Shown here one piece after another: positions 1-64,000 of a DNA stretch of 64,000 nucleotides (position 1 is its first letter; each line of letters begins with the position of its first letter). The position numbers and the translations under genes were made by a program. The notes under the pieces are model-generated. The model was not told the DNA's origin and ran no database searches. It saw nothing but the letters and a program-made list of their open reading frames with translations. This DNA is from Alphaproteobacteria bacterium (GTDB lineage Bacteria; Pseudomonadota; Alphaproteobacteria; Kiloniellales; DSM-21159), in assembly GCA_030433005.1 (NCBI GenBank), contig JAUILQ010000019.1:1-64000 (forward strand), in the 5' to 3' direction.

Positions 1-1
1 C

Positions 2-871
2 CCGCACGCGCCGCGCGAGCTCTGGGCCGCGTTCTGCGGCCGGCTGCGCCGGCGGCTCGCCGAGGTCGGCAAGGAGCGGTTCCTCCTGCTCGGCGAGGTC
101 TTCGACGGGAGCCCCGACGCGCTCGCGAGCTACGCGCAGCTCGACCAGCTCGACTCCGCGTTCGCGTTCGACCTCAAGGGCGAGCTGATCGACGGGGTGA
201 TCCTCGAGGGCCGCGCGCCGGCCACCGCGCTCGGCCCCCTCGGCGGCTACCGCGACCGCTTCCCGTCCTCGCCGCAGCCGAACGGCGTCGGCCTCGACCC
301 GTGGCAGGCGCGCGTCGCGTTCGCCGACAACCACGACGTCTGGCGCGTGCGCGGCGAGCTCGACGACCCCCTCGCCGCCGAGCTCGCGCTCGCGGTGGTC
401 TTCACCGTCGACGCGATCCCGGCGGTCTACTACGGCACCGAGCAGGACCTCGACGGGACCGAGCACCACCTCTCGCGCGAGCCGCTCTGGATCGAGCGCC
501 CGATCTTCGACACCACCGGCCCGACCTTCGCGTTCATCGCGCGCCTCGCCGCGATCCGCCGGCGCTCGCCCGCGCTGCGCTTCGGGTCGGTCACCGTGCG
601 CTTCGCGTCGACGACCGGCGGCCGCGACGAGGAGCCGGCCGAGGACGCGGGGCTGCTCGCCTACGAGCGCGAGCACGAGGGCGAGCGCGTGCTGGTCGTG
701 CTGAACGCCTCGATCGACGAGTCGAGCGCGTCCTTCGGCACCGGCTTCGGCGACGTCGACCGCCTCGCCGACGCGCTCGGCCGCGCGACCGCCCCGTGGG
801 TCGTCGGCGCGCGCGGCGAGCTGTCGATCCGCCTGCCGGGGCGCGCGGTGGTCGTGCTCGAGCCCGAGTGA
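2..871 (+). CDS. GH13 alpha-amylase-family glycosidase, 3' part only
   Basis: The frame is open from base 2 and ends at TGA 869-871, so the N-terminal part lies outside the window. Two GH13 signatures are visible: LLGEVFDG, which holds the general acid/base Glu (conserved region III), and FADNHD, which holds the transition-state-stabilising Asp (region IV). YYGTEQDL follows, then a C-terminal beta domain. Members hydrolyse or transfer alpha-glucans and related sugars; the substrate cannot be inferred from this fragment. Codon use favours CTC, GCG and TCG, whereas the rest of the window favours CTG and GCC. The gene sits directly against a truncated permease gene, with no spacer. It is therefore likely DNA from another organism, through an assembly join or, less likely, real transfer. 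Confidence 0.8.
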   Translation, partial: PHAPRELWAAFCGRLRRRLAEVGKERFLLLGEVFDGSPDALASYAQLDQLDSAFAFDLKGELIDGVILEGRAPATALGPLGGYRDRFPSSPQPNGVGLDPWQARVAFADNHDVWRVRGELDDPLAAELALAVVFTVDAIPAVYYGTEQDLDGTEHHLSREPLWIERPIFDTTGPTFAFIARLAAIRRRSPALRFGSVTVRFASTTGGRDEEPAEDAGLLAYEREHEGERVLVVLNASIDESSASFGTGFGDVDRLADALGRATAPWVVGARGELSIRLPGRAVVVLEPE

Positions 872-874
872 GCG
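866..874. other. Abrupt junction, probable contig chimera
   Basis: The glycosidase stop codon (869-871) and the last recognisable permease codons (Ser-Ala-Leu-Thr, read on the minus strand down to about 868) meet here. To the left, the minus frame continues only as Arg/Pro/Ala-rich shadow translation of the glycosidase. Codon preference changes at the same point. No inverted repeat, integrase or IS end is visible, which favours an assembly join over a mobile element. Confidence 0.65.
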
Positions 875-2378
875 CCGACATCACCGCGAAGTAGAGCAGG
901 AAGAGGTGGCCGCCCATGACGTCGATGCCGAGGTTGGCCATCACCGGCGCGACCAGCACCGCGGCCAGGATGTAGGCGCTCGGCGTCGGCATGCCGAGGC
1001 CGAGCAGCAGGGTCAGCAGGGCGGCCAGGACCAGCGAGACGAACTCGTTGGCGCCGGAGATCAGGAACACCAGGTTGCTGAACTTCGAGGCGAGGCCGGT
1101 CATGGTGATGCCGCCGATGACCAGGCCGGCGGCGGCGCAGGCGCCGGCGACCGAGACCATGCGCAGGCTGGTTTCGGCGAGGATCTCGAAGGCGGCGCGC
1201 GGCGTCAGGCGGGTCGCGCGGCGCAGCATCGAGACGACGATCACCGTCGCCGTGCCGTAGATCGCGGCATAGGTCGGCGTGTAGCCCTCGATCAGCGCCC
1301 AGGTGATGACCGCGAGCGGCACCAGGAACAGGCCGCCTTCGCGCAGCGTCGTGCGCAGCTTGGGGATCAGCCCGGGGTCCATGCCCTCCAGGCCGACGCG
1401 CTCGGCGCGCAGGTGCACCTGCAGGTAGATCGGCAGGTAGTAGAGCAGCGCCGGGATCAGCGCCGCGAAGGCGATCTCGACGTAGGGGATGCCGGTGTAC
1501 TCGGCCATGATGAAGGCGGCCGCGCCCATCACCGGCGGCAGCAGGCTGCCGCCGGTCGAGGCCGCGACCTCGACCGCGCCGGCGAAGGAGGCCTTGTAGC
1601 CCAGGCGCTTCATCATCGGGATGGTGACCGCGCCGGTGGTCACGACGTCGGAGGTCGGGCTGCCCGAGATCGTGCCGTAGAGCGCCGAGGAGATCACCGC
1701 GATCTTGGCCGGCCCGCCGCGCGAGCGGCCGGTCAGCGCCGAGGCCAGGTTGAAGAAGAAGTCGGCGCCGCCGGTCTTGGCCAGGGTCGTGCCGAACAGC
1801 ACGAACAGGAAGGCGTAGGTCGCCGCGACCCGGAGCGGCACGCCGAACAGGCCGTCGGTCGTGAAGACCATGATGTCGAGGAAGTGGCTGACCGAGATCT
1901 CGCCGTGCTGCAGCGGGCCGCTCAGGCGGTCGCCGAACAGGTTGTAGAGGATGAACAGCAGGACGATGACGGTCAGGCCGAGGCCGACGGTGCGCCGCAT
2001 CGCCTCGAGCGACAGCAGGATCACCAGGCAGCCGAAGGTGACGTCCCAGGTGCTCAGCGGATCGAGCAGGGTGATCCGCTCGGCGATCGTGTCCGACTGC
2101 AGCGAGAAGTAGACGCCGGTCGCCGCCGAGAGCGCCGCCAGGCCGAAGTCGGGCAGGCCGATCAGGCGCGCGTCCGAGGTCGCCTTGGGGCCGATCATCA
2201 GGAAGCTGAGGACCAGCATCAGCGACAGGAAGGTGATGGTCAGCGACAGCGCGTCGGTGTGCGACCAGCCGGCCGCGTAGACCGTCCAGACCGCGGTGCC
2301 GGCGGCGAAGACCTTGATCCCGAGCCCGAGCTTGCCGTCCGGGCGACGGCGCACGCCGGTGTCGAAGGCGACAGACAT
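872..2378 (-). CDS. TRAP transporter fused permease (TAXI type), C-terminus missing
   Basis: This is the integral membrane component of a tripartite ATP-independent periplasmic transporter in which the small (4-TM) and large (12-TM) subunits are fused, as is usual for TAXI systems. It has many hydrophobic segments and the large-subunit motifs SGSPTSDVVTTG and ASTGGSLLPPVMGAAAF, with GLGMPTPSAYILAAV near the end. Translation from ATG 2378 gives about 502 residues before homology stops at FAVMSALT; family members continue beyond this point, usually with a Pro-Pro pair next, so the C-terminal part is lost at the 870 junction. The TAXI receptor gene lies upstream on the same strand. Next to a phthalate-type operon, the likely cargo is an aromatic or dicarboxylic acid, which is an inference. 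Confidence 0.85.
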
Positions 2379-2554
2379 GAACGACAAGGCGAGAGATCCC
2401 CGATCACCACCGCCGGCCGGGGCCTTGGCCCGCGGCACGGCAGGAAGTCGGCGGCGGCCGTCGCGTGCCGGGGCGCGCAGCGGCCGACGCCGGGCGAAGG
2501 CGCGTCACCCCGGACCGGCCGCGCCCGCTCGGCGCGGCCGGTCCGGGCAGCGTC

Positions 2555-3553
2555 CTACTGCAGGCCCTTGGCCTTGTAGACCTCGGCCGCGGCGGGGTGA
2601 TAGGGCACCGCCTTGGCGCTGGCCATCAGCTTGGTGTCTAGCGGCGACATCGCCTTGTGCACGCCCTGCATCTGGGCGATCTGCTCGACCAGGGCGGTCG
2701 TCACGTCCTCGACCATCTGCGGATCGGCGTCGTCGCGCACGAAGAGCTGCGCGGAGACCGTCACCGTCAGCACGTCCTTGTCGTTCCACTCGTAGGCCGA
2801 GGCCGGGATGACGTACTCGTTGATCGCCCACTCCTCGGCCACCGCGTCGGCGGTCGCCTGGGTGATCGGGATCAGCGTGACGTCGATCGCCTGGGCCAGC
2901 TGCTGGATCGAGCGGTGGTTGATGAACAGCGAGTTGAGCAGGGCGTCGGCGCGGCGGTCGCGCATCATCTCGCCCTGCTCCTTGGAGGCCGCGAAGGTCA
3001 CGGAGCCGCCCCAGGATTCGATGTCCTCGATGCTGGCGCCGGCGGCCTCGAGCATCGATTCGCCGATCTGGCTGACGACGTTGCCGCGGCGGTTGAGCAG
3101 GATGTTGATCGGGATTTGCTTCGCCGCGATGTCCTCCATGGTCTTGATGCCACGCTCCTCGGCGAAGTCGCGGTTCATGATGAACTGCTCGGGCGCCCAG
3201 GTGTAGAGCACCGCCACGGTGCGCAGGTTCCGGATCGGCCCGCTGAATGGCTCTTCGCCCTTCATCGCCGCGGTCGCCTCGGCGTCGTGGACGATCGCGA
3301 GGTCGCACTTGTCCTGCTGCAGCAGCGCCACGTTGGCGAAGCCGCCGCCGGAGGTCTGGTAGGTCACGGTCGAGCCGGGCTTGTGGGCCTTCAGCGCGCC
3401 GTCGACGCCGGCGCCGAGCAGCGACCAGAGGCCGCCGGGGCTGGCGCCGCAGAGCGTCAGGTTGTAGTCGGCCTTGGCGGAGCCGGGCAGCGCCAGGGCC
3501 GTGCCCGCGGCGAGCGCCAGGGCGGCGAACAGGGACCGTCTGGTAGTGAGCAT
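2555..3553 (-). CDS. TAXI-family TRAP solute-binding protein
   Basis: A periplasmic receptor of 332 residues, the normal length for the family. A Sec signal peptide is clear at residues 1-28 (basic MLTTRRS, a hydrophobic stretch, then an AKA-type cleavage site). The mature protein opens with a short strand and a Gly-rich SPGGLWSLLGAG segment, followed by YQTSGGGFANVALLQ, both characteristic of TAXI receptors. It would deliver ligand to the permease encoded 176 bases downstream. Its promoter region (3554-3777) is shared with the divergent aldolase gene and contains one TTAGA-NN-TCTAA palindrome, so it is probably controlled with the catabolic genes. The ligand is not known; a phthalate-like acid is inferred from context. 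Confidence 0.88.
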   Translation of the reverse strand: MLTTRRSLFAALALAAGTALALPGSAKADYNLTLCGASPGGLWSLLGAGVDGALKAHKPGSTVTYQTSGGGFANVALLQQDKCDLAIVHDAEATAAMKGEEPFSGPIRNLRTVAVLYTWAPEQFIMNRDFAEERGIKTMEDIAAKQIPINILLNRRGNVVSQIGESMLEAAGASIEDIESWGGSVTFAASKEQGEMMRDRRADALLNSLFINHRSIQQLAQAIDVTLIPITQATADAVAEEWAINEYVIPASAYEWNDKDVLTVTVSAQLFVRDDADPQMVEDVTTALVEQIAQMQGVHKAMSPLDTKLMASAKAVPYHPAAAEVYKAKGLQ

Positions 3554-3646
3554 CGCGTGATTTCCTCCCGTTGGTTCCGTCGTCTCTTGGGGCCGCTTGG
3601 CGGCCGTTTTCTTGTCGACCCCGCTGCCTTCTTGCGAAGCATGATC

Positions 3647-3658
3647 TTAGAGGTCTAA
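3647..3658. promoter_or_regulatory. Putative MarR operator, copy 1
   Basis: TTAGAGGTCTAA is a perfect 5+5 inverted repeat with a 2-base spacer, lying in the divergent region between the TAXI receptor and aldolase genes. The same half-sites recur at 6507 and 6551. A MarR-type regulator is encoded inside the cluster, and MarR proteins commonly bind short, nearly perfect palindromes. Confidence 0.65.
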
Positions 3659-3777
3659 TTTTGAATACTGTAGCGAGCCGGCTTGATCCAAGTCAACGAC
3701 AGCTTGGCCGGCGCCGGCGTCGAAGCCTAGGGTCGGCCGGCTGCCGACGGCGCAACCGACTGCAATGAGGAGCGGCC

Positions 3778-4578
3778 ATGTGCGGGGCTGAGAGGGAAGC
3801 GGCGAGCCGGGGCGGGGCCTCGGCGTCGGTCGAGGACCGGGGCACGCCGGCGCCGGCGGCCGACCCGGCGCTGCTCGACGACCTGGTCGCGGCCAACCGG
3901 ATCCTGGCCCACTACGGCGTGGTCGACGCCTTCGGCCACGTCTCGCTGCGCCACGACAAGGACCCCGGGCGCTTCCTGCTGTCGCGCAACATGGCGCCTG
4001 GGCTGGTGACCCGCGAGGACATCGTCGAGTTCGACCTGGAGGGCGCGCCGGTCGACGCGCGCGGCCGTCGCGTCTATCTGGAGCGCTTCCTGCACGGCCA
4101 GATCTTCAAGGCGCGTCCCGACGTCCGGGCGGTGGTGCACAGCCACGCGCCCGACCTGCTGCCCTTCGGCCTGGTCGAGGGCGTCGAGCTCCGGCCGGTC
4201 TGGCACATGGCCGGCTTCCTCGGCGCCTTCGGCCGGGACTCGGTCCCGCTGTTCGAGATTCGCGACAGCGCGGGGCCGGCCAGCGACCTGCTGATCCGCG
4301 ACAACGCGCTGGGCGCCGCGCTGGCGGGCTCGCTGGGCGCGGCACCGGTGGTGCTGATGCGCGGCCACGGCGCGACCCTGGTCGGCGAGTCGCTGCCGGT
4401 CGCGGTGTTCCGCTCGGTCTACACCAAGATGAACGCCGACGTGCTGCTGCGCGCGCTGCCGCTCGGGGCGGTCACCTACCTGACGCCCGGCGAGGCCGAG
4501 GCGACGACCGAGACCAACGGCAGCCAGATCCGGCGCGCCTGGGAGCTGTGGAAGCGCGAGGTCGGGTCGGCGCCATGA
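3778..4578 (+). CDS. Class II aldolase/adducin-family protein (possible hydroxy-aromatic acid decarboxylase)
   Basis: The 266 residues carry the class II aldolase fold signatures: FGHVSLR near residue 50, VVHSHAPD (metal-binding His pair) and LMRGHGATLVG (third His region). Several members act as decarboxylases of dihydroxyphthalate or hydroxybenzoate-type acids rather than aldolases, and such genes occur in phthalate clusters. The ATG is preceded by AGGAG at 3767. Its stop overlaps the start of the MarR gene (ATGA at 4575-4578), so the two are translationally coupled. A second decarboxylase candidate of an unrelated family is present at 8897, so this enzyme may act on another intermediate. 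The substrate is unproven. Confidence 0.75.
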   Translation: MCGAEREAASRGGASASVEDRGTPAPAADPALLDDLVAANRILAHYGVVDAFGHVSLRHDKDPGRFLLSRNMAPGLVTREDIVEFDLEGAPVDARGRRVYLERFLHGQIFKARPDVRAVVHSHAPDLLPFGLVEGVELRPVWHMAGFLGAFGRDSVPLFEIRDSAGPASDLLIRDNALGAALAGSLGAAPVVLMRGHGATLVGESLPVAVFRSVYTKMNADVLLRALPLGAVTYLTPGEAEATTETNGSQIRRAWELWKREVGSAP

Positions 4579-5144
4579 CGGGCAAGCGCGGGCCGGCGAC
4601 GGAGCAGACCACCCAGGCGATCCTCGATCACTGGCGCGAAGCGGTGCCCGACGACCGCATGGCGCATCTGGTGCGCGACGCGGCGCGCGGCCTGACCCGG
4701 GCGCTGCAGCTGCGCCTCGCCGAGCACGGCGTATCCTTCGGCCACTGGTCGTTCCTGCGTATCCTCTGGGCCCGCGACGGCATCACCCAGCGCGATCTCT
4801 CGGTGCAGGCCGGCTTGATGGAGCCCACGACGCACTCGGCGGTGCTGCGCATGGAGGAGCTCGGCTACGTCACGCGCCGCCACCCCGAGGGCAACCGGCG
4901 CAAGCTGCACATCTACCTGACCGAGGAGGGGCGCCGCCTGGAGGGCGTGCTGGTGCCGCTCGCCGAGGAGGTCAACCGCCTGGCGCTCGAAGGCGTCCCG
5001 GCGAGCGACGTCGAGACGACGCGGCGGGTGCTGCTGACGATGATCCAGCAGCTCGCCGACGACGAGGCCGCGGCCCTGGGCCAGGGCCAGCGCATCCCCT
5101 CGACCCGGGCGCTCGGCCGGCGCCGCGCCGGCGACGGCAGCTAA
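4575..5144 (+). CDS. MarR-family transcriptional regulator
   Basis: The 189-residue protein has a winged helix-turn-helix core. The segment ITQRDLSVQAGLMEPTTHSA looks like the recognition region and GYVTRRHPEGNRRK like the wing (about residues 60-120), with helical dimerisation segments on both sides. It starts in a 4-base overlap with the aldolase gene, and its TAA overlaps the convergent Rieske gene stop. Regulators of this family in aromatic clusters usually repress until the substrate or its CoA ester binds. The three TTAGA-NN-TCTAA palindromes in the two promoter regions flanking this gene are the best candidates for its operators. Ligand and sign of regulation are not shown by sequence. 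Confidence 0.88.
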   Translation: MTGKRGPATEQTTQAILDHWREAVPDDRMAHLVRDAARGLTRALQLRLAEHGVSFGHWSFLRILWARDGITQRDLSVQAGLMEPTTHSAVLRMEELGYVTRRHPEGNRRKLHIYLTEEGRRLEGVLVPLAEEVNRLALEGVPASDVETTRRVLLTMIQQLADDEAAALGQGQRIPSTRALGRRRAGDGS

Positions 5145-6424
5145 CTCGCCTTGCGCTCGGCCTCGGCACCGCCGCCGAGCTCGCGCCAGTCGGTGGTCTT
5201 CGGCACGATGCCCTGGTAGCTGGCGATCTCGACCTGCGGCACGCGCGGCTCGGCCGTGCCGATCGCCGGCTTGCCGTCCTTGACCGCCTGCGCGGCCTCG
5301 ACCATCAGCCGCCGGAACTCGGTGATCGCGAGGTCGCTGGCGCCGAGCGTGTCCCGCGTGCGGTCGACGATCGGGCCCATCGAGACCCACATCGCGATGT
5401 CCTGGTTGGGGATGCCCTTGATGCCGGTGAAGTTGCCGGCGGCCATGGCCTGGCGGTCCTGGCCGAAGTCGTTCTCCAGGGTGCGCAGCGTGTTGTACTC
5501 GGCGTCGAGGTCGATGCCGACGCGGGTGTGGTTGAACTTCCGCCAGGTCTCCGTGTCCGGGCAGTCCTGGCCGCCCCAGGCGATGAAGTAGAAGGCCGTG
5601 GTGACGTCGTCGACCGGCACGATGACGCTGGCGACGTTGTAGGAGCTGTTCGGCGGGATCAGCGAGATGAAGGGTGCCACGTAGACCGTCATGCGGACGT
5701 AGTCGTGGGTCGAGGCGTTCTTGATCGGCCGGCGCAGCGCCGCGTAGCGGAAGCCGTAGGGCGTGCGCTCCGTCTGCAGCCGGGGCGACTTGTCCGTCGA
5801 GGGCCTGAGCCAGTTGCTCGAGGTCGCGCCGGCGCTCTCGACCCGCGCCGGCACCATGTCGGAGGAGTGCAGGCTCGAGGAATGCGCCGAATCGATCTGG
5901 CCCTCGGTGATCTGCGCCCAATTGGCCGGCACGCGGATCTTGAGGATCGAGACCTTGGTCTCCTCGTCGGGCGAGAAGGGCGGGCGCTCGAACTCCGGCA
6001 CGGCCTCGGGGTCGCCCATCCAGGCCCAGACGAAGCCGCCGGCCTCGCGGGTCGGATAGGCCTTGTGCTTGACCTTGTCCTTGAGCGGGCTCTCGGCCGG
6101 CTCGGACGACATCTCCAGCACGTTGCCCTCCACGTCCATTTTCCAGCCGTGGTAGAGGCAGCGCAGGCCGCACTCCTCGTTGCGCCCGTAGACCAGGGAG
6201 GCGCGGCGGTGCGGGCAGAGCTCGTCGAGCAGCCCGACCTTGCCCTCGCTGTCGCGGAAGGCGACGAGGTTCTCGCCGAACAGGCGCACGCGGACCGGCT
6301 TGCCGTCGGGCTCCGCGACCTCTTCGGAGAGCAGGGCGGGGACCCAGTGCTGGCGCATCAGCCTGCCCATCGGCGCGTCGCCCTCGACGCGGCAGAGCAG
6401 GTCGTTCTCTTCGGCTGTCAGCAT
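5141..6424 (-). CDS. pht3: Rieske non-heme iron oxygenase, phthalate 4,5-dioxygenase-type alpha subunit
   Basis: The 427-residue oxygenase carries a Rieske [2Fe-2S] motif (C70-x-H72 ... C89-xx-H92) and a mononuclear iron site in NWAQITEGQIDSAHSSSLHS, with H181 and H186 as ligands. Its layout follows the single-component alpha-subunit group that includes phthalate 4,5-dioxygenase and related O-demethylases. It would add both atoms of O2 to the ring to give a cis-dihydrodiol, taking electrons from the reductase encoded divergently at 6655. ATG 6424 is preceded by GGGAGGA. The dehydrogenase and decarboxylase genes nearby fit the pht/oph pathway and support a dihydroxylation role. The exact substrate (ortho-phthalate or a relative) remains an inference. 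Confidence 0.82.
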   Translation of the reverse strand: MLTAEENDLLCRVEGDAPMGRLMRQHWVPALLSEEVAEPDGKPVRVRLFGENLVAFRDSEGKVGLLDELCPHRRASLVYGRNEECGLRCLYHGWKMDVEGNVLEMSSEPAESPLKDKVKHKAYPTREAGGFVWAWMGDPEAVPEFERPPFSPDEETKVSILKIRVPANWAQITEGQIDSAHSSSLHSSDMVPARVESAGATSSNWLRPSTDKSPRLQTERTPYGFRYAALRRPIKNASTHDYVRMTVYVAPFISLIPPNSSYNVASVIVPVDDVTTAFYFIAWGGQDCPDTETWRKFNHTRVGIDLDAEYNTLRTLENDFGQDRQAMAAGNFTGIKGIPNQDIAMWVSMGPIVDRTRDTLGASDLAITEFRRLMVEAAQAVKDGKPAIGTAEPRVPQVEIASYQGIVPKTTDWRELGGGAEAERKAS

Positions 6425-6506
6425 GCGGTCCTCCCAGGCGGTGGACGGGCGCGTCCGGCGCGTTCGTTGCGAAGGCTTGGCGCGCACTCGAGTTCTGTTC
6501 GTGATT

Positions 6507-6518
6507 TTAGATATCTAA
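6507..6518. promoter_or_regulatory. Putative MarR operator, copy 2
   Basis: TTAGATATCTAA is a perfect inverted repeat between the divergent oxygenase and reductase genes. It shares half-sites with copies 1 and 3 and lies 83 bases upstream of the oxygenase start. Its centre is 44 bases from copy 3, about four helical turns, which would let two dimers bind the same DNA face. Confidence 0.7.
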
Positions 6519-6550
6519 GATCATTCCGTCAATCAGCTTGACCTCGCATG

Positions 6551-6562
6551 TTAGAGATCTAA
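6551..6562. promoter_or_regulatory. Putative MarR operator, copy 3
   Basis: TTAGAGATCTAA is a perfect inverted repeat 93 bases upstream of the reductase ATG. Both this copy and copy 2 are followed by GAT, giving an extended shared element (TCTAAGAT). Confidence 0.7.
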
Positions 6563-6654
6563 GATGTTTACCCCATGGGTCCGTGCCGCGCCGGAGAAAT
6601 GCGCGCCGGGATCCTGCGCCCTTTGGACGTGACGAGTGACCGGGAGGCCGGCCG

Positions 6655-7623
6655 ATGGCCGAGGATCCGATCGACGACGCCCTGCGCCCCCTCGTGGTGC
6701 GCAGCAAGACGCAGCTGACCTCCGACATCTGGCAGTTCGAGCTGGTCGATCCCGAGGGCGGCGAGCTGCCGCCTTTCGAGCCCGGCGCCCACGTCACCGT
6801 CGAGACCCCCTCGGGCGCGCGGCGCACCTACTCGATCAGCAACGACCCCGAGGAGCGCGAGCACTACGTCCTCGGCGTCAAGCAGGAGCGCGAGGGCCGC
6901 GGCGGCTCGACCAGCCTGATCGAGCAGGTCGGCGAGGGCGACCGCGTGGCGGTCTCCGAGCCGATCAACCGCTTCCCGCTGGTCGAGGCCGACGAGTACC
7001 TCTTCGTCGCCGGCGGCATCGGCATCACGCCGATCCTCTCGATGCTGCGCCAGGTGCGCCGCGAGGGGCTGGCGAAGTTCAAGCTGGTCTACTGCACGCG
7101 CAGCCCCGAGCTGACGGCCTTTCTCGAGGAGCTGCAGGCGCCCGAGCTCAAGGGCAAGGTCGTGATCCACCACGACGAGGGCGATCCCGACCGGGCCTTC
7201 GACTTCTGGGAGCTCTTCGAGAAGCCGGGCAAGGCCCACGTCTACTGCTGCGGCCCGCGCCCGCTGATGGAGGAGGTCAGGGCGGTCACCGGCCACTGGC
7301 CGGAGAGCCGGATCCACTTCGAGGACTTCGCCAGCGACGTCCAGGCGGTCAAGCCCGACGACAAGGCCTTCACGGTGCGCAACGCCGGGACCGGCGAGAC
7401 GGTCGAGATCCCGGCCGACGCGACGATCCTGGAGACCCTGCGCGCCCGGGGCCATCGCCTGCCCTCGTCCTGCGAGAGCGGCACCTGCGGCTCCTGCAAG
7501 ACCAGGCTGGTCGAGGGCGAGCCGGACCACCGCGACATGGTGCTGACCGACCGGGAGCGCGCCGACCACATCATGATCTGCGTCTCGCGCGCCGCCTCGG
7601 ACGAGCTGGTCCTGGAGTGGTGA
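6655..7623 (+). CDS. pht2: Phthalate dioxygenase reductase-type protein (flavin, NAD, [2Fe-2S])
   Basis: At 322 residues it matches the phthalate dioxygenase reductase class. An N-terminal flavin-binding barrel has the RTYSISN motif, a central NAD domain starts with VAGGIGITPI, and a C-terminal plant-type ferredoxin domain has the cluster ligands in SCESGTCGSCKT and a later ICVS Cys. It passes electrons from NADH through flavin and [2Fe-2S] to the Rieske oxygenase. GGGAGG precedes ATG 6655. It is the first gene of an operon whose next start overlaps its stop by 4 bases. Promoter control by the two palindromes upstream is likely. Confidence 0.87.
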   Translation: MAEDPIDDALRPLVVRSKTQLTSDIWQFELVDPEGGELPPFEPGAHVTVETPSGARRTYSISNDPEEREHYVLGVKQEREGRGGSTSLIEQVGEGDRVAVSEPINRFPLVEADEYLFVAGGIGITPILSMLRQVRREGLAKFKLVYCTRSPELTAFLEELQAPELKGKVVIHHDEGDPDRAFDFWELFEKPGKAHVYCCGPRPLMEEVRAVTGHWPESRIHFEDFASDVQAVKPDDKAFTVRNAGTGETVEIPADATILETLRARGHRLPSSCESGTCGSCKTRLVEGEPDHRDMVLTDRERADHIMICVSRAASDELVLEW

Positions 7624-8831
7624 GCGGCGACGGCAACGCGGGCGAAGCGCGCCGGGTCGGCCTGGGCGTCTGCGGCCTCGGCCGCGCCTTCATGCTGATG
7701 CTGCCGACCTTCCGGCGCGACCAGCGCTTCCGGCTGGTCGCCGCGGCGACGCCGAGCGCCGAGGGCCGGGCGCGCTTCGAGGCCGAGTTCGGCGGGCGCA
7801 GCCACGAGACCCTGGCGGCGCTCTGCGCCGATCCGGACGTCGAGGCGATCTACGTCGCCAGCCCGCACCAGTTCCACGCCGCGCAGGTCGCCGAGGCGGC
7901 GGCCGCCGGCAAGCACCTGCTGGTCGAGAAGCCGCTCGCGGTCAGCCTGGAGGACGGCAAGGCGATGGTCGCCGCGGCGCGCGCTGCCGGCGTCCACCTG
8001 ATCGTCGGGCCGAGCCATTCCTTCGACCGGCCGGTGCTCGAGGCGCGCGCGCTGATCGCCGGCGGCGCGCTCGGCCGGCCGCGCATGATCCAGGCCTTCA
8101 ACTACACCGACTTCCTCTATCGCCCGCGCCGCCCCGAGGAGCTGGTCACCGCCGAGGGCGGCGGCGTCGTGTTCAGCCAGGCTGTGCACCAGATCGACGT
8201 CGTGCGCCTGCTCGCCGGCGGCCGGGCGCGTTCGGTGCGGGCCTATACCGGCGACTGGGACCCGCAACGTCCGACCGAGGGCGCCTATTCCCTGCTGATG
8301 GACTTTGAGGACGGCGCCTTCGCCTCGCTCACCTACTCCGGCTACGGCCGCTTCGACAGCGACGCGTTCTGTGGCTGGGTCGGGGAGCTCGGCCACCGCA
8401 AGTCGCCCGAGGGCTACGGCAAGGCGCGCCGCATGCTGGCGGACGTCGAGGGCGCCGAGGCCGAGGCGGCGCTGAAGCGCACCCGCACCTACGGCGGCGC
8501 GGGCGCCGGGGGCGCCGAGCTGCCCTTGCCGGAGACCCACGAGCACTTCGGGCCGGTCATCGTCTCCTGCGAGCAGGCCGACCTGCGGCTGCTGCCCGAC
8601 CGGCTGGTGATCTACGGCGACGAGGCCGTCGAGGAGCGCCCGCTCCCGGCGCCGGAGATCCCGCGCCGAGAGGTCATGGACGAGCTCTGGGCGGCCGTCG
8701 TCGAGAACCGCCCGCCGGCGCACAGCGGCGCCTGGGGCCTGGCCTCGCTGGAGGTCTGCCACGCCATCCTGCGCTCGGCCGCCGAGCGCCGCGAGATCGC
8801 GCTCAGCCTGCAGGTGCCCTATGAGGGGTGA
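7620..8831 (+). CDS. pht4: Gfo/Idh/MocA oxidoreductase, probable cis-dihydrodiol dehydrogenase of phthalate degradation
   Basis: The protein has 403 residues. Its N-terminal Rossmann fold starts with GLGVCGLGRAF, and the family signature EKPLAVS follows near residue 105, then the Gfo/Idh/MocA C-terminal sheet domain. The 4,5-dihydro-4,5-dihydroxyphthalate dehydrogenase (Pht4/OphB) belongs to this family and re-aromatises the cis-dihydrodiol using NAD. Position between the oxygenase reductase and the dihydroxyphthalate decarboxylase homologue supports that assignment. It starts at GTG 7620 inside the reductase stop (GTGA), so translation is coupled. Alone, the family assignment would not identify the substrate. 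Confidence 0.75.
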   Translation: MSGDGNAGEARRVGLGVCGLGRAFMLMLPTFRRDQRFRLVAAATPSAEGRARFEAEFGGRSHETLAALCADPDVEAIYVASPHQFHAAQVAEAAAAGKHLLVEKPLAVSLEDGKAMVAAARAAGVHLIVGPSHSFDRPVLEARALIAGGALGRPRMIQAFNYTDFLYRPRRPEELVTAEGGGVVFSQAVHQIDVVRLLAGGRARSVRAYTGDWDPQRPTEGAYSLLMDFEDGAFASLTYSGYGRFDSDAFCGWVGELGHRKSPEGYGKARRMLADVEGAEAEAALKRTRTYGGAGAGGAELPLPETHEHFGPVIVSCEQADLRLLPDRLVIYGDEAVEERPLPAPEIPRREVMDELWAAVVENRPPAHSGAWGLASLEVCHAILRSAAERREIALSLQVPYEG

Positions 8832-8896
8832 GCGCGTCGGATAGCCGGCCCCGTCCGCGCCTCGAAACCAGACGAAGAACCGCCAGGGAGGAACCC

Positions 8897-9889
8897 TTGT
8901 CCAAGCTCCGGCTCTCGGTCGCCATCGGCGACTACGACCGCAACCGCCCGCTGATCGACGGCCGCGTGCAGATCGACGGCGTCGACCCGGTGTTCATGAC
9001 GCTGTCGCCGGAGGAGATCTTCTTCCGCGCCTTCCGGCACCGGGAGTTCGACATCTGCGAGCTGTCGTTCAGCTCCTACCTGGTGACGGTCGACAAGGGC
9101 GATCCGGCCTACGTCGCGATCCCGGCCTTCCTCAGCCGGGCCTTCCGCCACACCTCGATCTACGTGCGCGACGACAAGGGCATCGAGGATCCCGCCGACC
9201 TCAAGGGCAAGCGCATCGGCCTCGCCGAGTACCAGCTGACCGCCAACGTCTGGGCGCGCGCCCTGCTGGAGGACGACCACGGCGTCAGGCCCTCGGACGT
9301 CACCTGGGTGCGCGGCGGCATGGAGACCCCTGGCCGGCCCGAGAAGATCCCGCTCCAGCTGCCGCCGGAGATCCGCCTGGAGCAGGCGCCGGAGGGCAAG
9401 TCGCTGAACGCGCTGCTTGCGGCCGGCGAGATCGACGGCTTCATGGGCCCGCGCACGCTGTCCTGCTTCGACGAGGGCCACCCGAAGGTGCGTCGCCTGT
9501 TCCGCGACCCGACCGCCGCGGCCTCCGACTACTACCGGCGCACCGGCGTCTTCCCGGTCATGCACCTGCTCGGCGTCCGGCGCGAGATCGCCGAGGCCCA
9601 GCCCTGGCTGCCGGCGGCGCTGCTCAAGGCCTTCGGCCAGTCGAAGACGGCGGCGCTGAAGCTGCTCGCCGACACCTCGGCGACCAAGGTCACGCTGCCC
9701 TTCGTCGAGGAGCAGCTGGCCGGCGCCCGGGCGCTGCTCGGCGAGGACTTCTGGTCCTACGGCGTCGGCGCCAACCGCACGACGCTGGAGACCTTCCTCG
9801 ACCACCACCACCGCCAGGGCCTGTCGAGCCGCCGCCTGAGCCTGGAGGAGGTCTTCCACCCGGCGACCCTGGAGGCGCACTCGATCTGA
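8897..9889 (+). CDS. pht5: 4,5-dihydroxyphthalate decarboxylase-like protein
   Basis: The 330-residue protein has the periplasmic-binding-protein-like fold used by the cytoplasmic decarboxylase Pht5/OphC, with no signal peptide. Recognisable segments are IGDYDRNRPLIDGRVQIDG near the start, ICELSFSSYL, and GKRIGLAEYQLTANVWARALL. It would convert 4,5-dihydroxyphthalate to protocatechuate. The start is taken as TTG 8897 because GGGAGGA lies just upstream at 8887 and because the family opens at this point. A GTG at 8828 would add a 23-residue basic extension without homology. No protocatechuate ring-cleavage gene is present in the window, so that step must be encoded elsewhere. Confidence 0.83.
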   Translation: MSKLRLSVAIGDYDRNRPLIDGRVQIDGVDPVFMTLSPEEIFFRAFRHREFDICELSFSSYLVTVDKGDPAYVAIPAFLSRAFRHTSIYVRDDKGIEDPADLKGKRIGLAEYQLTANVWARALLEDDHGVRPSDVTWVRGGMETPGRPEKIPLQLPPEIRLEQAPEGKSLNALLAAGEIDGFMGPRTLSCFDEGHPKVRRLFRDPTAAASDYYRRTGVFPVMHLLGVRREIAEAQPWLPAALLKAFGQSKTAALKLLADTSATKVTLPFVEEQLAGARALLGEDFWSYGVGANRTTLETFLDHHHRQGLSSRRLSLEEVFHPATLEAHSI

Positions 9890-9946
9890 GGGGCGTGAAG
9901 GCGCTCCCGGCGCGGCCCCTGTCCCTCGTCAGTCCCGCTCCCTCTC

Positions 9947-9973
9947 GTCATGCCCGCGCAGGCGGGCATCCAT
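9947..9973 (+). repeat. REP-like palindromic repeat, left copy
   Basis: GTCATGCCCGCGCAGGCGGG continues as CATCCAT. The core GCCCGC-GCA-GGCGGGC can form a hairpin. An inverted, nearly identical copy lies at 10639-10665 (2 differences in 27). Elements of this kind are common dispersed repeats in bacterial genomes. Confidence 0.75.
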
Positions 9974-10077
9974 CGGGACTCGCCGGTGCTCCGAAGGCGC
10001 TCGTTGCCACACGGCCGGCACCTTACAGTACGAGAAGGACCATCTTGGCAGGAAATCATGCGGGTCTTGCCGGGCGC

Positions 10078-10554
10078 ATGTCCCGCGTGGCGTTGGATCT
10101 TCGAATGACTTGGACGGTGCCCTACGTCAGCGTCTGGGGGATGTTCTTCTACCTGTTCGGGTTAGCGCTCCTGCTGCGGAGGCCCGGGTGGTCCGCTAGG
10201 AAGCGCGGTCTGCCTCTTGTCGGCTTCATCGGCATCGGCTGGGTCCTGCTCAACCTCGGCGCGTTCGCTTATTGGGACCACATGGCGGACACAGCCTTCT
10301 CCACTCCCGGCGTCACCGAGGAAGAGCTGAGGGCGGCGACAGCGGATGGCGCCAACCTGACTTTCACCTTGTTGCTCGGCTGGGCTGCAGCCGCCGCTTT
10401 CGCCGGAGTCATGGAGGCGATTTGGCAAGGCGGGTGTCGTTGGCTGTGGCGGCGAGCGCCGCCACGTGACGGGGCGACACTGTTCGGGCGCCTGCTCGTC
10501 GGTTGGAGCGTACTCTCCGGTCTCCTGCTTGCTGCGAGCTACTTTCTTGGGTAG
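10078..10554 (+). CDS. Hypothetical small membrane protein
   Basis: About 158 residues with roughly four hydrophobic segments (near residues 15-32, 45-65, 95-120 and 135-155) and a short soluble loop, so probably an inner-membrane protein. I do not recognise the family. Base composition is less strictly GC3-biased than in neighbouring genes, with more T-ending codons. No good ribosome-binding site precedes ATG 10078, and in-frame starts upstream to 9895 are possible. It stands alone on the plus strand between two inverted REP-like repeats, unconnected to either neighbouring operon. Confidence 0.5.
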   Translation: MSRVALDLRMTWTVPYVSVWGMFFYLFGLALLLRRPGWSARKRGLPLVGFIGIGWVLLNLGAFAYWDHMADTAFSTPGVTEEELRAATADGANLTFTLLLGWAAAAAFAGVMEAIWQGGCRWLWRRAPPRDGATLFGRLLVGWSVLSGLLLAASYFLG

Positions 10555-10638
10555 CGCGGCTTGGTGCCGCTCCCTCCCTTGCCAGTCCCGCGCGAGCGGA
10601 GTTCTATCCGGACACGCCGGGGCTCTTGGAAAGTCACG

Positions 10639-10665
10639 ATGGATCCCCGCCTGCGCGGGGATGAC
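10639..10665 (-). repeat. REP-like palindromic repeat, right copy (inverted)
   Basis: On the minus strand it reads GTCATCCCCGCGCAGGCGGG then GATCCAT, matching the left copy at 25 of 27 positions; both differences preserve the hairpin pairing. Orientation is opposite to the left copy, so the pair brackets the small membrane protein gene. Confidence 0.75.
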
Positions 10666-10692
10666 GCTGGGCGGGCAGACAGGTGAGCGTCG

Positions 10693-11670
10693 CTACGCCA
10701 CCGCCAGGACGTGGACGCTGAACAGGCTCTCGGCGTCGGTCAGGGCCAGGGCCGGGCGGAAGCCGCCGCGCTTGGCCAGGGCCTGGAAGCCGTCGAGCTC
10801 GTACTTGTAGGAGTTCTCGGTGTGGATCGTCTCGCCGCGGGCGAAGGCGAAGGTTTCGCCGGCGATCCGCACGCGCTGCTCGCGCAGGCTCTCGAGGTGC
10901 ATCTCGATGCGGCCCTCGTCGCGGTCGTAGAGCGCCTTGTGCGCGAAGCCGTCGAGCTCGAAGCCGCCGCCCAGCTCGCGGTTGATCCGGCGCAGCAGGT
11001 TGAGGTTGAAGGCGGCCGTGACGCCGGCGGCGTCGTCGTAGGCGGCCTCCAGCCGGGCCGGGTCCTTGCGCAGGTCGACGCCGACCACCAGGAAGCCGCC
11101 CTCGCCGAGCGTGCGCGCCGCGCTCTTCAGGAAGCCGACGGCCTCGTCCGGCGTCAGGTTGCCGATCGTCGAGCCGGGAAAGAAGCCGACGCGCGGCCCC
11201 TCGGGCACCACCGGGTCGAGATCGACCGCCAGCGTGAAGTCGGCGCAGACCGCGGCGGTCGGCAGCTCCGGATGGTCGCGCGCGAAGCCCTCGGCGCTGT
11301 GCAGCAGGAACTGGCGGGAGATGTCGATCGGCACGTAGCAGCGCGGCGTCACGAGCGCCTCGACCAGCAGGCGGATCTTCTGGGCCGCGCCCGCGCCGAA
11401 CTCGATGACCGAGGCCTCGGCCGGCAGCAGCGCGCGCAGGCGCTCGCGCTCGTTTTCCAGGATCTCCAGCTCGGCGCGGGTCGGGTAGTATTCCGGCTGT
11501 TCGCAGATCCGGTCGAACAGGCGCGAGCCGCGGTCGTCGTAGAAGAACTTGGCGGGGATGCGCTTCTGCCGCTCGGCCAGGCCCTGGAGGACGGCCTCGC
11601 GGAAGTCTTCGGTCGGCGGCTCGAAGTCCAGAAAGCCGGCGAGCGCCGTGCCGTCACCGCCGCCACTCAC
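10693..11670 (-). CDS. egtD: EgtD-like L-histidine N-alpha-methyltransferase
   Basis: A SAM-dependent methyltransferase of about 325 residues. Diagnostic EgtD-family segments are KFFYDDRGSRLFDRI, QPEYYPTRAE, IEFGAGAAQK (SAM loop), YVPIDIS and FFPGSTIGNLTP. In the ergothioneine route EgtD trimethylates histidine to hercynine. The sulfoxide synthase EgtB, often encoded next door, is not in the window, so the end product could be hercynine or EgtB could lie elsewhere. The start is taken as GTG 11670; an in-frame ATG at 11769 would add a low-complexity tail not seen in the family. The OtnC gene lies 167 bases upstream on the same strand. Confidence 0.83.
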   Translation of the reverse strand: MSGGGDGTALAGFLDFEPPTEDFREAVLQGLAERQKRIPAKFFYDDRGSRLFDRICEQPEYYPTRAELEILENERERLRALLPAEASVIEFGAGAAQKIRLLVEALVTPRCYVPIDISRQFLLHSAEGFARDHPELPTAAVCADFTLAVDLDPVVPEGPRVGFFPGSTIGNLTPDEAVGFLKSAARTLGEGGFLVVGVDLRKDPARLEAAYDDAAGVTAAFNLNLLRRINRELGGGFELDGFAHKALYDRDEGRIEMHLESLREQRVRIAGETFAFARGETIHTENSYKYELDGFQALAKRGGFRPALALTDAESLFSVHVLAVA

Positions 11671-11837
11671 CGGATGCGTCCCATGGGCAGCCGGCCGCAC
11701 TGCATTTCTGTCGTCATGCTGTCGATCCCTTTCGCGCCGGCCGCCCGGACGGGCCGCCTGTTTCCCCACCTAGAGGCGGCGGTTGAAAGGACAATGGAGG
11801 CAGCAGGCGGGTGGTTCCGCCCGAGGCTGGCTTCGCC

Positions 11838-12503
11838 CTAGCTCTCCCACTCGACGTCGAAGGTGCTGACGAGGTCGCCGATCTGGGCCGGGGTCAGCAG
11901 CAGCGGCTGGGCGCCGCGCAGCAGCAGCGCGAGCTTGGCCGTTTCCTCCAGCTCCTCGACCGCGTAGATCGCGCTCTTCAGGTCCTTGCCCGCGACCACG
12001 GGGCCGTGGTTGGCCAGCAGCACGGCGCTGCGCCGGCCGCCGAGCTCCCGGACCGCGTCGCCCATCGCCGGGTCGCCGGGCCGGAAGTAGGGCAGCAGCC
12101 TGACCTTGCCGAGCCGCATGATCGAGTAGGCGGTGAGTGGCGGCAGGGCGTTGTCGGCGTCGGTCTCGGGCAGCATCGAGACGGCGACCGAGTAGGTCGA
12201 GTGCAGGTGCACGACGGCGCCGGTCGCCTGCGGCCGGGTCTCGTAGAAGGCGCCGTGCAGCGCCATCTCCTTGGTCGGCTTGTCGCCGTCGACGAGCTGC
12301 CCCGCGGCGTCGAAGCGGCTGAGCCGCGCCGGGTCGAGGTCGCGGAAGGAGGCGCCGGTCGGCGTCACCAGCAGTCCGCCGTCCTCGAGCCGCGCCGAGA
12401 TGTTGCCCGAGGCGCCGGAGGTCAGGCCGCGCTCGAAGAAGGAGCGGGCCGCCTCGCAGATCGCCTCGCGCAGCGCCGCCTCGCCGCCGGATCCGCCGCT
12501 CAT
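11838..12503 (-). CDS. otnC: 3-oxo-tetronate 4-phosphate decarboxylase, class II aldolase family
   Basis: The 221 residues carry the class II aldolase signatures SGASGNISAR, VTPTGASF, VHLHSTYS (metal His pair) and LLANHGPVV. Its neighbour upstream is a DUF1537 kinase, the pairing found in the OtnK/OtnC acid-sugar pathway. OtnC decarboxylates 3-oxo-tetronate 4-phosphate to dihydroxyacetone phosphate. The gap to otnK is only 10 bases. It differs clearly from the class II protein at 3778, so the two are separate subfamilies with separate jobs. Confidence 0.82.
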   Translation of the reverse strand: MSGGSGGEAALREAICEAARSFFERGLTSGASGNISARLEDGGLLVTPTGASFRDLDPARLSRFDAAGQLVDGDKPTKEMALHGAFYETRPQATGAVVHLHSTYSVAVSMLPETDADNALPPLTAYSIMRLGKVRLLPYFRPGDPAMGDAVRELGGRRSAVLLANHGPVVAGKDLKSAIYAVEELEETAKLALLLRGAQPLLLTPAQIGDLVSTFDVEWES

Positions 12504-12513
12504 TGCCCCGTCC

Positions 12514-13779
12514 TCACCGGCCGCCGAGCCGGGCCACGGCCTCGGCGAAGAAGTCGGGCCCGCCGAAGTTGCCGGACTTGAGAGCCAGCGCGATGCCGGC
12601 GTCGGGGTCGAGCAGGGCCGGCACGCCGGGGGCGATCTCCGGGCCGATGCGGAGCGCCTCGGACTTCAGGGCCGCGGTGACCGCACCCGAGGTCTCGCCG
12701 CCGGCCACGACGAAGCGCCGGACGCCCTCGCCGGCGAGCCGCGCGGCGAGCGCCGCGAAGAAGCCCTCGACCGCCTCGGCCACGGTCTCGCGGCCGTGCT
12801 GCTTCTGCAGGGCGCCGACCGCTTCGGGGTCGGCGGTCGAGTAGACCAGCGGCGCCTCCCCGGAGTCGTCCGCCAGCTTGTCGGCGACCCAGGCCGCCGC
12901 CTTGTCGGCGCTCAGCTTGCCGGACAGCAGGTCGCTCGGATCGATCGCCAGGGCGGCCCGCGCGCCGGCGTAGCGCTCGACCTGGCCGCGGGTCGCCGTC
13001 GAGCAGGAGCCGGAGAGCACGACCGCGGGGCCCTCGACGGGGTGCCAGCCGCCGGCCTCGGCAGAGGCCGCGCCGGCGCGCTGGAAGTTCTCCGGCAGGC
13101 CGAGCGCGATGCCGGAGCCGCCGGTGACCAGCGGCACGTCCGCGGCGGCGCGGCCGATGGTGCGCAGGTCGGCGTCGGCGACGGCGTCGACGACCACGAC
13201 CGGGCGGCCGGCCGCGACCTCGGCGTCGAGCGCCTTGCGGATCGCCTCCGGCCCTTCCTGCACGGTCTGCAGCGGCACGTGGCCGACGCCCAGGCGGGTC
13301 TGCAGCGCCAGCCAGCGCCGGATGTCCGGGTCGGTCATCGGCGTCAGGGGGTGCTTCTCCATGCCCGACTCGCTGAGCAGGCGGTCGGCGACGAAGAGAT
13401 GCCCCTGGAAGACGCGGCGGCCGTTGGTCGGGAAGGCCGGGCAGACGATCGCCCGGTCGGCGCCGAGCGCCTCCATCAGCGCCTCGATGACCGGGCCGAT
13501 GTTGCCCTCGGGCCGCGAATCGAAGGTCGAGCAGTACTTGAAGAAGAACTGGCGGCAGCCCTGGCGCTTCAGCCAGTCGAGCGCGGCCAGGCTGTCGCGC
13601 ACCGCCTCCTCCGGCGGGCAGGTGCGCGACTTCAGCGCGACGATGCCGGCCTCGACGTCGGGCGCGGCGTCGCGCGTCGGCAGCCCGCAGTACTGCACGG
13701 TGTTGAGGCCCTCCTGCGCCAGGGTCGAGCCGAGGTCGCTGGAGCCGGTGAAGTCGTCGCCGATGCAGCCGAGCAGCAT
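12514..13779 (-). CDS. otnK: 3-oxo-tetronate kinase (four-carbon acid sugar kinase, DUF1537)
   Basis: About 421 residues with the N-terminal sugar-binding motif LGCIGDDFTGSSDLGSTLAQ and the C-terminal nucleotide-binding domain with RRFVVAGGETSGAV. OtnK phosphorylates 3-oxo-tetronate for the decarboxylase encoded immediately downstream. ATG 13779 fits the family N-terminus; GTG 13788 is an alternative adding three residues. The start lies right beside the stop of the small upstream ORF, so it is probably translationally coupled. A dehydrogenase of the LtnD/DenD type, which usually starts the pathway, is absent; the FAD oxidoreductase upstream may serve instead. Confidence 0.84.
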   Translation of the reverse strand: MLLGCIGDDFTGSSDLGSTLAQEGLNTVQYCGLPTRDAAPDVEAGIVALKSRTCPPEEAVRDSLAALDWLKRQGCRQFFFKYCSTFDSRPEGNIGPVIEALMEALGADRAIVCPAFPTNGRRVFQGHLFVADRLLSESGMEKHPLTPMTDPDIRRWLALQTRLGVGHVPLQTVQEGPEAIRKALDAEVAAGRPVVVVDAVADADLRTIGRAAADVPLVTGGSGIALGLPENFQRAGAASAEAGGWHPVEGPAVVLSGSCSTATRGQVERYAGARAALAIDPSDLLSGKLSADKAAAWVADKLADDSGEAPLVYSTADPEAVGALQKQHGRETVAEAVEGFFAALAARLAGEGVRRFVVAGGETSGAVTAALKSEALRIGPEIAPGVPALLDPDAGIALALKSGNFGGPDFFAEAVARLGGR

Positions 13780-13780
13780 G

Positions 13781-14083
13781 TCAGGCACCGGCCCGGCCGG
13801 TGGCGGCCATGAGGTCGGCGGGGGCGAGCGGGCCGCGAGGGCCCTGGTCCAGTCTGCGCACGAAGTCCATTTCCTTCTCCGGAGCCTCGAAGTGGCGCCA
13901 GACTAGCGGATCGAGCCCGGGACTCGCCAGGGAGGCCGGGCCGGTTCGCTTCGCCGGTCCCGAGCCAGCCGGTCCCGACTCACCCGGCCTCGAGTCAGCG
14001 AGCCTCGCCGGGCGGCGTAAGGCCTCGACCCGCTCGGCGCGGTTGTCGGAGGTCACGGTGACGGCGTAGCGGGGCTCGGTCAT
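13781..14083 (-). CDS. Small hypothetical protein in the otn operon
   Basis: A 100-residue ORF from ATG 14083 to TGA 13781, placed between the FAD oxidoreductase and otnK with tight spacing on both sides. I recognise no family. The N-terminus (YAVTVTSDN) and the C-terminal half (LVWRHFEAPEKEMDFVRRLD) look like ordinary protein. Residues about 23-58 are Gly/Pro/Ser/Ala-rich and come from a repetitive GC-rich stretch (13910-14015), suggesting an in-frame insertion. Operon position supports translation, but its function is unknown. Confidence 0.55.
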   Translation of the reverse strand: MTEPRYAVTVTSDNRAERVEALRRPARLADSRPGESGPAGSGPAKRTGPASLASPGLDPLVWRHFEAPEKEMDFVRRLDQGPRGPLAPADLMAATGRAGA

Positions 14084-14127
14084 CGGGTCTGAGGTTTCCT
14101 GCTTTCGGTTTCGGATGGCGCGCGGAT

Positions 14128-15321
14128 CTAGACCACGTTGCGCTCGACGATCGGGTCGCCCCGCCGGATCCGCTCGTAGCCGAAGCGCGAGAGGTCGAGG
14201 CTGCGCCAGCCGCCGTGCACGATCCACTCCATCAGCCCGCGGCCGACCGCCGGGCTCTGCTGCAGGCCGTGGCCCGAGAAGCCGTTGGCGAAGAGGAAGT
14301 TCGGCAGCTCCGGGTGCGGCCCCAGGATCGCGTTGTGGTCCAGCGTCGAGACGCTGTAGTGGCCGGCCCAAGCGCCGGTCGGCTTGATCGCCTCGAAGGC
14401 CGGCACCCGGTGCGCCAGGCGCGGCCAGATGACCTCCTCGAACGGCGTCCAGTCGACCTCCAGGTCGAGCGTGTCGGGATCCGGCTCGCCCTCCCTCGGC
14501 GCGATGCCGCAGATGAAGCCGCTGCCCTCGGGCCGGACGTAGAGCCCCGAGGGGTCGATGACCAGCGGCATGCCCGGCAGTTCGGCCCGGCAGTCGAAGA
14601 CGAAGACCTGGCGCTTGCGCGGGAAGACCGGCAGCTCGAGGCCGGCCAGGGCGGCGACCTCGCGGGCGCGCGGGCCGGCGGCGTCGACCACCCAGTCGGC
14701 GCTCAGCCGGTCGCCCGAGGCCAGCGTCAGGCCGCTCGCCCGGCCACCTTCGACCGCGATGCCGGTGACCCGGTCCTCGCGGTACTCGGCGCCCAGGCTG
14801 CGCGCCTTGCGCCGGAAGGCCTGGAGCAGCGCGAAGGGGTCGAACCAGCCCTCCATCGACAGGCCCAGGCAGCCGCCGGCCAGGTCGTCGACGTTGAGCC
14901 AGGGCAGGCGTCGCTTCAGCTCGGCCGCCTCGAGCAGGGCGTTGTCCGCGCCAAGCGATTCCTGCAGGGCGCGGTTGTCCTGCAGCACCGGCCAGCCGGC
15001 CTCCCCGGCCAGGAACAGGTAGCCTTTCTCCCGGAAGCCGACGTCCGGGACCTCGCCGTCGACCGCCAGCCAGTCGCCGAGGTTCTTCAGGAAGCGCGCG
15101 CCGAACAGCGAGATCTCGATGTTCTCCCGGGTCGAGAACTGCTGGCGGATCGAGCCGGCCGAGCGGCCGGTCGAGCCCTCCCGGTAGCTGAAGTCGCGCT
15201 CGATGACGACGACGCGACGGCCGGCGAAGGCCGGTTCTGCGGCCAGCCAGTAGGCGATCGAGGAGCCGATCACGCCGCCGCCGACGATCGCCACGTCGCA
15301 ATGCTTGTCGCTGCTGCTCAT
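14128..15321 (-). CDS. FAD-dependent oxidoreductase, DAO (glycine/D-amino acid oxidase) family
   Basis: A 397-residue flavoprotein with an N-terminal dinucleotide-binding motif (VAIVGGGVIGSSIAYWL), a GSTGRSAGSIRQQFS segment and the C-terminal NGFSGHGLQQSPAVG motif typical of sarcosine oxidase/D-amino acid dehydrogenase relatives. No membrane anchor is visible. It heads the operon with the small ORF, otnK and otnC, so it may oxidise a hydroxy acid that feeds 3-oxo-tetronate formation, although DAO enzymes more often act on amines. Start ATG 15321 is chosen over an upstream in-frame ATG because family homology begins with the FAD motif. Confidence 0.8.
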   Translation of the reverse strand: MSSSDKHCDVAIVGGGVIGSSIAYWLAAEPAFAGRRVVVIERDFSYREGSTGRSAGSIRQQFSTRENIEISLFGARFLKNLGDWLAVDGEVPDVGFREKGYLFLAGEAGWPVLQDNRALQESLGADNALLEAAELKRRLPWLNVDDLAGGCLGLSMEGWFDPFALLQAFRRKARSLGAEYREDRVTGIAVEGGRASGLTLASGDRLSADWVVDAAGPRAREVAALAGLELPVFPRKRQVFVFDCRAELPGMPLVIDPSGLYVRPEGSGFICGIAPREGEPDPDTLDLEVDWTPFEEVIWPRLAHRVPAFEAIKPTGAWAGHYSVSTLDHNAILGPHPELPNFLFANGFSGHGLQQSPAVGRGLMEWIVHGGWRSLDLSRFGYERIRRGDPIVERNVV

Positions 15322-15525
15322 GGGTCCGCTTGATAGCCGTCCGGCCGGGCCCGACGCCAGCCCTTCGCGCGAAGGACCGGCGCCGTCGCCCGCGCGGAGT
15401 CGCCGGGGATTGCCAGGGCGGGGGCGAACGCGAAACAATGCCGCCATAACAGCGCCCGGTCTGGCCGGGCGGCAGGCAGCCGGCGGGCCATCCGGGCGTC
15501 AACGAAGGACGCAGGGAGGATGGTC

Positions 15526-17589
15526 ATGGCTTCCGGACAGGCTGCTGGCGGACAAGGCGAAGGAGGCCTGGGGGCGGCGCGCTGCGCCGTCCTGGTCGGG
15601 CCCTACACCGCGGGCAAGACCTCGCTGCTCGAGGCGCTGCTGCACCACGCCGGCGCCACGCCGCGCAAGGGCAAGGTGACCGACGGCAACACGGTCGGCG
15701 ACGCCTCGCCGGAGGCGCGGGCGCGACAGATGACCGTCGAGACCAACGTCGCCTCCTGCGACTACCTCGGCGACCGCTGGACCTTCCTCGACTGCCCCGG
15801 CTCGGTCGAGCTCGGCCAGGAGGCGATGTCGACCCTGATGGCGGCCGACGTCGCGATCGTGGTCGCCGAGCCGGAGCCCGAGAAGGCCGTCGCCCTGACG
15901 CCGATCCTGAAGTTCCTCGACGACTGGCAGATCCCGCACCTGGTGTTCGTCAACAAGATGGAGCGGGCGAACGCCCGGGTGCGCGAGATGCTGGCGGCCT
16001 TCCAGGCCGTGTCCAACCGGCCGCTGGTGCTGCGCCAGGTGCCGATCCGCGAGGGCGAGGAGGTCACCGGCTTCGTCGACCTGGTCAGCGAGCGGGCCTG
16101 GCACTACGAGCCCAACAAGCCCTCCTCGCTGGTCGAGATGCCCGAGGCGGTGAAGGAACGCGAGAGCGAGGCGCGGCGCGAGCTGCTGGAGGCGCTCGCC
16201 GACTTCGACGACGCGCTGCTGGAGCAGCTGCTGGAGGACAAGGAGCCGCCGGCCGAGGAGGTCTACGCCCAGCTGACCAAGGACCTGCGCGACGACCTGA
16301 TCGTGCCGCTGCTGTTCGGTTCGGCCGAGCAGGACCACGGCATCCGTCGGCTGTTCAAGGCGCTGCGCCACGAGACGCCCAGCGCCGGGCAGACCGCCGA
16401 GCGGCTCGGCATCCCCCCCGACGAGACCCTGGCGGCGACGGTGGTCAAGACCTTCCATCTGGCGCACACCGGCCGCGTCTCCCTGCTGCGCGTCTGGCAC
16501 GGCACGCTCAAGGAGGGCACGACGATCGGCGGCGTGCGGCCGTCGGGGCTGTTCCGCCTGCAGGGCGGCCAGAGCGAGAAGGCGACGGCCGCCGGGCCGG
16601 GCGAGCTGATCGGCCTGGGCCGCATGGAGGAGCTCCGGACCGGCGACCTGGTGACCTCGGCCGGGCGCGTCGCCGAGCACGGCCTGCCCTGGCCGGCGCC
16701 GCTGTCGCCGGTCTATGCCGTCGCTCTCGAGCCGGCCAAGCGCGAGGACGAGGTCAAGCTGACCGCCTCGATCGCCAAGCTGATCGAGGAGGACCCCTCG
16801 CTGTCGATGGAGCACGACCCCGATGCCAACGAGCTCCGGCTCTGGGGCCAGGGCGAGATCCACCTGCAGATCGCCGCCGAGCGGCTGAAGAGCAAGTACA
16901 ACGTCGAGGTCGCGACGCGCGCGCCGACGCCGGCCTATCGCGAGACCATCCGCAAGGGCACCGAGCACCACGCCCGCCACAAGCGCCAGACCGGCGGCCA
17001 CGGCCAGTTCGCCGACGTCAAGGTGCGCATCGCCCCGACCGCCCGCGGCGAGGGCTTCCGCTTCCACAACGCCGTGGTCGGCGGCGCCATCCCCAAGCAG
17101 TTCATCCCGGCGGTCGAGCACGGCATCCAGGACTACGCAAAGCGGGGCCCGCTCGGCTTCCCGCTCGTCGATTTCGAGGTGACGCTGTTCGACGGCCAGT
17201 TCCACGCGGTCGACTCCTCCGACATGGCCTTCCGCACGGCCGGCCGGCTGGCCATGAGCGAAGCCCTGCCGGACTGCGACCCAGTGCTGCTGGAGCCGAT
17301 CTGCGAGGTCGAGGTCTACGTGCCGAGCGACTTCACCAACCGGGTGCACGGCCTGATCAGCGGGCGGCGCGGCCAAATCCTCGGCTTCGACGCGCGCGAG
17401 GGCTGGCCCGGCTGGGACGAGGTCAAGGCGCACCTGCCGCAGGCCGAGCTGCTCGACCTGATCGTCGAGCTGCGCTCGCTGACCCAGGGCGTCGGCAGCT
17501 TCGCCTGGCGCCACGACCACCTGCAGGAGCTGCACGGCAAGCTGGCCGACAAGGTGGTCGAGCAGCACCGCGCCGAGGCCGCCCAGTAG
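15526..17589 (+). CDS. Elongation factor G-like GTPase
   Basis: A translation GTPase of 687 residues with the EF-G domain order. The G domain carries G1 GPYTAGKTS, G3 DCPG and G4 NKME; it is followed by domain II, then domains III-V with RKGTEHHARHKRQTGGHGQF and the C-terminal RRGQILGF. It is shorter and more divergent than a housekeeping EF-G, and no rpsL/rpsG/tuf cluster surrounds it, so it belongs to the EF-G-like paralogue group whose role is poorly defined. GGGAGG at 15514 is spaced for ATG 15526; the ATG at 15520 touches the Shine-Dalgarno and is less likely. It stands alone before the dps gene. Confidence 0.87.
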   Translation: MASGQAAGGQGEGGLGAARCAVLVGPYTAGKTSLLEALLHHAGATPRKGKVTDGNTVGDASPEARARQMTVETNVASCDYLGDRWTFLDCPGSVELGQEAMSTLMAADVAIVVAEPEPEKAVALTPILKFLDDWQIPHLVFVNKMERANARVREMLAAFQAVSNRPLVLRQVPIREGEEVTGFVDLVSERAWHYEPNKPSSLVEMPEAVKERESEARRELLEALADFDDALLEQLLEDKEPPAEEVYAQLTKDLRDDLIVPLLFGSAEQDHGIRRLFKALRHETPSAGQTAERLGIPPDETLAATVVKTFHLAHTGRVSLLRVWHGTLKEGTTIGGVRPSGLFRLQGGQSEKATAAGPGELIGLGRMEELRTGDLVTSAGRVAEHGLPWPAPLSPVYAVALEPAKREDEVKLTASIAKLIEEDPSLSMEHDPDANELRLWGQGEIHLQIAAERLKSKYNVEVATRAPTPAYRETIRKGTEHHARHKRQTGGHGQFADVKVRIAPTARGEGFRFHNAVVGGAIPKQFIPAVEHGIQDYAKRGPLGFPLVDFEVTLFDGQFHAVDSSDMAFRTAGRLAMSEALPDCDPVLLEPICEVEVYVPSDFTNRVHGLISGRRGQILGFDAREGWPGWDEVKAHLPQAELLDLIVELRSLTQGVGSFAWRHDHLQELHGKLADKVVEQHRAEAAQ

Positions 17590-17638
17590 GCGGCCGGCGC
17601 CCCCGTCGACGGGCGGGCGAGGCGGCTTCGGACAAAGA

Positions 17639-17653
17639 TTGGAATTTTTCCAA
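17639..17653. promoter_or_regulatory. Perfect palindrome upstream of dps
   Basis: TTGGAATTTTTCCAA, a 6+6 perfect inverted repeat with a TTT spacer, lies about 85 bases before the dps start in an AT-rich patch. It resembles a transcription factor site in an otherwise GC-rich region. The protein that binds it cannot be named from sequence; a peroxide- or iron-responsive regulator would fit the gene. Confidence 0.5.
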
Positions 17654-17737
17654 AGAACCTTGTAAGCGCATCTTTTAAGGCCATCTCTCCTTCATGAGAC
17701 GCGTCGAGCGTCGGACGAGATGAAAGGAGACGAGGTC

Positions 17738-18205
17738 ATGTCGCTGAACACAGGTATCGCGGCCGAGGACCGCAAGGTCATCGCGGAGGGGCTGTCCAAG
17801 GTTCTGGCCGACAGCTATACGCTGTACCTCAAGACCCACAACTTCCACTGGAACGTCACCGGCCCGGGCTTCCCGCAGCTGCACCAGCTGTTCGAGGACC
17901 AGTACACCGGCCTCGCCGCGGCGGTCGACGAGGTCGCCGAGCGGATCCGGATCCTGGGGCACCGCGCGCCCGGCAGCTACAAGGAGTTCGCCAGGCTGGC
18001 GAGCATCGAGGAAGCCGAGGGCGAGCCCAGCGCCAAGGAGATGGTCGAGCAGCTCGCAGCCGACAACGAGGCGGTCGCGCGGACCGCGCGCTCCGTGTTC
18101 CCGGCCGCCGAGAGCGCCCAGGACGAGGCCACGGTCGACCTGCTGACCCAGCGCATGGCGGCGCACGAGAAGGCCGCCTGGATGCTGCGCGCCACGGCCG
18201 GCTGA
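17738..18205 (+). CDS. dps: Dps family DNA-binding/mini-ferritin protein
   Basis: The 155-residue protein is of normal Dps length. The intersubunit ferroxidase set is complete and correctly spaced: H37 (within HNFHWNV), H49, D64 and E68, matching the 12/15/4 spacing of E. coli Dps. It oxidises Fe(II) with H2O2 and stores iron in a 12-subunit cage, protecting DNA. There is no long Lys/Arg-rich N-terminal tail, so DNA binding may be weak. AAAGGAG precedes ATG 17738 at good spacing. A perfect palindrome lies in its upstream region. It opens a run of metal-related genes (ZIP, EncFtn-like, MFS). Confidence 0.92.
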   Translation: MSLNTGIAAEDRKVIAEGLSKVLADSYTLYLKTHNFHWNVTGPGFPQLHQLFEDQYTGLAAAVDEVAERIRILGHRAPGSYKEFARLASIEEAEGEPSAKEMVEQLAADNEAVARTARSVFPAAESAQDEATVDLLTQRMAAHEKAAWMLRATAG

Positions 18206-18331
18206 TCTAGACTCCGCGTCGCGGGAAGGCCGTCGCGCCTTTCCGCAGGGACGGACGGCCTGCGGCGGCCGGGCGAGGCCCGAGCCGCCGCCGTGCCGTC
18301 GGCTGTGCGCCGCTAGAGGGGGAGTTGGGCC

Positions 18332-19159
18332 TTGGAGGTTTCGGAGATCGTCCTGCGCGGCGGGTTGGGCAGCCTGCTCGCCGGCATGGGAACCGGCCTG
18401 GGCGCGCTGCCGATCTTCTTCCTGCGCCGGATGAGTCCGGCGGTGGAGACGACCCTGCTGTCCCTCGCCGCCGGCATCATGCTGGCCGCCGCCGCCTTCT
18501 CGCTGCTCATTCCCGGTCTCGAGGCGGCCGAGATGCGCGGCTACGGCAGCCGTGTCGCCACCCTGATCATCGCCGCCGCCGTGCTCGCCGGCGGCGGCTT
18601 CTTCTGGCTCGCCCACCATTTCCTGCCGCACGAGCACTTCGTGAAAGGCCGCGAGGGCCCGGAAAGCGGAAGCGCGCCGCCCGCGCCGGCGGCCGGACTC
18701 GCCGGACCCGACGCGACGACGATCCGCCGGCTCTGGCTGTTCATCGTCGCGATCTGCCTGCACAACTTCCCCGAGGGGCTGGCGGTCGGCGCCGGCTTCG
18801 GCCAGGACGACCTGGGTGCCTCGATCGCCCTGGCGCTCGGCATCGCGATCCAGAACATGCCCGAGGGCTTCATCGTGGCGGCCGCCCTGGTCGCGCTCGG
18901 CTACGGCGTGCGCCTGTCGTTCTGGCTAGCCCTGCTGACCGGCCTGATCGAGCCGGTCGGCGGTCTGGTCGGCGCCGCGGCCGTGGCCCTGGTACAGCCG
19001 GCGCTGCCCTGGGCCCTGGGCCTGGCGGCGGGTGCGATGATCTTCGTCGTCGCCGGCGAGATGATTCCCGAGACCCACCGCAAGGGCTTCGAGAGCCGGG
19101 CGACCATCGGCCTGCTCTGCGGCTTCGCCCTGATGCTCATGCTCGACGGGCTGATCTGA
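18332..19159 (+). CDS. ZIP-family divalent metal transporter
   Basis: The 275-residue inner-membrane protein has about eight transmembrane segments. The paired metal-pathway motifs HNFPEG (TM4) and QNMPEG (TM5) define the ZIP family, and a His-containing loop (AHHFLPHEHF) sits between TM3 and TM4. It would import Zn(II), Fe(II) or Mn(II), or equilibrate them across the membrane. The start is TTG 18332, behind the purine-rich GAGGGGGAG. It lies between dps and the EncFtn-like gene, with about 125 bases on each side, so it may have its own promoter. The metal is not determined by sequence; the neighbourhood suggests iron. Confidence 0.87.
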   Translation: MEVSEIVLRGGLGSLLAGMGTGLGALPIFFLRRMSPAVETTLLSLAAGIMLAAAAFSLLIPGLEAAEMRGYGSRVATLIIAAAVLAGGGFFWLAHHFLPHEHFVKGREGPESGSAPPAPAAGLAGPDATTIRRLWLFIVAICLHNFPEGLAVGAGFGQDDLGASIALALGIAIQNMPEGFIVAAALVALGYGVRLSFWLALLTGLIEPVGGLVGAAAVALVQPALPWALGLAAGAMIFVVAGEMIPETHRKGFESRATIGLLCGFALMLMLDGLI

Positions 19160-19193
19160 GCGCGTCCCGGCCGAGAAGGTCGGCTCCGGGGGC

Positions 19194-19221
19194 TTGTCAC
19201 CTCCGTCGGCTTCGCTACCTT
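19194..19221 (+). promoter_or_regulatory. Candidate sigma70-type promoter for the EncFtn-like gene
   Basis: TTGTCA and TACCTT are spaced 16 bases apart in the 125-base gap before the EncFtn-like gene. A short GGCGCC...GGCGCC inverted pair (19228-19247) follows in the presumed leader. Confidence 0.3.
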
Positions 19222-19284
19222 GGCGTCGGCGCCCGTCAGAAGGCGCCCGGAACCAATGCCTGTCGAGAAAGGGAAGACCCAAGC

Positions 19285-19581
19285 ATGTCCAGCGAAGGCC
19301 TGCACGCCCCGCGCGAGCGACTGTCCAAGAAGACCCTGACGATGCACCACGCCATCGTCTCCCTGATGGAGGAGATGGAAGCGGTCGACTGGTACCAGCA
19401 GCGTGCCGACGACTGCGAGGACGAGGCGCTCAAGGACATCCTGCTCCACAACATGCGCGAGGAGATGGAGCACGCGGTGATGGTCCTGGAGTGGATGCGC
19501 CGCAACAACGAGGACTTCGCGGGCATGCTCAAGGAGTACCTCTACACAGAGGGCGATATCGCCCACCACGACCACGACTAG
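19285..19581 (+). CDS. Encapsulated-ferritin-like (EncFtn) protein without cargo-loading tail
   Basis: A 98-residue helical protein matching the EncFtn core known from Rhodospirillum rubrum. The segments AIVSLMEEMEAVDWY and HNMREEMEHAVMVLEWMRRN are diagnostic. Ferroxidase residues align as E30, E60 and H63 (E32, E62, H65 in R. rubrum), with W36 and Y37 also kept. EncFtn oxidises Fe(II) as a ring of dimers and is normally sequestered in an encapsulin shell through a C-terminal peptide. Here the chain ends EGDIAHHDHD, a His/Asp tail with no recognisable cargo peptide, and no encapsulin shell gene is in the window. It is followed 24 bases later by an MFS transporter. ATG 19285 gives the family N-terminus. 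Confidence 0.85.
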   Translation: MSSEGLHAPRERLSKKTLTMHHAIVSLMEEMEAVDWYQQRADDCEDEALKDILLHNMREEMEHAVMVLEWMRRNNEDFAGMLKEYLYTEGDIAHHDHD

Positions 19582-19605
19582 GCGGCCGCGCCGCTCCCCT
19601 CTCTC

Positions 19606-20955
19606 ATGACCGGACGAGACGAGAAGCCGGCGGGCGCGCTCGCCGAGCGCGCTCATGCCGTGCTCACGGGCCAGGATTCGCTGGACCGCGCCTGCCGCGA
19701 GATTCCCGACAACGACTGCACGGCGCTGCCGCGCAACTTCCTGCTGAATGCCGCGAACGGCGCCTGTACCAAGCTGGCCGAGCAGCTGGCCAGCCCGGGG
19801 CTGGTGCTCGCCTGGCTGCTCGCCGGGGTCGGCGCGCCGGCGCTGCTGGTCGGCCTGCTGATGCCGGTGCGCCAGGCCGGCGCGCTGCTGCCTCAGCTCG
19901 CCCTGGCCGCGCGGATCCGCGCCCTGGCCCGGCGCAAGTGGGTGTGGGCCGGCGCCGGCCTGGTCCAGGCGCTGGCGCTGGCCGCGATGATCCCCTGCGT
20001 GCTGCTGCTCGACGGCGGCGCCGCCGGCCTGGCGGTGCTCGCGCTGCTCGCCGTCTTCTCGGTCGCCAGCGGCCTCGGATCGGTCGCCTTCCAGGACGTC
20101 ACCGGCAAGACCGTGCCGAAGGGCCAGCGCGGCCGGCTGCTGGCCGTGCGCGCCTCGATCGGCGGCGGGCTGACGCTGCTCGCCGCGGTCCTGCTGCGCC
20201 TCCAGCTCGGTCCCGACGCGGGCCTGGCGCCGCTGCTCTGGCTGCTCGTCGCGGCGGCGCTGCTGTGGGCCCTGGCCAGCCTGCTGTTCGCCGCGGTCGC
20301 CGAGCGGCGCGGCGCGACCGAGGGCGGCCGCTCGACCTGGCAGGAAGCGCGCGCCGCCGTCGGCCTCGCCGGCCGGGTGCCGGCGTACCAGCGCTACCTG
20401 GCGGTCCGCGCCCTGCTGCTCTCGGTCGAGGTCGCGATGCCGTTCTTCGTCCTGCACGCCCAGGCGAGCTTCAGCGACGCCGCGGGCCTGCTGCTCGTCT
20501 TCGTCGTCGCGGTCGGCCTCGCCAACGTGCTGTCGAGCCCGCTCTGGGGCAAGCTGTCCGACGAGCGCGCGAGCCGGGTGCTGGCCGCGGGCGGCGCCGT
20601 CGGGGCACTGGCCGCGCTGGCGGCGCTGGCCATCGCGGCCGCCGGGCTGCCGGCCTGGAGCTACGCGGCCGCCTTCTTCCTGCTCGGGCTCGCCGAAGCC
20701 GGCGTGCGCCTCGGCCGCAAGACCTACCTGGTCGACGCCGCGCCCGAGGACGAGCGTCCCGCCTACGTCGCCTTCTCCAACACGGCTGTCGGCCTGCTCG
20801 CCCTGGCCGCCGGCGCGCTCGGCCTGATCGCCGACCTGGCCAGCCCGGCCTGGCTGCTCGCGACCACCGCGGGCCTGGCGGCGCTCGGCGCCCTGGCCGC
20901 CCTCGGCCTGCCTGGCCCGGAGCGCTTCCTCGAACAGGCCCGGCGCGCCGGCTGA
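19606..20955 (+). CDS. MFS transporter
   Basis: A 449-residue membrane protein with about 12 hydrophobic segments and a soluble N-terminal 45 residues. A KLSDERASRV loop matches the MFS G-x-x-x-D-R pattern between TM segments. The N-terminal PRNFLLNAANGACTKLAEQL stretch precedes TM1. It starts 24 bases after the EncFtn-like gene, so the two are likely co-transcribed. The substrate is unknown; given the neighbours it could move a metal chelate or metal ion, but that is only inferred from context. Confidence 0.8.
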   Translation: MTGRDEKPAGALAERAHAVLTGQDSLDRACREIPDNDCTALPRNFLLNAANGACTKLAEQLASPGLVLAWLLAGVGAPALLVGLLMPVRQAGALLPQLALAARIRALARRKWVWAGAGLVQALALAAMIPCVLLLDGGAAGLAVLALLAVFSVASGLGSVAFQDVTGKTVPKGQRGRLLAVRASIGGGLTLLAAVLLRLQLGPDAGLAPLLWLLVAAALLWALASLLFAAVAERRGATEGGRSTWQEARAAVGLAGRVPAYQRYLAVRALLLSVEVAMPFFVLHAQASFSDAAGLLLVFVVAVGLANVLSSPLWGKLSDERASRVLAAGGAVGALAALAALAIAAAGLPAWSYAAAFFLLGLAEAGVRLGRKTYLVDAAPEDERPAYVAFSNTAVGLLALAAGALGLIADLASPAWLLATTAGLAALGALAALGLPGPERFLEQARRAG

Positions 20956-21062
20956 GGGACCCTGGCATCCGCTCACGCCGTACCCACGCGGCGCTCGCGC
21001 GCTCTTGATTTCGTCGTGCCCGGCCCGAGCGTTAGGTAGGAGGAAAGCCAAAGGAGCAAGCG

Positions 21063-22043
21063 ATGCTGATCAAGCGCAAACGCGGCTGGGAGCTGCCCGA
21101 GAGCCAGGCGACGCCGGAGTCGGTCTACCTGCAGCGCCGCCGCCTGATGCAGGGCCTGGCGGCCGGACCGCTGCTGCTCGGCGCGGCCGCGCTGGCGGGG
21201 CGCGGCAATCCGCTGGCGGCGGCGACCGGCGACGCGGACCCCTCCGCCGAGCTCTATCCGGTCAAGCAGAACATGCGCTATCGCCTGGACCGCGAGATCA
21301 CCGACGAGTCGCTGGCGACGACCTACAACAATTTCTACGAGTTCGGCTCCTCGAAGAACATCTGGCGCGAGGCGCAGGACCTGCCGATCCGGCCCTGGAG
21401 CGTGGCGATCGGCGGCCTCGTCGAGAAGCCCTTCGAGATCGGCATCGACGAGCTGCTGGCGAAGATGCCGCTCGAGGAGCGGCTCTATCGCCACCGCTGC
21501 GTCGAGGCCTGGTCGATGGCGGTGCCCTGGTCGGGCTTCGCGCTCGGCGAGCTGGTCAAGCTGGCCAAGCCGCTGTCCTCGGCGAAGTACGTGAAGATGG
21601 TCACGCTGGAGGACCGCGACGTGATGTCGGGCCAGCGCGCCGGCTGGTACCCCTGGCCCTACGTCGAGGGCCTGACGATGGCGGAGGCGACCAACGAGCT
21701 GGCGTTCATCGCCACCGGGCTCTACGGCAAGCCGATGCCCAAGCAGAACGGCGCGCCGCTGCGCCTCGCGGTGCCCTGGAAGTACGGCTTCAAGTCGATC
21801 AAGTCGATCGTCGCCTTCGAGTTCACCGAGGAGCGGCCGGTGTCCTTCTGGGAGGAGATCCAGGCCCGCGAGTACGGCTTCTGGGCCAACGTCAACCCGG
21901 AGGTCCCGCACCCGCGCTGGAGCCAGGCGACCGAGCGGGTGCTCGGCACCGACGAGAAGGTGCCGACGCTGCTCTACAACGGCTACGGCGACTACGTCGC
22001 CGGGCTCTACGCCGGCATGGAGGGCGAGAAGCTCTTCATGTAG
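21063..22043 (+). CDS. msrP: Protein-methionine-sulfoxide reductase, molybdopterin subunit
   Basis: The 326-residue periplasmic enzyme corresponds to MsrP (YedY). It has a Tat signal with three arginines (R25-R27, RRRLMQG) and the molybdenum-ligand Cys C146 in the YRHRCVEAWS motif, followed by the conserved PWSGF and YEFGSSKN segments. It repairs oxidised methionines in periplasmic proteins using quinol electrons passed by the membrane haem protein MsrQ. No msrQ follows; the next gene is OmpA-like, and a strong hairpin comes 8 bases after the stop. AGGAG precedes ATG 21063. Confidence 0.93.
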   Translation: MLIKRKRGWELPESQATPESVYLQRRRLMQGLAAGPLLLGAAALAGRGNPLAAATGDADPSAELYPVKQNMRYRLDREITDESLATTYNNFYEFGSSKNIWREAQDLPIRPWSVAIGGLVEKPFEIGIDELLAKMPLEERLYRHRCVEAWSMAVPWSGFALGELVKLAKPLSSAKYVKMVTLEDRDVMSGQRAGWYPWPYVEGLTMAEATNELAFIATGLYGKPMPKQNGAPLRLAVPWKYGFKSIKSIVAFEFTEERPVSFWEEIQAREYGFWANVNPEVPHPRWSQATERVLGTDEKVPTLLYNGYGDYVAGLYAGMEGEKLFM

Positions 22044-22401
22044 GCGCGAATCGGCCTCTGCCGCGCGGGCGGCAGAGGCCGGAACCGCCTCCTGCTTACC
22101 CGAGCCCCGGCAGGCCGGCAAAGCCAATCTTGCCGGGAGCCGCTTCCGGGTCCTGCAACGTGGCGTAGAGGTACCTCTGTACCGTCGATGCCGGGGCTGC
22201 CGGACCGCCGTGGGACCGCCGCCCCTCCAAAGCGAGGGGCGACTCGCCTGGGCAAGAGTAGATCAAGAGTTCCCTTTCGGCGCAAAAATATACCGCTTTG
22301 ACTTCCGGCGCTCAGTTCTAAATCGGCTTGGCATGGGCGCGAGACGCCCTGGGGCTTTGGGGGAACGAACCATCTTCGATGCACCGAAAGGAGCACCCAC
22401 G
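22044..22401. other. Intergenic region msrP-ompA-like
   Basis: It contains a strong hairpin directly after msrP (see 22052-22081) and an AT-rich patch around 22280-22325. A weak -35/-10 pair there (TTGACT 22298, TAAATC 22319, spacing 15) could serve the OmpA-like gene. No ORF of note was seen. Confidence 0.5.
22052..22081 (+). terminator. Hairpin after msrP
   Basis: CGGCCTCTGCC pairs with GGCAGAGGCCG over 11 bases around an 8-base loop, starting 8 bases after the stop codon. No U-tract follows, so termination may be imperfect or the hairpin may protect the 3' end. Confidence 0.5.
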
Positions 22402-23100
22402 ATGCGTAAGTTCCTTCTCTATACTTCCGCTGCCGCCGGCATGCTCGCCGTCACCGGCGCCGCGCAGGCGCAGCTCTACGTCAACGGCGATCAGCCGGTC
22501 CTGATCGCGGAGACGCCGGCCGAGGCGACCACCATGGCGCCGAGCGGCCCGGAGGTCGACGTCTACGACACGACGACCGCCGATCCGCGCGTCTCCGAGG
22601 CGATGGTCGAGCCGTACCTGCCGCAGGTGCACGGCGGCCAGCCGCAGTGGCCGACCGAGGACGTGGTCGGCGACACCGCGCCGCACCCGCTGTTCATCGA
22701 GATCGCGGAGCGTCCGGAGCCGGCGCCGCAGGTCGCCGCCACGCCGGAGCCGGCCCCCGAGCCGGAGGCGCTGCGCAGCAAGATCTACTTCGAGTTCGAC
22801 GAGGCGACGCTGACCCCCGAGGGCCGCGCCAAGGTCGACGAGCTGGTCGCGGTCATGCGCAACTGGGACCTCGACGACGTCGAGATCGCCGGCCACGCCG
22901 ACCGCTCGGGGCCGCGGGCCTACAACGAGGACCTGTCCCGCGCCCGCGCACAGACGGTCGCAGACGCCTTCACCGCCCAGGGCATGAACCCGGTGATCCT
23001 GGAGACCGAGTGGTACGGCGAGCGGCGTCCGGCGGTGCCGACCGCCGACGGCGTGCGCCTGCAGGAGAACCGTCGCGTCGAGGTCGAGGCCGTCGAGTAA
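22402..23100 (+). CDS. OmpA-family peptidoglycan-binding envelope protein
   Basis: A 232-residue exported protein. The signal peptide spans residues 1-24 (MRKFLLYTS to AAQAQ). A Pro/Glu-rich linker (APEPAPEPEA type) at about 105-127 leads to a C-terminal OmpA domain: KIYFEFDEATLTPEG, IAGHADRSGPRAYNEDLSRARA and NRRVEVE. The Asp and Arg that grip diaminopimelate are present in the GHADRSG and LSRARA segments. No beta-barrel or lipobox is seen, so it is probably a soluble periplasmic or loosely attached protein. AAAGGAG precedes ATG 22402, and a good rho-independent terminator follows. Confidence 0.85.
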   Translation: MRKFLLYTSAAAGMLAVTGAAQAQLYVNGDQPVLIAETPAEATTMAPSGPEVDVYDTTTADPRVSEAMVEPYLPQVHGGQPQWPTEDVVGDTAPHPLFIEIAERPEPAPQVAATPEPAPEPEALRSKIYFEFDEATLTPEGRAKVDELVAVMRNWDLDDVEIAGHADRSGPRAYNEDLSRARAQTVADAFTAQGMNPVILETEWYGERRPAVPTADGVRLQENRRVEVEAVE

Positions 23101-23128
23101 CGGTCCTCGCCCGACCAAGGCGACACAA

Positions 23129-23158
23129 GGGGCCGTCCTTCGGGGCGGCCCCTTTTTC
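23129..23158 (+). terminator. Rho-independent terminator of the ompA-like gene
   Basis: GGGGCCGTCC, loop TTC, GGGGCGGCCCC, then TTTTTC. The hairpin is strong and followed by a T-run, 28 bases after the stop codon. Confidence 0.85.
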
Positions 23159-23222
23159 TTGCGCGTCGGCAGGGCGGCACGTCGGCGCGGGACGACGCTT
23201 CGCTCGACGGCCCATCGCGGCC

Positions 23223-23254
23223 AAAAAAAAATGCCGGGCCACGAGGGCCCGGCA
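23223..23254 (-). terminator. Strong rho-independent terminator on the minus strand
   Basis: On the minus strand TGCCGGGCC, loop-proximal GTCGT side and GGCCCGGCA form a 9-bp GC stem followed by nine T residues. It is the best intrinsic terminator in the window. The nearest upstream gene on that strand ends at 23675, more than 400 bases away, so it may end a separate short transcript. Confidence 0.8.
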
Positions 23255-23490
23255 AGTTGAACAGGGAGGCTTCACGTCTGGGAGACGTCGGGGCCGCCGT
23301 AGCGGTCCCGTCGGGGCGCAGATCGCGATCGGGGGGAGAGAGATCGCGCCCCTCGGAGATGCGCCGCGTGTTGCGACGCAACATCCTCTGAACGGAAAAT
23401 GGCGCCGGAAGGTTCCCCTGTCGAGTTGCAAGAGGGCAGTGGTGGCATGCCGTTGTTGCATGGCTACACCGCCGTAGCAATTTTGCAACA
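23255..23490 (-). ncRNA. Candidate small RNA on the minus strand
   Basis: The stretch upstream of the strong minus-strand terminator shows paired words able to fold (ACGTCT/AGACGT at 23275-23289, CGATCGC/GCGATCG near 23322-23350, GTTGCGTCGCAAC near 23374). ORFs across it have poor codon structure. It could equally be the 3' UTR of the lsrB-like transcript. No known RNA family was recognised. Confidence 0.3.
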
Positions 23491-23674
23491 GGCCTTGGGC
23501 CGGCCGGCCCCCGTCTCGCGGGAAGCCGAGCCCCTGTCCGCCGTTGCGGCTCGGAATCCTATCCTATGCTGTGGCGCCGAGGGCGCAGTGCCGTGCGCCC
23601 GGTTGGTCGCTCCGCGTGCGCGACGGCAACCCTGGCGGGCAATTCGCCCGTGCCGCCCGCCACGGCGGCGGCGC

Positions 23675-24571
23675 TCAGAACTTCGTCTGGGCGACCTCGC
23701 GCAGCAGGAAGTCGCGGAACACCTCGACCCGCTGCGTGCCGCGCAGCTCCTCGGGGTAGACGAAGTAGGCGTCGATGCGCGGGCCCTCGAGCTCGGGCAG
23801 CACCTCGACCAGCTCGCCGCCCGGCTGCACCATGAACTCGGGCAGCGCGCCGATCCCGGCGCCGGCGGCGACCGACTGCATGATGGCGTAGACGTTGTTG
23901 ACCGTCATGACCGCGCGGCGCGGCGACTGCTCGCGCTCGCCGACCTTGAGCAGCCAGTTGACCTCGGGCACCGGCGGGCGCTTGTCCTCGCCGTAGACGA
24001 TGAGCCGGTGGTTGTCGAGCTCGGCCGGCTCCTTGGGCATGCCGTAGCGCTTGATGTAGCCGGTCGAGGCGTAGGCGTGCATGTGGCTGGTCAGGATGTG
24101 GCGCTGGATCAGGTCGCCCTGGCGGGGCGGCGACATGCGGATCGCGATGTCGGCCTCGCGCATCGACAGGTCCAGCTCCCGGTCGTCCAGGATCAGGTGC
24201 AGCTCGATCTCAGGGTAGACCTCCATGAACTCGCGCACGCGCGGCGCCAGCCAGGTCGAGCCGAAGGCGACCGTCGTGGTCACCTTGAGCAGGCCCTGCG
24301 GCCGGTCCTTGCTCTCGCCGAGCAGCGCCTCGGTCATCGCCAGCTTGCCGAAGACCTCGTGGGCGGTGCGGTAGAGCAGCTCGCCCTGCTCGGTCAGGAT
24401 CAGGCCGCGCGCGTGGCGATGGAACAGCGGCACCCGCAGGCTCTCCTCCAGCGCGCTGATCTGGCGGCTGACCGCCGACTGGCTGAGGTTCAGCTGCTCG
24501 CCGGCATGGGTGAAGCTGCCGGCCTCCGCAACGGCATGGAAGATCCTCAGCTTGTCCCAGTCCATCGCCAT
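23675..24571 (-). CDS. lsrB: LysR-family regulator of the LsrB/VtlR type
   Basis: A 298-residue LysR protein: N-terminal HTH (MDWDKLRIFHAVAEAGSFTH, then NLSQSAVSRQISALE) and a C-terminal type-2 periplasmic-binding-like effector domain. The N-terminal sequence and the position downstream of trxB match LsrB/VtlR of Rhizobiales, a regulator linked to redox balance, envelope and small RNA expression. An Ala-rich AAGAGIGALPEF effector segment is conserved. ATG 24571 or 24565 could start it. The gene may be transcribed with trxB, 143 bases upstream. The symbol rests on homology and synteny. Confidence 0.78.
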   Translation of the reverse strand: MAMDWDKLRIFHAVAEAGSFTHAGEQLNLSQSAVSRQISALEESLRVPLFHRHARGLILTEQGELLYRTAHEVFGKLAMTEALLGESKDRPQGLLKVTTTVAFGSTWLAPRVREFMEVYPEIELHLILDDRELDLSMREADIAIRMSPPRQGDLIQRHILTSHMHAYASTGYIKRYGMPKEPAELDNHRLIVYGEDKRPPVPEVNWLLKVGEREQSPRRAVMTVNNVYAIMQSVAAGAGIGALPEFMVQPGGELVEVLPELEGPRIDAYFVYPEELRGTQRVEVFRDFLLREVAQTKF

Positions 24572-24714
24572 GAAATTAACCCCTGGATAGCCAGAGCGGG
24601 CCCGGAGCTTGTCCGCGCCCGCCGTCCGGCGACTCGATTCGAGCAGAACAGGATACCGAAAGCCGGCGCCGCTGTCTGCTCGGCGCCGGCCCGGAGCGGG
24701 GTCTGCGGTCCGCG

Positions 24715-25683
24715 CTACTCGGCCGCCTCGGCGGCCGTGTCCTCCTGTTCGGCCAGGAAACGCTCGGCCTCCAGCGCGGCCATGCAGCCCATGCCGGCGG
24801 CCGTGATCGCCTGGCGGAAGATCTTGTCCTTCACGTCACCGGCGGCATAGACGCCGGGAATCTGCGTCGCGGTCGAATCGGGGGCGGTCAGGATGTAGCC
24901 CTCCGAGTCCATCTCGAGCTGGCCGCGGAACAGGCCGGTCGCCGGATCGTGGCCGATCGCCACGAAGAACCCGTCGACGGCGATCTCGCGGGTCGAGCCG
25001 TCGATCACGCTCTTCAGCCTGAGGCCGGTAACGCCCGGCGGGTTGTCATCGCCCAGCACCTCCTCGACGACGCTGTTCCAGACGACCTCGATCTTCGGGT
25101 GGCGCAGCAGCCGGTCCTGCATGATCTGCTCGGCGCGCAGGCTGTCGCGCCGGTGGATCAGGGTCACCTTCTCGGCGAAGTTGGTCAGGAACAGCGCCTC
25201 CTCGACGGCGGTGTTGCCGCCGCCGACCACCGCGACCTGCTTGCCGCGATAGAAGAAGCCGTCACAGGTCGCGCAGGCCGAGACGCCGGCGCCCTGGAAC
25301 TTCTGCTCGCTCGGCAGGCCGAGCCAGCGCGCCTGGGCCCCGGTGCAGATAACCAGGGTTTCGCCCTCGTAGACGTCGCCGGAATCCCCGATGCAGCGGA
25401 ACGGCCGGCGCGACAGGTCGACCTCGACGATGGTGTCGAACTTGAGGTCGGTGCCGACGTTCTTCGCCTGCTCGCCCATCTGCTCCATCAGCCAGGGCCC
25501 CTGGATGGCCTCGGCGAAGCCCGGGTAGTTCTCGACGTCGGTGGTGATCGACAGCTGGCCGCCGGGCTGCAGGCCCTGGACCAGCAGCGGCTTCAGGTTG
25601 GCGCGCGCGGCGTAGATCGCGGCCGTGTAGCCGGCCGGCCCGGATCCGAGGATCAGGACCTTGGTGCGGTGGGTCTGGGACAT
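24715..25683 (-). CDS. trxB: Thioredoxin-disulfide reductase
   Basis: The 322-residue flavoprotein has the FAD motif LILGSGPAGYTAAIYAARA, the redox pair C137-AT-C140 (SACATCDGFFY), the NADPH motif VVGGGNTAVEEALFL with HRRDSLRA, and the C-terminal VYAAGDVKD flavin motif. It reduces thioredoxin with NADPH in the cytoplasm. ATG 25683 starts the family N-terminus; an upstream in-frame ATG at 25713 is possible. The downstream lsrB-like gene on the same strand is the conserved partner in alphaproteobacteria. Confidence 0.95.
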   Translation of the reverse strand: MSQTHRTKVLILGSGPAGYTAAIYAARANLKPLLVQGLQPGGQLSITTDVENYPGFAEAIQGPWLMEQMGEQAKNVGTDLKFDTIVEVDLSRRPFRCIGDSGDVYEGETLVICTGAQARWLGLPSEQKFQGAGVSACATCDGFFYRGKQVAVVGGGNTAVEEALFLTNFAEKVTLIHRRDSLRAEQIMQDRLLRHPKIEVVWNSVVEEVLGDDNPPGVTGLRLKSVIDGSTREIAVDGFFVAIGHDPATGLFRGQLEMDSEGYILTAPDSTATQIPGVYAAGDVKDKIFRQAITAAGMGCMAALEAERFLAEQEDTAAEAAE

Positions 25684-25818
25684 CTGCGTTCCGGAAGCGC
25701 TTGGGGTGAGCAATCCATCCGAGGATAGGTAGCCGCTGCCGCCGGCGCAAGGCGAGCCGGCCCGGCCGGCCGAAAGGCTGCCGGCCCTGCGGGCCGCCCG
25801 GGCTCGACCCGGCCGGGC

Positions 25819-26178
25819 TCAGTCCTTCTTGGTGAAGGCCTTCACAAGGCGGATCACCTGCTCCTTGATCTCGCCTTCCGGGATCGCGTTGATCGCGCGC
25901 GCCAGCTCCAGGCTCTGGCGGCTCAGCGGCGGCTCGTTGCGCGCGCTCTGCTCCTCGCCCTGCTCGAGGCCTTCGAAGAAGTAGCCGACCGGCACGTCGA
26001 GCGCCTTGCTGAGCTCCCACAGGCGGCTGCCGCCGACCCGGTTGGCGCCGCTCTCGTACTTCTGCACCTGCTGGAAGGTGATGCCGAGGGTGTCGGCGAG
26101 CGTCGCCTGGCTCAGACCTCTGGCGATCCGACGCTCCCGGATCTTGCGTCCGATGTGAACGTCTGTCTTGTGGTACAT
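25819..26178 (-). CDS. XRE/Cro-CI-type helix-turn-helix regulator
   Basis: From ATG 26178 the protein has 119 residues. The HTH covers residues 10-65 (IGRKIRERRIARGLSQATLA, then FQQVQKYESGANR), followed by a linker and a short helical tail ending KAFTKKD. It belongs to the common alphaproteobacterial group of small DNA-binding regulators. GGGGAG lies upstream of 26178; an in-frame ATG at 26295 would add 39 residues rich in Ser/Val. It is transcribed toward trxB, 135 bases away. Target genes are not apparent. Confidence 0.85.
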   Translation of the reverse strand: MYHKTDVHIGRKIRERRIARGLSQATLADTLGITFQQVQKYESGANRVGGSRLWELSKALDVPVGYFFEGLEQGEEQSARNEPPLSRQSLELARAINAIPEGEIKEQVIRLVKAFTKKD

Positions 26179-26499
26179 CCCGGCTCTTCTCCCCGCCTGC
26201 GCGCCGACTTCGTCCGATCCGGTCCTGACGGTCGCGGCGCGAGACGGTTTTCGCGCTGATTCAACCGACACGACAGACGCCGACTCTGCAGTCATCAAGT
26301 AGTCGGTCTGCTTTGACGAGAGGCAGCAAAGACATAGCCGCAATGCCGGGCGCTGGCAACACAAGCAAAAGAGGTAAAAGTGCTTTAAATCTTCGCGTCA
26401 CTATCCGGCCGGCAAGTACAGGGTCTCCGGGCGCCGGGCACGCAGCCGCCTCCCGCCGCCCCGACCGTCGGCGGCGGCGCGGGGCCGGCCGCGGCCAGC
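26179..26499. other. Intergenic region upstream of the XRE gene
   Basis: A locally AT-richer patch at 26325-26405 may hold the promoter of the XRE gene on the minus strand. A GC-rich inverted repeat (CCGCCGCC 26453-26460 with GGCGGCGG 26470-26477) lies just past the end of the 636-residue gene and could act as its 3' hairpin. No gene was seen. Confidence 0.4.
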
Positions 26500-28410
26500 T
26501 CAGAAGCCGAACATGTGGTCCAGGGAGAAGGCCGCCTCGCCGCTGACCAGGCCGTGGTAGCCGAACAGCCGGCAGGTGCGGTCGCGGATCAGCACGTAGC
26601 CGCCCGCCGCCGCCTGCCGCTCGGCCGCGGAGAAGAGTTCGGAGACGCGGAACAGGAACGAGCCGCCGCAGGCGATCGCGACCTCCCGGCTGGCGATCTC
26701 CCCGGCGTCGGCGCCGGTCAGCACCAGCTGCGTGCGGCTCTCGGGGTGCCAGGGCGTCGAGGCCGGGTAGATCAGCTGGCACAGCGTGTCGTAGGGCTCC
26801 GGACCGAGGCGCAGGAACAGCCGGGTCGACAGGCCCGGCGGCCGGCCGGCGTAGGACTGCGGCTCGTTCCTGTAGACCAGGGCGGAGTTGAAGACGTGCG
26901 AGCCGAAGGACGTCTCGGCGGCGTGGCCGGAGACGCGGTCCTCGTAGCGGAAGATGGCGTGCAGCCAGCCGTCCGCGCCTCCGCCCTCGGCGAAGTCGTA
27001 GAGCAGCTCGACGTGGCCGTGCTCGGCGCCGAGCGACACGCCCTGCTCCTCGAGCAGGGCGGTGACGTCGACCTCCCGCTCGTGGTCGCGCGGCAGGCGG
27101 CCGAGGGTCAGGGCGGCCAGCTCGCGGCCGCGGGCGTCGTACAGCAGGAGGCCGAGCGGCAGATCCTGCTGGCTGCGCGCCATCGGCGTCGGCAGCACCA
27201 GCGTGCGGAAGCGCTCGGGCGGCAGGATCGGCGCGGGCAGCAGGAAGCCCTTGCCCAGCAGGTTGGCGAGCTCGGGGATCTTCGGGTCGGGGGCCAGGTC
27301 GCTGCGCTCGACGTTCATGTGCGCGATGCGCCGGCGGCCGGCGGCGGTGTCGATCTCGTAGCGCGGCCGCACGAAGTGCTTGCCGGCCATCACCTCGATC
27401 TGCTGCGGCCAGCGCAGCGCCGGCAGGTGCTCGGCGACGTCCAGGCGACAGGTTCCGAAGGGCGGAATCTCCCGGTCGAGCCAGACGGTCTCCTCGCGGC
27501 CCATCGGGTTGAGGCCGACGCCGCCGGCCGGGATCGGGCAGGGGTGGCTGTTCTGGATCCACAGCACCACCCGCTCGCCGTCGTTCGGCGCCGGCAGGCC
27601 GGCGTACCACTGCGAGGGCCAGGCGTTGGCGTCGTGGGTGCAGCTCAGCACCTCGGGACCGTCGCCGTAGGTATCCAGGGCGTACTTGACGACGTCGTGG
27701 CCGCGGATGCCGGTGACGTGGAGGAACAGCGAGCCGGCGAAGGCCGGCAGCTCGAAGCGCCGGCGCACCTCGGCGCTGTCGATGACGATCACCGCGTTGG
27801 GACCGGGCAGGTCCTGGTCCCACTCGGCGAGCACCGCGCCGGCCTCGTCGAACAGGCAGCACCAGAGACGCGGCGCCTCGGCGCCGTAGCCGCCCCAGTA
27901 GTTGGCCGAGACGATGCGCGTGTGCTGGCCGTCGTCGCTGTCCCGGAACAACGCGAAGTTGGTCGCGAAGTTGAGGCCGCTGAGGTAGTTGCGGCGGTCG
28001 GTCAGCAGGGCTTGGGGCACGCGCAGCCGGTCGAGCGTGACGACCTCGGCGCCCTCGGGCAGCAGATGCCGGACCTGGTCGACCAGACGGTCGGCGTCGA
28101 AGGCGGTCACGAAGATCGTGCGCGCCGCGCAGCCCGGCAGGTCGGTGACCGGCTGCGCGGGCTGGCCCCGGAAGCTGCCGTCGAGGGCCTCGACGTCCTG
28201 GACGAAGAAGCCGGCCAGCGACAGCCAGGAGAGGTCGTAGAGCTCGGCGAGGCCGTCGGCGTAGCCGAGCGGGTCGTAGAGCGCGACCGGGCCGTCGCCG
28301 AGCGCGGCGCGCAGCTCGGGCAGGCGGCGCGCGGCGAGCGGATGGCCGATCGCCTTGAAGAAGGCATTGCCGCCGCGGTCGTTACGGAAGGTCTCGATGT
28401 TCAGGGCCAT
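26500..28410 (-). CDS. Conserved-looking protein of unknown function, 636 residues
   Basis: A long ORF with normal codon use for the window, no signal peptide and no transmembrane segment. I do not recognise its family. It is rich in aromatic residues and beta-strand-like segments, with distinctive motifs SANYWGGYGA, CTHDANAWPSQWYAGLP and WIQNSHPCPIPAGGVGLNPMG in the middle. The C-terminal part has FRYEDRVSGHAAETSFGSHVFN and YPASTPWHPESRTQLVLTG. It is the last gene of a three-gene operon behind a 2OG-Fe(II) oxygenase (54-base gap) and an ELM1-like protein. Context suggests surface polymer or modified-metabolite biosynthesis, but this is speculation. Confidence 0.7.
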   Translation of the reverse strand: MALNIETFRNDRGGNAFFKAIGHPLAARRLPELRAALGDGPVALYDPLGYADGLAELYDLSWLSLAGFFVQDVEALDGSFRGQPAQPVTDLPGCAARTIFVTAFDADRLVDQVRHLLPEGAEVVTLDRLRVPQALLTDRRNYLSGLNFATNFALFRDSDDGQHTRIVSANYWGGYGAEAPRLWCCLFDEAGAVLAEWDQDLPGPNAVIVIDSAEVRRRFELPAFAGSLFLHVTGIRGHDVVKYALDTYGDGPEVLSCTHDANAWPSQWYAGLPAPNDGERVVLWIQNSHPCPIPAGGVGLNPMGREETVWLDREIPPFGTCRLDVAEHLPALRWPQQIEVMAGKHFVRPRYEIDTAAGRRRIAHMNVERSDLAPDPKIPELANLLGKGFLLPAPILPPERFRTLVLPTPMARSQQDLPLGLLLYDARGRELAALTLGRLPRDHEREVDVTALLEEQGVSLGAEHGHVELLYDFAEGGGADGWLHAIFRYEDRVSGHAAETSFGSHVFNSALVYRNEPQSYAGRPPGLSTRLFLRLGPEPYDTLCQLIYPASTPWHPESRTQLVLTGADAGEIASREVAIACGGSFLFRVSELFSAAERQAAAGGYVLIRDRTCRLFGYHGLVSGEAAFSLDHMFGF

Positions 28411-28464
28411 GGGGCAGGCGGCGATCCTGGTCTGTGCGAAGGAAGGGGCTGAAGGGCCCCGGGC

Positions 28465-29121
28465 TCAGCCGCGGCTGCGGAACAGGCTCTTGCCGAGCGC
28501 CGAGAGGCGGTGGCGGGCCTGCTCCTTCCAGGCCACCGAGCTGCGGTGCATCCAGTTGACCTGGATCGAGCGGCGGCGGCCGACGAAGGGCTTGTGGCCG
28601 TGCCAGGCGTTGTCGGCGCAGCGGAAGGCGAGCAGCGTGCCCTGGTGCGGCGGCACCTCGGCGACGAAGTCGTCCAGGTCGTCGGGCCGGCGCAGCAGGC
28701 GCAGCCGGCCGCCCGTCGAATCCCAGGCATCGTTCATGTAGAGCAGCACGGTGAGCAGCTTGCTCTTGGAGTCGGTGTGGATCCGACCGTCCTTCTCGCG
28801 CGACTGCCCGCGCACCGTGATCATCACCGGCTTGTCGGTCAGCTCCAGCCCGAACTTCTCGCCGAGCGCCTCGGCGGTCTCGCGCGCGCGGAAGGTCTCG
28901 ACCAGCCGGTCGAAGGCCGGACCGCCCTTGAGGCTGGACAGCGGAAAGCTGCCGCCCTCCTCGATCGGCGGAAAATCGGCGGCGACCGACGGCAGCGCCT
29001 CGGCGCGCAGGAAGGCCGGCACGATCAGGTGGTCGAAGGGCTCACGCACCAGGGGCGTGGCGGCCAGCCGCTCGAAATCCAGCAGGCCGGCCGGCTCCTC
29101 GATGGCTCTGGCTTGTCCCAC
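28465..29121 (-). CDS. 2-oxoglutarate/Fe(II)-dependent oxygenase
   Basis: The 218-residue protein has a double-stranded beta-helix dioxygenase core. H115-x-D117 in GRIHTDSKSK and H174 (or H176) in NAWHGHKPF form the iron triad, and R183 in GRRRSIQVNW is placed to bind 2-oxoglutarate. It resembles prolyl-4-hydroxylase-like family members that hydroxylate small molecules or proteins. Start GTG 29121 is chosen because AGGAG lies just upstream at 29126-29130. It is the middle gene of the operon with the ELM1-like and 636-residue proteins. The substrate is unknown. Confidence 0.83.
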   Translation of the reverse strand: MGQARAIEEPAGLLDFERLAATPLVREPFDHLIVPAFLRAEALPSVAADFPPIEEGGSFPLSSLKGGPAFDRLVETFRARETAEALGEKFGLELTDKPVMITVRGQSREKDGRIHTDSKSKLLTVLLYMNDAWDSTGGRLRLLRRPDDLDDFVAEVPPHQGTLLAFRCADNAWHGHKPFVGRRRSIQVNWMHRSSVAWKEQARHRLSALGKSLFRSRG

Positions 29122-29193
29122 GATGCTCCTCTTGTTCCTTGTCCCGACCTGTTTATCGCCTCGGCCGAAGCCGTGCAATTGACGGCGTCGGGC

Positions 29194-30186
29194 TCAGGAC
29201 AGCTCCAGTCGCTCGCGGATCGCCGCGGCGACGCGCGCGGTCTCGTCGAGGCGCGCATAGCTCCAGCGTTCGATCCGCCCCTCGAAGCGGCGCAGGTAGC
29301 CGCGCTCCAGCATGGCCCGGTGGAAACGGCGGAACTTCGGCGAGCCGCCGGGCAGCTCGGCCAGGTAGACGGGCTGGCCGGTCGAGGCGGCCTCGGAGAT
29401 CATGTTGACCGAGTCGGCGGTGACGACAAGGGCGTCGGCGAGACCGAGGAAGCCGAAGTAGGGGTTCTCGCCGCTGCCGTCCCAGATCTCCGCGGGCGTC
29501 TGCCCGATGCCCGCGCGCAGGGCGGCCAGGGCCGCCGGCGAGGTGCGGCGCGAGGGCGTGACCAGCAGGCTGCCGCCGAGCGCGCCGGCGGCGGCGGCGA
29601 GCTGTTCGCCGAGCTCGCGGGCGCGCGTCTCGGGCAGCCGGTAGACCTTGTTGGCGCCGCCGACCAGGGCCGTCACGTAGGGTCGGGGCAGTTCCGCCAG
29701 CCGCGGTGCGTGGGCCGCGGCCGCCGCGGCCAGGCGGTCCGGCGTGATGCGGTTCATGGCGCCCAGCGTCGAGATGACGTTGGGGCCGCTCAGGCGGTCG
29801 TGCTCCGGCGCCACCACCAGGTCGAAGCGGGCCGGATCGACCGTCGGGTTCTGGATCTGCACGACGAAGCTGGCGGCAGCGGCCGGGTCCGAGACGCGCC
29901 GGCTGGCCCGGCGGATCGCCAGGGCCGGCGCCACGGCCTGGCGGCCCGTCGCGATCAGCAGGTCGGGCCAGGGCGGGTCGAGGCCGTCGCCGCGCTGCCG
30001 GTCGATCGCGCGCAGCGGATCGCGCCACAGCGGCGGCGGCAGCCAGCGCCAGGGCCGGCGGGTGACGATGCGCTTGACCTGCGGCGCCAGGCCCAGCGCC
30101 TCGGCGAGGCCCAGGCACTGGATCTCCATGCCGGCCTTGCCATCGCTGACCACCCAGCAGGTCTCGAGACTCCGGGGAAGGGACAT
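29194..30186 (-). CDS. ELM1-like (mitochondrial fission ELM1 family) protein
   Basis: The 330-residue protein has the GT-B-like fold suggested by WVVSDGKAGMEIQCLGLAEAL at the N-terminus and ADALVVTADSVNMISEAASTGQPVYLAEL near the C-terminus. These are hallmarks of the bacterial homologues of plant ELM1, often described as nucleoside-diphosphate-sugar-like proteins. Their bacterial role is unsettled; the glycosyltransferase-like fold suggests sugar or envelope work. The first ATG after homology begins is 30186. It leads the three-gene operon and is divergent from the Lrp-type regulator at 30423. Confidence 0.82.
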   Translation of the reverse strand: MSLPRSLETCWVVSDGKAGMEIQCLGLAEALGLAPQVKRIVTRRPWRWLPPPLWRDPLRAIDRQRGDGLDPPWPDLLIATGRQAVAPALAIRRASRRVSDPAAAASFVVQIQNPTVDPARFDLVVAPEHDRLSGPNVISTLGAMNRITPDRLAAAAAAHAPRLAELPRPYVTALVGGANKVYRLPETRARELGEQLAAAAGALGGSLLVTPSRRTSPAALAALRAGIGQTPAEIWDGSGENPYFGFLGLADALVVTADSVNMISEAASTGQPVYLAELPGGSPKFRRFHRAMLERGYLRRFEGRIERWSYARLDETARVAAAIRERLELS

Positions 30187-30422
30187 GACGGCGCCCGGAT
30201 ACGCGCTCGCCGGGGGCTTGGCAAGCCGCCCGGCCCGCGCGCGCCGTGGCAGGAGCGGGGCCATGCCCGGGGGCGGGTTGAAGGCGGTCCGGAAACGGGC
30301 AATATAGTTGCGCAAGCGCCAGCGCAGGCGATAGAAAGCTTGCGTTGCAGGGCCGCGTCGGAGGCTCCCGGATTTCCGGAAGCCGGACTGCCGAACACAC
30401 CTGCGGAAGACAGGGGAGCAGC

Positions 30423-30983
30423 ATGCGGCGGGTAAAGCTCGACCGGATCGATCTGAAGATTCTGCGCGACCTCCAGGCCGAGGGGCGCATGACCAACGTC
30501 GAGCTGGCCAAGCGGGCCGGCATCTCCGCGCCGCCCTGCCTGCGCCGGGTGCGGGCGCTCGAGGAGGCCGGCTTCATCCGCGGCTACCACGCCGAGCTGG
30601 AGGCCGAGGCGCTGGGCTTCGAGGTGCAGTTCTTCGCGCTCGTCGGTCTGGATAGCCAGAGCGACGCGGTGCTGACTGCCTTCGAGCAGGCCATGGAGGT
30701 CTGGCCCGAGGTGCGCGAGTGCCACATGGCCCGCGGGCCGCACGACTTCGTGCTCAAGCTGGTCGCCCGCAACACCAGCCACGAGAACGAGCTGACCCAG
30801 CGGCTGACCGCGGCGCCGCACGTGTCGCGCGTGCTGACCGTGCAGGTGATCCGGACCTCGAAGGACCAGTCGGGCGTTCCGGTCGAGCTGGTCAAGGAAC
30901 CGGTCGAGGAGCCCCACGACGAGGCGGGCGAGAAACCCGGCGGCCCCGCGGCCGACGGGGACCATGGCAAAGAGGAGTCCTGA
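30423..30983 (+). CDS. Lrp/AsnC-family transcriptional regulator
   Basis: 186 residues: an N-terminal HTH (LDRIDLKILRDLQAEGRMTN, then ELAKRAGISAPPCLRRVRAL) and an AsnC ligand-binding domain to about residue 150. An acidic, probably disordered tail of about 30 residues follows, which is longer than usual. GGGGAG precedes ATG 30423. It is divergent from the ELM1-like operon across 236 bases, so it may regulate that operon, itself, or distant amino-acid genes. The ligand is not evident. Confidence 0.87.
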   Translation: MRRVKLDRIDLKILRDLQAEGRMTNVELAKRAGISAPPCLRRVRALEEAGFIRGYHAELEAEALGFEVQFFALVGLDSQSDAVLTAFEQAMEVWPEVRECHMARGPHDFVLKLVARNTSHENELTQRLTAAPHVSRVLTVQVIRTSKDQSGVPVELVKEPVEEPHDEAGEKPGGPAADGDHGKEES

Positions 30984-30987
30984 CGCG

Positions 30988-31374
30988 ATGGCCGATCCCG
31001 AGCAGTTCCCGGCGCGCAACGTTCTGGGCGAGCCGCTCGAGACCTGCGGGCTCGACCCCGTCACTGGATTCTTCCGGGACGGCTGCTGCAACACCGGGCC
31101 CGAGGACCGCGGCTCCCACACGGTCTGCGCCGAGATGACCGAGAGCTTCCTGGCGTTCTCCAAGGCACGCGGCAACGACCTCTCGACGCCGCGTCCGGAG
31201 TTCGGCTTCGACGGCTTGAAGCCCGGTGATCGCTGGTGTCTCTGCGCCCTGCGCTGGCGCGAGGCCTACGCGGCCGGGCGCGCGCCCCGGGTCGTGCTGG
31301 CGGCGACGCACGAGCGCGCCCTCGAGGTCGTCGATCTGTTCGACCTCAAGCGCTACGCCCACGACCTGAACTGA
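30988..31374 (+). CDS. DUF2237 family protein
   Basis: A 128-residue protein with the DUF2237 pattern: NVLGEPLETCGLDPVTGFFR, DGCCNTGPEDRGSHTVCAEM, FLAFSKARGNDLSTP, and DRWCLCALRW. Several conserved Cys residues (in TCG, GCC, VCA, LCA) could bind a metal. The function of the family is unknown. It starts 4 bases after the Lrp-type gene stop, indicating co-transcription. ATG 30988 is preferred; ATG 30964 overlaps the upstream gene. Confidence 0.85.
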   Translation: MADPEQFPARNVLGEPLETCGLDPVTGFFRDGCCNTGPEDRGSHTVCAEMTESFLAFSKARGNDLSTPRPEFGFDGLKPGDRWCLCALRWREAYAAGRAPRVVLAATHERALEVVDLFDLKRYAHDLN

Positions 31375-31377
31375 AGG

Positions 31378-31400
31378 GCCGCGTCACCCGACGACGCGGC
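31378..31400. terminator. Shared hairpin between convergent genes
   Basis: GCCGCGTC and GACGCGGC form an 8-bp stem with a 7-base loop in the 34-base gap between the DUF2237 gene and greA. There is no clear T-run on either side, so this is a plausible but weak bidirectional terminator. Confidence 0.45.
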
Positions 31401-31408
31401 TGGAACGC

Positions 31409-31885
31409 TCAGCCGTACTTGACCTCGAGAATCTCGTAGGCCTTCTGGCCCTTCGGCGTGGCGACCTCGACGGAATCGCCCAGCGCCTTGCCGATCAGGG
31501 CGCGCGCCAGCGGCGAGGTGACGGCGATCTTGCCCTGCTTCACGTCGGCCTCGATCTCGCCGACGATCTGGTAGGTCGTCTCTTCCTCGGAATCCTCGTC
31601 GACGACCTTGACCTTGGCGCCGAACTTGACGGTGTCGCCGGACAGGGTGGAGGGGTCGATGACCTCGGCGCGGCTGATCTTGTCCTCGAGCTCGCCGACG
31701 CGGCCCTCGATGAACGACTGGCGCTCGCGCGCGGCATGGTACTCGGCGTTCTCCGAGAGGTCGCCGTGCTCGCGCGCCTCGGCGATCGCCTTGATGACCT
31801 CCGGGCGCGCGACCGACTTGAGGTGCCGCAGCTCCTCTTCCATGCGGGCATAGCCTTCGGCCGTCATGGGTACCTTGTCGCTCAT
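31409..31885 (-). CDS. greA: Transcription elongation factor GreA
   Basis: 158 residues, normal length. The N-terminal coiled coil includes [21 protein letters not shown] and the acidic tip [11 protein letters not shown], which reaches into the RNA polymerase channel to stimulate transcript cleavage. The C-terminal FKBP-like domain ends [13 protein letters not shown]. It follows carB on the same strand with 96 bases between them, a conserved alphaproteobacterial arrangement. Confidence 0.96.
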
Positions 31886-31981
31886 GGTCTCATACCTGCC
31901 CGCTCGCTGGCCTTGTGTCGAAGAAGATTGTGATGGGGGCACCAAGGGCGGCGCAAGAGGGCTGTCGGCCAGCCCTCCGGC

Positions 31982-35242
<3,261 letters not shown>

Positions 35243-35398
35243 GGGCGCGCTCGTGCGGAACACGGCGCCGGGCGAGCGGCTCGGCGGTGCCGTGTCGGAG
35301 TGTCGGGGGTCGGCTTTGCTGGGGGCAGTCCTATGCCACGGGCCGGCGGCGAAGGGAAGAGACCTCGGCGGGCGCCGGGCGGCGGTTCGCGGCCGCGC

Positions 35399-36619
<1,221 letters not shown>

Positions 36620-37001
36620 AAGAGCCGTCCCTCGTCAGAGCCTGGGCGCGGGCAGCGGCCCGAGGCCGCTTCCGCCGTGTGTGGCGGCAGCGCGTCGAGC
36701 CACCAGTTGCGCCGGGGGGTCGGGATCCTATATAGGCCGTTCCGGCAGCGCCGAAAGGGCGCCCGAAGGCCGAAGACCCGAAGGCCAGGGAGAGGCTTGA
36801 GCCCGAGCCCCCGCGCGGTTTCGCGGCGGCATGACTACGCGGGGCGTTGACGCCGGTCAAGACAGAGCGTTTCTGAGACAGTCGCCGTTGCCGGCAGGCC
36901 GGGTCCGGGCGCGAGGCTGCGCCCGCCGGCGTGTCGCCGCCGCCGTGGCCGGCCCGACTCGGGCGGCTGCCGCGTCCGACCAACTGGAGGTTCGAGGATC
37001 G
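36620..37001. other. Divergent promoter region carA/yqeY
   Basis: 382 bases without a gene. CCTATATAGG (36727-36736) is a palindromic AT core in GC-rich surroundings, suitable as a -10 element for carA on the minus strand. The rest is GC-rich, with no clear operator or RNA leader. Confidence 0.4.
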
Positions 37002-37457
37002 ATGCTTCGCCAGCAACTCAACGATGCGCTGAAGGAGGCCATGCGGGCCAAGGACCAGCGCGCGCTCGCGACGGTCCGGCTGATTCTGGCGGCCCTCAAG
37101 GACCGGGACATCCAGGCCCGCACCGAGGGGCGCGGCGACGGCGTCGGCGACCAGGAGGTCCTCGAGATGCTCCAGAAGATGGTGCGCCAGCGCCGCGACG
37201 CCATCGAGCTCTACGCCAAGGGCCAGCGCCAGGACCTGGTCGAGCGCGAGGAGCAGGAGATCGCGGTGATCGAGCGCTTCCTGCCCAAGCCCCTGGACGA
37301 GGCCGAGAGCGACGAGGCGGTCAACGCGGCGATCAGCGAGCTCGAGGCGGGATCGATCAAGGACATGGGACGGGTCATGGCGCTGCTGAAGGAGCGCTAT
37401 CCCGGGCGCATGGACTTCGCGCGCGCCAGCCAGCAGGTCAAGGCGCGCCTTGGCTGA
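37002..37457 (+). CDS. GatB/YqeY domain-containing protein
   Basis: A 151-residue helical protein identical in layout to YqeY: LRQQLNDALKEAMRAKD, TVRLILAALKDRDI, EVLEMLQKMVRQRRDAIELY and a C-terminal MGRVMALLKERYPGRMDF. It shares the helical tail domain of the GatB amidotransferase subunit and may help tRNA-linked reactions, but its function is not settled. It precedes dnaG, the common neighbour in alphaproteobacteria. Confidence 0.92.
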   Translation: MLRQQLNDALKEAMRAKDQRALATVRLILAALKDRDIQARTEGRGDGVGDQEVLEMLQKMVRQRRDAIELYAKGQRQDLVEREEQEIAVIERFLPKPLDEAESDEAVNAAISELEAGSIKDMGRVMALLKERYPGRMDFARASQQVKARLG

Positions 37458-37684
37458 GACCCGGCCCGGGCTGCGGCCCGGCGGGTTTTCCACAGCGCCG
37501 GCCACAGGCTTATCGCCAGGATCGTCCCCTGAAATCTTCCGTGCCGGGGCATTCCATGCGATCGACGCAGGCGCCATTTCGGTAGTGTTACGATGCGGCG
37601 CGAGCCACGCGGCGGGCCGGCGCGACGGCAGAGACGGTCAGCGCCCCAGGATTCCTTGAAGGACCGTCAGGTCCGGGACGGCGG

Positions 37685-39604
37685 ATGTCCTTCGACCCCA
37701 ACTTTCTCGACCGGCTGCGCGACCAGGTCTCGATCGCCGAGGTGGTGGGACGGCGCGTGCGCCTGACCCGCAAGGGCCGGGAGCACAGCGGACTCTGCCC
37801 GTTCCACAACGAGAAGACGCCGTCCTTCACGGTCAGCGAGGACAAGGGCTTCTACCACTGCTTCGGTTGCGGCGAGCACGGCGACGTCATCGGCTTCGTC
37901 ATGAAGACCGAGGGCCTGAGCTTCCCCGAGGCGGTCGAGAAGCTGGCCGGCGAGGCCAACCTGCCGCTGCCGCGGCGCGACCCGCGCGAGCTGGAGACGC
38001 GCAAGCGCCGCGCCGACCTGCACGAGGCGCTCGAGGAGGCCTGCCGCTGGTTCCAGGAGCAGCTGGAGACGCCGGCCGGCCGCGAGGCGCGCGACTACCT
38101 GGCTGGCCGCGGCCTGTCGCCCGAAACCCTGCGCGCGTTCCGGCTGGGCTTCGCGCCCGACCAGCGCGGGGCGCTGAGGAAGGCGCTGAACGCGCGCGGC
38201 ATCGACGACGCGCTGCTGCTCGAGGCCGGGCTGCTCAAGCAGCCGGAGGGCGGGGCGCCCTTGCGCGACTACTTCTTCAACCGCGTGATCTTTCCGATCC
38301 CCGACCGGCGCGGCCGGGTCATCGCCTTCGGCGGCCGCACCCTGTCGCCCGACGCCAAGCCGAAGTACGTCAACTCCCCGGACTCGCCGCTCTTCCACAA
38401 GGGCCGGGTGCTCTACAACATGGCTCGCGCCCGCCAGGCGGCGCACGACGGCAACGCGCTGATCGTCGCCGAGGGCTACATGGACGTCATCGCGCTCACC
38501 CAGGCCGGCTTTCCCGGCGCCGTCGCGCCGCTCGGCACGGCGGTCACCGAGGAGCAGATCGCCGAGCTCTGGCGCATGGCGCCCGAGCCGGTGCTCTGCC
38601 TGGACGGCGACGCCGCCGGCCAGCGCGCCGCCCAGCGCGCCATCGAGCGCGCGCTGCCGACGCTGCGCCCGGGCTGCTCGCTGAGCTTCGCCACGCTGCC
38701 GGCCGGCGAGGACCCGGACAGCCTGGTCAAGGCGCAGGGGTCGGCGGCCATGTCGCGCGTGCTGGCGGCGGCGCGGCCGCTGTCGGAGATGCTCTGGACC
38801 GGCCGGCTCGCCGCCGGCCGCAGCGACACGCCCGAGCGCCGCGCGGCGCTGCGCCGGGACCTGATGGAGGCGGTCGAGCGCATCCAGGATCCCGGCGTGC
38901 GCCAGGAGTACCGGCAGGAGATGCTGCGCCGCTTCGACGAGGCCTTCGGCTTCCGCCGGCAGCGGCCCGGGAAGGGCGCCTGGGGCGGCGGCCGCGAGGC
39001 CGGGCGGGGCGGGCGCGACCGGCGCTGGGAGCAGCCCGAGCCGCGCCCGGCGCCGCCGCGCCAGTCGCCGGCCCTGCTGCGGCGCCGGCCCGAGCAGGTG
39101 CTGCTGGCACTGGCCATCGCGCATCCGGAGGCGGCCCTCGACCGCGTCGAGGAACTGGCCGCCGCGCCGCTGCAGTCGCCGGACCTCCGGCGGCTGCGCG
39201 AGGCCCTGCTCGACTGGCTCGCCGAGGTCGACCTGGGTGCCGCGGATCTTGACTCCTCCTCGCTCCGGTGCCACCTACGCGGCCAGGGTTTCGCAGGCCT
39301 GCTCGATGGGCTTTTCGCCCCGCAGATCTATCTCCATGAATCGCTTGCCCGCCCCGAGGCGCCGCCACGAGACGTCCGCAAGCGGATCGGCTATTGGATA
39401 CTGCGGGTTCGCGAGGGCGGCGCGGGGGCCCGCGAAGAGAGCGCCGGGACCGGATCCCAGGCCGGAAGCGACGGTCTTTCCGGCGAGGCCGAGGCCGGGA
39501 CGGACCAGCCGTCACGGGCGCAACGGGAGCGGGCGATGGCCGAGGAGAGCACGGCACAGCAGCGCGTCATCGAGCGGTTCGACAGTTCCGAAGTGGCCGA
39601 CTAG
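37685..39604 (+). CDS. dnaG: DNA primase
   Basis: 639 residues. The N-terminal CHC2 zinc finger lies in CPFHNEKTPSF...FYHCFGCGEHGDV, the catalytic core has a TOPRIM domain (LIVAEGYMDVIAL, CLDGDAAGQRAAQRA), and a Pro/Arg/Gly-rich linker leads to the C-terminal helicase-binding part. It makes RNA primers for replication. rpoD follows after about 100 bases, the classical macromolecular-synthesis order. Confidence 0.97.
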   Translation: MSFDPNFLDRLRDQVSIAEVVGRRVRLTRKGREHSGLCPFHNEKTPSFTVSEDKGFYHCFGCGEHGDVIGFVMKTEGLSFPEAVEKLAGEANLPLPRRDPRELETRKRRADLHEALEEACRWFQEQLETPAGREARDYLAGRGLSPETLRAFRLGFAPDQRGALRKALNARGIDDALLLEAGLLKQPEGGAPLRDYFFNRVIFPIPDRRGRVIAFGGRTLSPDAKPKYVNSPDSPLFHKGRVLYNMARARQAAHDGNALIVAEGYMDVIALTQAGFPGAVAPLGTAVTEEQIAELWRMAPEPVLCLDGDAAGQRAAQRAIERALPTLRPGCSLSFATLPAGEDPDSLVKAQGSAAMSRVLAAARPLSEMLWTGRLAAGRSDTPERRAALRRDLMEAVERIQDPGVRQEYRQEMLRRFDEAFGFRRQRPGKGAWGGGREAGRGGRDRRWEQPEPRPAPPRQSPALLRRRPEQVLLALAIAHPEAALDRVEELAAAPLQSPDLRRLREALLDWLAEVDLGAADLDSSSLRCHLRGQGFAGLLDGLFAPQIYLHESLARPEAPPRDVRKRIGYWILRVREGGAGAREESAGTGSQAGSDGLSGEAEAGTDQPSRAQRERAMAEESTAQQRVIERFDSSEVAD

Positions 39605-39703
39605 CGGGGCCCGGCCCGGCCCCATGGTCGGTTTTTTGCGTCGCGGACCGGCGGCGGGGGTGAGCAGGGCCAGCGAGTGGTGTCCAGGATGGAAGGGACA
39701 GTG

Positions 39704-41665
<1,962 letters not shown>

Positions 41666-41713
41666 AAGGCTCTCGAGTCCGGATGAAGATCCGGGACGGG
41701 AAAGGCACCTGAA

Positions 41714-41750
41714 AGGGGGCCGCGGGGTTCAGCCTCCGCGGCCCTTTCTC
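41714..41750 (+). terminator. Rho-independent terminator of rpoD
   Basis: GGGCCGCGG (41717-41725) pairs perfectly with CCGCGGCCC (41736-41744) across a 10-base loop, followed by TTTCTC. Confidence 0.8.
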
Positions 41751-41801
41751 GTTGGTGCGGTGGCCGGCGAGGGCGGCCGGCGCGCGCTCCCTCCCGGGCC
41801 T

Positions 41802-43103
41802 TCAGGCTTCCGGAGCGCGCGCCCGGTTCAGGATCTGGTAAAGCAGGATGGCGCCGAAGGTCGCGGTGCCGATGCCGCCCAGGGTGAAGCCGAAGATGTC
41901 GACGGCGAGGTCGCCGGCGCCGGCGACCAGCGCGACGCCGACGACGATCAGGTTGATCGGCTTCGAGAAGTCGACCCCGGCCTCGACCCAGATCCGGCCC
42001 GCCGTCGCCGTGATCAGGCCGAAGACGACGAAGGAGAGGCCGCCGACCACCGGGCCGGGGATCGCCAGGATCAGCTGGCCGAACTTCGGCGAGAAGCCGA
42101 GCAGGATGGCGACCAGGGCGGCGGCGACGAAGACCAGGCTGGAGTAGATCCGGGTCACCGCCATGACGCCGATGTTCTCGGCGTAGGTCGTGACGCCGGT
42201 GCCGCCGCCGCTCGCCGAGACCATGGTGGCGACGGCGTCGCCGACGAAGGCGCGGCCGAGCCAGCGGTCGAGGCTGCGCCCGGTCATCGCGCCGATCGCC
42301 TTGACGTGCCCCAGGTTCTCGGCGACCAGGATCACCGCCACGGGCGCGATCAGCGCCATGGCCTCGGCCTCGAAGCGCGGCGCGGTGAAGGCCGGCCAGC
42401 CGATCCAGTCGGCGCCGGCGACGCCCGAGAGGTCGAGCGGCGCGCCCAGGCCGAAGGCCTCGGTCAGCACGACGAAGAGCAGGGTGCCGGCAACGGCGCC
42501 GAGGATGATCGAGAGCCGGCGCGCCAAGCCGCGCCCGTAGACCGCGATGGCGGCGACCGCGAGCACGGTGAACAGCCCGACCGCGGTGTCGAAGCCGCTG
42601 GCGGAGATGCCCTGCACGGCGATCGGCGCCAGGTTGAGCCCGATCGCCGCGATCACCGCGCCGGTCACGACCGGCGGCATCAGCGCCTCGAGCCAGCGGT
42701 GCCCGGCCGCCATCACGGCGAGGCCGATCACCAGGTAGAGCGCGCCGGCCGCGACGATGCCGCCGAGCGCGACGGCGATGTTCGGATTGGGCCCGCTGCC
42801 GGCATAGGCGGTCGCGGCGATGACCACGGCGATGAGGGAGAAGCTGGAACCGAGGTAGCTCGGCACCCGGCCGCCGACGGCCAGGAAGAAGATCAGCGTG
42901 CCGACGCCGGAGAACAGGATCGCGACGTTCGGGTCGAAGCCCATCAGCAGCGGCGCCAGCACGGTCGCGCCGAACATCGCGACCACGTGCTGCACCCCCA
43001 TGACCAGGGTCTGGCCCCAGCCCAGCCGCTCCTCCGGCATGACCGTGCCGCCGTCGCTGCGCCGCCAGCGCGGCAGCCGGCCGCCGTCTTCCTTGCCCGT
43101 CAT
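41802..43103 (-). CDS. NCS2 family uracil/xanthine permease
   Basis: A 433-residue membrane protein with about 14 hydrophobic segments and the UraA-like motifs [33 protein letters not shown] (substrate Glu helix), [20 protein letters not shown], and [16 protein letters not shown]. These favour the uracil/RutG branch over the purine branch. It imports a nucleobase by proton symport. It is convergent with rpoD and stands alone. Confidence 0.85.
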
Positions 43104-43249
43104 GCGACAGCTCCCCCTGCTCGCCCGCGCTTCGCCCCCGCGCCGCTCCAGGTAGCGCGCCCGGCCGGCGGAGTCCAACGTGCCGGCCCGCCGCCGCGCC
43201 TCTGCAGCCTTGATCGCCGCGCGGAAGCCTTCAGAATGCGCCCCGCTGG

Positions 43250-43325
43250 GGGCCCGTAGCTCAACGGTCAGAGCGGACCGCTCATAACGGTTTGGTTGCA
43301 GGTTCGAGTCCTGCCGGGCCCACCA
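43250..43325 (+). tRNA. tRNA with CAT anticodon (Met or Ile2)
   Basis: 76 bases with a full cloverleaf. The acceptor stem GGGCCCG/CGGGCCC is followed by discriminator A and an encoded CCA. The anticodon arm is CCG-CTCATAA-CGG with CAT at 43283-43285, and the T arm is GCAGG-TTCGAGT-CCTGC. CAT anticodons serve elongator Met, initiator Met or lysidine-modified Ile2. The paired first base rules against the initiator, but Met and Ile2 cannot be separated by eye. An AT-rich insertion lies downstream. Confidence 0.92.
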
Positions 43326-43406
43326 CCAGCGAACCCGCGCATTCCGACTGTAGCTGCCTCCATAAGGTGCCCCTTGGGCGCATAACTTGCCTCGATCCGA
43401 TCTTAC

Positions 43407-43419
43407 GCGCCGAATCGAG
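43407..43419 (+). repeat. 13-bp direct repeat, left copy
   Basis: GCGCCGAATCGAG, repeated exactly at 44253-44265. The two copies are 846 bases apart and flank the AT-rich segment, as expected for a target-site or attachment-site duplication. Confidence 0.55.
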
Positions 43420-43696
43420 TGACAGAGCGCCACAGCAGCCGCGAGGCGACTGAAGCTCGGACGGGGACGTTCGAGTCCGCATTTGCCGGGCAAGGGCGTG
43501 AGATCGCATTTGATGTCCCGACCGAAAGGGGATCCAGTGCCGGAAGTCGAGTCCCGCTCGACGCTTCAGGCACTCCAGTCGGTGCAGGCGTCCGGCTAAG
43601 CCGTTTCGCAGCGGGGGTGCCAATCAATGACACGGCGACCTATACTTCTGACGACGACGATACGTGGCGTCGTTCCGGCCTTTGGATGGGGAAGAA

Positions 43697-43933
43697 ATGA
43701 AGGATATTGTTGAGCTAATAGCGATAGTGTCCATGGTTACAACAGCGTATTTCTATTTGAAGTGTGTGCTTTTTGGTAATACGCGAGAGCCGACTCTTGC
43801 TGATTATATTCTTTCCCCTGTCAGCTTTGTTTTTTTGCCCGTTCAGGGGAGGGCTGCGATTAAGTGGAGGAGGCTATTCTGGATTTTTGGAACACTTACC
43901 TTTTTCCTTATCATTATCAGCTTCATTCTATAA
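43697..43933 (+). CDS. Hypothetical small membrane protein in the AT-rich insertion
   Basis: A 78-residue protein with hydrophobic segments at about residues 4-25, 38-50 and 58-78. It has no recognisable family. AT-rich codons (TTT, ATA, AAT) contrast sharply with every neighbouring gene, implying recent acquisition. GGGGAAG stands upstream of ATG 43697 at usable spacing, which supports translation. Confidence 0.45.
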   Translation: MKDIVELIAIVSMVTTAYFYLKCVLFGNTREPTLADYILSPVSFVFLPVQGRAAIKWRRLFWIFGTLTFFLIIISFIL

Positions 43934-44252
43934 GGGCTAGTTTAAGATACTACATATTTGTTCCGATGTTCATTGTATTGTGGTCTTCTCGCAGATATAA
44001 TTGCAAATTATCTCTCACTGTATTTGATTTCCGGTGACCAATTTTTCGTTACATTTATATCCGGAAAGTTTGGGTTTTCCCTTTCTAAAGACATCCAGGG
44101 TATTGCCTCTCCTGGAAGGAGATGGTGTATTCTCGGAGCGATGGCAAAATCTCTGGACGCGATAACAGTAGAGGCTGTGGTGTTCGCAGTTGGTTTCCCG
44201 ATACTACGACATGATCTTGTACATCCGCGAGATCAATATAGGGGCGCCTGAT

Positions 44253-44265
44253 GCGCCGAATCGAG
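44253..44265 (+). repeat. 13-bp direct repeat, right copy
   Basis: Exact copy of GCGCCGAATCGAG from 43407, near the right edge of the AT-rich segment. Confidence 0.55.
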
Positions 44266-44386
44266 GTCGTAGGGGCAATCTATAGGGTTCATCGGTGGCA
44301 AGGTGTGCGTCTATTTTTGCCTTGTAGTTCATTGACATCGATATATACGTAGGATTTCGTTCTGGAATAGATAATACTGGGCGTTC

Positions 44387-45181
44387 TCAATACTGCGGCG
44401 GGCAGGCCAGCGGATAGGTGAGGCCCTTGAAGCCACGGTAGTCTGTCCCTGGCCAGAAGGGGACGACCTGGACCCGTCCTGCCAAGACCTCCTCCTGATG
44501 CAGGGCCATCATCGCCAGGGGATCGACGAGCCGCGCCGAGGGCAGCAGCCAGTAGCGGAAACCCAGGTCCGTCCGCCAGCTCAGCTCGTCCTGGCGCGCG
44601 GCCGGCACCTCATAGACCTCGACATGCAGCTCGGCACGGAACCGCGGATCGTTGCCGGGGTGGCGGACCCGGCCGATCCGGTCGCCCCGGCGGAGTCGGC
44701 TTCCGGCCTCGAGCCGGCCGAGGTCCCGGCGCTGCAGATGATCGAACTCGGTGAAGTAGACGAGCCCGGAATCGGGCAGGCTGAGGTCGCCCGGACTGTG
44801 CACGAGCAGCAGGTTCCAGTCGTCGCCCCAGTCGTGCTCGACGCGCCAGACCGCCCGGACGAGGCCGTCCGCCGGCGCGATCACGAGGTCGCCGAAATCG
44901 CCGAGATCGATGCCCTCGTGCGGCTCCGGCCTGGGCGATCCGTCGAGGTCTGTCGGATCGCCGAAGAGCGAGGAGATCCGGCCGCACCCGAGGTCCGCTG
45001 GATAGGCCGGCGTCAGCGCGTCCCGCGCCGGCTGCTCCCACGCCAGCCTCACAGCCGTTTCTGCGGGGGCGGCCGGGCCGGTCGGCCAGACGGTACAGAG
45101 GGTCGCGGCCAGGAGCCCGGCTGCCAGGCCCAGCCGGCCTTTCCGGCCCCGCTGCCGGCTCCGGTTCAGCCGCTTCCTCAT
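44387..45181 (-). CDS. M23-type peptidase homologue with altered active site
   Basis: 264 residues with a basic N-terminus and a signal/anchor at about 17-41. The M23 metal ligands H88 and D92 lie in the HEGIDLG motif, and H186 in AELHVEVYE is the third ligand. The usual catalytic first His of the H-x-H pair is replaced by E184, though H148 (FDHLQ) matches the other active-site His. It may be a degenerate, regulatory or substrate-binding homologue, as with EnvC-like activators. The gene follows the L,D-transpeptidase at a 10-base gap, so both act on the cell wall. Confidence 0.75.
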   Translation of the reverse strand: MRKRLNRSRQRGRKGRLGLAAGLLAATLCTVWPTGPAAPAETAVRLAWEQPARDALTPAYPADLGCGRISSLFGDPTDLDGSPRPEPHEGIDLGDFGDLVIAPADGLVRAVWRVEHDWGDDWNLLLVHSPGDLSLPDSGLVYFTEFDHLQRRDLGRLEAGSRLRRGDRIGRVRHPGNDPRFRAELHVEVYEVPAARQDELSWRTDLGFRYWLLPSARLVDPLAMMALHQEEVLAGRVQVVPFWPGTDYRGFKGLTYPLACPPQY

Positions 45182-45191
45182 TGAGGGCGGC

Positions 45192-46466
45192 TCACCCGGC
45201 CCAGGCTTCGGCCGGGCAGGACCCTCCGGTCAACTCCAGGCCCGACTGCTCGGCTCCGGCCTGGGCCAGTTCGCCGGCCTGCCGGTCGCGGCCGTAGACG
45301 TCGTCGCGGAAGTTGACGATGCCGTTCTCCTCGACCCAGGCGGTGTCGTAGACGATGTGCAGCGGCAGCGGTCGCGAAAGCCGGACGCGCTCGGTGCGGC
45401 CGCTGGCCACGACGGCCTCGATGCGCTCGGCCGGCCAGTCCGGGTCGCCGCGCAGCAGCCGGCGCGCCAGGTCGAGCGCGTCGGCGACGCGTACGCAGCC
45501 GTGGCTGAGGAAGCGCTCGGCGCGCTCGAACAGCCGGGGGCTGCTGGTGTCGTGCAGGTAGACGCTGTAGGGATTGTCGAACAGGAACTTGACTCGGCCG
45601 AGCGGGTTGTTCGGACCCGGCGCCTGGCGCAGCAGGCCGTCGACCCATTCCATGTCGTGCCTGGCCAGGTAGTCGGGGTCCCGCTCGATCTTGGGCAGCA
45701 GCTCGAGGCGCAGGATGCGCGGCGGCACGGTCCAGGTCGGGTTGAACTCCAGGCGGTCGATCAGCCCCTCGAGGCTCGGCGTCTCCCAGTCCGGCCGGCC
45801 GACGATCGCCGGGCGCTCGACCGTCGGTCGCCCGGGCTCGACCAGGCGGTAGCGCGCCGCGGCGACGTTGACGACGAGGTAGCGCTCGCCCCAATCGCGC
45901 GCCTCGCGCTCGAGGCGGCGCAGGTTCAGCTCGAGCGTGGCGATGCGCGCCCCGACCGGCCGGTTGAGCGCCGCCAGCGTCCGGCGCCCGACGATGCCGT
46001 CGACCGCCAGCCCGTGGCGCGCCTGGAAGCGGCGCACCGACGAGTCCAGGGCCGCGTCGAACGGCGCCGTCGCGGCGGCCGTCTCGTCGAGGTCGCCGGT
46101 CGCCTGCAGGCGTCGCCGCAGCAGCGCGACCCGCGCGCCCTCGGCGCCGGCCTCCAGGTTGGGGCCGTCGGGCACGGTCGGCCAGCCGCCGGCGGCCTCG
46201 ATCGCCCGGTAGCGGGCCAGAGCCGCCCGCAGGCGGACCGGCGCGGACGCCGCCTCGACGCTCCCGGGCGACTCCTGGCCCAGTGTCACCGGGGCGGCGT
46301 TGTCGGCGCCACCCGAGGCGACCGCCGGTCCGGGCCGCGGCGCCGCATCGTCGGCGAGGCTGGAGCCCTGGCAGGCGGCGAGAAAGATCGCCAGCAGCAG
46401 GGCGGCACCCCAACCCTGGCGCTGCCGGGGAACCTGGGCAGATCTCGATGGGGCGTTGCACGGCAT
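45192..46466 (-). CDS. L,D-transpeptidase, YkuD domain with peptidoglycan-binding domain
   Basis: 424 residues. A signal sequence at 19-31 ends in a lipobox-like LAAC (C32), so it may be a lipoprotein. A peptidoglycan-binding helix bundle at about 105-165 (LRRRLQATGDL, VRRFQARHGLAVDGIVG) precedes the catalytic domain with H305 and the S-HGC-V-R motif (H322, C324, R326). This matches the LdtD/YcbB class that forms 3-3 cross-links in peptidoglycan. It is likely co-transcribed with the M23 homologue. Confidence 0.87.
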   Translation of the reverse strand: MPCNAPSRSAQVPRQRQGWGAALLLAIFLAACQGSSLADDAAPRPGPAVASGGADNAAPVTLGQESPGSVEAASAPVRLRAALARYRAIEAAGGWPTVPDGPNLEAGAEGARVALLRRRLQATGDLDETAAATAPFDAALDSSVRRFQARHGLAVDGIVGRRTLAALNRPVGARIATLELNLRRLEREARDWGERYLVVNVAAARYRLVEPGRPTVERPAIVGRPDWETPSLEGLIDRLEFNPTWTVPPRILRLELLPKIERDPDYLARHDMEWVDGLLRQAPGPNNPLGRVKFLFDNPYSVYLHDTSSPRLFERAERFLSHGCVRVADALDLARRLLRGDPDWPAERIEAVVASGRTERVRLSRPLPLHIVYDTAWVEENGIVNFRDDVYGRDRQAGELAQAGAEQSGLELTGGSCPAEAWAG

Positions 46467-46717
46467 CGATCGCGAGTCTCCGGTTCGTCTCGGGCCAGTC
46501 GACGGGATCGGAAGGCGCCCGGCGCTGATCTCGATCAGTCGGGACGCGAAAACCGCACGGCCTCCCTCACCCTACGGGACCGCCGCCGGCGCGTCGCCGC
46601 TTGCGAGTCCAGGCGAATTTGCGACCCCTTTCCTTTACGCTCTGGTGTATAGCTTTCGCCGTTTCACCCGGCCGTCGCCCGTCTCGTGCCGGCCATCGCC
46701 CATCGAAGGACCACCCG

Positions 46718-47191
46718 ATGTCGCGTTCCGCGATCCTGGCTGCGACCGCAGCCTGCCTGCTCCTGCTCGCCGGCCCTGCGGCCGGCTCCGCCCAGGCCGC
46801 CTCTTCCCGCAGCACCACCCCCGCGGCGGCCTCGCCCGGCGCACTCGGGCCGCTGCGCGTCGAGCCCCTGGACCGCACGGTCGACGGCTGCTGGAGCAAG
46901 CCCGACCAGGTCGTCGGATACGCCGCCGAGCGCCTCGCCCGCAAGGGCTTCGCACTTCTGCCCGAGGCCGAGGCCGAGGCGGTCGAGGGCGAATCGGTGC
47001 TCTACATCGGCGTCATCGCCGACCGCGTGAACGGCACCTGCTCGGGCAGCCTCTACATCTTCGTGGCCCGCGACAGCTGGCGCGCCGGCGACGCGCACCT
47101 GGTCGGGCCCGACGCCTCGCGCATCTCGGCGCCGAAGACCGCCGACCTGCACGTGCTCGGCCGGGTGCGCAGCTTCATCGAGCGCATGTAG
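46718..47191 (+). CDS. Hypothetical secreted protein
   Basis: 157 residues with a clear signal peptide (MSRSAILAATAACLLLLAGP, cleavage near AQAA). The mature part has two Cys (DGCWSK and GTCSG) that could form a disulfide. No family is recognised. GAAGGA precedes ATG 46718. It is divergent from the L,D-transpeptidase gene over 251 bases, so a role in the envelope is possible but unproven. Confidence 0.7.
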   Translation: MSRSAILAATAACLLLLAGPAAGSAQAASSRSTTPAAASPGALGPLRVEPLDRTVDGCWSKPDQVVGYAAERLARKGFALLPEAEAEAVEGESVLYIGVIADRVNGTCSGSLYIFVARDSWRAGDAHLVGPDASRISAPKTADLHVLGRVRSFIERM

Positions 47192-47209
47192 CGGCGGGGG
47201 AGCGCCGCT
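47190..47209. terminator. Hairpin between the secreted-protein gene and livF
   Basis: AGCGGCG and CGCCGCT form a 7-bp stem with a GGGGAG loop, beginning at the stop codon of the secreted-protein gene. It has no T-run and may serve both convergent genes. Confidence 0.35.
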
Positions 47210-47221
47210 CCGCGGGGCCTC

Positions 47222-47915
<694 letters not shown>

Positions 47916-47923
<8 letters not shown>

Positions 47924-48662
47924 CGCCGTCCCAGGTCCCCAGGTAGATCTCCCTGACCAGGGCGCTGTCCCGCGCCTCGCGCGGCGGCCCGTCGAACACG
48001 ACCTCGCCGTAGTTCAGCACGGTGACCCGGTCGGCGACCTCGAAGGCGAGGTCCATGTCGTGCTCGACGATCACGATGGTCAGCTCCGCCGGCAGGCCGC
48101 GCAGCAGCGCGTGGAAGGCGTGGATGCCGCCCGGCCCGATGCCCGAGGTCGGCTCGTCCATCAGCAGCACCCGCGGCCGCGCGGCCAGGGCCAGGCCGAC
48201 CTCCAGGCGCCGGCGCGCGCCGTAGGGCACGGTGTCGACCGGCACCTCCAGCAGCTCGGTCAGGCCGACGCGCTGGGCGACCTCGTCGACCGCCTCGGCG
48301 ACGCCGCGGTCGCTGAGGCTGTCGGCCCAGGGCGTGCGCGCGCGGCCCTGGGCGCAGGCGGCGGCCAGCGACAGGTTTTCGCGCACGGTCAGGCCGCCGA
48401 ACAGGTTGTTCTTCTGGTAGCTGCGCGCCAGGCCCAGGCGGGCGCGGGCGTCGACGCTGAGGCCGGTGACGTCGCGGCCGTCGATCAGGATCTGCCCGCC
48501 GTCGGCCCTGAGCTCGCCGACCAGCAGGTTGAACAGCGTCGTCTTGCCGGCGCCGTTGGGACCGAGCAGCACGCGCCGCTCGCCGCGCGCGACCTCCAGC
48601 GACACCCGGTTGGTGACGGTCAGCGCGCCGAAGGATTTGCGCAGGTCGCGCGCCTCAAGCAT
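47916..48662 (-). CDS. livG: Branched-chain-type ABC transporter ATP-binding protein LivG
   Basis: 248 residues, with Walker A GPNGAGKTTLFNLLVG, and Walker B VLLMDEPTSGIGPGG. The ABC signature region reads VPYGARRRLEVGLALA, a divergent form in place of LSGGQ-R. It overlaps livM by 8 bases and livF by 8 bases, so the operon is tightly coupled. Confidence 0.9.
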
Positions 48663-49659
48663 GGCCGGTCGTCTCCTCGTCCGGCGCGGGCGTCTCGGGC
48701 GGCGCGCGCCGGGCGGCCCGCCGGCGCTCCCAGAGATGCTCGAGCTGGCCGTAGAGGCCGCGGCCGCCGGCCAGCACCGCGGCGATCAGCACCAGGCCGA
48801 CGACCAGGTGCCAGTGGTCGGTGAAGCGCGAGACCTCGTGCTTCAGGAAGACCAGGACGCCGGCGCCGAGCGCCGCGCCGACCAGCGTGCCGAGGCCGCC
48901 GAGGATGACCATGATCAGCAGCTCGCCGGAGACCGTCCAGTGCAGCAGGCCCGGCGAGATGTACATCGTGTGCTGGGCGGCGAGCGCGCCGGCGAGGCCG
49001 GCGAGCGCGCCCGAGACGCCGAAGGCCGCCGCCTTGTGGCGCCAGACCGGCAGGCCGAGCACGCGCATGCGCGCCTCGTTGGCGCGGATGCCGACCAGGG
49101 TGCGCCCGAAGCCGGAGCGCAGCAGCGCCGCCGAGACCGCGTAGGCGAGCAGTGCCAGGGCCAGGCAGGTCAGCGCGAAGGTCAGGGAGTCGTTGAGGTC
49201 GAGGCCGAGCGCCGAGGCGTCGAGCCGCGGCACGCCGGGCAGGCCGTCGTTGCCGCCGAACACCGGGCTTTCGAAGAGGTAGGCGTAGGCCATCTGCCCG
49301 AAGGCCAGGGTCGCCATGATGAAGAAGATGCCGTGGGTGCGCGCGGTCACCGCGCCGATCGCCCAGGCGAAGAGCGCGCCGCCGCCGACCGCCATCGCGA
49401 GGCCGGCCGGCGCGCCCCAGCCGAGCAGCACGGTCGCCGAGCCGAAGGCGTAGGCGCCGACGCCGTAGAGCGCGCCGTGGCACAGCGAGATCATGCCGCC
49501 GTAGCCGGCGACCAGGTCGAGGGCGATCGCCAGGATCGCCAGGATCGCGACCTCGGTCAGCAGTTCCAGCCCGAAGAAGCCGGTCGACAGGCCGTAGGCC
49601 ACGGCGAGCCCGGCGAGCAGCAGCACCGTGGCGGTCTTGAGCGGCGTCTGGTGGAACAT
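48655..49659 (-). CDS. livM: Branched-chain-type ABC transporter permease LivM
   Basis: 334 residues with about 8-10 transmembrane segments. Landmarks are GYGGMISLCHGALYGVGAY and the cytoplasmic coupling loop RANEARMRVLGLPVWRHK, both characteristic of LivM-type permeases. It sits 33 bases after livH on the same strand. Confidence 0.9.
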   Translation of the reverse strand: MFHQTPLKTATVLLLAGLAVAYGLSTGFFGLELLTEVAILAILAIALDLVAGYGGMISLCHGALYGVGAYAFGSATVLLGWGAPAGLAMAVGGGALFAWAIGAVTARTHGIFFIMATLAFGQMAYAYLFESPVFGGNDGLPGVPRLDASALGLDLNDSLTFALTCLALALLAYAVSAALLRSGFGRTLVGIRANEARMRVLGLPVWRHKAAAFGVSGALAGLAGALAAQHTMYISPGLLHWTVSGELLIMVILGGLGTLVGAALGAGVLVFLKHEVSRFTDHWHLVVGLVLIAAVLAGGRGLYGQLEHLWERRRAARRAPPETPAPDEETTGHA

Positions 49660-49692
49660 CGCGGGGGGGCCTGGGGGTCCGGGTGCCTGTGC

Positions 49693-50565
49693 TCAGCCGC
49701 GCGCCGGGAACAGGCCGGCGGGCTTCAGGATCAGCACGCCGGCGAGCAGGGCGTAGATCAGGATGGCGGCGAGCTGCGGCGCCAGGACGCTGCCGAAGGT
49801 CTGCACGAAGCCGATCAGCAGCGAGCCGGCGATCGCGCCCTTGAGGCTGCCGAGGCCGCCGATCACCACGACGATCAGGGTCGGGATCAGGATCGCCGTG
49901 CCCATGTCGGTGGTCACCGAGAGCACCGGCGCCGCGACCGCCCCGGCCAGGCCGGCGAGCGCGCAGCCGACGCAGAAGACCAGGAAGAAGACCCGCTCGA
50001 CGTTGATGCCCATGCAGGCGGCCATGGCGTCGTTGTCGACGCCGGCGCGGATGATCGCGCCGATCTGGGTGCGGGTCAGCACCAGCGAGAGCGCGGCCAG
50101 CACCGCCAGGCCGAGTCCGATGATGAACAGCCGGTAGGTCGGGTAGACGACGCCGAGCAGCTCGCTGCGTCCGGAGAAGAGCTCGGGCTCGGCGAAACCC
50201 AGCGCGATGTCGCCCCAGCCGATGCGGAAGACGTCCAGGAACACGAAGATCAGGCCGAAGGTGACCAGCACCTGGTTCATCGGGCCGGCGCTGCGCATGC
50301 GCCGGATCAGCGCCCAGTAGAGCAGCACGCCGACCAGGGCGACGACGATCGGCGCCGCGGCGAAGGCCGCCCAGTAGCTGCCGGCCAGGGTCGCGGCGGT
50401 GAAGCCGACGAAGGCGCCGAGCGCGTAGAGCGCGCCGTGGGCGAGATTGACGAAGTGCAGCAGGCCGAAGATGACCGTCAGGCCGACGGACAGCAGGAAG
50501 AACAGCATCGAGAGCTGCAGCGCATTGAGCGCCTGCACGATCCAGAACGAGACGTCAGCGGTCAT
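49693..50565 (-). CDS. livH: Branched-chain-type ABC transporter permease LivH
   Basis: 290 residues, mostly hydrophobic. The LivH landmarks FGLLHFVNLAHGALYALGAF and RAGVDNDAMAACMGINV (coupling loop) are present, along with IGGLGSLKGAIAGSLLIGF. ATG 50565 is preferred over upstream in-frame starts that would add an unrelated tail. The receptor gene lies 149 bases upstream. Confidence 0.9.
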   Translation of the reverse strand: MTADVSFWIVQALNALQLSMLFFLLSVGLTVIFGLLHFVNLAHGALYALGAFVGFTAATLAGSYWAAFAAAPIVVALVGVLLYWALIRRMRSAGPMNQVLVTFGLIFVFLDVFRIGWGDIALGFAEPELFSGRSELLGVVYPTYRLFIIGLGLAVLAALSLVLTRTQIGAIIRAGVDNDAMAACMGINVERVFFLVFCVGCALAGLAGAVAAPVLSVTTDMGTAILIPTLIVVVIGGLGSLKGAIAGSLLIGFVQTFGSVLAPQLAAILIYALLAGVLILKPAGLFPARG

Positions 50566-50714
50566 CGGTCGGCCCTGAGCGCAGGAAACGGCGGGAAGGA
50601 AGGCGGTCGCTCGGACCGAGGACGCCTCCGGGGCTGGTCGCACCCCGGAGGCGCCGGTCGCTGGTCACGGATGGGCTGCCCCCGGTCCCCATGGTACCGG
50701 GAGCAGTATAGCAG

Positions 50715-51884
50715 CTACATCGCGCAGCCGTTGACGGGATCGCGCACCGCCTCGACCGTGCCCAGAAGCTTCTGGGTCAGGCCGTCGCTGCCGGCGACCG
50801 TCTCGAAGACGTAGATGTTCTGCACGATGTTGTTGGTCGCCGGGTCGATCTCGACCGGCCCGCGCGGGCTGGTGAAGCTGACCTTGGACAAGGCGGCGGC
50901 CAGCGCCTCCTTGTCGGTGGCGCCCGACTTGATCGCCTCGACCAGCGCCTGGCCGGCGTCGTAGCCCTGCACGGCGTACTCCGACGGCGCCTTGCCGTGG
51001 TCGCGGGTGTAGGCCTCGACGAAGGCCTTGTTCTCCGGCGTGTCGAGCGTCGGGATGTAGTGCAGGCCGGCGATCACGCCCTCGGCGGCCGGCCCCTCGG
51101 CGTTGACGTAGAGCGGCGAGGTCAGGAAGCCCGAGCCGTAGAGCGGCACCTCCTCCGACAGGCCGAAGCTGGCGTACTGCTTGACGAAGGAGATCGCCTC
51201 GCCGCCGGCGTAGAACACGAAGATGGCGTCGGGACCGGCGGCCTTGGCCTTGGTCAGGTAGGGGCCGAAGTCCTTGGTCGTCTGGAAGGGCGTGAACTCC
51301 TGGCCGACGACCTTGCCGCCGGCCTCCTCGAAGGCCGCCTTGAAGTTGTCGATCATCTGGTGGCCCGCGGCGTAGTCCGGCGCCAGGGTGTAGACCGTCT
51401 TGATGCCGTTCTCGAACATCCAGGGGCCCATCGGCCGGTTGACCTGGCCGTTCGAGAAGGACTGGCGCGTGATGTAGGCGCTGCAGCGCGCGCCGGTCGC
51501 GTCGTCGTTGCCGGCGTTGGCGACGATCAGCGGCGTGCCCGACTGGTGCACGAAGTCGCGGATCGCGCCGAGCACGCCGGACGAGACGATGCCGACCATG
51601 ACGTCGATCTCGTCCTGCAGGATCAGCTTGCGCGCCTTGGACAGGCCGACCGGCGGCTTCACCTCGGTGTCTTCGCGCACGACCTCGATCTGGGCGTCGG
51701 CGATCTCGCCGCCGCGCTCCTTGAGCGCCAGCATGAAGCCGTCGTCGATCTCCTGGCCGAGCGCCGCGTAGACGCCGGAATAGGGCAGCAGCAGGCCGAC
51801 CTTGTAGTCCTCGGCCTGGCCGACCGACGGTGCCGCCAGCAGCATCGCGGCGCCGGCCAGCAGGAATCTGTTCAAGCGCGTCAT
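50715..51884 (-). CDS. Liv-type ABC transporter substrate-binding protein
   Basis: 389 residues, a periplasmic receptor of the Leu/Ile/Val-binding fold. Signal peptide at about 1-24 (MTRLNRFLLAGAAML, cleavage at GQAED). The mature region starts VGLLLPYSGVYAALGQEIDDG and has the GIVSSGVLGAIRD ligand segment. It belongs to the group found next to aromatic pathways, which bind benzoate-like ligands. BoxR-like operator words lie in the region upstream, consistent with co-regulation with benzoate degradation. Confidence 0.88.
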   Translation of the reverse strand: MTRLNRFLLAGAAMLLAAPSVGQAEDYKVGLLLPYSGVYAALGQEIDDGFMLALKERGGEIADAQIEVVREDTEVKPPVGLSKARKLILQDEIDVMVGIVSSGVLGAIRDFVHQSGTPLIVANAGNDDATGARCSAYITRQSFSNGQVNRPMGPWMFENGIKTVYTLAPDYAAGHQMIDNFKAAFEEAGGKVVGQEFTPFQTTKDFGPYLTKAKAAGPDAIFVFYAGGEAISFVKQYASFGLSEEVPLYGSGFLTSPLYVNAEGPAAEGVIAGLHYIPTLDTPENKAFVEAYTRDHGKAPSEYAVQGYDAGQALVEAIKSGATDKEALAAALSKVSFTSPRGPVEIDPATNNIVQNIYVFETVAGSDGLTQKLLGTVEAVRDPVNGCAM

Positions 51885-51969
51885 TCCCGTCCTCCCTCGT
51901 TCGCCCGGCCGATGCGGCCCCGGCTTGTTCTTCTCGCCGGGACGGTACCCGAGCCGGCGGGGTTGGACA

Positions 51970-51983
51970 AGCAATATAATACC
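51970..51983. promoter_or_regulatory. Degenerate BoxR-like operator near the transporter promoter
   Basis: AGCAATATAATACC matches 11 of 14 positions of the TGCAATATAATGCA site found upstream of boxC. It lies 86 bases before the receptor gene start, in the divergent region shared with the DUF4863 gene. Confidence 0.5.
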
Positions 51984-52046
51984 TATTTCGTCCCCGCGGC
52001 CGCGCTGCGCCGTGGCGTCGGGGTCGCAACCCGTTCTGCGGGTATT

Positions 52047-52062
52047 CGGCAGAATTCTGCCG
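52047..52062. promoter_or_regulatory. 16-bp perfect palindrome
   Basis: CGGCAGAATTCTGCCG sits between the two BoxR-like words, in the region between the transporter operon and the DUF4863/bclA operon. A smaller ACCCG-N5-CGGGT inverted repeat lies just before it (52030-52044). It looks like an operator for another regulator; no candidate regulator is adjacent. Confidence 0.5.
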
Positions 52063-52101
52063 TTTCTTGCCCGACTGCCAGTGGCCATTCGGCAAGTGAC
52101 A

Positions 52102-52115
52102 TGCAAGATAATTCC
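52102..52115. promoter_or_regulatory. Degenerate BoxR-like operator before the DUF4863 gene
   Basis: TGCAAGATAATTCC matches 11 of 14 positions of the boxC-upstream operator and lies 54 bases before the DUF4863 gene start. Confidence 0.45.
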
Positions 52116-52168
52116 TGTTAGCGTCTCCTCGCCCTGGCAAAGGAAGAAACGGCGGAGGGAGCGGCCCC

Positions 52169-52642
52169 ATGTCCCGGCAGGACTTCGAGGCGATCGTGCA
52201 GGAACTCGTGGCCGAGGTCGGCGACCGGCCGCTCGACACCGCCCTGGCCGAGCGGCTGAACGCGCGCGTCCCGCCCGGCGGCGAGCGCTTCCGGCGCCTG
52301 CAGGCACTCTGCGCCGAGGGCGAGGCCGAGGGCTGGCTGCTGCCGCGCGAGGCCGGCGGCATCCGCTTCGGCCGGCCGGTCAAGCCGGGGGGCGCGGCCG
52401 GGCGCTTCAGCGTCGACGTCGTCCACATGGCCGAGGTCGTCGGCCCCCACCACGTCCACACGACCGGCGAGATCGGTGCGATCATGCCGACCGAGGGCGC
52501 GGCGCGCTTCGACGGCATGCCGGCCGGCTGGTACGTCTATCCGCCGGGCTCCGACCACCACCCGACCGTCAGCGGGGGCGCCGCCTACGTGCTCTACCTG
52601 CTGCCCGACGGCGCCATCGAGTTCACCGGCCGCCGGCCCTGA
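52169..52642 (+). CDS. DUF4863 family protein
   Basis: A 157-residue protein with a cupin-like core: VVGPHHVHTTGEIGAIMPTEG, GWYVYPPGSDHHPTVSGG, and YLLPDGAIEF. The His residues in PHHVHT and SDHHPT could hold a metal. DUF4863 includes hydroxylaminobenzoate lyase-like proteins and occurs in benzoate clusters, but its role in the box pathway is not established. A GGAGGGAG-type site precedes ATG 52169, and bclA follows after 79 bases. Confidence 0.75.
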   Translation: MSRQDFEAIVQELVAEVGDRPLDTALAERLNARVPPGGERFRRLQALCAEGEAEGWLLPREAGGIRFGRPVKPGGAAGRFSVDVVHMAEVVGPHHVHTTGEIGAIMPTEGAARFDGMPAGWYVYPPGSDHHPTVSGGAAYVLYLLPDGAIEFTGRRP

Positions 52643-52721
52643 GGGCGGGGCCGCAGCGTCAAAGAGACGAGCTGCAGACAAGACGCCGCGAAGGCGCCGC
52701 GCTCCTGGGAGGAAGAAGACC

Positions 52722-54253
<1,532 letters not shown>

Positions 54254-54257
<4 letters not shown>

Positions 54258-55135
54258 CGGGCGCCGGCATGGACTGGCTGGCGGGCGCGCCTGGGCGCCT
54301 GCGCGCCGGCGGTGCCGAACTGGAGGCGCTGTGCCTCGGCCCGGCGCCGGCCGAGGCGCCGACCCTGGTGCTGCTGCACGAGGGACTGGGCTGCGTGCGG
54401 CTGTGGCGCGACTTCCCCGCACGCCTCGCCGAGGCGACCGGCTGCGGCGTCTTCGTCTACTCGCGCCAGGGCTACGGGCAGTCCGAGCCCTGCGCGCTGC
54501 CGCGGCCGCTCGACTACATGACCGACGAGGCCGTGCGCGTGCTGCCGGAGGTGCTCGACGCCATCGGCTTGGAGCGCGGGCTGCTGGTCGGCCACAGCGA
54601 CGGCGCCTCGATCGCCGCGCTGCACGGCGGCCTGGTGCGCGACCCCCGGATCCGGGGGCTGGTGCTGATGGCGCCGCACTTCTTCACCGAGCCGATGGGC
54701 CTCGCCTCGATCGCCGAGGCCCGCGAGGCCTACCGAGAGGGCGACCTGCGCCAGCGCCTGGCGAAGTACCACGCCCATGTCGACGCCGCCTTCCTCGGCT
54801 GGAACGGCGCCTGGCTGGATCCCGGCTTCGAGCGCTGGGACATCCGCGCGCCCCTCGATGCCGTGACCGTGCCGGTGCTGGCGCTCCAGGGCGAGGCCGA
54901 CCAGTACGGCACCCGCGCCCAGGTCGAGGTCGTCGCCGAGCGGGTGCCGGCGCCGGTCGCCGTCGAGCTGCTGCCGGACTGCCGCCACTCGCCCTTCCTC
55001 GACCAGCCGGCGCGCACGCTGGAGCTGGTCACCGCCTTTGCCGCGCGGACGCTCGGGCGCGGCGCCCCGACCAACGGCGCCCCGACCAACGGCGCCCCGA
55101 CCAACGGCGCCCCGACCACGGAGACCCAAGCGTGA
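54254..55135 (+). CDS. Alpha/beta-fold hydrolase of the box cluster
   Basis: About 293 residues. The nucleophile elbow GHSDGAS (Ser), an oxyanion region VLLHEGLGCVRLW, and late Asp/His in LQGEADQYGTR and CRHSPFLDQ form a complete triad. GTG 54254 overlaps the bclA stop; ATG 54269 is an alternative. The C-terminus is lengthened by four tandem GAPTN-like repeats encoded by a 15-bp repeat. Position between bclA and boxD suggests hydrolysis of a ring-fission thioester or lactone, or detoxification of the epoxide, but no substrate is proven. Confidence 0.8.
55061..55120 (+). repeat. 15-bp tandem repeat, four copies
   Basis: GGCGCCCCGACCAAC is repeated three times exactly, plus a fourth copy ending ACG. 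Length is a multiple of 3, so copy changes would keep the reading frame; it encodes GAPTN-GAPTN-GAPTN-GAPTT at the end of the hydrolase. Confidence 0.95.
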
Positions 55136-56697
55136 AGCTCGAGAGCTACCTGAACGGTCGCTGGCAGGCCGGCAGCGGCGAGGGCCGCGCCTTCGTCGAC
55201 CCGGTCACCGACGAGGAACTGGGCCGCGTCGACGCCGGCGGCCTCGACGCCGCGTCCGCCATGACCTACGCCCGCGAGGTCGGCGGCCCGGCGCTGCGCG
55301 CGCTGACCTTCGCCGAGCGCGGCGGCGTGCTCAAGGCGATCGCCGCGGTGCTCGGCGAACACCGCGAAGCCTACGGCGAGATCGCCCGGCGCAACAGCGG
55401 CAACACCGCCGCCGACGCGGCGGTCGACATCGACGGCGCGATCGCGACGCTCAAGGTCTATGCCCGGCTCGGCGCCTCGCTCGGCGACGCGCGGGCGGTG
55501 ATCGAGCCGGGTCGCGACCAGCTGGCGCGCGAGCCCGTCTTCTTCGCCCGGCACCTCTGGACGAGCCGCCCCGGCGTCAGCCTGCAGATCAACGCCTTCA
55601 ACTTCCCGGCCTGGGGCCTGTGGGAGAAGGTCGCCGTCTCGCTGCTCGCCGGCGTGCCCAGCGTGACCAAGCCGGCGAGCGCCACGGCCTGGCTGTCGGC
55701 GCAGATGCTGCGCGACGTCGTGGCCGCCGGCGTCGTGCCGGAGGGGGTGCTCAGCCTGCTGTGCGGCGACGGCGCCGGGCTGGTCGAGGCGCTCGGACCG
55801 ATGGATTCCCTGGCCTTCACCGGCTCGGCCGAGACCGGGGCGGCGCTGCGCGGGCACCCGAGGGTGCTCGCCGAGGCGCCGCGCGTCTCGATCGAGGCCG
55901 ATTCGATCAACGCGACGATCCTCGGGCCCGACGCGACGCCGGGCAGCGCGGTCTTCGACCTGGCGGTGCGCGAGGTCGTGAAGGCGCTGACCCTCAAGGC
56001 CGGCCAGCTCTGCACCAACATCCGGCGGGTGATCGCGCCCGAGGCGATCGCCGACGCGCTGCGCGACGCCGTCGCCGAGCGGCTGGCGGCGACGCCGGTC
56101 GGCGACCCGGCGGACGAGCGCGTGCGCGTCGGGCCGCTGGTCAACGTCGCCCAGCGCGACGCCGCGCTCGCCGGCATCGAGATGCTCTCGGCCGAGGCGC
56201 AGGTGGTCTGCGGCGGCCGCCGCCCGGACGAGCTGGTCGGCGCCGACCCGGAGCGCGGCTGCTTCGTCGCGCCGACGCTGCTGCGCTGCCGCGACCCGCA
56301 GGGCGCACGGCGGGTCCACGAGACCGAGGTCTTCGGGCCCTGCGCCACGGTCATGGCCTGCGCGCCCGGCGAGGCCGCGGCCCTGGCGGCGCGCGGCGGC
56401 GGCTCGCTGGCGGTCAGCCTGTTCAGCGACGACGCCGGCTACGCCGCCGAGACGGCGCTGGCGCTGGCGCCCTGGCACGGCCGCCTGCTGGTCGTCGACG
56501 AGGCGGTCGGGCGCAACCACTCGGGCCATGCCATCGTCATGCCGCAGTGCGTGCACGGCGGGCCGGGGCGGGCCGGCGGCGGCGAGGAGCTGGGCGGCGC
56601 GCGCGGCCTGCGCCTGCACCTGCAGCGCAGCGCGGTGCAGGGCGGCGAGGCCCTGCTCGGGCGGCTCGCCGAGGGCGCCGTCGAGGCGGCCCTGTGA
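55132..56697 (+). CDS. boxD: 3,4-dehydroadipyl-CoA semialdehyde dehydrogenase
   Basis: 521 residues, aldehyde dehydrogenase superfamily, in the branch shared with the PaaZ dehydrogenase domain. The NAD-binding FTGSAETGAALR, the catalytic Cys C294 in GQLCTNIRR, and E255 in SIEADSIN are all present. It oxidises the ring-fission aldehyde to 3,4-dehydroadipyl-CoA. GTG 55132 lies inside the hydrolase stop (GTGA), so translation is coupled. Confidence 0.88.
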   Translation: MKLESYLNGRWQAGSGEGRAFVDPVTDEELGRVDAGGLDAASAMTYAREVGGPALRALTFAERGGVLKAIAAVLGEHREAYGEIARRNSGNTAADAAVDIDGAIATLKVYARLGASLGDARAVIEPGRDQLAREPVFFARHLWTSRPGVSLQINAFNFPAWGLWEKVAVSLLAGVPSVTKPASATAWLSAQMLRDVVAAGVVPEGVLSLLCGDGAGLVEALGPMDSLAFTGSAETGAALRGHPRVLAEAPRVSIEADSINATILGPDATPGSAVFDLAVREVVKALTLKAGQLCTNIRRVIAPEAIADALRDAVAERLAATPVGDPADERVRVGPLVNVAQRDAALAGIEMLSAEAQVVCGGRRPDELVGADPERGCFVAPTLLRCRDPQGARRVHETEVFGPCATVMACAPGEAAALAARGGGSLAVSLFSDDAGYAAETALALAPWHGRLLVVDEAVGRNHSGHAIVMPQCVHGGPGRAGGGEELGGARGLRLHLQRSAVQGGEALLGRLAEGAVEAAL

Positions 56698-56710
56698 TCC
56701 CGCGCCGGCG

Positions 56711-57241
56711 ATGACCGCCGCAGGGCCGTCGCCCGCGCCCTCGCAGCGCAGCTACCCGCTGCCGGCGGAGCGGCACCTGCCCGGCCTGACGCCCCGGCCG
56801 CAGGGCGGGCCGGTGGCGGCCGCCGCCGCGGCGGTGCGCGCCGGGTTCGAGCCCGCGGACTGGCCGGCCAGCCCGGCCTTCCTCTACGGCTTCGACCTGC
56901 TGGCCGCCGGCTGCTTCTGGGAGGCCCACGAGGTCTGGGAGCCGGGCTGGCTGCGCTGCCCGCCGAACGGGCGCGAGCGCCACGCGCTGCAGGGGCTGAT
57001 CCAGGCGGCCAATGCCGGGCTGAAGGCCGCCATGGGGCGGCCGGCGGCGACGCGGCGGCTGCTCGGCCTCGCCGCCGGCTGCTTCGCGGAGGCCGGCGGC
57101 GAGGCCCCGGTTCTGGGCCTCGACCCCGGTCGCGCGGCGGCGGCGCTGGCGGCGCTGCAGGGCCTCGAAGGTGTGGCGCCGCTCGAGTCGGGCATCGCCG
57201 GCTGCGCGGCCCTGCGGCCGATGTGCAATATAATGCAATAG
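56711..57241 (+). CDS. DUF309 family protein
   Basis: 176 residues with the DUF309 core FLYGFDLLAAGCFWEAHEVWEPGW and LQGLIQAANAGLKAAMGR. The His/Glu pair (EAHEVWE) suggests metal binding, but family function is unknown. It starts 13 bases after boxD. Its last codons and stop are formed by the BoxR-type operator TGCAATATAATGCA (57224-57237), so the C-terminal residues CNIMQ are operator-encoded. Confidence 0.75.
   Translation: MTAAGPSPAPSQRSYPLPAERHLPGLTPRPQGGPVAAAAAAVRAGFEPADWPASPAFLYGFDLLAAGCFWEAHEVWEPGWLRCPPNGRERHALQGLIQAANAGLKAAMGRPAATRRLLGLAAGCFAEAGGEAPVLGLDPGRAAAALAALQGLEGVAPLESGIAGCAALRPMCNIMQ
57224..57237. promoter_or_regulatory. BoxR operator, upstream copy
   Basis: TGCAATATAATGCA fits the TGCA-N6-TGCA operator described for BoxR in benzoate-degrading Azoarcus. 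It lies 175 bases before boxC, overlapping the end of the DUF309 gene. Confidence 0.75.
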
Positions 57242-57359
57242 AACGGGATGCGAAGCCGATCGCCCTGTCACCCTTGCCCGCATGGGGTTTCTCAGAGCCT
57301 CAGGGGAGATCGTGCGAAATCGTCCGGCGCTCGCTTTGGGCTGGATCGCTGCAGGTCTA

Positions 57360-57373
57360 TGCATTATATTGCC
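57360..57373. promoter_or_regulatory. BoxR operator, downstream copy (inverted)
   Basis: TGCATTATATTGCC is the reverse complement of the upstream copy at 13 of 14 positions, with one changed base in the last TGCA. It lies 39 bases before the boxC start, where a repressor could block RNA polymerase. Confidence 0.75.
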
Positions 57374-57411
57374 ACGCACCGCTGGACACGAAGCGAAGGG
57401 AGTGACGCCCG

Positions 57412-59070
<1,659 letters not shown>

Positions 59071-59117
59071 GCCGGCGCCCGTTACCCGCGCCCCAAAGAG
59101 TCCCCCGGGAGGAAACG

Positions 59118-60569
<1,452 letters not shown>

Positions 60570-60579
60570 TCGCGAACCG

Positions 60580-60600
60580 CCGGGGGCCCCGAGCCCCCGG
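60580..60600 (+). other. Hairpin between boxB and boxA
   Basis: CCGGGGGC pairs with GCCCCCGG over 8 bases with loop CCCGA, starting 10 bases after the boxB stop. No T-run follows. It may stabilise the boxB 3' end and lower boxA relative to boxB. Confidence 0.5.
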
Positions 60601-60646
60601 CCCGCTTCGCCGCTGACGTCCCGCGATTGACCGAGTACCTGGTTCG

Positions 60647-61849
60647 ATGACAGACGCGACCACCGTCCCGATCAAGCAGCACCTGATCGACCCGGAGATC
60701 TGCATCCGCTGCCACTCCTGCGAGGAGGCCTGCCCGATCGACGCGATCACCCACGACGAGAACAACGTCGTGGTCGACGCCGAGATCTGCAACTTCTGCA
60801 TGAACTGCATCGCGCCCTGTCCGACCGGCTCGATCGACAACTGGCGCGTCGTCACCACGCCCTACAGCCTGGAGGAGCAGCTTTCCTGGATGGAACTGCC
60901 CGAGCAGGAGGACCTGGCGGTCGGCGCCTCCAACGGCTCGATCGAGGCGCTGGAGGACGAGGTCGAGCGGCTGCTCGCCGAGGCCCACAAGGGGGCCGGC
61001 GGCCACGCCCGCGCGCCGGAGACGGCGGCCAAGCCGACGGTCAATCTCTACAGCCGCGAGACGCCGGCGATCGCCACGGTCCAGGGCAGCTACCGCCTGA
61101 CCGCCGAGGACGCCGACAGCGAGGTGCGCCACATCATCCTCGACCTCGGGCGCACCGTCTTCCCGGTGCTCGAGGGCCAGAGCGTCGGGGTGCTGCTGCC
61201 CGGCTCCACCGAGGCCGGCCAGCCGCACCTGCCGCGGCTCTACTCGATCTCCAGCCCGCGCGACGGCGAGCGGCCGAACACCAACAACCTGTCGCTGACC
61301 GTCAAGCGCGAGCCGGGTGGGCTCTGCTCGAACTATCTCTGCGACCTGCAGAAGGGCGACCAGGTGGCGCTGACCGGCCCCTTCGGCTCGACCTTCCTGA
61401 TGCCCAACGACCCGGCGGCGCGCATCGTCATGATCTGCACCGGCACCGGCTCGGCGCCGTTCCGCGCCTTCACCATGCGCCGCCAGCGCACACTGGGCGA
61501 GCAGGGCGGGCCGCTGACCCTGTTCTTCGGCGCGCGCTCGCCCGAGGCGCTGCCCTACTTCGGCCCGCTCAAGAAGGTGCCGGAGACGATGCTCGCCAAG
61601 CACCTGGTGTTCTCGCGGGTCGAGGGCCAGCCCAAGCGCTACGTCCAGGACTGCATGCTGGAGCAGGCCGAGAGCCTGGCCGAGACCCTGCGCGACCCGC
61701 ACACGCACATCTACGTCTGCGGCCTCAAGGCCATGGAGCAGGGCGTCGAGCAGGCCTTCGAGCGGATCGCCGCCGGCGCCGGGCTCGACTGGCCCGACCT
61801 CAAGGCGCGGCTGCGCGACGGCGGCCGCTACCACGTCGAGACCTACTGA
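60647..61849 (+). CDS. boxA: Benzoyl-CoA 2,3-epoxidase, reductase subunit
   Basis: 400 residues. The N-terminal ferredoxin domain has two [4Fe-4S] motifs (C19, C22, C25, C29 and C48, C51, C54, C58). A ferredoxin-NADP reductase-like module follows, with the FAD motif RLYSISSPR and an NADPH segment ICTGTGSAPFRAF, ending in YHVETY. It transfers NADPH electrons to BoxB. It follows boxB by 77 bases, with a hairpin in the gap. Confidence 0.95.
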   Translation: MTDATTVPIKQHLIDPEICIRCHSCEEACPIDAITHDENNVVVDAEICNFCMNCIAPCPTGSIDNWRVVTTPYSLEEQLSWMELPEQEDLAVGASNGSIEALEDEVERLLAEAHKGAGGHARAPETAAKPTVNLYSRETPAIATVQGSYRLTAEDADSEVRHIILDLGRTVFPVLEGQSVGVLLPGSTEAGQPHLPRLYSISSPRDGERPNTNNLSLTVKREPGGLCSNYLCDLQKGDQVALTGPFGSTFLMPNDPAARIVMICTGTGSAPFRAFTMRRQRTLGEQGGPLTLFFGARSPEALPYFGPLKKVPETMLAKHLVFSRVEGQPKRYVQDCMLEQAESLAETLRDPHTHIYVCGLKAMEQGVEQAFERIAAGAGLDWPDLKARLRDGGRYHVETY

Positions 61850-61866
61850 GCGGAGGCCGGACGGCG

Positions 61867-62367
61867 GTGGAAGAGCAGACGCCCGAGACGCGACCCGGGG
61901 GCCGGCAGCCCTTCGCCGGCCTGCGGGCGATCGAGCCGCCGGCCGACGCGCCGCCGCCGCCCTTCGTGCACCGCTGCCGGGTCACCTGGGCCGACTGCGA
62001 CGTCGCGCAGATCGCCTACACCGGCCGCCTGCCGAACTTCGCGCTCGACGCCATCGACGCCTTCTGGGACGCGACCGTCGGGGTCGACTGGTACCGCATG
62101 AACCTGGACTACGGCATCGGCACGCCCTTCGTGCGCCTGGCCATGGACCTGCACAGCCCGGTGACCCCGCGCGCACCGCTCGACTGCGCCGTCGCCGTCG
62201 CCCGCCTGGGCCGCTCGTCGATCGGCTTCCAGGTGCTCGGCCGGCAGCGCGAGCGGCACTGCTTCACCGGCGACTTCGTCTGCGTCTTCGTCGACGCGAC
62301 GAGCTTCGAGAAGCTGGAGATTCCGCCGGCCATCCGGTCGGCGGCAAAGGCGCATCTCGCCGGCTGA
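61867..62367 (+). CDS. Hotdog-fold acyl-CoA thioesterase, 4-hydroxybenzoyl-CoA thioesterase-like
   Basis: 166 residues including a Pro-rich N-terminal 30. The thioesterase motif VTWADCDVAQIAYTGRLPNF places the catalytic Asp in the CDVAQ position, as in 4-hydroxybenzoyl-CoA thioesterases. Its likely role is to release CoA from dead-end or excess benzoyl-CoA. The GTG start 61867 is 17 bases after boxA. Its exact substrate is inferred from neighbourhood. Confidence 0.8.
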   Translation: MEEQTPETRPGGRQPFAGLRAIEPPADAPPPPFVHRCRVTWADCDVAQIAYTGRLPNFALDAIDAFWDATVGVDWYRMNLDYGIGTPFVRLAMDLHSPVTPRAPLDCAVAVARLGRSSIGFQVLGRQRERHCFTGDFVCVFVDATSFEKLEIPPAIRSAAKAHLAG

Positions 62368-62453
62368 CCGCGCGGCGGTCGAAGCGGGCGGCGCCATAGC
62401 GCGGAATCGGCCCCTTGACCTATAGTGCGCCCCCTCGACGGTCGACGCGGCGG

Positions 62454-63377
62454 ATGATGGACGAGCTCGCAGTTTTTCGTGGACAGGCGCTTTCGCTCTC
62501 GGAGGACTCCGACACGGCCGAAGCCTTCCTGCGCCGCGTCGGCGAGCGCGTGCGCGACGCGCGCGGCCGCAAATCGCTGTCGCGCAAGGTCGTCTCGGAA
62601 CGCTCCGGCGTCTCGCAGCGCTACCTCGCCCAGCTCGAGGGCGGCGAGGGCAACATCTCGATCGTGCTGCTGCGCCGCGTCGCCCAGGCGCTCGAGGTGC
62701 CCTTCGAGTGGCTGGTCTGCGAGGAGGACCCCTGGTCGTCCGACATCATCCCGGTGATCGGCCTCTACCAGCGCGCCACCGCCGAGCAGCGCAGCCGGGT
62801 CCTGCAGATCCTCGACCCCGAGCCGGCCGACCTCAGGCGCGCCGGGCGGATCACGCTGATCGGCCTGCGCGGCGCCGGCAAGTCGACGCTCGGCCGGCTC
62901 GCCGCCGACGCGCTCGGCATGCCGTTCCTGGAGCTCAACGAGGAGATCGAGCAGGCCAGCGGCATGCCGGTCGGCGAGCTGATGGCGCTCTACGGCAACG
63001 AGGGCTACCGGCGCCTCGAGCAGCAGGCGGTCGAGCGGGTCGCGGCGACCTACGACCAGGTGATCCTGGCGGTCGCCGGCGGCATCGTCTCGGAGCCGGC
63101 GACCTACGACTTCCTGCTGCGCCACTTCCACGCGGTCTGGCTGCGCGCCCGGCCGGAGGAGCACATGGCCCGGGTGCGCGGCCAGGGCGACGAGCGGCCG
63201 ATGGCCGGCAACCCCTCGGCGATGGAGGAGCTCAAGGGCATCCTGACCAGCCGGGAGGCGCTCTACGCCCGTGCCGAGGCGCAGGTCAACACCTCGGGGC
63301 GCACCCTCGAGGAGAGCCTGGAGGAGCTGCTGCGCACGATCGCCGAGCACCACTGGGTCGCGGCCTCGGCCGACTGA
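62454..63377 (+). CDS. boxR: Benzoyl-CoA-responsive regulator BoxR
   Basis: 307 residues: an N-terminal XRE-type HTH (about 30-90; SLSRKVVSERSGVSQRYLAQ, then EGGEGNISIVLLR) fused to a C-terminal shikimate-kinase-like domain with P-loop GLRGAGKSTLG (137-147). This fusion defines BoxR/BzdR regulators, in which the kinase-like part binds benzoyl-CoA. ATG 62454 or 62457 is used; TTG 62415 upstream would overlap a probable promoter. It is the last gene of the box operon, and TGCA-N6-TGCA operators occur in the region upstream of boxC. Confidence 0.93.
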   Translation: MMDELAVFRGQALSLSEDSDTAEAFLRRVGERVRDARGRKSLSRKVVSERSGVSQRYLAQLEGGEGNISIVLLRRVAQALEVPFEWLVCEEDPWSSDIIPVIGLYQRATAEQRSRVLQILDPEPADLRRAGRITLIGLRGAGKSTLGRLAADALGMPFLELNEEIEQASGMPVGELMALYGNEGYRRLEQQAVERVAATYDQVILAVAGGIVSEPATYDFLLRHFHAVWLRARPEEHMARVRGQGDERPMAGNPSAMEELKGILTSREALYARAEAQVNTSGRTLEESLEELLRTIAEHHWVAASAD

Positions 63378-63399
63378 GACCGGAGCCCTCCGGCGGCGC

Positions 63400-64000
63400 T
63401 CAGCGGCCCTCGAAGAGCGGCGGCCGCTTCTCCAGGAAGGCGAGCACGCCCTCGCGGTAGTCGGCGGTGCGGCCGGCCGCACCCTGCAGCTCGGCCTCGG
63501 CCTCCAGGTAGGCGTCGAAGTCGAGCGCCTCTGCCGCGGCGACCGTGCGCCGGATCAGGCCGTAGGCGACGCCCGGCCCCTCGGCGAGGCGCGCGGCCAG
63601 GGCCTCGGCTTCCGGCAGCAGGGCCGTGTCGTCGAGCGCCCGCCAGATCAGCCCCCAGTCGGCGGCCTGCCCGGCCGGGATGCTCTCGCCGAGCATCAGC
63701 AGGGCGCGGGCCCGCGCCGGGCCGAGGGCCCGCACCAGGCGATGGCCGACCCCGGCGTCGGCCGACAGCCCGACCTTGGCGAAGGAAAGGGCGAACTGCG
63801 CCGAGCGCCCCGCCAGCACGATGTCGCAGGCCAGCGCCAGGCCGGCGCCGGCCCCGGCGGCGACGCCGTTGACCGCGGCGACCACCGGCTTGTCGAGCCC
63901 GGCGAGCAGACGCACGACCGGATGGAACAGCGCGCGCTGGGTCTCGGCCAGGTCCGGCATCGCGCCGCCCTTGCGCGGGTCGCGGTCGGCCAGGTCCTGG
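63400..64000 (-). CDS. PaaG-like enoyl-CoA hydratase/isomerase, 5' end outside window
   Basis: The minus-strand frame stays open to base 64000, so the N-terminal part is missing. The visible 200 residues begin GQDLADRDPRKGGAMPDLAE, which is characteristic of PaaG (2-(1,2-epoxy-1,2-dihydrophenyl)acetyl-CoA isomerase), and continue with the oxyanion motif AVNGVAAGAGAGLALACDIV. The role would be to isomerise the ring epoxide of phenylacetyl-CoA, or beta-oxidise dehydroadipyl-CoA. Convergent with boxR. An ATG at 63960 would give a shorter, less likely protein. Confidence 0.85.
   Translation of the reverse strand, partial: QDLADRDPRKGGAMPDLAETQRALFHPVVRLLAGLDKPVVAAVNGVAAGAGAGLALACDIVLAGRSAQFALSFAKVGLSADAGVGHRLVRALGPARARALLMLGESIPAGQAADWGLIWRALDDTALLPEAEALAARLAEGPGVAYGLIRRTVAAAEALDFDAYLEAEAELQGAAGRTADYREGVLAFLEKRPPLFEGR

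What the first reader, a model, noticed from the sequence alone, without database searches (positions are those of the whole stretch)
3640..6570. Three perfect TTAGA-NN-TCTAA palindromes define a likely MarR regulon
Identical half-sites occur at 3647, 6507 and 6551, only in the two promoter regions of the phthalate-type cluster. The MarR gene is in the middle. The two sites in the oxygenase/reductase region are 44 bases apart, near four helix turns. This predicts that the transporter, the aldolase-MarR pair, the oxygenase and the reductase operon are controlled together and that the regulator controls itself.
Basis: partly seen in the sequence, partly recalled or inferred. Interest (0 to 1): 0.7.

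Follow-up and report, generated by a model that had tools for sequence, protein, structure and literature searches.

The report
Conserved MarR operators of phthalate regulon
Three short DNA palindromes in front of phthalate-degradation genes are very probably the binding sites of the neighbouring MarR-type repressor, because the same sites recur in front of the same genes in dozens of distantly related bacteria and were missing in three genomes that keep these genes without that repressor.

Summary
TTAGA-NN-TCTAA occurs exactly at 3647, 6507 and 6551 and nowhere else in the window (0 expected). The 5.3-Mb genome has only two more exact sites; a same-genus genome has three in all, all in the orthologous cluster. 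The motif is a phylogenetic footprint: within 300 bp upstream of the oxygenase (43 of 56) and reductase (48 of 51) genes of relatives from Alpha-, Beta- and Gammaproteobacteria, against a mean below 0.5 for permuted palindromes. It tracks the MarR gene: of 13 further genomes with the dioxygenase, all 8 with a close MarR have the site, and 3 with the same divergent operons but no MarR do not. In the window each site overlaps the spacer and -10 of a sigma-70-like promoter, predicting repression by occlusion of RNA polymerase. The oxygenase closely matches a proven phthalate 4,5-dioxygenase and keeps its substrate residues, so the inducer is probably phthalate or an early intermediate (untested). 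The 'four helix turns' detail is not conserved; each site serves its own promoter. The regulon may extend to a second TRAP operon and, in this genome only, to pcaIJF. A new member of a known kind; no operator for a phthalate MarR was found in the papers searched.

The parts
3647..3658 (.). Operator O1, TTAGAGGTCTAA, between the divergent TAXI transporter and aldolase-MarR operons
   Evidence: same site in Tistlia L014 and in L015, L018, L019, L022
6507..6518 (.). Operator O2, TTAGATATCTAA, at the oxygenase promoter
6551..6562 (.). Operator O3, TTAGAGATCTAA, at the reductase-operon promoter
6504..6532 (-). Predicted oxygenase promoter: -35 TTGACG (6532-6527), 17-bp spacer, -10 TAAAAT (6509-6504), overlapped by O2
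   Evidence: consensus match, inferred
6538..6565 (+). Predicted reductase promoter: -35 TTGACC (6538-6543), 16-bp spacer, -10 TAAGAT (6560-6565), overlapped by O3
   Evidence: TTG 13-15 nt before the operator in 34 of 49 loci
3632..3659 (+). Predicted aldolase-MarR promoter: -35 TTGCGA, 16-bp spacer, -10 TCTAAT, overlapped by O1
   Evidence: weaker match, inferred
4575..5144 (+). MarR-family regulator, 189 aa; its ATG overlaps the aldolase stop codon
   Evidence: Pfam PF01047; MarR fold Z 15-17
3778..4578 (+). Class II aldolase-family protein, weakly like 3,4-dihydroxyphthalate decarboxylase PhtC (below its cut-off)
2555..3553 (-). TAXI-family TRAP solute-binding protein
   Evidence: TIGR02122 above cut-off
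868..2378 (-). TRAP fused permease, 3' part missing because of a contig join near 867
   Evidence: TIGR02123 matched only to position 486 of 615
5141..6424 (-). Rieske oxygenase, phthalate 4,5-dioxygenase type
   Evidence: PF19301 and PF00355; 7FJL/7V25 match E 6e-194 with S182, R207, R244, I256 kept
6655..7623 (+). Oxygenase reductase (flavin/NAD plus C-terminal 2Fe-2S)
7620..8831 (+). Gfo/Idh/MocA dehydrogenase, probable dihydrodiol dehydrogenase (Pht4-like)
   Evidence: role by cluster context
8897..9889 (+). 4,5-dihydroxyphthalate decarboxylase-like protein (Pht5-like)
   Evidence: the gene in the corresponding Polaromonas cluster is annotated so

Best explanation
The MarR protein encoded at 4575-5144 is the local repressor of an ortho-phthalate catabolic regulon, and the three palindromes are its operators. 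As a dimer it sits on TTAGA-NN-TCTAA, which lies in the spacer and -10 of the promoters for the oxygenase, the reductase operon and aldolase-MarR, and so blocks RNA polymerase; the TAXI-TRAP genes share operator O1. MarR is in the aldolase operon and so limits its own synthesis. Phthalate or an early intermediate probably releases it, inducing uptake and the steps to protocatechuate. Shown: the sites, their rarity, their conserved placement and their co-occurrence with MarR. Inferred: binding, repression, promoter positions. Untested: the inducer.
For: Exact sites, none expected. Motif within 300 bp upstream of the oxygenase in 43 of 56 and of the reductase in 48 of 51 loci, permuted controls mean below 0.5. 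Three sites in the whole same-genus genome, all in the cluster. Relatives without the orthologue are depleted. Of 13 other dioxygenase genomes, 8 of 8 with a MarR of 45% identity or more have the motif upstream of the oxygenase; 3 with the same divergent pht operons and no MarR have none, although a congener (G154) with MarR has it (Fisher p 0.007 for 8/8 against 1/5). Operators lie upstream of the MarR transcription unit in several different gene orders. Promoter overlap. MarR fold. Dioxygenase identity and substrate residues (PMC10511449, PMC12445078).
Against: No binding or expression data. Genome G193 has an exact site at the oxygenase with only a distant MarR (31%) on another contig. Of the 59 MarR loci that also hold an oxygenase match, only 35 showed a site close upstream of the inferred MarR transcription unit, by a rough gene caller. 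The 13-genome test is small and the genomes are not fully independent.
Confidence: 0.85

Rival explanations
1. The sites are operators, but of another regulator encoded elsewhere, for example one of the paralogous MarR proteins or a GntR protein.
For: The genome encodes a second MarR relative at 38% identity, and the second TRAP operon with a near-match site has a GntR gene beside it.
Against: The motif tracks the linked MarR across genomes, also within one genus. The 3.4-kb loci around the paralogues carry no site.
Confidence: 0.08
2. MarR binds the sites but acts mainly as an activator, or needs two sites in phase for cooperative or looped repression.
For: 44 bp is near four turns, and spacings in related lineages cluster near 101-103 bp.
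Against: Spacing ranges from 43 to 209 bp over 25 two-site loci; many oxygenase or reductase upstream regions show a single site; sites overlap the predicted -10, where an activator would be unusual.
Confidence: 0.06
3. The palindromes are chance or have another role such as a terminator or a repeat element.
For: One of the five genomic sites (C109:3708) lies in a convergent gap with no obvious target.
Against: Zero expected by shuffling, conserved placement in three classes, and permuted palindromes almost never found.
Confidence: 0.01

Closest known systems
SlyA-type MarR operators (TTAGCAAGCTAA; TTAN6TAA; PMC5797941)
   Same: Twelve-bp palindrome with TTAG...CTAA ends bound by a winged-helix MarR-fold dimer.
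   Different: Here A and T are preferred inside the half-sites (TTAGA/TCTAA) and the targets are phthalate genes; the SlyA work read concerns antagonism of H-NS.
MarR repressors of aromatic catabolism reviewed in PMC5487221
   Same: Repressor linked to the catabolic genes it controls, palindromic sites in promoters, ligand expected to relieve repression.
   Different: No characterised member for the phthalate 4,5-dioxygenase pathway was found in the library searched.
phtR, an annotated MarR gene beside phthalate genes in Sphingobium yanoikuyae SHJ (PMC6051330), and a MarR gene beside pht genes in Thalassospira (PMC9604089)
   Same: MarR gene next to pht genes, with a TRAP transporter in Thalassospira.
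   Different: Named from annotation; in the passages read no operator or binding was described.
Phthalate dioxygenase of Comamonas testosteroni KF1 (PDB 7V25)
   Same: Oxygenase aligned over residues 1-415 with S182, R207, R244 and I256 kept.
   Different: Only sequence compared; activity untested here.

Membership tests
MarR family | Winged helix-turn-helix of the MarR type | tested here: met
   PF01047 33.4 bits against cut-off 24.6; PF12802 also above
MarR family | MarR fold with N- and C-terminal dimerisation helices | tested here: met
   AlphaFold model pLDDT 85, Z 15-17 to many MarR structures
MarR family | Homodimer binding a palindrome in or near its own promoter | not testable with these tools
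   Palindrome present upstream of the aldolase-MarR operon; dimer and binding not measured
HpaR (homoprotocatechuate regulator) | Equivalog model score above cut-off | tested here: not met
   39.4 bits against 121.2
SlyA-type operator class | TTAN6TAA consensus of the DNA site | tested here: met
   All three sites fit; this refers to the DNA site only
Phthalate 4,5-dioxygenase (PDO) | Phthalate-contacting residues S182, R207, R244 and the I256 position | tested here: met
   Identical in the alignment to 7FJL/7V25; roles from PMC10511449 and PMC12445078
Phthalate 4,5-dioxygenase (PDO) | Converts phthalate to the cis-4,5-dihydrodiol | not testable with these tools
   Needs an enzyme assay
PhtC 3,4-dihydroxyphthalate decarboxylase (aldolase gene) | Equivalog model score above cut-off | tested here: not met
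   83.6 bits against 200

The most novel reading that the evidence does not exclude
One MarR-operator pair defines a phthalate regulon shared by Alpha-, Beta- and Gammaproteobacteria in which the code TTAG-N4-CTAA stays fixed while gene order and transporter type (TAXI-TRAP, DctPQM-TRAP, ABC, perhaps MFS) are swapped, and which in some lineages recruits unlinked operons such as the 389-aa protein plus DctPQM operon and pcaIJF.
Probability: 0.5. Interest if true: 0.5.

Novelty: new member of a known kind. Interest (0 to 1): 0.4.

Why it matters
It gives a specific, testable repressor-operator pair for ortho-phthalate catabolism. The 2026 review read here describes regulators of the other isomers (TphR, IphR) and calls the ortho-phthalate clusters a resource for future biosensors (PMC13040137). 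It also shows a case where operator and regulator can be matched by presence and absence across genomes.

Tried and rejected
Phased pairing of O2 and O3: rejected as a conserved feature because spacing varies from 43 to 209 bp; a weak phase clustering (Rayleigh p about 0.03) comes partly from related lineages and is inconclusive. pcaIJF as a conserved target: the site lies just upstream of pcaI in this genome only, not in Tistlia or the ten other genomes with a pcaF match, so it is a lead, not a conserved member. Literature: TTAGATATCTAA was found in one unrelated cyanobacterial paper; searches for a phthalate MarR operator gave no characterised case, but most subscription papers are not in the library. 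The 389-aa protein beside the second TRAP operon matched no Pfam, NCBIfam or PDB sequence.

Full report
Observation. TTAGANNTCTAA is found at 3647, 6507 and 6551 and nowhere else in the window, even with 2 mismatches. Shuffles preserving dinucleotides give none. The window is the start of contig C37 of a 5.3-Mb genome; that genome holds five exact sites and none of the reversed control.

Genes. The sites lie in two divergent gaps: between a TAXI-type TRAP binding protein and a class II aldolase-MarR operon, and between a Rieske oxygenase and a reductase, Gfo/Idh dehydrogenase, Pht5-like decarboxylase operon. The MarR start codon overlaps the aldolase stop. The oxygenase aligns along residues 1-415 with the Comamonas testosteroni KF1 phthalate dioxygenase (PDB 7FJL/7V25, E 6e-194), and the residues that hold phthalate there, S182, R207 and R244, and also I256, are all identical (PMC10511449, PMC12445078). 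Isophthalate dioxygenase has V and L in place of S182 and R207 (PMC12445078). The cluster is therefore most likely for ortho-phthalate to protocatechuate.

Footprint. Eighty loci with MarR relatives (53-87% identical) were fetched. In 95 loci the motif occurs 71 times, while five other palindromes occur 0 to 2 times. In the 300 bp upstream of the oxygenase it is exact in 26 and within one mismatch in 43 of 56 loci; upstream of the reductase in 30 and 48 of 51; upstream of TAXI in 5 of 7 and of the aldolase in 5 of 8. Twenty-nine palindromes made from permuted half-sites give no exact match and a mean below 0.5 with one mismatch. The loci come from Alpha-, Beta- and Gammaproteobacteria. The motif keeps its place when gene order changes, for example with the oxygenase divergent from reductase-dehydrogenase-MarR in Hyphomicrobiales, or with a separate marR gene with its own TTCGATATCTAA site in Caballeronia. 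The symmetrised consensus is [AC]TTAG[A>C]NN[T>G]CTAA[GT].

Specificity. In the same-genus genome (Tistlia consotensis) the only three exact sites in 6.9 Mb are those of the orthologous cluster. In 56 relatives without the orthologue there are 17 sites against 112 of the reversed control. As a further test I searched 385 genomes of the class for the oxygenase: 13 besides the window had it. All eight with a MarR of 45% identity or more have the motif (at most one mismatch) upstream of the oxygenase. Three genomes with the same divergent pht operons but no MarR match at E 1e-15 have none in 18-19 kb, although a congener with MarR has it. A fourth genome with a distant MarR (41%) also lacks it; one genome (G193) has the site with only a distant MarR on another contig. 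Fisher p is 0.007 for this grouping, a cut chosen after seeing the data; grouping by any MarR hit gives 0.014. The 3.4-kb loci of more distant MarR paralogues carry no site.

Mechanism. In the window O2 overlaps the spacer and -10 of TTGACG-17-TAAAAT (oxygenase), O3 those of TTGACC-16-TAAGAT (reductase), and O1 those of TTGCGA-16-TCTAAT (aldolase-MarR). Over the loci, TTG lies 13 to 15 bases before the reductase-proximal site in 34 of 49. This geometry predicts repression by occlusion. In several Hyphomicrobiales the oxygenase-proximal site appears to lie just downstream of the likely -10 instead, which would also block transcription (read by eye). The MarR model has the MarR fold (pLDDT 85; Z 15-17). 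Ligand release is inferred from the family (PMC5487221) and was not tested.

Wider regulon. An operon of a 389-aa protein of unknown family and a DctPQM TRAP transporter has TTAGATATCTTA just upstream in this genome and in Tistlia, and exact sites in three gammaproteobacterial genomes; a more distant homologue in G007, which has no close MarR orthologue, has none. In this genome alone an exact site lies about 35 bp upstream of pcaI in a pcaIJF operon, whose thiolase passes the pcaF model. Elsewhere the site precedes ABC-type and other transporter genes (names by eye).

Comparison. The operator fits the SlyA-type TTAN6TAA class (PMC5797941), and the circuit is like other MarR repressors of aromatic catabolism. 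MarR genes next to pht genes had been annotated before (PMC6051330, PMC9604089). I found no described operator, but only open-licence papers could be searched. Verdict: a new, well-supported member of a known kind.

Noticed in passing
window 1-867: Alpha-amylase-like fragment (GC 76%) fused to the TRAP permease gene; the missing permease end lies at the very end of contig C84 (47,181), so the first 867 bases are probably an assembly mis-join.
   Followed up: yes
L094:8652-8663 (G000:C97:35651): Exact site about 35 bp upstream of pcaI in a pcaIJF operon; not conserved in Tistlia.
   Followed up: partly
L139:3974-3985 (G000:C17): TTAGATATCTTA upstream of a 389-aa protein without a known family and a DctPQM TRAP operon; exact sites at the same place in three gammaproteobacterial genomes.
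   Followed up: partly
L095:3708-3719 (G000:C109): Exact site in a convergent gap between a PrpB-like and a RadC-like gene, with no obvious target.
   Followed up: no
window 5070-5130: MarR has a conserved C-terminal tail (RIPSTREL-like) after the last dimer helix, predicted as an extra helix at lower confidence.
   Followed up: no
window 3778-4578: Class II aldolase gene is present only in some of these clusters, with a Pht5-like decarboxylase also present; its role is unclear.
   Followed up: no
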